Part shown: piece by piece, positions 1-64,000 of the stretch
Layout of the letters: each line of letters starts with the position of its first letter
Position numbering within the stretch: position 1 is the stretch's first letter
Assembly (NCBI RefSeq): GCF_030704535.1
Contig: NC_081811.1
Span: 4,126,001 to 4,190,000 of the forward strand
Reading direction: 5' to 3'
DNA: 64,000 bases
DNA from: Vitis vinifera
Taxonomy: Eukaryota > Streptophyta > Magnoliopsida > Vitales > Vitaceae
The notes under the pieces: generated by a model
Told to the model about the DNA's origin: nothing
What the model saw: only the letters and a program-made list of their open reading frames with translations
Database searches by the model: none
Position numbers and translations under genes: made by a program

Positions 1-1285
1 TAAATAACCTAATTTTTTATTAAATATGTAAAAAAAAAACAAATTTTTCTTTAATTAAAAATTTAAATCATTATTATTTTTTTAATAAATAATGTTTTTT
101 GTAAATTACATTATGTGCATTTTTTGACATATTACTTAATAATCACAATCAAAACCATAACAATGACAATAAAAAACTAAATAGGTTAATACATTATGAT
201 ATTAATAGTGGTACTTTTAGTTACGCACGTTATTACTTTTAGTTTTAGGTAAAAATAATGTTATTATTTTCAGTAGTATATTTGATGTAGAAGTTAAAGT
301 GGTAGTGACTGATAAATAAGGTGGTACATTATGTTATCTACATTATCACTTTCAACCGGTTGTAGAGTATTTTTGGAAAGTTACTGTTTTAGTACATGAT
401 TTGAGGATTATTTTTTTCAAAATATACTCCCTATGAAACCACTTTTTCAAGTTCTTAATTCATCCATATTTTTCATATTTTTCAAACAATACACTTTTAG
501 ATGATTTCTTTATTATTATTAATATTATTATTTATAAGGTTGACGAATTTTATTTTAAAAATTATTGCTAATAAGAATGCATTTGATATGTAATATTAAT
601 TTATTAGGATGATCTATTGATATAAAAACTAATACATGAGGATAAACAACACTTCTAATGCTATTAGGTTTGTTACAACAAGTTGTGCATTGAACTTACA
701 ACATAAGTGCATTAAAATTAGGATACATTATGACATGTTTTAATTTTGTTTTTTAATTCTTATCAAAACAAAATTTTTTATTATAATATTTTCTTAATAG
801 TTATATTGTAAAGTTATACAATTCAAAATTTATGAAATCTATATAATAAAAAATATAATAATTTTATTTTTCAATTACAAGAATGAGACAATAGTTTATA
901 AAATTGTTACATATTATTAGATAAATTATTTATATATATTTTAAAATAATAATTAATGAAACAATTGTTTTTTAAAATAATTATTATATTATTTATATGT
1001 ATTAGTATTAATATTATTCTTATCTTGACAGGTAATTTATAATAATAATAATAAATAAATACATGGAGAAAAGGCAAAGTAAGAATATATTTAACTTAAA
1101 AGTAAGATATACTTGAACTTTTATATTTTGTATGGTTTTTGAAAACTTGGAAACTTAAAGAAATGACTCTTAAAGGTGGGGTTGGTAATGAGATAGGTTT
1201 TTTATGTACCCACCCTACCTTGTCTTTAATGAGAAGGATTTAATGAAATTGAGATACTATGCAAGTTCTTCCATTATGAATAAGA
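1..1285. other. AT-rich intergenic DNA
   Basis: This stretch is strongly AT-rich with many short A and T runs. No open frame with recognisable protein similarity, no RNA gene and no clear terminal repeats were seen. It is ordinary plant intergenic sequence. Confidence 0.6.
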
Positions 1286-1289
1286 TAGA

Positions 1290-1385
1290 TTCTTGGTGAT
1301 GGGAAGTTAGTGCGTTTCTGGACAAATAGGTGGGTTATTGATAATTGTCTATCTCACAATCATTCGATTCTGCCCCTACTTCAAT
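1290..1385 (+). pseudogene. LINE ORF2 scrap
   Basis: One frame reads LGDGKLVRFWTNRW followed by about 17 more residues ending SILPLLQ. The pattern G-D-G-x-x-V-R-F-W-x-x-x-W is typical of the segment between the reverse transcriptase and the zinc-binding domain of plant L1-type LINE ORF2. Neighbouring sequence is frame-broken, so only this block is supported. It would be a 5'-truncated, decayed non-LTR retrotransposon. The family is known from pattern memory, not from a search. Confidence 0.4.
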
Positions 1386-2297
1386 GAAAGCTAGCATCTA
1401 CTCCTCCTCATTCTCCTCCTTCATTGTCATTGGTCCTTTTGACATGAGAGATTGGATAGAAGAAATAGTAAGAGTAAATCAGTAGATTAGGTACCTTTAG
1501 TTGAGGATTTATAATTACACATATCAACTCAACCAGTTGGAATATCCAGTGATCTCGTATCCATTGGTCAAGATTAGGAAAGCTTTCAATAATCCAGTGC
1601 TAGTGAAATTGAATTAGTTATTTTTTTTTCATCTAAGATGCACCTGCTTTTCTCTTTGTCTCCATTCGCCTAAGACTACCTTGCTTAACTACTAGGTAGT
1701 TGAATTGGAACCATAATCCAAATATAAATAGTTAGATTTACTAAAAAAAAACCATTGGCACTGAAATCATTAACAACAGGTTATCTTCCCCGCCTTGAAG
1801 AAATATATAGAGAAAGAGAGACCGATGCCAAGAAGTCTTCCTAAGTTGTTTGCTTAAAGTGGTTTGTTTGACTAAGAAAAAAAGTCCAAGAGGAATGAGA
1901 GATTTTGCCAGTAGATTTGATTTTGCGAGATGCGATCCAAAACAGGAGACTGGACGCCGAAGCTTTCTAATATAATAAGAATGTCGAATAGAAAACCATG
2001 AAAGTAATGATAAGAGAAAATATCACATATCGTGCAATTGAAAGAAGGGCTTAAGACAAGATTGTGCTAAATCAACTATCGAATAGAACCTTCGTCTGAT
2101 TCACCGATCGGTAAGCTAACTTCAAGATTTGAATAATTATTGTGGTTTGGTTTTTTGTATATAAATTGATTTGCAAGGAAATATAGGTGTCATAGGAATC
2201 ATTAAAAAAAAAAAAAAAAGCTACTACTCCTGCAAAATCCCATGTTTTCGAAAGGTTTTTAAAAATCTGGGATGGATTCAAGTACAACTTTGTCTCC
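1386..2297. other. intergenic DNA without recognisable content
   Basis: Mixed-composition sequence with many stop codons in all frames. No gene, RNA or repeat boundary could be supported. Confidence 0.5.
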
Positions 2298-2466
2298 TAA
2301 CCTTGAGGGGTAGCTTAGTTGGTCCGACCTTGGGTATGCTCCCTAATGGTCACCAGTTCGAGTCTCCTCAGGTCCACTAGAGGAAATACTAATTCGTTAA
2401 CTTTAGTTGGTCCCGTCACACACTACCAAGATTATATATTATTTTCAGTAATTTTTTTTTTTTCCA
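2298..2466 (+). mobile_element. tRNA-derived SINE
   Basis: A good internal RNA polymerase III promoter is present: A box TAGCTTAGTTGG at 2311-2322 and a B box containing AGTTCGAGTC at 2355-2364, about 33 bases apart as in tRNA genes. The sequence between does not fold into a tRNA, and it continues about 100 bases to a T-rich run near 2449-2463. That is the usual build of a plant SINE: tRNA-related head, unrelated body, simple tail. Target duplications were not certain. A decayed tRNA gene is the less likely alternative. Confidence 0.55.
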
Positions 2467-2479
2467 TTTTCAACTTTTT

Positions 2480-2945
2480 AACTACGGTCAATTAGTTCAC
2501 CGGGAGGATCGCCCTCCCAATTCGAAGTTTTTTCCTGGAAGTTTCAACCTTGTTGACCATCACAACAGTTGCGACTATAAACAGACTTGCCACTATGGCA
2601 GGACGGTACGCTCTGCTCTCTTGTGACCCCTACTCTAATCAAAAGACGCACTCGCAAATCCCACTAACAAGCGATTCTATACCAGCAGATTCAATAGTAC
2701 CGGAGTCATTTCCATTAAACCTTCCACCAAGAACTGATTCAATAGTTGTGCTTACAGATAGTTGACCGACCGTACCTTGCTGCTGAAAAACTTTATAGGC
2801 TAGCGTGGCTCGCTTCGCTCTTCAAGCTCCACCCCCTTACTCACCTCTAAATCTATAAAAAAAGCCCCTATCTAGTAAGGCTGTGGCAGTGGAAGTAGAG
2901 AAGAAAGAACCTCGAAAAAAACCCGGCTCCAGCTACCTTTAGCGG
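2480..2945. other. possible organellar DNA insertion
   Basis: About 460 bases of much higher GC content than either flank, with sharp AT-rich borders on both sides. The piece around 2803-2822 (GGCTCGCTTCGCTCTTCAAG) resembles motifs common in plant mitochondrial genomes. A 71-codon open frame at 2550-2765 has no recognised domain. I infer a small nuclear insertion of mitochondrial DNA (NUMT). An unrelated GC-richer repeat fragment is also possible. Confidence 0.35.
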
Positions 2946-3051
2946 TTGTGGGGATAATAAATAAAATATTTATTTTTAATAAAATTTAAAATTTAAAAAA
3001 AAAAAAAAAAAGTTCCAAAATTTTAAATAGGGGATGAGATGACTATGAAAA

Positions 3052-3985
3052 TTTCCTATACTCAAGCCCATCCCATCCGATTTATTTTTTCCTTTTGAAC
3101 ATGAATTTAAATATATATAAATAAACGAAACAAGGTTGGGATGTAAGTGATACATCACCCTCCCTATTTGATAATTTTTTCAAATTATAAAGTAACATTT
3201 GAAATTTAAATAAAGAAATTTCCTATACTCAAGCCCATCCCATTAGATTTATTTTTGGGAGAATTATGTTTTGGGGGTAGATGGCCCCCCAAATTAATAA
3301 AAGGTCCATATAACTCTTTAAATTGAGCTTAAGACCTAATGAAAGTATGAAAATTGAGTTGAAGGATATCATCCTTCAGTATTTTCAAAAATGTCATTTG
3401 TTGATTTTGAGAAAAAAAATTAATATTTTTGAAAAATATTTTTATTTAATTTAATATTTAAAAAAAATACTTTTTATGTAATTTAATATTTTTAAAAATA
3501 CTTTTATTTAATTTAATTTTTTTTAAATAAATTTATTTAATTTAATTTTTTTTTAAAAAAATTAATTTAATATTTTTTTTAAATACTTTAATTTAATTTA
3601 ATTTTTTTGAAAAAAAATTATTTAATTTAATATTTTTGAAAACTACTTTTATTTAATTTAGTATTTTTGAAAAAAAAATTATTGAAAAAAAATTATTTAA
3701 CTTAATTTTATAAAATATTTTATATGTGTTCTTAAGGGTATATTTGTCTATTACTATTTCATATCCTTCAACTCAATTTAAGGAGTTATATGGACCTTTT
3801 ATTAATTTAGGGGTCCATCTACCCTCAAAAGATAATTCTCCCTTTATTTTTTCCTTTTGAATAGGAATTGAAATAGATATAAATAAACGAGACAAGGTTG
3901 GGATGTAAGTGATACATTACCCTCCCTATTTGATATTTTTTTCCAAATTATTAAGTAACATTTGAAATTTAAATAAAGAAAGCAA
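3052..3985. repeat. tandem duplication of about 170 bp, second copy split by a MITE
   Basis: The first copy runs from about 3052 to 3220. The second starts at 3221, is interrupted at 3257-3842 by the MITE described separately, and resumes at 3843-3985. Shared landmarks include CTCAAGCCCATCCCAT, ACAAGGTTGGGATGTAAGTG and CCTCCCTATTTGATA, in the same order. The copies differ by scattered substitutions, so the duplication is not recent. It coded for nothing recognisable. Confidence 0.75.
3257..3842. mobile_element. Mutator-type MITE
   Basis: A 586-bp element with roughly 70-bp terminal inverted repeats beginning GGGAGAATTAT; both ends continue through GGTAGATGG and AAATTAATAAAAGGTCCATA. It is flanked by a perfect 9-bp direct repeat TTTATTTTT (3248-3256 and 3843-3851), the size expected for Mutator-like transposons. 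The interior is AT-rich and non-coding, so it must be mobilised in trans. Removing it and one target copy restores a continuous second copy of the surrounding duplication, which independently supports the borders. Confidence 0.8.
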
Positions 3986-4372
3986 ATTAATAATGCCTAG
4001 TGTGATAAAATAAAAGAGAAAGGAAAAAAAATGTGGTTTAACAAATTTAAATCCACCTCAAGGTTTGCAGAGGATTTTCATACAAATATGATTGAAGAAT
4101 AGAACAACAAACTTTCTCTAAAGAAAATATATATAAATTGAAGTTGTTGAATTTGAGAATAAAGATTATAAAGTTCCGATTCGATGTACCGAGATTAATT
4201 TGGACACAAATAATATTTATAGAATTTTATAATATTTTAAAAGCTAAACCAATGGTTGAATCGAAAAAATTATCAATTAACGATTAAGATTTGATGGTTA
4301 AACAATGGTTGGTTAAAATATAGAGTGGTAACGTATAAATATATTATTTTTATATTATTAAGATTAAAAATA

Positions 4373-4377
<5 letters not shown>

Positions 4378-4438
<61 letters not shown>
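4378..4438. repeat. (AT)n microsatellite
   Basis: About 30 uninterrupted AT dinucleotides within AT-rich DNA. Such long perfect tracts are usually length-polymorphic. Confidence 0.95.
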
Positions 4439-4440
<2 letters not shown>

Positions 4441-4671
4441 CTAATAATATTTATTTTTTTATTTTAAAATTATCAAATTAAATTATAGATAAATAAAAAT
4501 GCATTAATATTTTAAATTCCATTAAATAAAATAAGTATGATATTTAAATCTGAAAATATATATTGAAAATGAAAGAGAAATGCTATTATATTTCTATATA
4601 TTTATTATTATATATTTTTTAAATGAATTATATTATTTTATTTATTATTCTGCAGATATTAAGAATATAGC

Positions 4672-4890
4672 ATTAGTTGTCTGATGGTGTTTTCCTCGAT
4701 CGTCCATTTGACGGCCTCAGGTTCAAGCTCTAATCCATCATATCTTGTATTGCTTCAAGCAGCCCAATGCAGTGGGCTTGCCCCTGCCAACCCAGACCAG
4801 AACCGGCCGGTCAGTCCACCACATAGTCTAACCAAGTAACTTTCAAGTAATTTTGGCTTTAAAACACAGCTAAGATTAAGTCCAGCTTCT
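4672..4890 (+). mobile_element. possible second SINE
   Basis: A GC-richer island holds a B-box-like GGTTCAAGCTC at 4720-4730, about 40 bases after an A-box-like TTAGTTGTCTGATGG. The spacing suits a tRNA-derived SINE head, but the A box is poor and no tail or target duplication was resolved. Confidence 0.25.
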
Positions 4891-4968
4891 TGGATATTAT
4901 GTTGTTTATTTTTAAAATAATTTTTTTATACAAAATTCAGGAACTCTTTTACAAAAAAATAAAAAATT

Positions 4969-5291
4969 AGGTTTTATTTAGCAACTATTTTTTAGAACTG
5001 TTTTTTGTCTTTTAAAACAAAAAAAAAAATTGAAAAACACCTTTGATATTCAGAAAATTGTTTTATATTTTATGTTCTCAAGATTTCTTTTAAATAATCA
5101 TACAAACATAATGATTAAAAATAAAACTCTAGATATAAAAATTATTTTTAAAACATATTTAAAAAATACTAAAATGAGTTAAAAACATTTCAAGTTCTCA
5201 AACAAACTTTTATTTTACAAAACATAAAAGAATAGTTTTTAAAAACTATTTTTCAGAATCGTTTTAAAAAATAGTTACCAAACATGACCTT
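4969..5291. mobile_element. AT-rich MITE, copy 1
   Basis: The ends form an imperfect inverted repeat: the right end read in reverse gives AAGGTCATGTTTGGTAACT, and the left end reads TAGGTTTTATTTAGCAACT. The interior is related to the element at 8914-9310, sharing AAAACATATTTAAAAA and a following block. TIR style suggests a hAT-type MITE. The target duplication is unclear. Confidence 0.55.
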
Positions 5292-5780
5292 ATTTTATGT
5301 TTTTTAAAAATTCTTTTCAAATTTTTTAAAAATTATGAAAATGAATTTTTTTTACTTTCTTAAATTTTAAAATATGTTTTCAAGTTCATAAAGGTAGTAC
5401 TTACTTTTTATATACAAATTCCTATATTTTGTATAAAACTTTTAGTTTTAAAAGTAAAAAAATAAAAGAAAATATATCAAAAAATGCACTATATAATTCA
5501 CTTAAGATACACCAAATTTCTTGAATAAAAAGACAATTTTCTAATATTTGAATAATATTTTTTAGTCTATGATAAAGCACTCATACGTAGGAGAAAGGAT
5601 AGGATTTCTAATCGCCAACCATGGACCAAACCGTTGCACTTCGGCAGCCCAAACACAACAATTTGGTAAAACGGCCCATTTCTAAGCCCAGACCCATGAC
5701 TCGACCTTTTTTGCTTTTGCCTTGTACATAGCAAAGATTCCCTTGGCAATATCAATTGCCTCGACTACACGCTGAGGACA

Positions 5781-5799
5781 CGTGGGACATAACCATTGG
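5781..5799 (-). promoter_or_regulatory. ER stress response element (ERSE-I)
   Basis: The plus strand reads CGTGG-N9-ATTGG, which on the minus strand is CCAAT-N9-CCACG. This is an exact match to the ERSE-I consensus with exact spacing. It lies 307 bases before the ERDJ3B start codon. ERSE-I is bound by NF-Y together with ER-stress bZIP factors (bZIP28/bZIP60 in plants) and drives chaperone genes in the unfolded protein response. The CGTGG overlaps a G-box core CACGTG at 5779-5784. More ACGT cores follow at about 5850 (CCACGTAG) and 5879 (TGACGTAT). Confidence 0.7.
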
Positions 5800-5992
5800 A
5801 AAGGACAACGAGAAAACCTCCTCTGATTGGTCAGTTTTAAGATGACCACGTAGCGAAGAATTAGACTCCGAGTCGTTGATGACGTATTAAGCCTCACTCC
5901 TCTATTGCCTGGTTTCACCGCTCTCGTTGCGAACCGTTTGGAGAGGGAGAAGAAGAAGAAAGACGGAGAAGCGAGGAGAGAGAGACAGATAC

Positions 5993-6005
5993 AACCCTAA
6001 CCCTA
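5993..6005 (+). promoter_or_regulatory. telo-box in the ERDJ3B 5' leader
   Basis: AACCCTAACCCTA lies about 100 bases before the ERDJ3B start. Telo-box motifs (AAACCCTAA-like) are common near transcription starts of plant housekeeping and protein-synthesis genes. A role here is inferred only from position. Confidence 0.5.
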
Positions 6006-6105
6006 AGAGAACCGCAGAGACTCCACATATACCCTAGATCTGATCACGAACCCTAAGATTTCTACATTGAGAGACTCGCTCTCTCACCGTCTTTTGATCC
6101 ACTTC

Positions 6106-9100
6106 ATGGCGAATCGAAGAATAGCGATTCTACTCTTCCTGTTGTGTGGTTTAGCGTCTGCCATCACCTCCATTGCAGGGTGAGATAACACAGGTTCTCT
6201 TTCTTTTCTGTGATGAATTTTGGTGTGTGATTCATGATTGAATGAGCTGATTTTGAAATGTCGCAGAAAGAGCTATTATGATGTTTTGCAAGTTCCAAAA
6301 GGTGCTTCGGATGAACAGATCAAGAGGGCGTACAGGAAGCTGGCGTTGAAGTACCATCCCGATAAGAATCAGGGAAATGAGGAGGCTAATAAGAAATTTG
6401 CCGAGATTAACAATGGTGAATTTTAATTTTTTTTTTTGTTGGAGTCCTTGGTTGTTTGATGGTTTATTTGACTGTATTTTTTGGAGGTTTGAATTAATTT
6501 AATACGGCTGGTTGATTGATAGCTTATGAGGTGCTTTCGGACAACGAGAAGAGGAATATTTACGATAGATACGGTGAAGAGGGGCTTAAACAGCATGCCG
6601 CAAGTGGTGGCAGAGGTGGCGGTGGAATGAACATTCAAGACATATTTAGCTCGTAAGTGGTGGTCCCTCCTATTTGTGCTTATTGAAACCTTAATTATGA
6701 TGAATAGTTATTCTTTGGCAGTGAAAAGGCAAACTTAGGGCCTTGTTTGGTTATTGGAAGGAATGAGGGAAGGAAAAGGAAGAAGCTTGAGGATGGTTTC
6801 CTTTCTAAAAGAATGAAACCAAGGATTAGGGAATTCCTAGGTGGTCTTCAAATTAATAAGATGGGATTATATTTGGTTCTAATAGTCTGTATTTCCTTCA
6901 ACAGTTTCCTGCAAAGCATTACAAATATCCGTTTAACCAGGTTATTTGTCTTGTCAAAGTAATTTTGGGAATTCATCATCTATCCTCTTGAGAAAGTATC
7001 TAATGCCTCCATAACTGTCACATGGTTGACTCACGATGTGCCACATTATCAGTTGAATTCAAATTATAATAAAACTTTAAGATTCCCTTTTATGTGATGA
7101 TTCTCAAACCCAAGCAGCTTCCCTTTTTCTATCTAAAATGACCTGCAAATTGTCATTAGCAACATCTATTTAGTGAGAGTAATCTTCCTAGTTCATTTGT
7201 TTCTCTATCCACTGCATCAAATTATTTGAATGACTCTTAAAACCTATTATTGTAGATAGGAAAAAAAAAACTAATACAACTAGTTCTCATTGCTCATTTG
7301 AAATGTTTAATTTATGTTTCTTGAAATTAAGGTGCACATTGTTGGAGTTTCTCCAAAAAGGGAGAAAAAGAGCTCTCATTGTAGGCAATAGTTGTTTGCT
7401 ACACCTATCTAGTGAGAGTAATCTTCCTAGTTCATTTGTTTCTCTACCCACCACATCTAATTATTTTGATGACTTTTAACACCTATTATTGGAGAAAGGA
7501 AAAAAAAGAACCAATACAACTAGTTCTCATTGAATATTTGAAATGTTTAATTTATGTTTCTTGAAATTAAGGCACACATTGTCGGGGATTCTCCAAAAAG
7601 GGAGAAAGAGATAACTCATTGTAGGAGATTTGTTGTAGGCAATAGAGGAAAGAGTGTAGTGGCTTTGAATATTAATGAGATTTTTACTCTTTGTTGTGGA
7701 AACAAAATTAAGCATTTTTCTATAATAAAATAACTTAAATTTTTTTTCCTTGTCTTGATAATCAACCTGCCTATCGTAAGCTGACACAACGTGAATGGAT
7801 GATGGTACCATATTATAGAAATGATATCATGAAAAGCACTGGACAGTTTCTCCTGTTCTATAATTGTTATTATCAAAAAAGATTTGGGTAGCTATGGTTA
7901 TGGATGTAAGAAAGTTAATTGTATTGCAGAAACATTATCTTATTCCTAGTCCCAGCATGGGATTTTTCCAAACCATTGATGTGGCTATTATATCAGTAAT
8001 GATAGTTATTGTAACTGGGTGCCTATACAACATGGGCTTAGGTGTATATGTCGGATGTTGGGAATAGGTATGTGTCTAGGCATTGGATCTTTTGAATTAC
8101 CAGATTTTTATGCCATGGAGACTCCACTTAGAAGGTCTCAATAGTGGGTACTGATGCTTGGACTAAAAAACAAAAATATTTATATAATTAAGGATCGAGA
8201 TGGTTTGTTTAAATTTATATCTACTTTATTCTCCGTTGCATCCATATTACTAAGACAAAGTATATTATTCTAAAGCAGAAGGGAATGTGATAAAAATTTG
8301 TCTTTATGGGTCATTTTTTATTTTTTTATAGGTTTTATTGGTCATCTTTTATTTTTTGGAAGTTTCAACATTTTATAAGACATTTTTACTAAAACTTGCA
8401 TATTTATGTCTCTTTTACCATGTGTATGTGTGTATATATATTTTATTTATTTATCTTTTTGCATTTATTTTAATATCTCTATTTTGATCTATTATCACTT
8501 TACTTTTTCCCTATATTTTCCTATCAAAACCTGCTTTATTTTTGCTTTTAGCCCTTTTTCTTTGTGGTGAAATTGATGAGTCCAGCTCTGCTTTTAGGCA
8601 CATATCTATTTGACTGCCATAACATTTTAGTTGGCAGTCTCACTTTCTTATACAGTTGTGATAACATGTTTCAACTTCTTGTGAAGTTTAGTTTAATAAT
8701 CTTGGATGCTGCTAACAAGCTGAAGGTTTTTCTAGTTTCTTTGGTGGAGGTCCAGCCGAGGAGGAAGAGAGAATTGTAAGAGGTGATGATGTAATTGTTG
8801 AATTGGATGCAACACTAGAAGATTTGTACATGGGGGGTTCCTTAAAGGTAAAAGTCATGTCTTGACTGAGAATTTATAAATTTCTACCAACTCCCTAAGG
8901 AAAAAGTACTATTTAGGTCATGGTTCGTAACTGTTTTTAAAAACAGTTTTCTATTTTATTGAACAAAAAAAATTAAAAAAACATGTTTGACAAGTAGAAA
9001 ACAACAGTTTTTTGTTCTTAAAACAGAAAACAAAGTATTTTTAAAGAACATATTTTAGTTGTTTTCAGTTTTTACTTGTTTTCTAAAGGTTATTTTAAAA

Positions 9101-12100
9101 AATAACCATACAAATATGAATAATGATTAAAAATAAAACACTACATATAAAATTTATTTTTAAAACATATTTAAAAACATAAAAAACAGGTTTAAAATAT
9201 TTTAGATTCCTAAACAGACATTTTTTCTATAAAACATTAAAGAACAGTTTTCAAAAACTATTGTCAAAAACAATTTTTCAGTTTCAAGAACAGTTACCAA
9301 ACAAGGCCTTATTATTTGTAACTGTGAGCTTATATTGCTGCTAAGGCCTATAGCTTGGCATGGATTGGAAGAGCTCACAAGTATTAGTCACTACTTGCAT
9401 CATAATAATTAATTTTTAGGAATCTACTTGAAGCCTATAAATAACCTTGTTGGGTTATGTTTTCTTGTTGCATATTTTATTACCGTCTTATCTTTGTTAA
9501 GTCTACTTGCAGATTATAGAATCACACTATTATGAGTTACATTAATTAGGGCCAGTGTTTCTTCTTGTTTTTTTGTTATCTTCGCATGAGAGAAATTGAT
9601 TTTATGATTTCTTCATTTGTGTGATCTTTTATGTTAATTCATTAGGTTTGGAGGGAGAAAAATGTTTTAAAGCCAGCCCCAGGTAAGAGACGCTGTAACT
9701 GTCGGAATGAAGTCTATCACAAGCAAATTGGTCCAGGGATGTTCCAGCAGATGACAGAGCAGGTATTCCACCTCTCAAGCAGTTCTGTAACAGAAATTCT
9801 TATGAGTTATTTATTTTTAAAAGGATTAAACATTGTGCAGCCCTTTTTTTGGCTCCTCCTTTCCATCCTCATTATTATTCAATACTGTACATATTTGTGG
9901 CACTCACTCTATTGCATCCTTTACTATTATCATTCAGGTCTGTGAGCAATGTCCAAATGTGAAGTATGAAAGGGAGGGGTATTTCATCACTGTCGATATT
10001 GAGAAAGGGATGCAGGATGGGCAAGTAAGCTTTATGCCTTCTATTCTTAATTGCAATGTCCAACTTCCTGCATGTGTAGCAATATTGTTATTTGCCATTG
10101 TTTCATTTGTGTGCCATTACAGAATTGCACTAAAGATCATATTCTACATGCCTGTGAGTTTTGAACTGTGATTGTTAATGAATTCCATTGTTATTTGCCA
10201 TTGTTTCATTTGTGTGCCATTAAAAAATTGCACAAAAGACCATATTCCACATGCCTGTGAGTTTTGGATTGTGATGGCTAATGAATTCTGCTTTTGATAT
10301 GTTTTCAAGATGGAGAATAGTTAAAATGTAGATTCTCCTCATCCTCTGATTTATAAAGCTCCAATACTATATTGGTGCAAAATGATTTCATTTCTGTCTT
10401 AATTTTTATCTTGCATTTCAACACTGAAAGCTTATTTTGTATGGTTGCATAAATGGGAATACTACTTGTGTATTCAGCTTAAATTGGGAGACAGATCTTT
10501 GAAATTTTAGGTGGCCTTCTTCTGAATCCAGTGTTTCCTTACCAATAAAGTGATCCATTGAGGTTTGCTATACATTTCCAAGACTTTTCTCTTCTGACAA
10601 AGCTCCTACCAAGCTTTTAGCAATCTCTAAACTAATTCCCCATTTCACCTCCCCAGTTCTGTTTCTCATGTCATACTCAATACTTTTATGTAGAGCTACT
10701 AGATGTTTTTTTACTCTTAACATATGTCACTCCTTTGCCAGCAGTGTAAAGGTTTTGGGAACTTGAAAAATGTACCTAGAGCAGTTCTTTTATTCTGCCA
10801 AACATTCAGGGGAAAATGCATTTTTTTAATGACACAGAAACTCACTAGTCAAGCTTCAGAGGACCAAGGAAAACTGTAGATTGTTATCACATTTTGCAAT
10901 AAAGCAAATTTGGCATGTTGCCTAAAGATGGTATATTGATGGCTTTGGCCCACAAAATATAATGGTATTCTGTGTTTCTTGAACACTAGAAATGATTGGT
11001 TAACTTTTTTCCTTCTCTTGGACAGTATTTAAATAATAATCTCTAAGTCGTTAGAAAGCAGAGTGTTTTCTCTACTTGTTTGCTGTTCTCCAGTATATTA
11101 TTCTTTTAAGTTTTGGGATTTTTAGATCAGATTTTCCATGCGTTTTACAGGAGGTGGTTTTCTATGATGATGGTGAACCTATAGTAGATGGAGAACCTGG
11201 AGACCTGAAGGTTTGATCTTCAACTTTGGCTTTGTAACCATGCTTACTAATTTGAACTGTGCACTGACAGCAACTACCACATTTGGTGCAGTTCCGTATT
11301 CGGACAGCCCCCCATGATCAGTTCAGAAGGGAAGGCAATGACTTGCATACAACCGTTACTATAACACTGGTAACTATCATTTAAATTTACTTTCATACTC
11401 TGCACATTGTTTACTGTAGTCCCGAGTTCACACTGCTAGACAGCCACTCAATATTTGTGATGTATCCAAGACCAGCATGTTTACTCCAAATTCCTTCAAG
11501 TTAGGTTGCTGAACTTTTCTTTCACTAGATTGAGCTCAATGTACATCTTTTCATAATGGCAGACAACATTCATACTCTGCACTTGTTGAATACATCTTTT
11601 ATTACAGCTATATATAGTTGTTCATAATTGAGCTACTATATATAGGTTTTTTCACTATATTGTGCTGAAGACACCTATTGTTACAGCTTTATTTTTTTTT
11701 TGAGCAGACAACTAATTTTACTTTTGGGCTGCAATGTTAGGCATGAACCAACACTCATATCCAAGTCTTTGTTACATACTCTAAAAGTAACATTTTCTCA
11801 CTGAGTACCATATGCTGGAACATATTCTGCAGTTTTTTGGCCTAGGCCTATTTGCCTACCACAGAGATCTAAACTTTTGCTTTTAAACCTCTTTTATCTG
11901 TGGCTGAATGGTGGGGAAGTAGGGATGTAGCCAACCCCAAGGTGTTGACTTCAAGGATTTTACTTGAAGTGTATTAGTGATTTGGCCAAAAAGAAGAAAG
12001 GAAAGGAGGGGTTAGTTTTGTTTTAGTAGTTGTAGGCTTGTAGCTAGTGTGATTAACAACATACCTTGAGATTTTTGTTACGACGTCTTTTGTCCTTCCA

Positions 12101-12612
12101 TTAAACAAATTGTTGGTTTTTTCATGCAGTTTATTTGCATATCTGGTCCAATGTATCTACTAATTATGAACAGATTATAGCTAGTATGATGGAACACCAT
12201 ATGGACATGTTTCTTTACACCTCTCCAACCCTCTTGTCTTCCCCTTATTTTAAGTGTATTTGTTTTAGAGCTGATTTCTGGATCTTTGTGTTTTTTCTTT
12301 CAGGTTCAGGCTCTTGTTGGCTTTGAGAAAACCATTAAACACCTTGATGAACATCTCGTAAACATTGGGTCAAAGGTGAGCATGAACAAATTTTCAAACA
12401 GCCTTCTCATGACATGAACTTATTATGTGCTAACCAGACTATTCATTGATCAGGGAATCACTAAGCCTAAGGAAGTGAGGAAGTTTAAAGGGGAAGGGAT
12501 GCCATTGCATTTTAGCACAAAGAAAGGGGATCTCTATGTCACATTTGAGGTTCTATTCCCTTCATCACTGACAGAAGAACAGAAGACAAAAATCCAGGAA
12601 ATTCTTGGTTAG
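6106..12612 (+). CDS. ERDJ3B: ER-lumenal DnaJ co-chaperone, ERdj3/DNAJB11 type
   Basis: Ten exons join in frame with GT/AG borders: 6106-6179, 6267-6415, 6523-6652, 8736-8847, 9646-9762, 9938-10024, 11151-11210, 11292-11369, 12304-12375, 12454-12612, giving 345 aa. Residues 1-24 are a hydrophobic signal peptide. Residues 26-95 are a J domain with HPD at 55-57, which stimulates the ATPase of BiP-type Hsp70. A Gly-rich linker (GGRGGGG) and the client-binding C-terminal domains follow. Cysteine pairs C172-x-C174 and C196-x2-C199 match the small cysteine insertion of ERdj3 proteins. There is no KDEL tail, as in the family. In Arabidopsis ERdj3B acts with SDF2 and BiP in glycoprotein and immune-receptor folding. 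The promoter ERSE predicts induction by ER stress. Length equals the family norm and the frame is intact. Introns carry a MITE and two local duplications. Confidence 0.95.
7171..7640. repeat. 239-bp tandem duplication in ERDJ3B intron 3
   Basis: Two copies start at 7171 and 7410. Both contain AGTGAGAGTAATCTTCC, AATACAACTAGTTCTCATTG, GAAATGTTTAATTTATG and CTCCAAAAAGGGAGAAA in the same order. They differ at scattered sites and lie well away from the splice borders of the 2.1-kb intron. Confidence 0.8.
8914..9310. mobile_element. AT-rich MITE, copy 2, in ERDJ3B intron 4
   Basis: Imperfect terminal inverted repeats: the left end reads TAGGTCATGGTTCGTAACTG and the right end in reverse reads AAGGCCTTGTTTGGTAACTG. 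The interior is related to the MITE at 4969-5291. It sits 67 bases after exon 4 and does not disturb the donor site. Confidence 0.6.
10084..10309. repeat. 113-bp tandem duplication in ERDJ3B intron 6
   Basis: Two adjacent copies begin at 10084 and 10197 with ATTGTTATTTGCCATTG. They share TTTCATTTGTGTGCCATTA and CATGCCTGTGAGTTTTG in order, with a few substitutions. No effect on the splice sites is visible. Confidence 0.8.
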
Positions 12613-13480
12613 TGGACATAGGTTTCCCCCTTGTAACATGATGAGGTTATACAAACCTTCAGGCTGCCTTGCGGCTTTTTCTTTTCTCTTCGATTTTTCC
12701 TTTCTTTTTCAAGTAGTTTCCACCCTTTTTTATTTTGAAAGAAGTAGCACGTTCTACTTAGGGAAGTCTACGCTGTAATCCTGCTGTGTGTAGGCGCTTT
12801 TTGCATACTATTTTTGACCCATGTGAGGTATAGTTACTCATTTGTTTCCTTACCAAGTTCTACCAATTAATTATATAACAAATTGTAAGCCTTTACGTGC
12901 TTCTGGGTCATATCATATATATCTATATATATATACACACACAGAAAGATGCTACATTTTCGCTATAAACCAATAATTGAACTAGTCCATTAAATTTTTA
13001 TGCGTATTTGAGAGCCAATATTTAGTTGTATTTTGTTCCTATTTTTTCAAAGAACTCCAGTTGTATTCACCTCATGTTTACCTCGACTGATTACACCCCC
13101 AGCATAACCACGATCATCATTCGTCCACACAAACTCAAGACTGGTCCATCTTTATTCAGAGGTTGTGTCATGACTTCAATCTTCCATGGGCAGCTAGGAA
13201 TTTCTAGTATTAACATTAATGTCCCACTGAACACAATAGTATTCATCAGTGTCAGGCAATTATCCAGTGGTAGTTACACCTTATTTTATTCCTGCTGGAT
13301 TTGAGGAAGTTCATGCAAATCTTAATTCTTTTCAGATAAGCGCGGGTCTCTCTTTAAAAATGGCTTTTACAATATTAAAAGGAATTTTACAGCCACTGGT
13401 TTGGAATATGTATGTCTCAGACATCAAACCACAGGATTTCAAGGCTAAAATAAAATGTCAGTTCTTAATCTTCTCCGATT
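12613..13480. other. convergent 3' intergenic region
   Basis: This 868-base gap separates the stop codons of ERDJ3B (+) and TAF13 (-). It must hold both 3' untranslated regions and polyadenylation sites. A short (TA)n/(CA)n tract lies near 12917-12943. Open frames here show no recognisable domains. Confidence 0.6.
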
Positions 13481-15668
13481 CTACTCCATTGTTGCCAACT
13501 TCTCTTCATCTACGTCAAAAGCCTTCCTAGCTTGTTTCAACTCCTCATTCATAGACAACAGCTCTGTACATCGATTGAGTTTTGGCAAGTCCTGCATGGC
13601 CAATGAATGGGAGGGTTATCGGTCTATTGAGAAGTTAGAACCAGAAGCAATTACCAACATCATGAATGTCATTTCTCGAAAAGGTAAAACTCTCAAAGAA
13701 CATCCCTGGCTAAGGTACCTTTCTCATTAAAAATAAGAAGTCCTCAGTTAAGAGCTTTCCCCTCTTTGATGCAGTCTCCTGGGCCTTGTGCACCTGTGTA
13801 AGAAGATTACATATATGGTTATGAATAGTATTCTTCTCCCCTTCATGGCAGATGCATGTACAGAGCCACACAAGAAAAATAAAGAAATGTTTGGCTCACC
13901 AAATCCGTAACATACTCCACAACAATGTCCTCCAACAGTGCCACAGTTTCTGGAAGTGGCTGATAAATGTAACATAAGGAATTTACAAATAAAATTAGAC
14001 TTACCTAAACACAAGGAATTTGAATATAAACCTTAAGAGATCAACTAAACAACATAAACAGCAACATATCAATCACCTTAATTAGCTAATTAATGTAAAC
14101 AGTCATTAAGCAATGAGGGGCACTGGAAATATAATTGGGAATACATGTGAACTTTGTTTTGACAGAAAACCGGCAGATAAAAGAGCAGTCCATGATGTCT
14201 GAAAAGGCATTCATGAAAACACATAAATACTGATACGAGTGTCATGTATATCCAGTGTAGTTGCTTTTGTTCTTGTGTGTGTAATGGAGTGGGGGGAACT
14301 ACTTCCAAGAAAAACTAAGATCATCAGCCCTTGTTTTGGGGTCCATCCTTCCAAATATGCTGCATCAATTCCTAGAGGTCCATATTGGAGAATAAATAAT
14401 AGTAATTCTAGCAAGAATGCTACATGGATCAATATGTTAACTCTGGTGTGCCCACTTCCCAAACTAAAAAGGTGGAATTCACAGAATCAGCAAGGCTTTC
14501 CTCTTTGGTAAACCTAAAATAAATGCATCACAAATTGTCCACAATGCTAGTGTATTTAAGCATCAAAGGAAACTGGGACAAGAAGCCAGCTTGGAGTAGG
14601 GTGGTGGCTTGTGCTGGTGGGGGGCCTTTCCCAATAGCATGTACACTTGAAACAAAGAGACCATACTGATGATAATACTTTGTTATATAATTTTTTAGAT
14701 CATAGTTTATTTAAATGCCTGTGGAGGAACTTAGAAGCACGATCATGCAACAAGAAAACCGTGTTAACTCGTGAAAAAGTAAATCAGTTCAGCACAACAA
14801 AAATTGTATCTCCAAAATGTTGATAAATTAAATCTGAAAAGAAATGATAAAACCAGCCATGATAATGATCCCACTAAATATTAATAGTTGGTAATTCAAA
14901 TTTGAATTCTGACTCATTATAATCAAATTAGGAATAAGGAATTGATTAAATAAATAAATAAACCATTGAAAACTTACAAGAAAACACTTCTAATGATTAC
15001 AGAATACAACAAACCAAATAATTGTGTTTATTAATGTTTAAAACCAAGAAACTTGTTTCATTAAGCGTATATTTGGTTTCGGAGAGTATTAAGAAAAGGT
15101 TAAATTTCTTATGTATGGATACCATCAGAAAAGATAAGGAGAAAAAAAAAACTAAGGAAAATATGAGGAAAAATTCTAAAAAAGCTTCCTCCTCATTTTC
15201 CTTAAAATGATATGGGAAAGATTTGGCAAAGTTCATTTTCAACTCTTAACTTTTTCATGAACGACCAAAGAAGAGAAAAAATTTATTATTTTTCTTACTT
15301 ATTTCTTTTTTTCTATTTTTCCTTTGCATTATCCTTTCCTCAAAACTTTTCAGGAACCAGGGATAGCCTAAAAGAATAAGATTTTTCAGGAAAGGAAAAA
15401 AAAGAAAAAAGAAATTATATAGAGAGAGTGCCACTTACATTAGCATCATCTCCAAAACCATACATCATATGTTGTACTGTGGCAAACAAAAAAAATAAAC
15501 AAATTAGAAAAGGATGTAAACATCAAGCATCTAAGAAAATCCGCATAAGAAAAGTCTTTACTTACAGTCTTTTTGAAAGACTCCTCTCTTGCGTTTAAAA
15601 GAAGAATCTGATGGCTGAGATGACCCAGCTCTAGGTTTTGAGGAGGGTCCTGCAGAAGAGCTGTTCAT
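13481..15668 (-). CDS. TAF13: transcription initiation factor TFIID subunit 13
   Basis: Five coding exons read on the minus strand: 15668-15566, 15476-15439, 13959-13900, 13793-13719 and 13591-13481, all with GT/AG borders, giving 128 aa. Residues 1-32 are a Ser/Pro-rich tail. Then comes the TAF13 histone-fold signature: LQHMMYGFGDDAN, PLPETVALLEDIVVEYVTDL, and HKAQETASKRGKLLTEDFLF, followed by RKDLPKLNRCTELLSM. The C-terminus is a charged helix ending in LATME. TAF13 pairs with TAF11 in a histone-fold dimer within TFIID and contacts TBP. A 5'-leader intron is likely: a donor at 16740/16739 follows a leader exon that starts near 16790, and the acceptor lies just before the ATG exon. Intron 2 is 1.48 kb and contains AT-rich MITE-like sequence at about 15064-15370. 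Confidence 0.95.
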
Positions 15669-16799
15669 CTTCTATTCACAATAACTTCCCCTTCTGATCT
15701 ATGACAAGAACTAGTCAATCGCAAATTAAATAAAAGATAAGTTCCCACAGATTTATCTATTTTTTACATAAAAATAAGAGTTCACATTAATAAGTGCTAA
15801 ACAATGGGGGAACAACCCAAGTATGCAAGAAGTATATATTTAGCAACCAACAGCCAAAATGGGATAACATAAAAGTGAAAAAAAAAAATAGTACTCCTTG
15901 TATATCGAGACCTGCCTAATACATCGATGAAAACTATAATGATAAGAGTTCATAAGAATATAAATCCAGAGTTTAATTGCATGCTGGAAACTTCTTGCAT
16001 TCCAATTTTGCACTCTTGCATTCCTATTATGCTCTTAGACCACAATGATAGAGAGTTTATTCACACTTTTTTTTAGGGGAGTTCTTTTTCTAAATATGGA
16101 AACAAAAATCATCATGTATGACTCAATCATTCTTCTTTAAAAAAATTGCTATGAATTATTCACCTTCTTTTCCTTTAGCAATTATACTCGTAAGTTTCTG
16201 TTTCAATCCTTTGCATCCCCCAAATACTTTGCCAGAACGGTTCACAATGAACTGTGGCCCAACTCAAAACCATACACAATTGCATCAACTCACATACCCT
16301 ATAAAATTAAATCCAAATTCTCACACTCATTTCATCAAACACCCTGCACATACCATCCGCTCCCACATTTCATAGAACCCACTCCTACGGCCATACCCAC
16401 AAACCCATTGGACAGAGAAATTGTCTTTGTATTTGCGAAACCTAGAGTTACTCCGTAAACTAAATTTTAAGAAAATTTAAACAAAATCCTATCCTTATTA
16501 AAAAACCATAAGCAATCGCAGATCCACATAAGCCCTAAATTCAACAAAATTCAAATAATCAAAGATTATCTTCCCACTTTCGACCGACAATCCAGTTCCA
16601 CAGTCACGGAAAAGCAAAAAAAAAAAGAACTTCAATTAACATACCTACAACTCTCAAATTCAAAAAAAAAAAATAAATAAATAGTAGCAGCTAGGGTTGG
16701 GGTTTCGAAATCGAAAATCGAGAGACAAGAAGATGGTTACCTGAATTGCCGCCAGAGGTGGGATCAACAAGGGACTCCAGTCGTTACATATTTAAGAAA

Positions 16800-17820
16800 T
16801 ATTTTATTAAAGGGGCTTCGGCCTTCACCCGTTATGGACCGAACTGGGACATAGTTCCGAATGGGCCTAATCGCACCTTTAAAAAAGAGAAAATCTAAAG
16901 CCCAATTTTAACTCATGCGCACCCTGGGCCATTGTAATTTTCTCATGGTTGAATATCTGAAATCTCTTTTATTCAACTTTATAAAAAGAAAAAATGAACT
17001 TGAAGCTTATAATTTTTAATTGGCTCTAATCGAATTCAAACTGAAAATAAATTTCAGACCCTAATGCTATATTTGGTTCTAAAAAAGTACTAAAAAAAAG
17101 TCAAAAAATTATCTTTTTTAAACTTGATTTTACCACATAAGCATACGAAAAATAATTTAATATAATTAAAATTAGTTAAAAAATTATATTATTTAATAAT
17201 ATATATATAAAAGTGGGTTAAAATAAATTAAAAATAATACATAAAAATAATTTATTATTTTTATTTTTCCCTTTTATTTTCTCTGTCTCAAATTTATCCC
17301 AAATCAAATATAATCTAAAAGATCAATTTATTCCTATGAATTTATTAGTGGTTTAACATATGAAAACATGACTCATATAAGTCTATTTAGCTTTGTACAA
17401 GTTTGGATTTGTGAAAATAGGTTTTTCTTTTTCTCTAATTTCAACTATTTTTTCACTTGAAAAATTATTAAAATTAAAAAGGTAGTAATAGTTGAGTGGA
17501 GATTACATTCATTAAGATGTTGTATTAATTTCAATATTATCAACTGGGGGCCCTCCAAACTAGACCCATAATTTCCAACGACATTATGGGATATGATGAT
17601 ATGATAGTACATAAATCAGTGAGACCTATCACATTTGTGGGGCCCAAGGCCTAAATTTTAGGGCCCAAATAAAAGCCCAATTGCGTTGGTGAATTCAATT
17701 CCCACCAACTTTATACACTATATTAAACTCACAAGTTAAAGGTCTACACCTTTCCAACCTAAAAGGAAGATCCTCAATTTTTAGTATGGTCCCATCTTCA
17801 CTTAAATGTTATTCATTGCC
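16800..17820. other. upstream flank of TAF13, AT-rich
   Basis: The first 100 bases are probably the TAF13 promoter. A MITE-like block is possible at about 17068-17325, with TATATTTGGTT near one end and AATCAAATATAA near the other. No gene was found. Confidence 0.45.
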
Positions 17821-17821
17821 A

Positions 17822-18196
17822 ACTTGAAAATGAAAAATATCTCAGACAAATAATAATAGTAGTAGTAGTATCTTATATCTTGGCTTTAACAAATAGTAGT
17901 AATAGTAATAAACGACTTGAAAATGAAAAATATCTTAAGAGAAATAATAGTAGTAGTAGTAGACTTGAAAATGAAAAATATCTTGCATCTTGACTTTAAT
18001 AGACAAATAATAGTAATAGTGGACGACTTGAAAATGAAAAATATCCTGTATCTTGACTTTAAAAGTCAAATAGTAGTAGTAGTAGCAAATAAATAATAGA
18101 AGTAGTAGTAGTAGTAGATAAATAATAGCAATAGTAGTGGTAAATGACAAATAATAGTAGTAGTTGACGACCACGATGACAAATAATAATAGTAGT
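17822..18196. repeat. TAG-rich satellite array, left part
   Basis: Runs of TAG/AATAATAG alternate with a unit containing ACTTGAAAATGAAAAATATC; copies begin near 17822, 17918, 17963 and 18027, and several are followed by CTTGACTTTAA. The array resumes after the gypsy element at 25571-25683 and again after the solo LTR at 28152-28203, so one array was split twice. It is a degenerate minisatellite with trinucleotide expansion. Confidence 0.8.
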
Positions 18197-19513
18197 TGTC
18201 ACGCCCTAAGACCCACTTTTAAAAACGTGACAGTCATTTTACACCTCAAACCCGAAGGCGTAAAGTGTAACTTGACCCAAACAATTATCTTGTAACTGAA
18301 AATTACCAATTATTAAATACCTATTCAGAGTAGCGGAACAAAATTCTAAAATCTTCAAAACTTAACTTTAAAACTAAGCATCAATTATCCAAATAGATTG
18401 CAAACTCAAACAATTCAAGTGCTAACAAAATTTTCATAATCTCCAAAATCTCAACTTCAAACTATCATAAAAAAAAAAATTAAAAGTTCAATATCTAAAT
18501 AGCTTCCAAAAACCAAATAATCCAAATGAACATAAACCTAAAAGCTAACAAGGTTCAAAAATAGCATCCTAAGCAAAATCTTAATGTTGACCATTTCCCA
18601 ACCTAACCATCACTCCTCGCCCGAACTAAAGGTACCTGAAAAGTAATCAACAAATAGGAATGAACTCAAAGCCCAATAAGGAACATTAATACAGTCCATG
18701 GATCAAATATTTCAAGTTCACTTGCAAAATAGGAGATATTATAACTAATTATTTTCATAAACCTTTGAGTTAGTTTTGTCAATACATTCAAAACTTTTAA
18801 TTGTACACTTTTATTTCTGATTCAATCATTTTCATATCAAATTTAGTCAAAACATTCAAATCATTTATTTACTCTGGTCATCAAACATCAAATGATGCCC
18901 AATTAGGTGGGACTTTTCAAATGGACGGCTAGCCTCAAATTGTTCTTTTAAAGTGGACGGAACCAAACACTACTAGTACTAGTAACCTCTAACCAAACCC
19001 CTAGAGGCTGGAGTTCAACTCAATTACATTCCCTACCAAGAAATGTAAATGTCAACTATTATATCCCATTGACAAGGGTCAAACACTTATTTCAATTATT
19101 CAAATTTGCAAAACATAATATCTCCACATTTCTCTATTGTAAACAAAATATAAGGTTCTAACATACTTTTCATGTAAAACATATTTGATCCATGCATAAA
19201 ACGAATAATAACTCAAAATGTTTCCAAATGATGGATATAAAAAAAAAATTTCCAAAAAAAAACAACTGCATTAATTTCTCTTACCTTAAAAGCACTTAGA
19301 AACCTTGAAGAGTTTAGCTTCAATAATCTAACTCCCCCCTAACATAACAAAAAGATACTATAATCACAAAATTATTTTCCAACTTCTTAACCAATAACAA
19401 TTTAATTAATTAGTTTTCCTTTATTTATTTTATTATATTTTATTATTTATTAATTAATTTTTTTATTATTAATATTTTCCTAACTTATCCCTAAAAAACA
19501 ATTGGGCGTTACA
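18197..19513 (-). repeat. 3' LTR of the gypsy element
   Basis: 1317 bp. On the minus strand it starts TGTAACGCCC and ends GGGCGTGACA. It lacks a block of about 50 bases present in the other LTR near 25080-25135. A purine-rich tract (GATGAGAGAATGA) immediately precedes it on the minus strand and fits a polypurine tract. Confidence 0.88.
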
Positions 19514-19535
19514 TCATTCTCTCATCAACAAAAGT

Positions 19536-22500
19536 TTAGTCCTTTAAACTTAACATACATGAGTCTTGAAATAATTGAGGATGTTTTTCTCTCATCTCTT
19601 CTTCTAACTCCCAAGTGGCCTCTCGGATACTATGATTACTCCACTGGACCTTTACCAACTTGACAACAGCATGTCGTAGTACCTAATTATCCATCATATC
19701 CACAATTTGAACGGGTACCTCTTCATAGGTCAAGTCCTCAGAAATTTAAATAGGCTCCAACTCCACAACATGAGAAGGATCATAAATATATTTTCTCAAA
19801 GTTGAAACATGAAATACATTATGAATCTTAGATAGATTTGGGGGCAAGGCCACTTTATAAGCCAAAGTGTCTGCTCTTTCTAATACCTCAAATGGTCCCA
19901 CAAAACGAGGACTGAGTTTCCTTTTTTCTTCCAAATCTCATTATAGGCTTCATAGGTGAAACTTTTAAGAAAACATGATCACCTACCTTAAACTCCAAAT
20001 CTCGTCTACAATTATCAGCATAACTCTTCTGTCTACTTTATGCTGCTTTCAATCTTTCTTTAATTAAAGAAACCTTTTCAACAGTCAACTGCACAAGTTC
20101 AGGCCTCAAAAGTTTTTTCTCTCCAACATCATCCCAACAAACAGGATATCAATATCTCCTACCATATAACGCCTCAAAATGTGTCATCCCAATGCTAGCT
20201 TGAAAACTATTATTATAGGCAAACTCCACTATGGGCAAATAATCATCCCAATTACCTTTTAGGTCCAAATCACAAGCTCTCAACAAATCTTCCAAGACCT
20301 TAATTACCCTCTCTGATTGACCATCAGTCTATGGATGAAAAATAATACTAAAACTCAACTTAATACCTAATGTTTTCTGTAAACTATGCCAAAATCTATA
20401 AGAGAAACGAGGATCTTTGTCAAATGCTATAGAAACAGGTACACCATGCATTCTCACAATCTCCTTAATATAAAGAGAAGCCAAACGATCCATTGAAAAA
20501 TTGACTTTCATAGGCAGAAAATGAGCAGACTTTGTTAGTCGATCCACAATTACTCAACTAGCATTATTACCCCATAAGGTTCTTGGTAACCCTATCACAA
20601 AGTCCATGGTAATATGTTCCCATTTCCATTCAAGAATAGAAAGTGGTTGTAATAATCCTGCTGGTCATTAATGTTCAGCTTTCACCTGTTGGCACACCAA
20701 ACATTGAGCCACAAATCTTGCAATATCCCACTTCATACCTGGCCACCAATAATTTTGCTTCAAATCTCTATACATCTTCGTCCCTCCTGGGTGGATCGCA
20801 AACTTAAAACAATGAGCTTCCTCTAATAACTCTCTCCTTAAATCTCCATCTTTCTGGACACAAAGTCTAATCCCAAATCTCAAAATCCCATCATCTGATT
20901 AGACAAAGTCAGGCTTACTACCCCTCTTAACGTCCTCCATAAGTTGCACTAATTGCATATCATTCTTTTATAGGGTCTTAATTCTTCCAACCAAATATGG
21001 CTGCACTCTAAAGTTCGCCACAAGAGCTCTCGAGTCCAAACTCTTATATGGACTTGTAAACTTCTCAAATCTTCCAATAATTGCCTCTGACAACCTCTAA
21101 TAGCTGCTAAGGAACCAATAGATTTCCTGCTCAAGGCGTCAGCCATAGCATTCGCCTTTCCTGGGTGATACTGAATAATGCAGTTATAGTCTTTAAGTAG
21201 TTCAATCCACCTCCTCTGTCTCATGTTCAATTCCTTTTAGGAAAATAAATACTTCAAACTCTTATGATCTGTGAATATCTCACAAGTTTCACAAAAAGAA
21301 AATGTCTCCAGATCTTAAGTGCAAAAACCACTGCAGCTAACTCCAAATTATGAGTAGGATAATCTCGTTCATAAGGCTTCAACTGTCTAGAAACATAAGC
21401 TACAACTTTCCCATGTTGCATAAGAACACAACCCAAACCTTGACAAGAGGCATCACTATACACCACAAACCCTCTTGAGCCTGAAGGGATAATCAAAATA
21501 TGAGTTGTCACCAATCTGTTTTTTAACTCTTGGAAACTACGTTCACAATCATTAGACCACTCAAACTTAACCCATTTCTAGTCAACCTGGTCAGAGGTAG
21601 GGCAATCTTAGAGAACCTCTCAATAAACTGCCTATAATAACCAGCCAGTCCTAAGAAACTTCGAATCTCGATCACAGTATTAGGTCTCGTCCAATTTGAC
21701 ACAACATCTACCTTTCCAAGGTCAACAAAGATGTCATCATTTGTCACCACATGCCCAATGAAAGAGACTTTGTCTAACCACAACTCACAATTCTTTAGTT
21801 TAGCATACAATTGCTTATCTTTGAGAGTTTGCAATACATTACTCAAATGGCGCTCATGTTCCTCCCTACTCTTTGAGTACACCAAAATATCATCAATAAA
21901 AACCACCACAAACTAATCTATATAGGGCTTGAATACCTTATTCATTAAGTCCATAAAAGTAGCAGGTGCATTAATCAAACTAAAAGGCATAACCAAAAAC
22001 TCATAATGCCCATATCTAGTTCAAAAAGTAGTCTTGGGTACATCTTCACTTCTAACCCTTAACTGATGATAACCAGACCTAAGATTAATCTTAGAGAACA
22101 CACATGCACCTTGAAGTTGATCAAACAAATCATCAATCCGAGGAAAGAGATACTTGTTCTTCACCGTCATCTTATTCAACTCTCTATAATCAATGTAGAG
22201 TTTCATAGATCCATCATTCTTCTTTACAAATAAAATAGGAGCTCCCCAAGGTGAAACACTAGGCCTAATGAAGCCCTTATCTAACAACTCCTGAAGTTGA
22301 ATCTTCAACTCCTTAAGCTCCATAGGTGCCATCCTGTAAGGGGCCTTAGAGATAGGAGTTGTCCCTGGTGCCAAATCAATGGTGAAATCCACTTCTCTCT
22401 CTGGTGGCAAGCCAGGTAGATCCTTTGGAAAGGCATCAAGATAGTCCCTTACAATGGGTATGTCTTCCAACTTTAAATCATTTTCCTCATTCACAACATA

Positions 22501-23089
22501 AGCCAAAAAGCCTTGACAACCTTTCCTGAGCAAAGAACTAGCTCACAAGGCTGAGATCATACGTAGTGGTTTGTCCACATGCTTCAGCTCAAAACTAAAA
22601 TCAGGCTGACCAAGAATGCTAAATGTCACTCTTTTCCCAAAACAATCAATAGATGCATGGTATGGAGCTAACCAATCCATCCCCAAAATCATATCAAAAT
22701 CCTGAAGGTCAAGAAGTATTAAGTCAACTGTCATCTCTCTATACCCAATCATCACACAACAATCTCTAAGTATTTTATTAACCACAATAGAATCTCCTAA
22801 ATGAGTAGCAACAAATAAATCAAAGTTCATGCTATCAATCAGGATACCTAACAAACCAACAAAAGATATGGAAACAAAAAAATGTGTTGAACCAAGATCA
22901 ATTAAGGCTCTAACAAATAAGGTGTGTATTCGAAGAGTACCTGTCACCACATCAGAAGTAGCCTGAGCATCTCTATGAGTCATAGCAAATACCTGCCCTT
23001 GAGCCCTAAGCTTTTGTCTATCATCTTTATTCTCCTTATTAGGCTTCCCAAATACAAACTTCTTATTCTCTGGACAATCCCAAACCATA
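19536..23089 (-). pseudogene. gypsy pol polyprotein, broken
   Basis: Minus-strand domains in order: aspartic protease (ALIDLGSTHFF at about 22900, where D-S-G is expected), reverse transcriptase ([15 protein letters not shown], then [14 protein letters not shown], then FIDDILVYSKS with the DD pair at about 21900), RNase H ([20 protein letters not shown] at about 21450), integrase zinc-binding and core region (HPGGTKMYRDLKQNYWWPGMK at about 20800; MDRLTKSAHFLPMK at about 20540), a GPFEVLER tail at about 19900, and a chromodomain-like WSNHSIREATWELEEEM at about 19620. It would have copied and integrated the element. Frameshifts lie near 21570 and 21300, and in-frame stops near 19740 and 22020. 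It cannot give a working enzyme. Confidence 0.88.
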
Positions 23090-24015
23090 TGTCCCTATTT
23101 TCTACAACCATAGCAAGCTCATGTCTCTCTATAGCATGACATACCCCCATGATTCTTACCACAAGTAGGATAAATCCCATATAAATTTTGTGTTACTTTT
23201 CTTTTATTCTGATTTCTACTTGGAATAGACTTTTTCTATGCTTGGTTAACATGAGCACCATCATTTCTATTTCTCTTCCTTTGTTGTTCCCTATACTGGT
23301 GAACCTCTTCATTGTCCTTTTCTGCAATAAGGGCTCTGTCTACCACATCTGAATAAACACTAAGTTTCAGAATTGATATCTTATTCTTCAGATAAGACTT
23401 CAGTCCATCCTGAAACTTTAATATTTTTTCCTTCTCTGTAGCAATCAACTGTGGGGCAAAACATGATAGTTTGGTAAACTTAGCCTCATACTGGGCCACA
23501 ATCAAATTCCTTTGTTCCAAATAGACAAACTCTCCCACCTTTTGTCGTCAAACACTGTTAGGAAAGTACTTCTTATAAAAAGCCTCCCTAAGCTGATTCC
23601 CAACAATAGGCCCCTGATCCTCCAAAAGCCTCCTAGTCATGTGCCACCAATGGTCTGCCTATTTGTCTAACATAAATGCTGCATAAGAGGCTTTTTGCTC
23701 CTCAAAACAATCAATGACATCAAAGAATTTCTCTATTTTCAAAATCCAAGCCTCTGCCTCTATTGGATATGAAGTACCAGAAAAATAAAAGGGACCCAAC
23801 TTCTTAAAGTCGTCAAATGAGCTATCCCTAGTAGATGAGGATTGTCCTTAACCATTACTTCCAATAACTCTGGCCTGATGCTCAACCAAACCATCCAAAG
23901 TCCCTAAATATCTATAAAGCCCTTCAATACTCATAGGAGGCAAAGCCTCATGTGGATGAGGTATATCATCATTAGCCTAACTGTTTTGGGAAGATGTAGG
24001 TCTCCTTGGTGGCAT
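23090..24015 (-). pseudogene. gypsy gag, broken
   Basis: Starts at ATGCCACCAAGG (24015). The core includes GPFYFSGTSYPIEAEAWILK and GEFVYLEQRNLIVAQYEAKF, typical of the retrotransposon gag domain. A zinc-knuckle pattern C-x2-C-x4-H-x4-C lies near 23060-23120. In-frame stops fall where Gln or Arg codons are expected (for example after SSQNS and after FPNSV), i.e. CAG/CAA/CGA turned to TAG/TAA/TGA. Confidence 0.8.
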
Positions 24016-24190
24016 GGTGTCTTATAAAGCAACATGTATAACTAAATTAGTCACTAAAAAGCCAAATAAGCAAATCAGAATTGTAGGGAATAAAATGAAT
24101 CAGACTAAATGAAATAGAAACTTAAACTAATGTGTCACTCATCTATTCCCAAAGGTAAACTAAACAAGTTCTCATCAAGATCATAACCTA

Positions 24191-24204
24191 GTGCATTGAT
24201 ACCA
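24191..24204 (-). other. primer binding site, tRNA-iMet type
   Basis: Three bases inside the 5' LTR the minus strand reads TGGTATCAATGCAC. The first eight bases match the standard plant initiator-Met primer site TGGTATCAGAGC; the rest has drifted. Confidence 0.75.
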
Positions 24205-24207
24205 CTT

Positions 24208-25570
24208 TGTTACAACTCAATACCCACTCTAAGGGCATGACGATCACTTCACACCTCAAACCTGAAGGCTTAAAGTGTAACCTGACCCAAACGATTATCT
24301 TGTAACTAGAAGTTACCAATTACCAAATACCTGTTCAGAGTAGCGGAACAAAATTCTAAAATCTTCAAAATTTAACTTTAAAACTAAGCATTCATCAACC
24401 AAAATCCATTATCCAAATAAATTGCAAACTCAAACAATTCAAGTGCTAACAAAATTTTCATAATCTCCAAAATCTCAACTTCAAACTATCATAAAAAAAA
24501 TTAAAAGTTCAATATCTAAATAGCTTCCAAAAACCAAATAATCCAAATGAACATAAACTTATAAGCTAACAAGGTCCAAAAATAGCATCATAAGCAAAAT
24601 CCTAATGATTACCATTCCCCGACCTAAGAGTACTTGAAAAGTAATCAACAAATAGGAATGAGCTCAAAGCCCAATAAGGAACATTAATGCAGTCCATTGA
24701 TCAAATATTTCAAGTTCACTTGCAAAATAGGAGATATTATAACTAATTCTTTTCATAAATCTTTGAGTCGGTTTTGCCAATACATTCAAAACTTTTAACT
24801 GTACACTTTCATTTCTGATTCAAACATTTTCATATCAAATTTAGTCAAAACATTCAAATCATTTATTTACTCTGCTCATCAAACATCAAATAATGTCCAG
24901 TTATGTGGGACTTTTCAAATAGGTGGCAAGCCTCAAATTGTTCTTTTAAGGTGGATGGAACCAAACACTACTAGTATTAGTAACCTTTAACCAAACCCCT
25001 AGAGGTTGGGGTCCAAATCAATTACATTCCTCACCAAGAAATGTAAAGGTCAACTATTATATCCAATTGACAAGGGCTAAAAGTCAAAAGTCAACTATTA
25101 TATTTCGTTGACAAAGGTCAAACAAACCAGAGTCAAGCACTTATATTTCAATTATTCAAATTTTCAAAACATAATATCTCCACATTTCTCTATTGTAAAC
25201 AAAATATAAGGTTCTAAAACATAATTTTCATGCAAAACATATTTGATCCATGCATAAAACGAATAATAACTTAAAACGTTTCCAAATGATGTATATAAAA
25301 TTTGTTTCTAAAAAAAAACAACTGCATTAATTTCTCTTACCTTAAAAGCACTTAGAAGCCTTGAAGAGTTTAGCCCTAATAATCTAACTCCCTCCAAACA
25401 TAACAAAAAGATACTATCATCACAAAATTATTTTCCAACTTTTTAACCAATAATAGTTTAATTAATTAGTTTCCTTTTATTTATTTTATTATATTTTATT
25501 ATTAATTAATTATTATTATTTATTATTAATATTTTCCTAACTTATCCCTAAAAAAAATTTGGGTGTTATA
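24208..25570 (-). repeat. 5' LTR of the gypsy element
   Basis: 1363 bp. Its minus-strand start reads TATAACACCC where the partner has TGTAACGCCC, so the terminal TG itself has mutated. It ends TTGTAACA. Confidence 0.88.
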
Positions 25571-26159
25571 GTAGTAATGATAGACGACAAATAATAGTCT
25601 AGTGGTAGTAAGGTAGTAATAATAATTATCATTATTATATCGTTTCAAATTTTTTAGTAGGTAAGTAAAAAATAATAATAATGTGTAAACCTCTCTTAGG
25701 ACCAATGGTTTTTTTTTTTCTCACCATCCTGGGAGAGCTGAAAGCATTTTTGGAAGAGTGAGGGCCGATTTCCGCAGGAGCCGAGCATGCATGGACGTGG
25801 TGGTTGAGACGTGACTTGCCATGGTGGTAGCAGGGAGCAGGTGGAGGCTGCAAAAGAAAATGGATAGAGCAAGATTTTCGGGGAGCAACTGAAGAGAAAG
25901 AAAATGTGATGGGACTGGAGAAAATGAGGGAACGAAGCTGGGAGAAAAAAGAAACCAAAGAGCTAGCTGGATGGGAGGAAAACTGGGGGGAAAGAAAACT
26001 AGACAATGGGAAGAAAGGAGATGGGAAAGACAGAGTACCGGGGTGAGGATCAGAGGAGTAGCGCCAGTGCCATTTGTTTGGGATTTTGCCAACTGTGAGC
26101 TATTTAAAGAGAGACGCGATTCAAAAGCTTTTCACCAATCGAGCTATGTCCGTACATCA

Positions 26160-26500
26160 ACAGCGTTCGTTTCTTTCGTTGGGTGGATTCTCTTTGCTTC
26201 TGTCTTCTTTCTTTTCATTTGGCAAGAGTTTGATGAATCTGGTGTTGATGGTAGGCCTGTGGCAAAGTCATTGGCCCCAAAGTTAGATGTTTTCTCTAAA
26301 CATATGTCAGCTAATGTTGAGGTCCAAGTGTCAGAGGTAGAAATTAAAAATTTAGTGGTTGCATTTATAACTTTGAAAGGCCTTGAAGGTCTTCTTTTTA
26401 TCATTAGCAGTTCTCTTGGAGCGCATCTCTCGCTTCTTCATTAGGCAATTGGCATTCCTATCTTGTATGACTTTTACAACTATGATGTTGACATAGAAGG
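26160..26500 (+). pseudogene. captured HR-like lesion-inducing protein fragment
   Basis: One frame reads AFVSFVGWILFASVFFLFIW, then QEFDESGVDGRPVAKSLAPK, then FSKHMSANVEVQVSEVEIKN and LKGLEGLLFIISSSLGAHLS, then a stop, then AIGIPILYDFYNYDVD. This is the N-terminal two thirds of the plant HR-like lesion-inducing (HRLI) membrane protein family. The family's start Met codon is ACA here (26160-26162), and the Gln after LLH is TAG (26442-26444). No intron-like gap interrupts the similarity, which suggests capture from a spliced transcript. It lies wholly inside an LTR and is dead as a gene. The family name comes from recognition, not a search. Confidence 0.75.
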
Positions 26501-26519
26501 CTGAAGTACCACCTGCCCT

Positions 26520-27480
26520 TTTTTTATTATTATTATTATTCATGATTTGATATCAAAAATTAACTTCCATATTTGTAATTTTCAAGTTTAATTTTCCAAA
26601 ACTCTATTTTTTAAATTTAATTTTCATAACTTCCATTCCCAAATAATTTTCCAAAGTTTCAATTCCCAAATTTAAGTTTTTTTTTTAAATTCCAATTCTT
26701 AAGTTTAATTTTCAAAACTCTAATTTTCAAATAATTTTTTTAAAAAAATTTCAATTTCTTTCAAAATTAATTTCCAAAATTCCAATTTCCATATTTATTT
26801 ATTTAATCATTATTATTTTTGTTATTATTATTATTTTATTTATTTATCCAATTTTTTTTAAATTCCATTTTTAAATAATTCTTCAAAATTCCAATTTCCA
26901 AATTTAATTTCCAATTTTCGAAATTTCAGTTTTCACATTTGTTTATTATTATTATTATTATTATTTTATCTATTTATTTATTTTTAAAAATTCATCTCTA
27001 AATAATTCTTCAAAATTCCGATTTTCAAATTTAATTTCCAATTTCCAAAATTCCAGTTTTCACATTTGTTTATTATTATTATTATTTTTCGATTTCCGAA
27101 TTTAATTTCCAATTTCTAAAATTCCAATTTTCACATTTATTTATTTATTTATTTATTATTTTATTTTAAAAGAATTTCATCTTTAAATAATTTTCAAAAT
27201 TCTAATTGCTTTCAAAATTTAATTTTCAACATTCTAATTCTTAAATTTAATTTTCAAAATTCCAATTGGCAAATAATTTTCAAATTTCCAATTTCTTTCA
27301 AAATTTAATTTCCAATATTCCAATTTTTAAATTTATTTTTCAAAACCCCAATTTTCAAATAATTTTCAAGACTTCAATTTTCAAATAAATTTCAAAACTC
27401 CAGTTTTCTTTCAAATAGTTTTAATTCCACTCCATTATTCAAATATTTTTTTAATTCACAAATTTTCTTCGATTTTCAAA
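26520..27480 (+). repeat. AT-rich iterated block of the LTR
   Basis: Dozens of degenerate 25-35 base units built on AATTTCCAAAATTCCAATTT and CAAATTTAATTTTCAAAA, with TTATTATTATT tracts between. The same block, in the other orientation, lies at 34380-34780 in the 9.4-kb element, which shows that both are one LTR family. Confidence 0.8.
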
Positions 27481-28151
27481 TAATCTTTCGTTTTCCTTGA
27501 TTTTTTTTTTTAATAAGCATAAAGACAATTTTCATAATTCCAAAACAATGTAATTTGTGGGATTAATTCATGCAATATAAATTGGGCTTTGGTGGGAGCC
27601 CTACATATGATCTCTTCTGATTGTCAATTGCTATGTTTAATGAATATTGTTTGATCTTTGTCTTACTCTTTGATATGCATGTGATAATTTTATATTTGAA
27701 CTAACTTTCTTTCCATGATAGCATACTATTACTTGCTGCCAAGATACACTCTCACTCCCACTTTGCTTATTCTCATATATGATTCTTTTATTATTTGACC
27801 ATTTTGGTATCTATTGATTTCCTAGTTAATTGTCATGTTTGTTTCACCTTATTTTATAGAGACCCGTTTTTAGGGATTTAGAGGGGTGCTACAATCTTTT
27901 TACCGTACCTTCCCAATAAGTAATCTGACCCCCGAACCCGACTCGGTTTTTCACATGCCTATTTTTTCCAAATAAGGAATCACACAGGGTTTTCTTTCTT
28001 ATTTTGTTTTCCCTTTAAAAAAAAATTAAAATCAGTGTGGACTTCAAGTCTTTTTTCTAAAAATCATTCTTTTTTTCACAAAATAAATAAAAAAGGCGAG
28101 TTTGCTATCGAGTGGGAAAGCATCGAGCGAAAATACGGGGTCCACATAACG

Positions 28152-28690
28152 ATATATCATTTCAAATTTTTTTAAGAATAATAATAGTAGTAGTAGGAGT
28201 AGTATATGCTCAATAAAGAGTTAAAATTGTATAATTGAGTGATGATGTATAATATCACCTAGATAATTTTCATTTATTAAAAAATACAAATATAATTTGA
28301 TAGAGAGCATTTTTGTAAAAAAAAAAAAATGCTTTTATTTCATGTTTCTAAAAAAAATGACTATAAGTATGATTCTATAAATTAAACAAGTTTACAATTT
28401 GTACAATTTTTTTATTGGTCATATGTCATTTTAAAAATATTTTATTAATATAATTTGGTAAATTGAAAAATAAGATTAAAAAAAATTAATTAAATATAAT
28501 TTATCTTAATATCAACCGAAATTTAATATGTTCTTACTTATTTATTTAATACAACATAAAAAAAATGTTTGCATTTATTTATTTATTTATATTTTATATA
28601 CATTCTTCCTCGATTTCTGTTATAGTCATATTTTTCATGTTAAATTCATATTATTTTTGCTCATATACAATTTTTATAATTTTATATTTT
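28152..28690. other. AT-rich intergenic DNA
   Basis: The first 50 bases continue the TAG-rich array. The rest is AT-rich without a recognisable gene or element. Confidence 0.5.
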
Positions 28691-29160
28691 TGTCATATAT
28701 TTTTCATATCCCAATAGTACTTAAGTCACATCTTTTGTACCTTAATCACATTGTTCGGTATCAAAGTTACTTTCTTTGTATATTGGTCACAACGTTTATA
28801 TATTAATCACATTCTCTATACCTTGATACCTTAATCACGTTTTTTATACTTTACTCGGATCTTTTTGTACTTAAATTGTTTGAACCCTCATTACATTTTT
28901 TGTACATCGGTTATATTCTAAATACTTTTGTTATGTTTTTGTACCTTAACTATGTTTTTTCATACTTTAGTCACAATTTTTGTATCTTATAATCATAATC
29001 GTATTTGTATACACTGTCACATTGTCCCTACGATTTTATATTTTAATTTCATTTTGCATTTAAGGCATAATTCTCATATTTTAGTACTTTAATCACAATT
29101 TTCATATGTAAAACACTTTCTTTTTTTATTCTTACTCACGTATGTATACCTACTCATATT
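28690..29160 (+). repeat. degenerate minisatellite, about 20-24 bp unit
   Basis: More than fifteen diverged copies of a unit close to TTTTTGTACCTTAATCACA follow each other (for example at 28735, 28811, 28830 and 28932). Copies differ in length and bases, so the array is old. Any open frame here is a by-product. Confidence 0.7.
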
Positions 29161-30242
29161 TTTAGTATGTTTGCCCATTTATTTTATAAAATAATAAAAA
29201 TAAAACAATTTATTTTAGATTACATTTTAATCTTCCTAAGATAATTTCGTGGAGTTTATTATTTTATAATTTTAATTTCATTTTATTATATATTTTGGGT
29301 AGTTTTATTTAGTTATCACTCTTAAGTTTATTCTTTGATTTTTTTTTTTTTAATTATTGGGATATGTTTTTTTTTTTTTCCAATTTTGTTTAGATTTCAT
29401 GGAGAATCAAAATTTTAGGATAAAATTGGATGAAAATAAGGAAAGGTAATAATGCTTTGTATGAGTAATTTTGGTTTAGAGAAAAATAATAATAAGTTTA
29501 AAAAAATCATAAAATGGAAATAAAGAATAATACAATTATTATTTTTTTTGTAATTTCATTATCTCTCCACCCATCAATATTGAAAATTATCCATTACAAA
29601 TTTTTTTGATAAAATGTTTTTTTCTTTTTCTTTTTTTGTCAATATTTTTCACTAAGAAAACAAATTTGAAATCAAACTAGACTTGATACATATGATTTAT
29701 CAAATTTCAAATTTTAAAAATTACTTAAGAATAAAAAAATCGATGCAATTAGTATTAAAAAATCACATAACCCAAAACCGATCTAATTAACTTTAAAAAT
29801 TCATCAAAATTCTTTATGAATGGCTTTGTTGTTTCTTTATACACGATCATAATATTTTACACATTTTTTTCACTATAGAGATAAATTTCAAATTAAGCCC
29901 GACTTAATGCATTTGAATCATTAACAAATTTCAAAGATGTTTTGAAACTCAAATAATGATCCAATTAATATCATAAATTCATAAATAAAAATTAATCTTT
30001 CTTTTTTTGTAATTTTATATATATATATATTGCTGTACAAATAGATTCATAGAACATTTGTTAATGATTTTATGAAATGTTTTTAACCTTTATAATAATT
30101 GAAAATTCTTATTTTTCAAGTATTATAAAAACTAAGAGCACTTTCTAAAATTATTGTCTAACACGCTCTTAGAATTTGTTTATATATGATTTTAGAAAGT
30201 ATTTATAACCTTTTCAATATTTAAAAGATAAAAATTTTTAAG
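29161..30242. other. AT-rich intergenic DNA
   Basis: Very AT-rich sequence with no gene, RNA or clear element borders. Confidence 0.5.
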
Positions 30243-30586
30243 TGTTAAAATAACTAAAAATGCTTTAAAAAATTACTACTAAATGGATTGTTAATACATT
30301 AAATTCATTAACAAGTATATTAATTTTTAAAAATAACATAGAACTCAAAAAATAATAAAATAATTACTATTGCTTCATGGATTAAAAGACTGATTCTATT
30401 GTTTTTCATTAATATGTTAAAATAACTAAAAATGCTTTAAAAAATTACTACTAAATGGATTGTTAATACATTAAATTCATTAACAAGTATATTAATTTTT
30501 AAAAATAACATAGAACTCAAAAAATAATAAAATAATTACTATTGCTTCATGGATTAAAAGACTGATTCTATTGTTTTTCATTAATA
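30243..30586. repeat. exact 172-bp tandem duplication
   Basis: 30243-30414 and 30415-30586 appear identical base for base, including TGCTTTAAAAAATTACTACT and GCTTCATGGATTAAAAGACT. In such fast-drifting DNA this means a very recent duplication, or an assembly repeat. Confidence 0.9.
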
Positions 30587-31465
30587 CAAATAAATTTCAA
30601 ATAAAATAAAATGAGACTCGATATATCAAATTTATTTATAAGTTTAATAAATTTTAAAACTAATTTTAAAATTAAAATAGATTTCATCACTATAAGAAAA
30701 CAATAAACAAAAATGGAAATGTCATGGATTGTGATCTTATGTTTCTCTTTTGTACATAATTATACTTCCCAAATTTTGTTATTAGGTAAATAAATTACAA
30801 ATCAAGTGAGATTATCGATACTTTTAAATTTAGTAATGAATCGAATAATTTTTTTTTTTAAACTTTCGAACTCAAAAAATTGACATTATTAATAATCGAA
30901 GTCTCATAACTGAGCAATTAATGTGTTTATATAAATCATAAAATAAGTCACAACTTTATTATTTTCCTTTGCACACAATTATATTTTCTAAATTTTCTCA
31001 TTTGATAAATAAATTTTAAATCAAGCAAAACTCCACACTTTTAACTTTTATCATGAATGGAATAGTTTTTAAAAAATATTCAGGAATTCAAAATTTTGGG
31101 TAGATATAAAAATTCGAAAATAAATATTAAATATAATGTTTAGCAAATTTTCAAATATTTATTTTTGATAAGAAAATAATGAAAGTTTTTAGCCAATTTC
31201 CAAAATCAATATAGAAGGCTTTGATTGTATATCTTTTTAATAGAATAATTAATAACTAATAATTTTAAAATTAATTGATTAAAAAGGGAGGAAAAGATTA
31301 TAAAATTAATCTATTTCTTTAATAAATTTGAAGAGTAAAATGACATAAACACCCTTCAATATTTCAATTATTTATATATGTGTAGGGTTTGTTTACAAAA
31401 ATTGGGGTGATTCCTTTTAATCAAATATCCCATAATTTTACCGTAGATTAACACCTCCGAAAAGG
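30587..31465. other. AT-rich intergenic DNA
   Basis: AT-rich sequence without gene-like content up to the target site of the foldback element. Confidence 0.5.
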
Positions 31466-31649
31466 TCAAGCTGTAGGACTTTTCTTAATAGTACGGTAAT
31501 TTAAAAAAGTTATGCTTAAATTATTGTAGTAGAAGAAGTTATTACAAATATATGGTAGTTTTTGCCACATAAGAGAGAAGAGATAGGAGAGAGGAGAGAG
31601 GGTGAACGGATAAATTTTTTTAAAACCAAAATCATCTTTTCAAACAAAG

Positions 31650-32465
31650 GGAACTCGTCTCTTGAAGAGACGAGTTCCATGAAAAAACAAATATATATAT
31701 TTTTTAAAAAAAATCATCTTTCAAACAAAGGGAACTCGTCTCTTCAAGAGACGAGTTCCATGAAAAAAAAAATATATATATATATTTTTAAAAATTCCCC
31801 ATTTACTCAAGAGAACTCGTCTCTTCAAGAGACGAGTTCCATGAAAAAAAAAATATTTTTTATTAAAAAAAAAAAAAACAGTTGCTGAATGGAACTCGTC
31901 TCTTGAAGAGACGAGTTCCCATGGGAAAAAAAATATTTTTTATTTAAAAAAAAAATTCCCAAATTTAAAAATTAAAAAAAAAAAAGAAAAAAAACAAAAG
32001 CAATTCCTCCATGGTTTGTTTGAGATAACAAAGTACATAGGTCCTCCTTGAAAAATTTCATGTCCTAAAAATCTAATTTTTGTTTGAAATAATTTTATTT
32101 TTAAGCAGAAAAAGCCGCTTCAATGACATTGAAAATATATTTTTTTAATTTGAGATTTTTTTTTTTTTCACGGGAACTCGTCTCTACGAATTGTCTTGAA
32201 GATTTTTAAAAAAAAAACTAATTTTAGGAACTCGTCTCTTCAAGAGACGAGTTCCCTTGAGGAAATTTTTTTTTTTCTTTTATTTGGGAATTTTTTTTAA
32301 AAAAAATATTTTTTTTCCATGGGAACTCGTCTCTTGAAGAGACGAGTTCCCTTGAGGAATTGATTTTTTTTTTTTTTTTTTTTAATTTGGGATTTTTTTA
32401 AATAAAAAATATATTTAAAAAAAAAAATTTTCCATAAAGAGACGAGTTCCCTTAGGAATTGTTTT

Positions 32466-32508
<43 letters not shown>

Positions 32509-33510
32509 GATTTTTTTAAAAATAAAAAATATATTAAAAAAAATAAAATTTTCCCATGGGAACTCGTCTCTTGAAGAGACGAGTTCCCTTTAGCAAATTT
32601 CTTTTTTTTTTTTTTTAAATTTGGGATTATTTTTTAAATAAAAAATATATTTAAAAAAAAATATTTTTTTCCCCATGGGAACTCATCCCTTTAGGAATTT
32701 TTTTTTTTTAATATATATATATATATATTTTAAAAAAATATTTTTTTACATGGGAACTCGTCTCTTGAAGAGACGAGTTCCCTTGAGGAATTTTTTTTTT
32801 TTTTTTAATTTGGGATTTTTTTTAAATAAAAATTATATTTAAAAAAAAAAATTCCATGGGAACTCGTCTCTTCAAGAGGGAACTGAAGAGACGAGTTCCC
32901 TTTAGGAATTTTTTTAAAAATATATTTTTTTTTTCCATGGTAACTCGTCTCTTGAAGAGACGAGTTCCCTTAAGGAAAATTTTTTTTTTTAGACTTCTGG
33001 CAGGCTGCTATGTAGACACATGCTTGCTGCTTTTGGAACAAAAACTGCAAAGCTTGTAAAATATTATTGATGGAAGACAAAATGCTGATGATTACTTAGA
33101 TATATATATTTTTTTAAAAAAAATTTATTTATTTTTACATGGGAACTCGTCTCTTCAAGAGACGAGTTCCCTTGAGGAATTTTTTTTTTTTTTTCTTAAT
33201 TTGGGATTTTTTTTAAAATAAAAATTATATATATATTTTTTTTAAAAAAAAATTTCCATGGGAACTCGTCTCTTGAAGAGACGAGTTCCCTTTAGCAATT
33301 TTTTTTTTTATTTGGGAATTTTTTTAAAAAAATATTTTTTTTTTACATGGAACTCGTCTTTTGAAGAGACGAGTTTCCTTGAGGAATTTTTTTTTTTTAA
33401 AAAAAAAAATTTTCCATGGGAACACTTTAGCAATTTTTTTTTTATTTGGGAATTTTTAAAAAAAAATATTTTTTTTTACATGGAACTCGTCTTTTGAAGA
33501 GACGAGTTCC
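31650..33510. repeat. array of 29-bp palindromes, left part
   Basis: The unit is a perfect inverted repeat with 14-bp arms, GGAACTCGTCTCTT and AAGAGACGAGTTCC, around a single central G or C. Full or nearly full copies start near 31650, 31731, 31812, 31891, 32227, 32322, 32559, 32753, 32859 (with an insertion), 32939, 33142, 33261, 33350 and 33482. Half copies lie near 32172, 32437 and 32680. Spacers of 50-100 bases are almost pure A and T runs. Each copy would form a tight hairpin. Confidence 0.93.
32988..33110. other. unique insert within the palindrome array
   Basis: About 120 bases of normal complexity (GACTTCTGGCAGGCTGCTAT, CTTGCTGCTTTTGGAACAAA) interrupt the A/T spacers. Its origin is not recognised. 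It could be a captured host fragment, as in Pack-MULEs. Confidence 0.5.
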
Positions 33511-33660
33511 TTTGAGGAATTGTTTTTTTTTTTTTTTTTAATTTGGGAATTTTTTGAAAATATATATATATATATATGTTTTTTAAAAAAATATTTTTTT
33601 TTTCCATGGGAAGAGGAAATTTTTTTTTTTTTTAATTTGGGAATTTTTTTAAAAAGATAT

Positions 33661-35077
33661 TGTGGACCCCGCATTTCGATTGCTCGATGCGTTTCCCACT
33701 CGATGGCGAGCTCGAATTTTAATTTGAAAAATTGATTTATATTGATTATGAAAATGACTTGGAGTGGCCACTTATTTTTGTTTTATTTTTAAAAGGGTAA
33801 ACAAAATAAGAAAGAAAAACCCTAAGTGTGACTCCTTATTTTGGAAAAGGCGGTTTGCGAAAAACCGGATCGGGTTCGGGGGTCAGGTTACTTATCGGGA
33901 AGGTACGGTACAGACCGTAGCACCCCTTTAAGTCCCTAAAGTCGGGTCTCTACTAATAAAATGAAGCAATCATGACAATTGATGAGGGAATCAATGAATA
34001 CTCAAAGCGATCATGCACATGTGAGAATCTAAACATGCATACGGAAAATGACCCGAGCGGGTGTGGATGCGTACCTGGGCAGTGATCCATAAAGCACTAT
34101 CAAGAAGTGAGATTAGTGCACAACTAAAGAATGGTCACATGCATATCATAGAGCAGAATAAATCATGTATGGCAACCGAATCAACCAAACAATCCATCAA
34201 TCATAAAATCTCATATGTTGGGCCCCCACCAAAGCCCAATCTATCTTGCACGAATTAATCTCACAAATTCCATTATTCTGAAATTATGAAAATTGCATTC
34301 GTGCTTATGTAAAACCAAGAAAAACATAAGGTTTGAGAACCGGAGTAGAATTAAAATTGTTCGAGTAAAGACTGGATTTTTTTAAATTTGTTCGAAAATT
34401 GGAGTCTCGAAAATTATTTGGAAATTGAAGTTTTGGGAATTGAATTTAAGAATAGGAATTTTGGAAGTTAAGTTTGAAAGAAATTGAAAAACTTAAAATT
34501 ATTTGAGAAGTAAAAATTGTGAAGCTTAAATTTAAGAATTTAAGTTTTGAAAATTAAATTTAAAAGAAATTGAGATTTTAAAAATTATTTGAGAGTTGGA
34601 ATTTTGAAAATTAAACTTAAGAATTAATTTTAAAAAAAAACTTAAATTTGGGAATTGAAACCTTAGAAAATTACTTGGGAATGAAAGTTATAAAGATTAA
34701 ATTTAGGAAATAAAACTTTAGAAAATTAACAATATGAAAGTTAATTGATATAAAAAAGAATGACAATGATAATAAAAAATGAATAAATAAAAACGTGGTG
34801 GTTGAATGGTTTTACCAAGACAATGTACCCTTTGACCAAAAAAATTGATGGATTAAGAGCATGGCTTTTTGGATTGCATGGGAATAAAGGTGGGCACGTG
34901 TCTTAAGCCAACTTTTGTGTCTTTTCAGCATTCATCCATTTAAAAGGGCCACAAGAGTACATGACTTCTGCTCTAGTTCAGGTTATATAGGCTTTGCAGC
35001 TAGCATACAAGCACTTTGGTGACTTGTGTTCCGAGCTCCCTAGTAGACACCACAATCAGTGCTTGCAGATTATTTTA

Positions 35078-35111
<34 letters not shown>

Positions 35112-35830
35112 TTAGTGTTCACCACTGAAAATATCAATAGTAGGTACATAAAAGTCTTTCCAAAACCTGTCTGAGCATGAAGTATGCAATCACGAATAGA
35201 AAAAAGAATTGAGCAGTTGGAAGATAAGCCATTAGACTCACAGAAATGAAGAAGGAACCGAGCCATTTACAAGAGTAAAAATCAAGGACAGTAGAGAGAA
35301 CAAAAACAGAACATGTATATAAGAGAGAGAGAAAAAAATAAAAATAAAAGAAACATCATCTCCAAAAATCAAAGCAGTTATGGATCTTTGCCCAAAATAT
35401 TCCAGAATAGAGAAATGCATAAATAAACTTCAAAAGTCAAGAGGAACCCATGAACAGCGGGAAACAAGGGAGAACCTTTCATAACGGAAAGCGTAAAGCG
35501 GATTCAAAAAAAAATACCTGGACTCAGAAAATGGTGGTAAATGGACCCTTCACCACCTACCTCAGCCTGCTCTCTGTTTCTCTCTTTCCTCCAGATTTTT
35601 TTTCTTTAAAAAAAAACCGACTTCTCCCTCCCGCTCACTCAAGCTCTCCTCCAGCTATCCTCTCTAAAAAAAACCAGCTCCAGCTATCTTCCTCTCCAGC
35701 CAGCTTTCTATTTTCTTCCCCTGCGTCCCCTTCTCCTGTCACTTTTTTTTTTTTTTAAAACCCCTCTCGCTCCAGCTCCCTTCCTGCCCTTTCTCCCTCT
35801 CCCGATCCGGAAAGCTAGCACCTGCTCTCC
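33661..35830 (-). repeat. 3' LTR of the 9.4-kb element, carrying a helicase fragment
   Basis: On the minus strand the order is GA-rich block (35830-35560), DEAD-box helicase fragment (35215-34815), AT-rich iterated block (34780-34380), and the conserved U5 part ending CGAAATGCGGGGTCCACA at 33661. This is the same order as in the solo LTR at 25684-28146. The upstream (U3) border is uncertain. Confidence 0.65.
34815..35215 (-). pseudogene. captured DEAD-box RNA helicase fragment (RH58-like)
   Basis: Minus-strand frames read RDCILHAQTGFGKTFMYLLL then IFSVVN, which contains helicase motif I (A-x-T-G-x-G-K-T). After an expanded (ATA)n tract comes LQALIVVSTRELGTQVTKV with motif Ia (normally PTRELG). 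Then, after a frameshift, come MLAAKPI, ELEQKSC and MLKRHKSWLK. The order and wording match the N-terminal half of chloroplast RH58-type helicases. Stops and frameshifts make it non-functional. No ordinary intron separates motif I from Ia; the trinucleotide tract replaces a few residues. The identification is by recognition and could be another close DEAD-box member. Confidence 0.75.
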
Positions 35831-35837
35831 ATCCTGA

Positions 35838-36390
35838 CTATGCTCCAATGTAAATCAGTGCATCCAAGTCAACAACTGCTGAAAAGAACCACGCCTAGTG
35901 CATATCAATAAATCAATCGATCTCCACCCCTGACGCCAAAATGGAAATATCTCAACACAATCCATATGAATCAGGATCCCAAGGCTCTATGAATGTGAAT
36001 GAGGTGGCTATGCCCTAGTATAAATTGCCTGAAGTGACTATGCTCCAATGAAAATCAAAGTCCATCACCAATGAGAAGGTCACGCCTCAAAGTAAATCGT
36101 CATCTCAAAAATCAACTATCAATGAGTGGAACGCGTCCCAATGCAGAGCATCGAGTAGAGTGACTGTATCTCCAATAAAAGCGCTCTCTGAAATGGCTAT
36201 GCCCCAGTGTAGGGTCATCCAACAACTCCTAATCCATCATAACCCAAGTGAAGAAGCAAACTGACTATGCCTCAGTGCAAGGCACCATCCCGAAAGAAAA
36301 CGTCATCGATGAGCGGGGTATGCCCCAGTGTAGATAATGTCGCCTCTAAAAATCCATCACTGATAAGAGGGGTATGACCCAGTGTAAATC
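35838..36390 (-). repeat. irregular repeats around CTATGCCCCAGTGTA
   Basis: About nine diverged copies of TGACTATGCCCCAGTGTAAA on the plus strand (near 35838, 36010, 36043, 36195, 36261, 36317 and 36370) separated by 30-100 bases of less similar sequence. They sit just inside the presumed 3' LTR. The function is unknown. Confidence 0.65.
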
Positions 36391-38811
36391 ATCATCTCAA
36401 CTCCCCATCCCTCATGCTCTGAGAAATAATCTCCGACCAAGCTCGAGTATTGCCCACGTGGGAGCTGTCAAACACGATATAAAGTAATGGCCTCAGGGTG
36501 GTCTTCAGACACGGGACGTAACGTAGGCCAAGGTAATAGGGTGAAAGAAACGAAAGGAAACTAGGCTCAAAAAACCCAATGATATAATCCCCATACCCCT
36601 CGTGCATAATATGCAATGCGTAGAAAACGTCATGAGTCCCGGACCTAGAGGTCCCCACACGAAAAGTGATGATAAATGAATGGACACATCAAATAAGCAA
36701 GAATAAAGTGTGGATGCTGAACCCATGTCAAACATCAGACAGAATGAGAAAAAAAATGAGATAAGATGAAGTGGAGTGAAACGGAGGGATAAAATAAAGA
36801 TGAAAGAAGGCGAAGAGATAGAAAAGTGAGTGATGGTCACCCTGCATCAAAGCATGGAAAGTAGTCACATCCGAAATAGATGGAATGATGGATAGAACAG
36901 GGACCCAGAGATACTAAAGAAAGGTCACTCGCCTCTCTTACAAAAATTGAATGGATGACTCATACTCTCACCCAAAATATACATCAAGATGAATCTTAGA
37001 AAGAAGCTCTCATACGAACTCTCTCTAACACATGAACTCAATGAAGCAACCCGGCACGTCCATACACATGCCCAATGAAGAACGATAAAATGAACAATAC
37101 GCTATATTTTTTTTTTCTTTTTCTTTGTTTTTTTTTTGTTTTTTTTGTTTTTTGTTTTTGTTTTTGTTTTTGTTTTTTTTTTTTTTTTTTTGCGCATACT
37201 CTGATCAATAGTGAATGATATCCCATGAAATACATAGCTAAATGAATAAACTCTCCCCATGTACTGATGTAACATGAATCCTCACCAACAAGACAACCTC
37301 TCAAAATAACATCTCTGAACCACTGCCTATAGGGTGAATGATAGGAAAGAATGTGACAATCCTCCATGTAGTGACGTGTGAAAAACCACCACTCAAGGTG
37401 AAACACGGATAATGTCGAGTAAGCAATAATGAAAGAAAAGACAAAGAACGAATATCACAAGTAGTGATATGTGATATCAGAAAAATAGTGATGAAATGAT
37501 ATCCAAGTGGAAAATATCACGATGAAAAGTGAAGGATGAGGCTCGAATATGTATGTTAGGTCCGGAACTCATGACGTATCCAATCATAGCATGCGAGCAC
37601 TACAGGATCCCCAACCCGGTGTAATAAGTAAATGAGGTGATGAAAGAAAAAGCTATGTGCTCGTGTGAGGCTCAAAGGGCTAGCAACGGGTAACTCTATA
37701 TGTGAGGATGATAAAGTAAATGGGCTCATGAAATGATGGCCACCCATCCTTTGGCCAAAACCTCGAACATCGTGCTTTCGAGATCTCACATGGCCAATAC
37801 TAAAGACTGGCATCCATCCAACAAAGTCATGTCAACTCCTCCGAAATCACGTGAAAGCTCCCACTGAGGCTCTGTGATAATCATCAATGTCCTCCGACAA
37901 TCACCTCGCCCTATCGTCATATGCCACTCACCATCATCTCATAAAAAGAACCATCTCTAATCACCCTGGCTCCCTAAAGTCATGTGTAATGACTCAAATC
38001 CGGATGCTCCATGACGACTCCTCTGCCTCAACAACATCGTCAAGCAATCAAGCCACTCTCTCATCATGATCCATCTATCATCGTGTAGAGCTCACCTCAG
38101 GTCAAACCATCTCGGACACTACCAGGTCAGATCAAGGAAATGATGGAAAGAATAGGCAATGGTACTATAATATACGAAGGCGAATAAGAATGGTAAAGGT
38201 CGTATAACGGTACCAAGGGGTGGTGTCATGTCAGGCTCAAAATGGGTAGGTCGACAAGTCCATAGAGTCGGGATATGGATATGGATATGGTACTGCTCCG
38301 AACAGAAGGTAAAATGGGTCACAGTCTCGAACTCCCTGGGTCGATCTCCTAATCCTAAGTCAAAAGGCTCAATATCCTCTATGATAGGTCAGGCCAGAGT
38401 GATCAATGATGTCAAAGTGAAAATATGTCTCATATCGAAAGCATAACACACATCAACACAAAATATGTAAAACGTACTCATGAGAAAAGAGAATAACACA
38501 TACTCAAAATAAAAGATCATGTCACTGAATGAACCAAATGAGTACATCATGTGTGAAGCGATAAAGAACTACAAACGACTAGAAAAACAATGACTCTGAA
38601 CCAAACTGGACTCAACAAAGCGACTCTGATGAGCTAAACACTGGACCCGATAGAACAGGAACGACTCTGATGATGACCAAAATCAAAATGGAAGGTGCTC
38701 TGAGCTAAATCGCTGCAAAATGATGTACCCACGTCAACTGAAACAAAGTCCCCAACCCGAGGTGTCCCAAAATACCATGCGACCATCAATACCATCAACA
38801 TCCAAATCAAT
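36391..38811. other. non-coding interior of the 9.4-kb element
   Basis: About 2.4 kb downstream of gag on the minus strand. Composition is even and many short frames occur, but none shows protease, reverse transcriptase, RNase H or integrase motifs. A T-rich run (about 37108-37190) stands out. This is where pol would be in an autonomous element. Confidence 0.6.
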
Positions 38812-40291
38812 CTACTGAAGACCAGGAGGAGGAGGAACTGCATGTGTAGAATGTGCAGGCAGGGGATTGGTGGTCACACTTGGCCTAGCCAAGTCAACCA
38901 CCCCTGAATCGATCAAATCCTGTATCGCATGATGGAGTGCTGAACAACGCTCAGTATCGTGCCCCGGAATCTGATGATACAAGCAGTGCTCATGTGAACG
39001 GAAATGAGGAGGAATAGGATGAGGCAAAGGCCTCGGCGCCAAAGGAACAATCACTTCAGCGTCTCTGAGCTTCTCAAAAGCTCTAGTCAAAGTCATGCCC
39101 AAGGGAGTGAACTGTCTCGGGGGGCCTCTGTGCATATGGTCTAGGCGGTGGGTGAGTAGCGGCTCTCGGATGTGGTGGTCGCGGCTGCATGCTAGTCTGA
39201 GCAATGTAAGGCTCCTGAGCATAATCCAGCTGATACTGATACTGTGGAAGAGAGAAAAGAGCTCTGACTGTAGGAGACCTATAAGCTGAGTGATGCGCGG
39301 GCCTCTGGTGCCGATAGCTAATAGCACCAACCTCTCCAGATCTGGTAGATGATCCAATCGGCCTCTTCCCCTTACTGTCAGGGGAAGTAGCAGTATCTGT
39401 CCATAATCCTCGAGCCATAGCCTCCTCTACACTGAAAGCAGCATGAACCAAACTCCTAAGATCCTGAAACGGGATGCCCACAAGACGTCTCGCGAATCTC
39501 GGCTGTAGGTTCCGAAGAACCATATCAATCTGATCCTGCTCCTTAGGCCGATCTATCATACCAGCCACCTTTGCCCTCCAACGAGTGACAAAGGAAGAAA
39601 TAGACTCATCTGACCTCTGCCTAGTGGCCTCCAACTCTCGTCTGGATACATCAATGTCAGCGCTGAAAGCGAACTGAGTCAGGAACTCACGAGCCACGTC
39701 CTCCCAGGTGCGAAGTCTCGAAGGCTCAACTGAAGCAAACCACCTCTGAGCTGCCCCACTAAGTGACATCGAGAAGAGGGCCACCAACTGCGCATCATCT
39801 ATACCATGTGCTCTCATGACCGTGCTGTATAGCCTCAAGTGGATCTTGGGACAACCAATCCCACTGTAACGCTCAATGTCTGGCATGTGAAACTTGAAGG
39901 GCAAGCTAGCCGCCGGTATGCCATCCCTGTCATCCCAAGTCAAACCTCCGTCCTGCAATCTGATCTGTCTCATCATGGACTCAAGCCTCTCAACCTTGGC
40001 CTCCTGCTCGGCCAATCGAGTATCCTCAATAGTAGGAACCATGGGAGGCGGCACTGTGACAGTAGGTGGTGGAATGGTCTCATAATGATCTACCAGATGG
40101 AATGGAGTACCAAGTGAAACCCCAGGTGGACGAGTCTGTGCTGTCTGAGATGCATGAGGAATCGTCTCGTCAGTGACCACGCCAGCCGGATGAGGATCCT
40201 GACGAGAACTCTCTAACTGATCCAAGCGTCTACTGACTCCGGCCATGAACTCCTGAATGGAAGCAAGTGTGGAAGCTAGCTCGTCTGACAT
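38812..40291 (-). pseudogene. Tat-type Gag with one frameshift
   Basis: The likely start is ATG at 40291 (MSDELASTLASIQEFMAGVS); the same frame stays open upstream to 40492. It has a coiled-coil-like stretch (EQEAKVERLESMMRQIRL), then the gag core with YSGIGCPKIHLRLYSTVMRA, RWFASVEPSRLRTWEDVARE and RWRAKVAGMIDRPKEQDQID. A one-base change in a run of six C/G near 39120 shifts the frame. The next frame continues with TPLGMTLTRAFEKLRDAEVI and a zinc motif C-x2-H-x4-H-x4-C (CLYHQIPGHDTERC), ending at 38812. Gag would form the particle. The frame is otherwise nearly intact, in line with a young element. Confidence 0.82.
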
Positions 40292-40492
40292 CTCAACTGA
40301 ACTATCTGAACTCGGATATGAATCTGCTCTGATCAATCGTCCTCGAACTCTCCTCCAAGAATGTGACTCCAGACTCAACCGACTCCTAAACTGACTCCCT
40401 ACAATGCAAACAAAACGGATGAAGGACACGAAATAAAACTCTAAAAGACGACAATACAACATGCAAGCACATGGTCCTGAGGTGGCAATCAT

Positions 40493-42307
40493 AAATCTGG
40501 ATGTTTAACGAAAACTCTAGAGTCACAAAGGTATCCACTGCGAAATGGCTACAAATGTGACCAAAGAATCTTCATCAATAATCCGAGATAAAAGAGGTGT
40601 GAAAAACACACTATCACGAGATCGGTACTCCACCAATAAACATATATCTTTAACTCAAATTTCGACTCGAACTTCATAAGAGAAAAAATGGTAAGGTGAT
40701 CAAGACAACTCTCTGAAAAAAGTGTGGATGTGAAAAATGCGCCTTTCACCTTTCCGTAATGAAAATATGAGCATCGAGTCGAAAATTGAACCAAGGATCA
40801 AACAAATGATGAGATACTGAGCCCGTTATAAGCATACAGTGTAAAAAGATGATCAATGAACATATCCCAAAGCATCATGTGAGTGATAACCAAGTGAAGG
40901 GGTGTGTCAAGCCAAGAAATGAGAACGAAAACCCTAGGGAGAAAACATGCTAAACTCATCAAGTGAAAAACACAATACAAGGCGACAAGACGAAAGGTGA
41001 TCCAACCGATACTCAGACTCATACTGATCTCCGAGCACTCTTAACTGGAGACTAAAAAGAGGGAGTGTCAAATCCAAACTATGACTACAGAGGCTCTGAA
41101 GGCTCTTAGATGCACCCACGTGTGAGGAAGGAGTCCTAATCGAAGGATCTACGGCTCAACCTACGAGGTAAAGGTGGCTCTAAATGAATATGGGTGGATT
41201 TTAAAGATCCCTAGCAGAAGCGATCATACTCTCCGACGGTACGCAACCCTCTGCACGCCTCCAAAGAGACGGGACGCTTCCATGCAAGGTGGTCATCACC
41301 TCCACACATGCACTACCTCGCATCCCAAGAGGTTCCAATGGTGAAAACTCTCACAACTCTCAACACTCAGTAATCGACTAAAGTGCACAGTGAGCGGTGT
41401 GGGTGCATCCGAAAACCCTATGAAACTAAAAGGAAACACACTGACCACACAAGTATCCTGAAATCTAGCTCTGAGCTATACAAGTCTTCAAAGTTCGGAC
41501 TCCAATCAGCATCAATATGTCGACCACCTCCAGAATGCTCCCAAACATAGATATAGCCCATCGCTAGACCCTACTCCTAATCACTAGCTCGGTCAGAGAG
41601 CAAGCACACAGAAGGTCTCACACTTGCAATAGTGAGAACCGAGATGAAAGGAATGACCGAAACCAAGAGATTTGGAGGTAGAAGGATAGAAGTGCGACCC
41701 ACATGGACAAGCGACATGCAATCAAGCAGAAGAAGGGCAATCATGCGACATGCAGTCAGGCAGAGTACATGATATATCACTCATGTCCACACACAAACTA
41801 TGATAGTCAAAATGAATAGTGATACAAACATCATGCTCAAAGATGATCAAGAGAATATATAATCCAAAGAATCGACATGTCAAATCAAACAATGTATAAC
41901 AATGAATCCATACATGCCAGACGATCCAAACAATCATGACAAATATCAAAATCACTATGCTAAGCAAAATAAGATAGACAATCAATACAGTCAACATGTC
42001 GATATCTTAAATGAATATGGCAATGAAGCACAGAGAAAATAGCTATCTCAAAATCCTCTATCAATACGAATCAATCATCATAATCAGCAGGTCAAATATC
42101 TCAAACAAATATATCAATGAAGCATGAAGAAACTTGCTATATCAGAATCCCCAATCAAAATTATCAACCAATATGATCAACATGTCAATGTCCCAAAGTG
42201 AAAACTCGGGAACTCTCAATGTGCAATCAAGAAATAGGTATCCACTGATCGTCCAATCGAATGCCACGTTTGCTTCATTCTAAGTTCAAGTTTGACCCTC
42301 TAAACAA
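40493..42307. other. 5' leader of the 9.4-kb element
   Basis: About 1.8 kb between the primer site and gag. No convincing protein-coding frame was found. Ogre-type elements have an extra ORF here; none is visible in this copy. Confidence 0.5.
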
Positions 42308-42325
42308 TCCCCAGTGGAGTCGCCA
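42308..42325 (-). other. primer binding site, tRNA-Arg type
   Basis: Three bases inside the right-hand terminal repeat the minus strand reads TGGCGACTCCACTGGGGA. This is close to the tRNA-Arg primer site used by Tat/Ogre gypsy elements. It fixes the element's orientation. Confidence 0.7.
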
Positions 42326-42328
42326 TTT

Positions 42329-43098
42329 TGTGGACCCCGCATTTCGAGACTCCAATTTTCAAACAAATTTAAAAAAATCCAGTCTTTACTCGAACAATTT
42401 TAATTCTACTCCGGTTCTCAAACCTTATGTTTTTCTTGGTTTTACATAAGCACGAATGCAATTTTCATAATTTCAGAATAATGGAATTTGTGAGATTAAT
42501 TCGTGCAAGATAGATTGGGCTTTGGTGGGGGCCCTACATATGGGATTTCATGATTGATTGGCTGATTGATTGATTTAATTGTCATGTATGATCGATTTTA
42601 TTCTGCTCTATGACATGCTCGAAATTATTCCTTAATTGTGCGCTAACCTCACTTCTTGATAGCGCTTTATGGATCACTGCCCAGGTACGCATCCACACCC
42701 GCTCGGGTCATTTTCTGTACGCATGTTTAGATTCTCACATGTGCATGATCATTCTGAGTATTCATTGATTCCCTCATCAATTGCCATGATTGCTTCATTT
42801 TATTAGTAGAGACCCGACTTTAGGGACTTAAAGGGGTGCTACGGTCTGTACCGTACCTTCCCGATAAGTAACCTGACCCCCGAACCCGATCCGGTTTTTC
42901 GCAAACCGCATTTTCCAAAATAAGGAGTCACACTTAGGGTTTTTCTTTCTTATTTTGTTTACCCTTTTAAAAATAAAACAAAAATAAGTGGCGACTCCAA
43001 GTCATTTTCATAATCAATATAAATCAATTTTTCAAATTAAAATTCGAGCTCGCCATCGAGTGGGAAACGCATCGAGCAATCGAAATGCGGGGTCCACA
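42329..43098 (+). repeat. inverted partial LTR at the 5' side
   Basis: 770 bp starting TGTGGACCCCGCATTTCG and ending CGAAATGCGGGGTCCACA. From about 42347 outward it is the U5 half of the LTR in the opposite orientation to the left LTR. The junction lies at ATTTCGAGACTCC (42342-42354): the normal U5 end would read ATTTCGATTGC, while the LTR interior (34399-34404 read inverted) carries TTTTCGAGACTCC. The shared TTTCGA is 6 bases of microhomology. U3 and R are missing here. Confidence 0.82.
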
Positions 43099-43204
43099 GA
43101 TATATATATTTTTTAAATATATATATATATTTCCACGAGTTCCTTCGAGGAATTGCCTTTTTTTTTTTTTAATAATTTGGGAATTTCTTAAACAAAACAT
43201 ATAT

Positions 43205-43495
43205 ATATTTTCATGGAACTCGTCTCTTTTTTAAAAAAAATAATTTGAGAATGTTTTTTTTAAAAAAAATATTTTTTTTTCAAGATACGAGTTCCCTTGA
43301 GCTTGTTTTTTGTTTTTGTTTTTTTTTATTTTATATAATTTGGGAATTTAAAAAAAAAAAAATTTCCATGGGAGTTCCCTTGAGCAACTGTTTTTTTTTT
43401 TCATGGAACTCGTCTCTTGAAGAGACGAGTTCCCTTGAGTAAATGGGGAATTTTTTTAAAAAAATATATATATTTTTTTTCATAGAACTCGTCTC
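43205..43495. repeat. array of 29-bp palindromes, right part
   Basis: Continuation of the foldback array after the retrotransposon: half copies near 43215, 43284 and 43484 and one full copy at about 43404-43433. Confidence 0.9.
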
Positions 43496-43666
43496 TTCAT
43501 TGTTTGAAAGATGATTTTGGTTTTAAAAAAATTTATCAGTTCACCCTCTCTCCTCTCTCCTATGTGGTAAAAACTATCATATATTTGTAATAACTTCTTC
43601 TACTACTATAATTTAAGCATAATTTTTTTAAATTACCATACTATTAAGAAAAGTCCTCAAGCTGTA

Positions 43667-44437
43667 AGCCGTTACATTCTTTTAACTTTTTTACCTTTTA
43701 CCCTTTCCTTGCCCATTTCAAAATTCAGGCTTTCCATAGAAACAACAGGTGTCGGGCAAGGAAAGCGTGTGAGTCTTCAAATTGTACACGCAAAAGGGCG
43801 CGAGTGTCTGAGAATTGCGTACCGAAAGTTAGGAACACGTCATGTACTCTGTATAGGTTGACGTGGCAACCTAAACATATCCCCAAAACCTTTTCGAAGT
43901 GACTGAGGTGGCATGATGTGCCAGCCAAACACGCGCTTTCTTACTTAAAAAGCTTCAGCACCCCGACACAAGGCATTTCAGCCACGTGTGAGTCAGAGGA
44001 TACAGATCGAAACGACGTCGTTCCAAGAAAAATCCAAAGCTTTATTCATTATTTTGTCGTTAAATAGAGGTAATTTTGTTAATTATTTATTTATTTTATA
44101 TAATTAATTTTTGAAAAGTTCATAAAATTTTAAATAAATTAATACAAAAATCAGAATAATGCTTTAAAAAAAAATCATTGTTTTTAACTTTTTTTTTTCT
44201 ATAATTTTTTCGATAAACAATTAAGATAATTTAGAGGTTGTTTTTACAAGATGATTTAGAGAGAGAGTAGGAGAAGAGAGAGGGGATTGAATTGTTTTGG
44301 GTTAAAAATGGTTAGGAAAATTGAATGGTTGGTCACCTGCAGTGGCAGAACGACGCCGTTTGAGAGGAGGATAAATCCGAAGTTTGGTTACCAACACGGC
44401 AACACGGAACGGATCTAAACTCCTTCTCCCTCGCAAA
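43667..44437. other. upstream flank of the plastid lipase gene
   Basis: Contains a G-box (CACGTG at 43984-43989) and a palindromic bZIP-type site AACGACGTCGTT (about 44011-44022). A related ACGACGCCGTTT lies near 44350. The rest is partly AT-rich. No second gene was seen. Confidence 0.5.
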
Positions 44438-44470
<33 letters not shown>

Positions 44471-44477
44471 ATATATG
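44438..44477 (+). promoter_or_regulatory. core promoter of the plastid lipase gene
   Basis: A perfect (CT)n tract of about 28 bases is followed at once by TTTATATATGA, a good TATA box, 173 bases before the start codon. CT-rich patches next to TATA are common in plant core promoters. Transcription probably starts about 30 bases downstream. Confidence 0.6.
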
Positions 44478-44649
44478 AGAAAAAATTGACAGATCACGAA
44501 TCGGAATTCAAAGATTGTGAGTGCACGTTATAAGCTAAAGGTTCTGGGTTGAATGATTGCATCTTTCTCGAACTGATTTTCCCGAGAAAAATACTAAGAC
44601 TATATAGGAGCCTGGAAGTTATATGCGAATCTAAGAAGAAGAATTAGGA

Positions 44650-47600
44650 ATGGATAGTCTGTGTTTGCCTGGGATTCATGGGATCTCACCTTCGATCTCC
44701 GTCGACGTCAGAGCGAATCCAACTCAGGTTAGCGCAGTGGGGAGGTCCACGGTGGCGCAGAAAACAACGTCGTCGGGGTTCTCTTTCAAGTACTCTTTGA
44801 AATCTCTGTGGCCCGGCGGAAAAGGGTACTACGCCATTGGCATTGACGACGCCGTTTTGGTGGACAACGGGGAGAAGGGCGGTGATGCGGTTGAGGAGGG
44901 GGTGAGTGGATCAGCGGCGTCGGAGGGGCGGAGCGAGAGTTGGGTTATGAAGATTCTTCACGTGAGGTCTCGGTGGAGAGAGCAAGAGGCGAGTGTTGAG
45001 GTTGATCAGAAAAGCGAATGTGATGATGATCATGAAGATGACGGTGATGACGAGGAAGAGGAAGAGAAGTGTTGTGATGGTTGCAGAGTCGATGACGAAG
45101 AAGAAAAAAAGGAGGTTCAATTCGATAGAGACTCGTTTTCAAGGCTCCTACGGAGAGTGTCATTGCCTGAAGCCAAACTGTATGCGCAAATGTCGTACCT
45201 TGGGAACTTGGCTTATACCATACCCAGAATCAAGGTAACCCAATCAAAACAACTTTCCCCTCTTTCTTATTTTTTCAACCCAATCAAAATCTTTTCCATC
45301 TCTGTGAAAATCAATCGATAAAGGATGGTTTTTTCTGTTTGAATCGTGGGTTGAAATTCTAAACTTCTGTTCTTGGATTTTTCATCTGGAGGATCTTCTA
45401 ATCTGAATTAGTTTCTCTGTGATATTTGCCTTAAACGGAAATTTAGGATTTCAAGGTGTTTACATAAATAAATAATATAGTGTCAGAAAATTCAAAATTG
45501 TGAATTTTTCCTGGAGTCTTTCTTGGAGGAAACTATTGGGATGAATCTTCCCTGGAGTCTGTGATGTTTATGAAGCTTTATTTAAATGCCCGTTGGCTCT
45601 GTTCTTGAATCTGATGACTTCTTTGTGTATCAAAGAATTGCTAAAAAATATTATATTTGGGAATAGCCCTCACTGAATCTTTCTGTTTGTTTTTGATTTG
45701 TGTGATTTTCATTTTGATTTGGGGTCGATGCTCTGTTTTCCATGCTTCAATTGAATCAATTATTAGAAATTTATCTGAAAATTTTTCCCGGTTGGGGATT
45801 GGTAATCTGCATCGTGTGAAGGCTACATTATATTGAGTTTATAATTATGTGAGTGGAGATTTATTTTCATTTTCCATTGATTCAGCCAGGAATTCTCTTG
45901 AAGAATCATGGGCTGCGATTTGTGACTTCATCAGTGGAGAAGAGAGAAATGACTACGAAAGCTGAGAAAGAGCAGGGGTCAGATGAAGTTCAAGAAGCAG
46001 AAGCAGATCCAAAGGAGGCAGAGGCAGAGGAGGAGAAGGGGGAGCAGAAGAATGATGGGCATCAGCTAAGTGCATCTGCTGCTTATCAGATTGCTGCCTC
46101 TGCTGCTTCCTATTTGCATTCTCGTACCAGGAGCATACTTCCATTCAAATCCTCAAAAGCCGAGATCGGTAAAGATTCGGATGAAGGAAGCAACAGAAGC
46201 AATGACAGTGTTGGTATAATAAATTCAGAGGTTGCTTCTTTCATGGCAACCACCGATTCTGTGACTGCTGTTGTTGCTGCAAAGGAGGAAGTGAAGCAGG
46301 CTGTTGCCGATGATTTGAACTCAGTGCTTACAACACCCTGTGAGTGGTTCATATGTGACGATGACCGGACTGGAACAAGATTCTTCGTCATTCAGGTTGA
46401 AGAAAACCCAAAACTCTTTCTTCATTTCATATTTATTTGATTGATTTGTTCATGTTTTGTGAATCTTTGGCATTTTCCTCTCTGATTTTACTCAAAAACT
46501 TTTGGTGTCATATTTTAATGTGCAGGGGTCTGAGTCACTAGCATCATGGCAAGCAAATCTACTGTTTGAGCCGATTAGTTTTGAGGTAATTTTCCCTTTC
46601 ACTAGTTTCTACTGTTTGGTGAGTTTTGAGTTGGTTTCGGAGCATGAAGATGAATGTAAAAAATCCAAATCTAAGGTTGTCTTATAGAGGAATGTGGTAA
46701 ATGTTTTTGCTATAGGGACTGGATGTGCCTGTGCATAGAGGTATATATGAGGCAGCAAAAGGGATCTATGAGCAGATGTTGCCAGAAGTCCTTTCCCACC
46801 TGCAAGCTCGAGGAGAACGTGCCACATTCCGTTTTACAGGGCATTCTCTAGGGGGAAGCTTGTCCCTGCTTGTAAATCTCATGTTGCTAATAAGGGGTGT
46901 AGTGCCACCTTCTTCCTTGCTTCCAGTCATTACGTTTGGGGCACCATCTATAATGTGCGGAGGTGACCATCTGCTTTATGAGCTTGGACTGCCTAGGAGT
47001 CATGTTCAGGCTGTCACAATGCACCGAGACATTGTGCCTCGGGCATTCTCTTGCAATTATCCTAGGCATGTAGCAGAGCTACTCAAGGCTGTTAATGGGA
47101 ATTTTCGGAATCATCCTTGTCTGAATAACCAGGTACTATCTCCATTACTCTAAGGACTTGTATATGGGGTCCGAAAATATGAAAAATTAAACTGACATTG
47201 CCAATGTGGATTTTTGTACTACAGAAGGTTTTGTATTCTCCCATGGGTGAGTTTCTGATCCTCCAGCCTGAAGAGAAGCACTCTCCGCATCATCATCTCC
47301 TGCCTTCAGGCAGTGGTCTATATCTTCTCAGCCGTCCTGTCTCAGATGCCAACGATGCAGAGAGGCAGCTCTTGGCAGCAAAATTGGTCTTCCTGAACTC
47401 ACCCCACCCACTGGAGATCCTAAGTGACAGCTCTGCATATGGTTCAGATGGAACCATTCAGAGAGATCACGACATGAAATCCTACTTGAGATCAGTCAGG
47501 AGTGTGATCCGTCAGGAGCAGAACAGCATTAGGAAAACCAAAAGAGAGCAACGCCGCAAGGTCTGGTGGCCCATCGTAGCACCCGGTGGCATTCATGCTG

Positions 47601-47806
47601 GTGTGATTGTGGGCAGCCCAATGGTATCTAACAACATGGGACAGGACCAATTCAATTTCTCAGGCATCCTTCAGACTGGGCGAGAGTCCTTGAAACGGTT
47701 CAGTAGGCTTGTTGCATCTCAGCACATGCATTTGCTGGTGGTACTTTTATTCCCTACCCGATTGTTTCTCTTGACAGATAGCATGATCAATTCATTGACT
47801 CGTTAA
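44650..47806 (+). CDS. class-3 lipase, plastid lipase PLIP2/PLIP3 type
   Basis: Five phase-0 exons with GT/AG borders: 44650-45234, 45886-46395, 46526-46585, 46716-47132 and 47225-47806, giving 717 aa, the usual PLIP length. The N-terminus is Ser/Thr-rich like a plastid transit peptide, followed by a very acidic, low-complexity stretch (residues about 122-160). The lipase_3 core runs from about 350. The nucleophile elbow is GHSLGG (Ser429), the likely acid is Asp490 in HRDIVPRAF, and the likely His is His606 in [10 protein letters not shown]. Arabidopsis PLIPs cut acyl chains from thylakoid glycerolipids; PLIP2 and PLIP3 are ABA-induced and feed jasmonate synthesis. Which of the two this matches best was not decided. 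G-box/ACGT sites upstream would fit ABA control. Confidence 0.93.
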
Positions 47807-50800
47807 TGGGGTCGGCCATATGATGTTTTCTTCCTGTCGTCGGGTCATCGTACAGTTGGAGAGGCACATGGCTGATGGCTGGCAGGATTGGTTAGAAGAT
47901 TCTTTATTCATTTGGGTTCAAAAGCAAAAAGGAAAAAAAAATGATTCATGTTTGATTTATCTTCTGTGTTTTTTTTTTTAGATGGAGAATATCAAATTGA
48001 TATGTAGAGATCCCACAACATTAGATTATCAACGAGAACAGAAACAAATTCTTTTAGATACATGCTTTGGCACAATCAAAATGACTGATAGTAGTGTGTT
48101 TCACGTTACCATTTTCTGTAGCTTTCAAGCATGAAAACATCAAAACCATGTGATATTTAGCAGTTGGTTCAACAAACACGATACTTGGGCATTATATTGG
48201 CAGTATGTGGAACACCCTCTTAATAATCACCGGTCTATCTCAAATTCTCAACCAAAAATAATCAAGCGCCGTTTTAACATCGTCTGAATGGATTGCTCTG
48301 TTCCAAGTGTCCCTTCGAGCAATTTCTTCCAAGTTCAAAATGAACAAGAAAGGTTGGGAAAGTAAAGCCAAAACCAGAGAAATTACAAGCTACAAGCTGC
48401 ATCCGGGACCATTTCCTGGCATAAATCGATATACATGACACGTAAAAGCCACACAGATTATCGCTGGGACTAGCTTTTGGAGTTATATCCAAAAGCTCAA
48501 ATTGAAGACAAAATAGGCGTCTGCAGCCCAAAATGGTTGAACTCTTCCTCTTGATGCCTATCCATCCAACAAGGTAGGGTGCAACCTGTTTACTGATAGA
48601 TACGGAACCTTCCTACTCCCCAGTCCCCACTAACCCATACCCATGGTGTAACTGCCTTTAGGTGTAGGATATGATGGCTTTTATTTTTATGTCTTCTTCT
48701 CAGTTTTATGTCCGGATATATCTCTATTTTGGAAGTTTTTGCAAGTGGGGATTTTTCCAACTCGCATTTTCTTCTTCGGTTGGCGCAATTTTAGATGGGG
48801 AGGAGGCTGGAAGTTGCGAATTTGAGCATTTGCAGTAGATGCCAAGACATGAAAGTGACATAGCAAGAGAACCTAACATGTGCTTAAAAGGGGAAGAAAA
48901 AGGGTAAAGCAGAGACCATTAGCTGCTCATGGGACATATGCAGGGTCAAAGACCAGCCACTCACGTGCGCCACCAGTGCGACTGGATGAAGAAGCGGAAA
49001 TATGGGTCAACCATATAAAATATTAACCCATCTTCACTCTTAATATAAGTCAAATATGTGAATTTATTCCATGAATTTCTGGGCAAATATGAAATGGGAG
49101 GGAGGACATAGAAGTAGGCCCATAAGGCCGTCCGGGGCAAGCAGGCAGGGTCACTCACATAGATAAAAGCCCGGCCATGGAACATAATTCCCTTCCGGGG
49201 CAGTTGGAATATAAATACGGCGGTTACCCATCATTTAAGGTTAATATTCATCACATTAATTGCCAACCAACCGTATATGATAATCAATGATTCGCATTAC
49301 ATATTAATGTGCACCTAAAGCTGTAATAAATGCCAATCATAAAGGCTCAAAAAAACGTTATAGACCTTCCGTTATAAAAGGCATCAACGCCAAAAACCTG
49401 GTACACCCATAAAATTCTTTTCGACTTGCTATGGAGTTCTTCTCGGAGCTAATTTAGCCATTGGAGGAGCATGCCCAAAAACCATCTAACCACTCCTTTT
49501 TTAGGAAAGTGCAATTGCTAAGTAGAGAAGGCTGCTCGTGATAAGTGACATATAGTGCTGTCGAGATTACATCTTCGGTTGTCTCGAGGGCCTAAACTCG
49601 TTTTGAATGGCTAGATTTACTAGAACAATATTTATATATTTATTTAAATGCATTTAAAAATTTGTCTTAGGGATGACATTGAAACAAGTTTTTTTAGATA
49701 TCCATCTTTAATGAGAATGATAACGATTAGATTTATAACAATAATATTTTTATCTTTTTTAAATGCATTCAAAAAGTTTTTTTAGATTCCTAAGTTAGGG
49801 ATAACATTGAAACAAGTTTTTTAAAATATCTATCTTTAATAAAAAAAAGTTTGAGATAAAAATAAGTTTCGAGGTTTGAAAAGTTTTTAAAACAGTTCAA
49901 ATGAGTTTGAATATAACTTTGACTGGTCCTATCTTATTTAAAATTTATTTTTGAGGTAAGGATGAAAATAAATATAAATAAATAAGACGGATTGAGTTAA
50001 AAGTGTCATTCTGTTATTTGACAAAAAATTTAAAAAGAATTTTGCTAATATTTATTATTTTCCCACTTAATTCTTATGTTCATGGGAATCTCTCTATTTA
50101 TTTAGCTTATATGCATCTGGGCAATACTCGAACCCGTCTAGGGTTTTAAAATTGAACCATGTCCCATTAGGGGTGGGACGGAGAGGGTACCCGAAAAAAC
50201 CCGACCAATTGCCATCCCTACTCCTGCATGTCTCCCAACACAACCCAAAGACTCTTTTGCTTAAGGGATTTTTGATAATTGAACACAGTTAAAAGAAGTA
50301 ATTTTTATATATCGACCAGTAAATATTTAAAAAATAAATAAATTAATTAACATATTTTAATTCATTTTTAAAATCATTGGTAACACAAATTACATAATTT
50401 CCTTTTTAACCTTATTCAAATTATTATTAAAATAATATCTATTGTTATAGAAAAAATTAACTTTTTATTGCTTATTTATAGATTAAATTTAAATAAATTT
50501 TTGAGAAAATAATTGATATGACCTAGGAAAATATTTTGATATCTTATTTTCCTTAAAATATGACAATACCTAATTAATTTCAGATTTATGGCTTTGAAGA
50601 TATCACATCATTTTTTTTTTCCAAATTATATTTTTCACCATTTATAATTAAGAAATGAACACTTTGAATATAAAAATAAATATGATATAATATTAAATCA
50701 AATGAGAAATTAAATAATTATTTTTCTTAATCATTAATTTTATCTTGAAAATAATGAATATTAACTAATTAAAAATAAATTTTAATTGTTTTTCCATGTG

Positions 50801-51929
50801 CTTTTTTCTTTCTACAATAAATGGTTTTCAAAATTTGAATAAAAAAAATTATATTTTAAGATATGTTTTTTGAATAAAAAATATTCAATACACTTAAATA
50901 AAATAAAATCTATAATGATTTTAATTTTTTAAAGCTTTTTAAGAAAATTACAATGTAATTTAATTTAGGAAGGAATTAATATGATATTTTCCTAAGAGAA
51001 ATGATCACATCTTAAAAATCATCTTCTGCAAAACTTCTGTAACATTATTTTTTTTTACCATAATTAATAAATGAAAAATAAAAATAAAAAAATATTTTCA
51101 TTCATTAAAAAATATATTTATATTTATATTTTTTAATAAATATAAATAAAAAAGTGATAAAATTTGTTTCCGAATTTTAAAAAAAATCAATAAATATAAA
51201 AATAGATTATTAATTTTTTTTTAAGACAAATTTAAAAATGGAAGGAAAAACTTCATTTGAATTAAAATTTAATTTTTTATCCACCAATTGATTTGTAAAG
51301 ATTTTTTTTTAAGGAAAATTAAAATGTTTTAATTAATTTTAAAGATAAAATTTAAAAATGATTGAAACATTATTTTTTTTAATCTTATACAAATTATTGA
51401 TATAATAAAAATTTCTTAAAAATTTAAAATTATTAGAACATATTTTTTTTTTAATCTTATAAAAATTATTTTGAAAAAATATATCTAGTTTTATAATAAA
51501 ATTTTTATTTTTATTTTTTAATTTATGTATATGTATTTTAAAATTATATAATCTTTTTTGAGAAAATAATTGATATGACCTATCTTCCAAATCGATAAAA
51601 ATCTTTCTTGAAGACTGTGTTGATCCGTATTCAGAAGTTTCTAACTTTTCTTTTTGAATTGGAATTATTTGCAATGTGAATAAAGATACTTCTTTTTTTT
51701 TTTTATTAGTAATCATTCTTATAAAATAACCTACATCGTCAATCTTAAAGGAGAGACATAAATCACTTTTTCTGGATTTTTTTTATTAGAGTAATTTGAA
51801 AAGTAATTTGAAATTATCCTTCCCTCTTATCTGATAAAAACTATAATAAATTTGAAATTATTTTTCCTATTACAATAATTTAATAATTATTTTTTAAAAT
51901 TATCACTCTTATAAATAAATCCCACTTTT
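47807..51929. other. 4.1-kb intergenic spacer
   Basis: The lipase 3' untranslated region occupies the first few hundred bases. The rest becomes AT-rich after about 49600. A phrase AGGGGTGGGACGGAGAGGGT with CCCGACCAATTGCCATCCCT at 50168-50220 resembles the ends of a dispersed plant repeat, but no border was found. No gene is supported. Confidence 0.5.
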
Positions 51930-52890
51930 CCTTGGTTGAAAGAGAACCATAAACTCCAATTTAAGTTTGCAAAACTATCAGCTTTCCTACCCATCTTACT
52001 TGAAATAAGTAGCGACTGCTTATCAACCATTTCCCTTTTTAATATTAAGGATTACGGTAATTTAAGAATTATTTTTTAAAATTACTGTACTCATATTGAA
52101 AATCCCATTTTTCCTTAGTTGAGAGAGAACCATAAACTCCAATTTAAGTTTGCAAAACTACCAGCTTTCCTACCCATCTTACTTGAAACAAGTAGCGACT
52201 GCTTATCAACCATTTCCCTTTTTAATATTAAGGATTGATTCCATTGTTCATAACATCAAAGTGTTTTTCCTATTACGGTAATTTAAGAATTATTTTTTAA
52301 AATTACCGTACTCATATCGAAAATCTCATTTTTCCTTAGTTGAGAAAGAACCATAAACTCCAATTTAAGTTTGCAAAACTACCAGCTTTCCTATCCATCT
52401 TACTTGAAACAAGTAGCGACTGCTTATCAACCATTTCCCTTTTTAATATTAAGGATTGATTCCATTGTTCATAACATCAAAGTGTTTTTCCTATTACGAT
52501 AATTTAAGAATTATTTTTTAAAATTACCGTACTCTTATCAAAAATCCCACTTTTCCTTGGCCAATTTAAGTTTGCAAAACTACCAGCTTTCCTACCCATC
52601 CTACTTGAAATAAGTAGCGACTGCTTATCAACCATTTCCCTTTTTAATATTAAGGACTGATTCCATTGTTCATAACATTAAAGTGTTTTTGCTATTACAA
52701 TAATTTAAGAATTATTTTTTAAAATAACTATACTCTTATCAAAAATCCCACTTTTCCTTGGCCAATTTAAGTTTGCAAAACTACCAGCTTTCCTACCCAT
52801 CCTACTTGAAACAAGTAGCGACTGTTTATCAACCATTTCCCTTTTTAATATTAAGGACTGATTCCATTGTTCATAACATCAAAGTGTTTT
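51930..52890. repeat. tandem array, about 200-bp unit, five copies
   Basis: The landmark CCAATTTAAGTTTGCAAAAC starts at 51956, 52139, 52360, 52561 and 52762, giving spacings of 183, 221, 201 and 201. Each copy continues through CCAGCTTTCCTACCCATC (or close), AAGTAGCGACTGCTTATCAA and CCATTTCCCTTTTTAATATT. The last two copies lack the GAGAGAACCATAAACT block. No protein or RNA role is visible. Confidence 0.9.
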
Positions 52891-52909
52891 TTATAGACAA
52901 ATTTTATAT

Positions 52910-53640
52910 ATATATATTTTTTTTAATAGGTAAACTTTTGTCCCAACTGCAACCTCCCACAAACCCTCCCCATCCCTTAATCACTTGAGCGAGACCTCAA
53001 AGGTATAGACAAATATTATAAACAACACCAAAATACACAAGAAATATACAAAGATCCCAAAATGACATTAAGATGGGGAGATTAACAAAAAAACACCGCC
53101 CCCAATAAAAAAAACAGTCCAACCAATCAACAAAATCTAAAGTAGACATAGAAGCTCATCTAAGACTTTCCAATCCGAAGCCAGACAAGAGCACAAAAAA
53201 GGTTTTTTAAAGCTTGATCTATTTGTTCTTCATTGACAAAAGCTCTATGATTCTTCTCCTAATAAATGGTCTAGAATAAGCATGGAGAGGCGGCCCTCCA
53301 CACCTTCATATTCTTCTTTCCCCTAAAGGTCCCTTGTCAGCTTGATAATGTTTTTCTAATTGTAGAAGGCGACACCTACTCAACTTTAAACAATGAGAAT
53401 GATAAGGGCCATAAAATTCTCATTTTAGCATAATGAAGGACATGGTCAGTTGATTTCTCCTCAAGGAAGATTACATCATTCGCCAAAGTCCATCCCCTTT
53501 GTTTTAGGTGATCTAGAGTCAAACTCTCTCCCCAAGCTGCTTCCCAAGCAAAGAATCCTACTTTTGTTAGCACCCATGGGCTCCACACTACTTTTACCAG
53601 AAAAGTTTTCTTTTTCCATTTCAACACTACATATTTAGAA
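52910..53640 (-). pseudogene. LINE ORF2 3' remnant
   Basis: At 53376-53627 the minus strand encodes a reverse-transcriptase zinc-binding domain: WSPWVLTKVGFFAWEAAWGE, then LTLDHLKQRGWTLAND, then STDHVLHYAKMRILWPL. A further frame near 53300 reads VWRAASPCLF with NHRAFVNEEQIDQALK downstream, the usual end of L1-type ORF2. A T run near 52917-52925 could be the poly(A) end. It is 5'-truncated with stops, so inactive. Confidence 0.75.
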
Positions 53641-54553
53641 GGGTGGGGTGGTTGTCAGGCTGCAATAAGCAGACAATTACATATACAAGCATTTGGGCGT
53701 TCATGGAGATCGACTCAATTCATTAAGTTTCACATGGGTCTTCAAATGAGCCCCATTTAGCACTTTAATTCTCTTAACAGGAATTCAAAATATCTATCTG
53801 CATTGCCCATGTCAAGTGTGGTATATTATCCAAATTTTAAATCTTGGTTATTTGATATGCAAGTTGTTGGGAATCAAAATTCAGATGCTCGATAGTGTCA
53901 TGCAATCCAGTAATTCAGGCACAAAAATATGGACTCCTTAGATGATATTTGAATGATTGACCTTATGGGATCATATTTCCATGCATAACATACTGGAAAA
54001 CTAAATACACAAATAAAGGAGGTATGCAAATATTTGGATGCTAATCAGATATTTAATCTAGGATTTAAGTTCTACAATGAATTGAACCATCACTTTTTAG
54101 TAGTTTTTTCCTAGAAGAAAACTAGCATTCAAATGAGTCAAATTTTTCTTAATTACATCCATCCACAGACTCATTGTGCAGATGGAAGATGTCAAGGTCA
54201 AGCAAACACAGAATTTCAATATCATAAATCTTCAAAAGAACATTATAAATGATAAAATGAATACCAATGACCTGATTACCAACAAAATGGGCTGGCTTCA
54301 AAGGCTACACAAACAGAACAGAATGATTTCGTTCCCATAAACAGAAATATCTATAAGGCATCCCATGTAACTTTATGAAATTTTGTTCCAAATGTGTCCA
54401 CAAACAAGTATTTTTTCTCAATCCATCACAAGTATTACATAACTTGGCCACAAAGTAGTCAGCACTGTTCATCCAAGAAAGGAAGGGGATAAGTCCTCAA
54501 CATAAATCTATGCCAGACATGTCCTTCCCCAATACAGGGGAATGGAGATCAAG
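53641..54553. other. intergenic DNA, 3' flank of the TMEM205-like gene
   Basis: No reading frame with recognisable similarity. The part nearest 54553 is probably the 3' untranslated region of the minus-strand gene. Confidence 0.5.
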
Positions 54554-55879
54554 TTACAGGTCCATTTTACCAGCTAGGTACCATGAATGCATTGCAAGGC
54601 TGCCAAAGGACATGATATTGGCAAGGGATGATAGTCCATGAATCATACCGAATTTTTTGTTCATGGCTGCAAGCTTTGGATTCACCTTGGCAACCTCCTT
54701 GTTCTTTGACCGCCCAATTTCCTCACCAATGTTTTGCTCTCTCTCCACCTTGTGCCTCTGCTTCATCATCTGTCCAAAAAGGGGCCCCAAAAAATTATAC
54801 ATCAGCAACAAAATCATTTTAGCACCAGCACATAGCACTCCCATTCTAGGTATCAACAAAAAAAAAAAAAAGAGCACTGCATTTCTTTGGGAATCATCTT
54901 CTACCCAAAAATTACTGCCTGCAATTAATATTAGATATTTGATGAATATACTTATCATATGTCAAGGTTAGTCACCGAGCAAACATGTGAAAGAATAGAG
55001 AAGCAAATTCTAGTACCCAGTGCTTACGGTCCTTTTCGTCCCAAAAGAAGGAAATTTTCAAGCCAACTATACCAAATACTTGTCAGGGCCCAAAATTGGC
55101 ACTTATGCTGTGCGAATTTCTATGTTTTTTCCTACATTTTTCTCAGCAACCAAACATAGGCAAAATAAAAACAAAAAAAATGGAGGCAACAATGAACACT
55201 TTATGGGAAAATGGTGGAAAACAACAAAATTCAGAAACATATAAGTCAAACTAGTCACCTAAATGCCCAATATAGCTAGAAAATCGATACCTCAATTGTC
55301 ATTGGTGTAAAGACGAGCAAATTTGTGAGATTGAAAGCAAAGGCGGAGAGAAGAAATCCTAGCTGGTACTTCTCGGCGGTAGAAGAAGACTTCCATGGAT
55401 GTAGATAACCAAACGACGCCGTTGAAACCGCACAACACACACCAACCATCGAGAAATAAGCAGGAAACATCTTGCTTTGCAAATTACCGAACGTATGCCT
55501 CGGAAGATTCCTGAGTCATCATTATACTTCTCAATCATAACAATTAAAAAATTTAGAGGAACTATCCAGTACCTCCCTTTGGTCGCCGATAAAATTTGGG
55601 AAAAAATGACCTAGATTTTCTCGGCAAACAAACCGAGCACAACAGGCAAAATTGGGTCGAAAAGAATTATTACTTGAACATTATGATGCCGCCGATGAAG
55701 GTGACCCAGAGAGCGGCGCCCCAAGCGGTGGCGAAGCAGAGCAGGTGAGCGAGTTTGAGGGCAGCGGTTAGCTTTGACGAATGGCTACCGTCTGATTTGG
55801 ATCCGAATGTCTCCGGCGAGAAAATAACTCCGACGGCCAAGAAAGTGACGGCGCCGAGAAACCGAGTCAGCCAACCCAT
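54554..55879 (-). CDS. TMEM205/DUF4149 family membrane protein
   Basis: Three exons on the minus strand, 55879-55674, 55510-55291 and 54769-54554, with GT/AG borders, give 213 aa. Four hydrophobic stretches are visible: residues about 3-20 (LTRFLGAVTFLAVGVIF), 40-66 (LLCFATAWGAALWVTFIGGI), 82-100 (AYFSMVGVCCAVSTASFGYL) and 112-132 (LGFLLSAFAFNLTNLLVFTP). A basic/acidic loop with MMKQRHKVEREQNIGEE follows, and a last weak hydrophobic segment ends KMDL. The WGAALWVTFIGG motif is a hallmark of the TMEM205-like domain. Arabidopsis members are labelled LEA-family proteins; their biochemical role is unknown. A broken second copy of its first half lies at 59717-60153. Confidence 0.9.
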
Positions 55880-57108
55880 TTCTGACGACGGAGTGACTCA
55901 CTGAATCTAGTTCCGATATGGCAACGTTGAAGGAGCAGGTACGATTAAGAGAGCAACACCTGGCCGACTCGTTCTTCTTCCTTGACTAGTGGGTCACGTT
56001 GATATATAAATTATTAAGTTCCCAAAAACACCCTTCTTGTTTTCGGGGTACACGTTATGATTGAATAGAATGTTGACGTGGTATTATTTAAAACTGCCAC
56101 GTATGTAAACGAAAAAGGAAAAAGATGGTTGTGGATAGAATACTGCCTCGTTCGTTCATTTTCCCATTTTTAGCTTTAAGTTCAAGTTAAAGCTCAAATC
56201 AAAGCCACGGATTTTAAACGGTAATTAGTTTATAAGAGTTTTATTAAATAACTTTTTTATAAGCTAACATATTATTTTTCCAAAAACTAATATTTCCATT
56301 TTTTTTTTTGGGGAAAAACATTTTTTTTAAATACAATTAGCCAAATAAGCATATAACCTTTTATTAAATTTATAAAAATGATTAATTGAATCAAATAAAT
56401 TTAATGATATATAAAAACGAAAATATTGAGATATATCGTATCGAAAGAAACGGATACGATATATATCTATTTGAAAAATATTGATAATCTCATATTTATA
56501 GAGGATACAAGCAAAAAATCAATCTTAGATAGAAAAAAAAAACTTGAAATTTTTTATATATTAGAGAATTGATATTATATATTATAAGATAAGATGTGTA
56601 TATAATATAATATTTTAAAGTATTATATGAAAAGAGATATGTCATATCATATTTATATTTAAATTTTAAAATAAATAAATATTTATTTGAAATAAAAATT
56701 ACACTACACTTTAATATTTTTTATTAAAAAAAAAAAGAATCTTTCACATGTTCAATAGTATTAAAAAAGAATTCAATCACTATAATTTTTATTTTTTACT
56801 AACAATATTTATTATTAAAATATTTAAAATGTATAAATAAAAAATATTATATTATATTCTTAAAATATATAAAACAATTAGCATATACTAAATAATACAT
56901 TTTATTATTTTTTATTACAAATTAAATTTTTTATCTAAAATTTATTGATTTATAAAATGAATAAAATAGAAAATTAAAAGATAAAATAAAGAATATATAT
57001 AATATACTAACTGAGGTTTGAATTACTGTTTACTCTAGATGGCGGATTAATGTGAACAACCAAACATGACCTTCCTAATTTTGTTGGATGGTGGATTAAT
57101 GTGACCGG
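55880..57108. other. promoter side of the TMEM205-like gene and AT-rich spacer
   Basis: The first 230 bases should hold the minus-strand promoter; TTGACGTGG and GCCACGTA lie at about 56073-56103. From about 56200 the DNA is extremely AT-rich with no gene. Confidence 0.5.
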
Positions 57109-57883
57109 TGTAGGGACCCCTCTCCCTGATAACACGTGGTACACATCTCCTGATAACACATGACACACATCTCCTGATGACGCATGACACACATTCTCAT
57201 CCGGATCAACCTCATCCGGATTTCCCTAAGAGTATACGTGGCGCGCCTCTCCTATCCGGACTCCCTCAAGGAGAGGCACACGACACTCACAAGCATAACA
57301 TTCGGACGACTGCCACAACGCATCCGAACGACCGACATACACTATCCGGGTATGTTTGTCCGGATCATTGACTAAAGTAAGCAAGTCTTACACGTTATCA
57401 CAACAGTCTGCCATGACCCACGTTCCATCACCTGCAGAGTGAAAAGATAAGAATGAAGTGACGACAAGTCATTTCCTACGATCACTTCCCACGATCACCT
57501 ACCACGACTTCTGACAGTCGCAACACCTACCACGATCTCTGGCAACCGCCTGTAGGGTGATGATGACCTTGCCACCACCTAGTGTCATCATGACAACACA
57601 AAATATCTCCCTGCCATTAAAGAGAGAAACAAAGCTTCTGATACTATATATATGAACCTTCACACAAAGAGGAAGGTAAGCTTGCTATACCTAGTAAAAG
57701 GCCAACTGATTTATCTCTATCTCTCTAACCATGGCTGACAAAACCATCGGAGGGTGCGTCCGGACACCCTGTCCGGACGCCTTTTGCAGGTAATACGATT
57801 GAATCAAGAATCTATATTAGTTGAGATCGTGCGTCCACCCATTTGGCAACTACGTGGATCACCAGGGACGCGAGGCCTCAACA
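57109..57883 (+). repeat. 5' LTR of the truncated gypsy element
   Basis: 775 bp. A TATA box (TACTATATATATG) lies at about 57642-57654. A perfect hairpin with 11-bp arms GCGTCCGGACA and TGTCCGGACGC around CCC lies at 57756-57780. The first 200 bases repeat ACACATCTCCTGATAACAC-like phrases. Confidence 0.82.
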
Positions 57884-57900
57884 TTGGCGCCGTCTGTGGG
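57884..57900 (+). other. primer binding site of the truncated gypsy element
   Basis: TTGGCGCCGTCTGTGGG directly follows the LTR. This form is usual in plant Tat/Athila-type gypsy elements; the exact tRNA was not determined. Confidence 0.7.
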
Positions 57901-57930
57901 AGCATATCACTGATTCAGTCACCAGCAAAG

Positions 57931-59716
57931 ATGACCACACCTTCCCAAAGTCGTTCATCTGGTAGGGAACAGGAAGATAATTCTGAATGGCGCCGAGCCA
58001 TCGAAAGAAGACAGTTGGCAAGCGAGCGACAATTGAAAGCTCTCTTCCAGGAGACAGAAAGATTAAGAGAAGAAAACGCAGTACTATGCATCCAGGCTTC
58101 AACATCAGGGCCTCCCCGTCTGCAACGTTCGAGAGGCCAGGTAGCAAACTCAAGGTCAGAACCAGAGTCAATATATCCTGGGACAGCGGGAGCTATCCCA
58201 GAAACGTACAACGTGAGGCCACATGAGCCATACACGCCCATGCCTCGAGCTCCCCGTGAGGAAAGCTCGGACTCCACTCATTTTTCAACAAAAAGGCAAC
58301 GCGACAGAAAATCTCAGTTGTCAAATTCAATACGTGCAAGACTAGGCCCACAAGAGCCTGGGAGACCAAGATCACCAGCAGCCACAACCTGGGCAGCACG
58401 CCCTGACCATGTGGTCACCCCCATGGTGCAGAACGTGCTCCCGCACCGTGACCCTATGGTCACCCTCATGGTGCGGAACGTTCACTCGCATCTAGCGGCG
58501 CGACAAGATGGGAGAAACCTCCCAAACGAGCCACCCATTGGCTCCATCAGCAAAAGGCTGGACGACATGCTCTTCACGCCTTTCTACTCTCACATCATTC
58601 ATTATGAGCCCCCAAGGGGATTCCTCGTACCAAAATTCTCCACATACGATGGGTCCAGCGACCCCTTCGACCATATCATGCATTATCGACAGCTCATGAC
58701 GCTCGATATTGGCAACGACGCGCTGCTGTGCAAAGTATTCCCCGCCAGTCTACAAGGGCAGACCCTTTCATGGTTTCATCGTCTACCTCCCAATTCTGTT
58801 GGCAATTTCAGGGACCTATCCGAAGCTTTCGTGGGACAATACTTGTGCTCCGCTCGACACAAGCAGAACATCAGCACTCTGCAAAACATAAAAATACAGG
58901 ATAACGAATCCTTAAGGGAGTTCGTGAAGTGGTTTGGTCAAGCCGTGCTTCAAGTAGAGGCTTGCAGTATGGATGCTGTCCTACAGATCTTCAAATGAAG
59001 CATCTGTCCAGGCACACCATTTTTCGAATCACTAGCTAAAAAGTCTCCTACAACGATGGACGACTTGTTCAGACGTGCAAACAAATACTCAATGCTCAAA
59101 GATGACGTACGAGCAGCCACCCAGCAAGTCCTAGTTGCTGGGCAAGCATCTAGAAGTGGCACGGAAAGAAGTGCCAAACCTCCGGACCAGCCGAGGCCGT
59201 CAGATCGAAGACAGGAGGGACCAAGTCGCCTGGAAAGGCCACCCCTCATGCCACTTTCCATATCATATGAAAAACTTCTTCCTATGATCCAAGGTTTGTC
59301 CGACTTCAGGTGGCCTATACCCCTCAGAACGGACCCAACCAAAAGAGATCATAGCAAGAAATGTGTCTTCCACAAGGAGCATGGTCACACAACGGAAGAA
59401 TGCAGGTGCCTCCATTATTTGGTCGAAAGGCTCATAAGGGCGGGACACTTAAAGCAATACCTCCGCTCAGAAGCCGGAGGTAGAGACGCTTCCCAAAATC
59501 ACAACTCTGGAGCCCCCAGGGCCTTGGCCGCCCCCAAGGCCGTTATAAACTACATTAACGGAGGCCCATCTGACGAGGAGTATGACTCTAAACGAAAGAG
59601 ACAAAAGTTGTTAAGAGCTGCATCAGTGTGTGAGCGTATCAACTCCATCCGGCCTGGACTAACTGGAGAGGGCCCTCGCCCCATAGATAGGATAATCATT
59701 TTCCCACCAGTAGACC
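57931..59716 (+). pseudogene. gypsy gag with one nonsense codon
   Basis: ATG at 57931 (MTTPSQSRSSGREQEDNSEW). A coiled-coil-like segment (RQLKALFQETERLREENAVL) precedes the gag core: FSTYDGSSDPFDHIMHYRQL, then WFHRLPPNSVGNFRDLSEAF. A TGA at 58996-58998 breaks an otherwise open frame. After it, in the same frame, come MDDLFRRANKYSMLKDDVRA and a zinc motif C-x2-H-x4-H-x4-C (CVFHKEHGHTTEEC). The TGA is probably a mutated CGA Arg codon. Confidence 0.85.
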
Positions 59717-60153
59717 CCAACCATAGAGAAATAAGCAGGAAACATCTTGCTTTGCAAATTACCGAATGCCTCGGAAGATTCCCGAGTCATCATTATACTT
59801 CTCAATCATTACAATTAAAAAAAAATTACAGTAACTATCCAGTACCTCCTTTTGGTCGCCAATAAAATTTGGGAAAAAATAACCTACATTTTCTCAGCGA
59901 CCAAACAGAGCACAACAGGCAAAATCGGGTCATAAAGAATTATTACTTGAACATTATGATGACGCCAATGAAGGTGACCTAGAGAGATGCGCCCCAAGCG
60001 ATGGCGAAGCAGAGGAGGTGAAAGAGTTTGAGGGCAGCGGTTATCTTTGACGAATGGATACCGTTCGATTCGGATCCGAATGTCTCCGGCAATAATATAA
60101 CTCCGATTGCCAAGAAACTGAGGGCGCCGAGAAACAAAGTTAGCCAACCTATT
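59717..60153 (-). pseudogene. truncated duplicate of the TMEM205-like gene
   Basis: Matches 55443-55880: the 5' half of exon 2, all of intron 1, and exon 1 of the intact gene, in the same orientation. The start codon is lost (minus strand ATA where the parent has ATG, at 60150-60152). Extra changes include a stop where the parent reads WVTFIGG, and a 4-base deletion in the exon 2 part. The intron is kept, so it arose by DNA duplication, not by retroposition. Its left edge joins the gypsy gag at the shared bases CCAACCAT; its right edge abuts a Copia LTR. Confidence 0.9.
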
Positions 60154-61513
60154 AGGATTATAAAATAAGCTATTAAGCTGCTGTTAAGTTGTTAGTTTGT
60201 TATGCCGTTAGTTTGCTCTAACATGTTGTTAGTGTCGTACACATGTGAGCAAGTTTGTTAGTGGGTAGAAACAATTGTGGTATACATATTGAGGTTTGCT
60301 CTATAAAGAAAAGAACATAGGATTTAATAAGAACTTTTTTCACTGGATTATTTCTCTTTTTATTCTCTCAGTTATAATATGTATCAGAGCGCTCAACTTC
60401 ATCAATGGAGAAATCTCAACAAACCTTAAAATCTTCTTCCTCTAGTCATTTTGTCCATATTTCGTTCAATCATTCTATCTCAGTTAAGTTAAAAATCATA
60501 ATTTTTTTATTTGGAGAAACGGATTTTCTCAGCAATTCGTGGTCACAATCTTCAACATTTTGTCATTGGAGCTCGTGATTCGCCTTAAAATTTCAAAGTT
60601 CAGAAGATCGATCTCGAGGAATAGTGAATCAAGATTTTCTTGATTGGGAAAAACAAGATCAACTCTTGGTTTCTTGGCTTCTTTCATCAATGTCCGAAGA
60701 AGTTCTTTCGAGGTGTATAAATTGTGAATTTGCTTTTCAAATTTGGAAGACATTGGATGTATGTTTTGCTTCTCAAACACGTGCTAAAATCTCACAGTAT
60801 AAAACCTTGCTTCAGAACACCAAAAAAGAATCTCTAAGTATGAATGAATATTTGTTTAAAATTCGTGGTTTTGTTGATTTACTTGCTCTTATTGGTGTGA
60901 ATCTCTCTATAAAAGATCACATTGATGCTATCACAAATGGACTGCCTAGTGAATACAACACATTCTTTCTCATAATTAATTCTTGAATTGAGGATTATTT
61001 GGTAGAAGAAATTGAGTCTCTTTTATTAGCACAAGAGGCTAGGATTGAGAAACATAGTAAGGGTTTAGACTCTGAAACTGCTTTTGTTAATATTACACAA
61101 GGTCCGAGTAACTTTTGTAGAGACATTTTTTCTCATGGTAGAGGTTTTACTGATAACAATCAATTTAGCCCTAATTTTGGTAGAGGTAATTTTTTTCCCA
61201 GATGAATGGATGGTTTTCAAGGTAGAGGTGGTTTTAACAATGGTGGTCAGAGGTCCTGGAATACTTGGAATAATAATGCTACTACTAATGCTGAAAAGTT
61301 GGTATGTCAAGTCTACATGAAGTTTGGTCATTCTGCAGATAGGTGTTACTACAGATATGATCCTAGTTTTCAAGGTCATCGTACTCCTGGTTTCACTCTT
61401 AGTTTTCAAAGATCACCTCAAACACATGTTTAGGTTGGCAACAAGCCTAACATTCAAGTCCTGATGGCTACACCAGAAAACATTTGTGATACCAATTGGT
61501 ATCTGAGAAAACA
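60150..61513 (+). mobile_element. Ty1/copia remnant
   Basis: A short LTR (60150-60379, about 230 bp; starts TATTAGGATT, ends GTTATAATA, both ends showing TG/CA decay) is followed by a primer site TGTATCAGAGC (tRNA-iMet type with one base lost). Gag follows in several frames: SWLLSSMSEEVLSRCINCEF, QTRAKISQYKTLLQNTKKES (UBN2-type), and a zinc knuckle C-x2-Y-x3-GH-x4-C-like stretch (CQVYMKFGHSADRC). It breaks off at the start of protease (ATPENICDTNWY). Stops at 60984, 61203 and 61431 disable it. Confidence 0.8.
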
Positions 61514-62724
61514 AAGGTTATGCTTAGTTAAGAAAAACACCCAAAAGGGGGGGGGGGGGTGAATTGGGTTTTTAAAATCTTTTCAATCACAACAAATTTA
61601 AACAAAATATAAACAAATTAAAGAAATAGAGTTTAGAGAATTCGAACTCGGGTTTATAGTGGTTCGGCACTTCCTTGCTTACGTCCATTTTCCTCAACCT
61701 CCTAACTGAATGAGGGTTCCACTAACTTGAAGTTTCAACCAAGCTTCCAATCTTCCTACACTTGGATTCTGGCTCCAATGGGCTCTTACACAACCTCTTC
61801 AAGATTCAACCCTCTTGAAGGATTTAACACTCAGATTTTTACAAGATATAATCACTCAACCTAGCTTAAGGATGGCTCAAATACAAGACAAAACTAGGAT
61901 GACACACAAGAGTGCACTAAAGGATATGCAAGTAGTGATTTAATGCACTATGAAAGAAATGAGAGCTTTTTTATCAAGAACAAGTAGATAGGCTATTGAA
62001 TATAAGTGTTCTCTTATCAATAAATGAAGTGGAACTCTCAATTTATAGGTTTCTAAGCTCGGGAGTCAAAAACGGCAAAAGGTAACCTCGTCCGATCGAG
62101 CTAGGGGTCGACCGGTTCACTAGCCGTTGGAACATTTAATGCATGATAGATTACCGTTGCCTCAACCGAACCTCGACTGGTAAGAGAAACCCCTTGACTG
62201 GGAAGAGAAGGCTATTGGGAGAGAGAGAAGTTTTTTTGACCTCCCTCGACTGGTCCTTGACCGGACGAGCACAACCGGTCGACCGGTTACTCAACCGGTT
62301 GAGCTGGTTGGCCATAGCCTCGATCGGTTGAGCATTTTTTTGCCCCGAAAACCTATTTTTTTTTATTCCTTTCTTTTCTAACACTTAGGTAAGGTCTTTA
62401 GGTAAATTATTAAGCCAATTATAAAACATTTTGCCTAAAGTACATTAGTTAGAAATTCGGGTTTTAATGAAATCGAAGTTTTAAAGAATAAACCGAGTTT
62501 TCTAAAATGCATAAAACGTATGAAAATCCTAAGTGCACTCATACATTCATCTTACATTAGTTTCCTATGATCACAAGTCTTCCAAGCGTCTCGATCTTGT
62601 ATCCATTTGGTCATTTGATGAATTTTTGAGTTTATACCTGAGATTATTAAACATTTAAACCAATTAGTCACTTAACCATGATTTGTTATCATCAAAACCC
62701 GATTAGGAGAACCCTTGGGCTAAC
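61514..62724 (+). mobile_element. probable solo LTR, about 1.2 kb
   Basis: Begins near TTATGCTTAGTTAAG and ends ACCCTTGGGCTAAC, ends typical of a plant LTR family (TGTTA...TAACA) after small decay. Just inside is a run of 13 G followed by TGAATTGGGTTTTT. The middle holds repeated GACCGGTTGAG-like phrases (62100-62330). It cuts off the Copia remnant on the left and was itself hit by the TRIM on the right. Target duplications could not be confirmed. Confidence 0.5.
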
Positions 62725-63911
62725 TGTAGTGCCAACGAAAGCTTTGATGCCAACAATGTTAGTTCAAGAACACAAAGATAAAACAATCACACATACGGTA
62801 CACGAGGTTTTAACGTGGTTCGGCCAACCATGCCTACGTCCACGGATGAGAGAGAATAATTCCACTATACAATAGAGAATATTACAGAGGATAAAACCAG
62901 ATACAACTATTGGGTTCCCGAAACATCCCATGTTTCCCCACTCCTTGTATCCATACCTTACTACGAGCCCTCTCGCTCCACCAGGTACCTCCCGTTCTTC
63001 CTCACATCTCTATCCACCTCGTATAGTCTCTATAGGCCCATCTCCATCTCATAACTTTTCCCCCTCATGACCTAGAATATTTATAGAGATATTTCCAACA
63101 ACCTTCCTTATTCTATAAGGAAGTCTAATATTACAATAATATATCAACCTAGAAATATTCTATATAATATTCTTTACAAAAAAAGGAATCTATACTAATT
63201 AGGAATTTGGGACACTTCCTAACAATCTCCACCTTGGACCAAATTACATGAAGTTAATCTTCAAGCTCTCCATGACACAAACCTTTTTGTAGCATATCAC
63301 CACGAAAGAGCAATCGACTCCATCTTCAGTGAAAATTCCTTTTGTTTTCATCTTGTGTGTTTTGTGATCTTTTACTCTTTCAGAAATCTTCAACCCAAGC
63401 TCTGATACCAATTGTTGTGCCAGCGAAAGCTTAGATGCCAACGATGTTAGTTCAAGAACACAAAGATAAAACAATCACACATACGGTACACGAGGTTTTA
63501 ACGTGGTTCGGCCAACCATGCCTACGTCCACGGATGAGAGAGAATAATTCCACTATACAATAGAGAATATTACAGAGGATAGAACCAGATACAACTATTG
63601 GGTTCCTGAAACATCCCATGTTTCCCCACTCCTTGTATCCATACCTTACTACGAGCCCTCTCGCTCCACCAGGTACCTCCCGTTCTTCCTCACATCTCTA
63701 TCCACCTCGTATAGTCTCTATAGGCCCATCTCCATCTCATAACTTTTTCCCCTCATAACCTAGAATATTTATAGAGATATTTCCAACAACCTTCCTTATT
63801 CTATAAGGAAGTCTAATATTACAATAATATATCAACCTAGAAATATTCTATATAATATTCTTTACAAAAAAAGAATCTATACTAATTAGGAATTTGGGAC
63901 ACTTCCTAACA
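62725..63911 (-). mobile_element. TRIM-like miniature LTR retrotransposon
   Basis: Two LTRs of about 500 bp (62725-63224 and 63413-63911), more than 95% alike by eye, enclose only 188 bp. Read on the minus strand: LTR, then primer site TTGGTATCAGAGCTTGGG (63394-63411), a short non-coding stretch, a purine-rich tract CCAAGGTGGAGAT (63225-63237), and the second LTR starting TGTTAGGAAG. No coding capacity. It depends on another element's enzymes. Confidence 0.85.
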
Positions 63912-64000
63912 ATGTCCACCTTGGACCAAATTACATGAAGTTAATCTTCAATCTCTCCATGACACAAACCTTTTTGTATCATATCACCATGAAAGAGCAA
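63912..64000 (-). mobile_element. start of another TRIM interior, runs off the window
   Basis: Directly after the second LTR the sequence repeats the internal region (AATGTCCACCTTGGACCAAA, then GAAGTTAATCTTCAA), nearly matching 63225-63310. The array is thus LTR-interior-LTR-interior, and a third LTR is expected just beyond the window. Confidence 0.85.

Follow-up and report, generated by a model that had tools for sequence, protein, structure and literature searches.

A zone inside the LTRs of one grapevine retrotransposon family: support for filling from spliced host mRNA

Host sequences in described LTR elements

Capture of host genes by LTR elements is already known, and what is new here is a fixed zone for it inside the LTR of one family. 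Host gene fragments occur in Bs1 of maize and in further LTR elements of plants, as they do in the grapevine family, but the accessible text of these reports describes no placement inside the LTR, whereas here one zone in one family's LTR is used (PMC13317346; PMC2774510). In maize, 425 elements and at least 189 captures were reported, spread in the accessible table across 81 families (PMC2774510). Template switching in LTR-mediated retroposition (Tan et al., 2016, via PMC5408686) is alike in drawing on cellular mRNA and in copying only part of it, and the microsimilarity described at its joins may have a counterpart here, but the available part of that source describes no fixed place within the LTR that is inherited in both LTRs, as is proposed here. 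BARE-2 (in its LTR) and long Veju elements also gained foreign sequence through strand switching; as presented there, these are single events involving retrotransposon or unknown sequence, whereas many host mRNAs are involved here (PMC13317346). SVA 5' transduction likewise extends the transcribed unit with host sequence on its 5' side, but in the grapevine family the host piece is itself preceded by U3 (PMC13317346, accessible text). Finally, LTR elements of pepper, many of them non-autonomous, have multiplied spliced NLR genes by retroduplication. In the account available these genes lie between direct LTRs and show a gene-family bias, whereas the grapevine LTRs contain fragments of unrelated genes (PMC5664825).

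Two copies of the family in the window

The window is a stretch of 64,000 nucleotides of Vitis vinifera DNA. From reading of the sequence, a solo LTR starts with TG at 25684 and ends with CA at 28146, between the target-site repeats TAATG (25679-25683) and TAACG (28147-28151), which match in four of five letters. Its U3 or GA-rich 5' part (25684-26113, plus strand) is LTR 5' sequence, as 36 of 43 own-genome rows matched solely its first 271 bases. A pattern scan placed the TATA-like word CTATTTAA inside this U3 (26100-26107), and the U3 with this word may act as a promoter. On the same strand follow a captured HR-like lesion-inducing cDNA (26110-26498), the AT-rich iterated block (26520-27460) and the conserved 3' core (27460-28146), which ends in GGGGTCCACA.

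The 9.4-kb element (33661-43098) is a gag element on the minus strand, and its 3' LTR, from 33661 to about 35830-35850, belongs to the same family. This LTR consists of the core (33661-34420, BLASTN), the AT-rich block (34421-34793, local alignment against shuffles), a short family segment preceding that block and common to L028, L027, L019 and L018 (34793-34899), a captured DEAD-box helicase cDNA fragment with fused parental blocks (34902-35264) and, judged from position and composition, a GA-rich U3-like part (35265-35850, with the 5' end at about 35830-35850), all on the minus strand. The gag ORF (39083-40504, minus strand) matches PF03732 (E 3.7e-12), a gypsy-type gag that points to the Ty3/gypsy superfamily, and a weak match to PF19259 (Ty3_capsid, 0.016) was also found. 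At 473 aa it is the longest listed ORF of the window element, and no ORF of this element reaches the length of pol, whose order in Ty3/gypsy is RT-RNaseH-IN. The primer binding site TGGCGACTCCACTGGGG is matched exactly at 42309-42325 on the minus strand.

The earlier picture of this element needs a correction. The target-site repeat GATAT lies on both sides (33656-33660 and 43099-43103), but the right end (42329-43098) carries the LTR core in inverted form, on the plus strand of an element that lies on the minus strand (94% over 776 bp, with 18-bp LTR-end words on both sides), and a second direct LTR is absent from the window element. The inverted terminus is joined at CGAAA, which suggests another strand switch in this LTR family. 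Readings of the element as a terminal-inverted-repeat DNA transposon, and of the core end as the LTR start, were dropped because the primer binding site adjoins the 3' core end in nine of the 36 members tested; the window element has such a site too, and members without it were counted, by assumption, as solo or 3' LTRs. Capture of the Pack-MULE, CACTA or Helitron type does not fit either, as LTR ends, a primer binding site and gag are present and introns are absent.

The preliminary description held that the two window copies share their 3' part and AT-rich block, and BLASTN bears this out both on the core side (27113-28146 against 34669-33661; 71%, E 1e-132) and for the AT block (26520-26922 against 34779-34391; 74%, E 3e-64), where the local score is 302 and the highest among 100 dinucleotide shuffles was 85. 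Likeness beyond chance low complexity thus stands for these parts but not for the GA-rich blocks of the two copies, whose score of 28 was attained in 22 of 200 shuffles. Their homology is therefore undemonstrated, and the GA-rich block was abandoned as an anchor common to both. Within subfamilies, the GA-rich U3 is common to members.

Captured sequences and their parents

The whole solo LTR has 4731 loose first-look candidate places in its own genome. We selected 41 family LTRs from that genome for their likeness to the solo LTR, whatever their gene content. The 3' core was matched in all 39 fetched loci (partially in L012, L028 and L042), and core plus AT block occur in nearly all of the 41. 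The stretch upstream of the AT block is mostly common to only 0-5 other members; the LTR start was not identified in 19 of the 41, so that part of the scanned sequence may fall outside the LTR. The HR-like insert was found in one other locus (40 of 43 candidates scored). Inserts differ between subfamilies, and a single insert common to most members, which would have refuted the preliminary description, was not seen.

Twelve host domain families matched in the variable stretch, all in sense (among them HR_lesion, DEAD, RRM, DHHC, Mpv17, NTP_transferase, PK, SNRNP200_wHTH, MTHFR, F-box_5, Helicase_C and AAA; MTHFR marginally, 9.2e-4), while 123 antisense frames gave no host family in Pfam. The Pfam results are partly per group of members: PK, SNRNP200_wHTH, MTHFR, F-box_5 and Helicase_C are placed at group level, and RRM, DHHC, Mpv17 and NTP_transferase were assigned to single LTRs by eye from ORFs, consistent with the groups. 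In the window, the earlier identification of sense HR-like lesion-inducing and DEAD-box fragments is confirmed by PF05514 (E 2.5e-37) and PF00270 (E 1.5e-8). Sense-frame hAT transposase domains (in L038, by reading) and copia gag in one antisense frame were excluded from the host count as transposon sequence. Such segments, TE-derived in appearance, and others confined to subfamilies would be expected if the unshared stretches were mainly fast-diverging U3 and nested transposons, with host captures a minority and no fixed-site mechanism. We consider this quite unlikely, given the 12 host families, the parents located for six of the seven captures searched and a choice of LTRs that took no account of gene content.

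The variable stretch lies inside LTRs bounded by target-site repeats. Perfect 5-bp repeats surround the solo LTRs L013, L021, L035 (which carries the AAA match), L018 (which ends TCCATA) and L039 and the empty L043; L034, like the window solo LTR, has a repeat matching in four of five letters. L044, which starts with GGTAGACCC, and L046 share one strand of C9 and form a pair of direct LTRs; CATAT flanks the pair on its two outer sides, and both LTRs hold the same DHHC-bearing stretch. The L023 stretch is repeated 13 kb downstream (92%), where no LTR end was found in the 701 fetched bases and no target repeat was demonstrated. Apart from these LTRs and the window elements, target-site repeats were not found for the remaining members.

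The DHHC parent was not found among 40 of 803 candidates scored. The HR-like capture fuses four exons of its parent (C5:7496475-7499174) without the three GT-AG introns, includes sequence preceding the start codon and contains one stop codon (26442-26444). The DEAD-box capture has lost two GT-AG introns of its parent (C5:4760246-4762172), one more join being no splice; its frame is broken and a TAA-type microsatellite lies within. The absence of ordinary introns noted earlier thus holds for both. Overall, nine of 13 joins between parental blocks are exact GT-AG removals, as in LTR-mediated retroposition, and the spliced origin extends to four parents: HR-like (three), DEAD-box (two), Mpv17-like (three) and one that we take, from reading of the captured ORF, to be eIF2B-like (one). 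No retained intron was seen in the aligned parts of the six parents. The four unclean joins (both in RRM, one in DEAD-box and one in a capture that is presumably RAD23-like, again by ORF reading) look like jumps within mRNA. The RRM capture was set aside as intron evidence, since neither its 102-bp gap (coding-like) nor its 1.5-kb gap is a clean splice, and the RAD23-like gap is off splice sites; both captures are uninformative on intron removal. An alternative reading of the 102-bp gap is CAG|GT...ACAG|G.

Sense orientation, the loss of introns and the place of the host sequence ahead of R-U5 would also follow from 5' transduction, in which a host gene with a downstream family LTR is read through and the chimeric RNA is spliced, so that fused exons are retrotransposed. 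The DEAD-box fragment stops exactly at an exon end, which fits such a fusion, but the HR-like and RRM fragments stop inside exons, one LTR (L034) is pieced together from three or more sources, and the U3 retained upstream of the host piece requires a second switch anyway. We therefore regard 5' transduction as improbable.

Boundaries of the zone and proposed strand switching

The empty L043 and the filled L034 have 566 bp of U3 in common and then diverge exactly at the AT block. Boundaries are shared within subfamilies. Of 40 rows for L029, 12 have a 3'-block match that begins at query position 792 (777-778 in five others); for L023 the match begins at 484 in six of the eight rows entering the block, and for L030 at 559-561 in 10 of 47 rows, from nine loci (572 in seven others). 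All these rows represent related copies and not independent events. An unusual abundance of processed pseudogenes has been reported for V. vinifera (PMC7935947, accessible text), and LTRs might have inserted beside such pre-existing copies or recombined with them at the DNA level. This reading is disfavoured and very improbable, as the variable stretches lie inside target-repeat-bounded LTRs, the host domains are all in sense, boundaries recur and the empty/filled pair diverges exactly at the AT block.

We propose, with a probability of about three in four, that a Ty3/gypsy-type LTR family captures spliced host mRNA by template switching during reverse transcription. Its LTR runs from U3 (TGTAGACCCC..., GA-rich) through the capture zone and the AT-rich iterated block to the 3' core (GGGGTCCACA), after which comes the primer binding site. 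The growing minus strand would leave its element template within the AT-rich block or immediately upstream of it, move to a spliced host mRNA in the particle, copy part of it and return to U3, at least once at a short matching sequence; a candidate for such a microhomology, at the HR-like 5' join, is AGAGGC, which occurs both in U3 and in the parent ahead of its start codon. The new unit of U3, host piece, AT block and core would then be copied into both LTRs and inherited. The earlier proposal of repeated transduction at a fixed place in the LTR fits these findings, and the LTR seems to be a recurrent exon trap.

More tentatively, the capture zone could coincide with the site of transcription start at the junction of U3 and R. 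Strong-stop DNA of the minus strand would then go to a host mRNA instead of the 3' R of its own RNA and return to U3. In both LTRs, R would from then on have the host piece as its 5' end, and further captures would stack at that point. A TATA box at every capture point was rejected, as TATA-like words occur in 12 of the 22 LTRs whose start is known or estimated, and their positions are scattered; the start-site model therefore stands on two breakpoint groups, L034/L043 and solo LTR/L028/L027. If this is true, the LTR would trap exons serially and heritably, powered by a strand transfer, the first one, that is obligatory anyway; it might also explain part of the high processed-pseudogene load reported for grapevine.

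To explain why processed pseudogenes are unusually numerous in V. vinifera, L1 has been suggested in the text available of a study that used hard-masked genomes (PMC7935947). LTR capture is a testable alternative, and because of the hard-masking its overlap with the reported pseudogenes is to be counted, not assumed. With a recurrent process, a defined zone, many inserts and an empty/filled pair, the rate of strand switching, template choice and joins become measurable in one genome. From their position, captured exons could also be transcribed in sense by an LTR promoter and carried to new loci.

The LTR family and its variable upstream part

The solo LTR (window 25684-28146) and the left LTR of the 9.4-kb element (33661 to about 35850) have a 3' core in common (71% over 1,076 columns, E 1e-132), as well as an AT-rich iterated block (74% over 419 columns). 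The preliminary description placed the inserts between the AT-rich block and a GA-rich block. The AT blocks of the two copies are clearly similar, with a score of 302 where 100 shuffles gave at most 85, but the GA-rich blocks are not, as their score of 28 was reached by 22 of 200 shuffles and is not above chance. In 9 of 36 other family members tested, the PBS adjoins the core where this ends in GGGGTCCACA. Since it comes after this end, the order of the LTR is U3 (GA-rich), insert, AT block, core and PBS, which is the direction in which it had been read before. A direct repeat pair of 1.3-1.4 kb (18208-19511 and 24219-25568, 86% identical) lies immediately left of the solo LTR, and a perfect tandem duplication of 172 bp is found at 30243-30586.

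The window corresponds to C7:4126001-4190000 in a genome of 495.6 Mb and 21 contigs. Used as a query against this genome, the solo LTR gave 4,731 loose first-look candidates, 40 of them scored, and its U3 plus insert gave 43, with 40 scored. The 39 members retrieved and the two window copies form a sample of 41 LTRs. All-against-all comparison showed that the core and most of the AT block are common to nearly all 41, whereas the 1-3 kb upstream of the AT block is mostly common to just 0-5 other LTRs, so that family members indeed carry different inserts, as had been proposed. Groups with a common upstream stretch include L010/L022, L029/L044/L046, L030/L045, L031/L042, L014/L035 and solo/L028 (L numbers denote copies elsewhere in the genome). 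The LTR start (TGTAGACCCC and variants) was located or estimated in 22 of the 41. Perfect 5-bp repeats flank the solo LTRs L013, L021, L035, L043, L018 and L039; those of L034 and the window solo LTR have one mismatch. Contig C9 carries L044 and L046 as a pair of LTRs in the same orientation, with CATAT at each outer end. The identity of these two LTRs, about 86%, and that of 89% in part of the L023 pair, would point to an age of roughly 4-6 million years at a rate of 1.3e-8 used in PMC5664825, a rough estimate because gaps depress identity. L011 and L036 each have two copies of the AT-rich block, which other sequence of 1.1-1.2 kb separates; therefore, some later insertions land inside the AT block.

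Host fragments and their parent genes

Sense frames of the 39 members (117 sequences) and the two window copies matched 12 host families (PK, SNRNP200_wHTH, MTHFR, HR_lesion, RRM, F-box, DHHC, NTP_transferase, Mpv17, Helicase_C, AAA and DEAD), although some matches may fall outside the LTR, since for the 19 members lacking an assigned LTR start the scan took in the 1.5 kb before the AT block. The MTHFR match was marginal (9.2e-4), and two further matches to hAT transposase domains stand outside the host count. Antisense frames of all 41 LTRs (123 sequences) matched zero host families, their sole match being one copia gag; 12 versus 0 gives a two-sided sign test of about 0.0005, assuming 12 independent events. 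In the window copies, Pfam confirmed the HR-like (HR_lesion, 2.5e-37) and DEAD-box (DEAD, 1.5e-8) identities and their sense orientation. The HR-like frame is interrupted by a stop at 26442-26444 and the DEAD frame is shifted, and we therefore claim no protein function.

Parents were located for six of seven captures searched; that of the DHHC capture was not found among 40 scored of 803 candidates in a genome search with L029. The HR-like parent (C5:7496475-7499174) has three introns, one of about 2.1 kb, that are missing from the capture at exact GT-AG sites. Three introns of the Mpv17-like parent (C12:2276336-2279247) and two of the DEAD-box parent (C5:4760246-4762172) are also exactly missing, the latter alignment containing one further internal jump without splice. 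Two other captures are presumably eIF2B-like and RAD23-like, named by eye from their ORFs. The former lacks exactly one intron of about 475 bp (parent C15:11322261-11322925), while the latter shows one gap off splice sites (C14:588893-589416), and the RRM capture (C5:9308910-9311058) has two gaps, neither a clean splice. Thus, 9 of 13 joins between parental blocks are exact intron removals, whereas the other four are not clean. Where the six captures align to their parents they retain no intron, in line with the earlier remark that neither window fragment shows an ordinary intron. The LTR insert of L034 (C18:10313400-10319500, minus strand) was built from at least three genomic sources, the RAD23-like piece and at least two more. 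The L037 query, too, has a first part that matches C9 rather than C12. LTRs can therefore hold mosaics.

Structure of the 9.4-kb element

A minus-strand ORF of the element (33661-43098) matched Retrotrans_gag in Pfam, in agreement with a minus-strand PBS at 42325-42309, by which the left LTR is the 3' LTR. On its right side the element ends in an inverted core (42329-43098), in which an 18-bp LTR end is fused at the word CGAAA to reversed core. The two termini of the unit, which spans 33656-43103 with its 5-bp repeats, are inverted LTR-core copies (94%), with the right-terminus joint beside the PBS. GATAT on either side of the complete unit suggests that it integrated in its present form, apparently with two U5-type ends, and the inverted terminus could be the product of a strand switch in reverse transcription. 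The element is surrounded by a hairpin-repeat array (GGAACTCGTCTCTTGAAGAGACGAGTTCC; 31469-33660 and 43104-43663) with inverted ends of about 300 bp (31469-31772 and 43392-43663), which may represent a different transposon about 2.75 kb long.

Place of the insert and a possible route of capture

A limited literature search, with most subscription journals outside its reach, found no description of a family that holds pieces of host mRNA at one fixed place in its LTR. L034 and L043 can be aligned from the LTR start through 566 bp, as far as GTGTTTGGATTCCG; beyond, L043 continues into the AT block and L034 into a 1.4-kb insert. L043, a solo LTR of 1.75 kb with AACAT repeats, is an empty site. In genome searches, the match to the 3' block began exactly at query position 792 in 12 of 40 rows (777-778 in five) for L029, at 484 in six of the eight rows entering the 3' block for L023, and at 559-561 in 10 of 47 rows (nine loci; 572 in seven) for L030, counts that are not independent events because the loci are related copies. 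The host match of L023 extends to 496, an overlap of 13 bases. Boundary words vary from subfamily to subfamily; at the 5' join of the HR-like piece, AGAGGC is common to the parent and to U3, as read in L027, which is without this insert.

Two strand switches in minus-strand synthesis would give the arrangement of U3, host mRNA piece and AT-core. As a further step, the first switch may be a misdirected form of the normal strong-stop transfer; the capture site would then lie at the transcription start. The L034/L043 breakpoint is preceded by a TATA-like word that starts about 26 bp away, and at the solo/L027 breakpoint this distance is 10-16 bp; however, such words occur in only 12 of 22 LTRs scanned, and their positions are scattered. 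The chief alternative to two strand switches is read-through with splicing. The captured pieces are spliced, sense-only and partial mRNA; U3 still precedes them, the AT-core part follows, and in the pair seen both LTRs contain them, as would be expected from two minus-strand switches.
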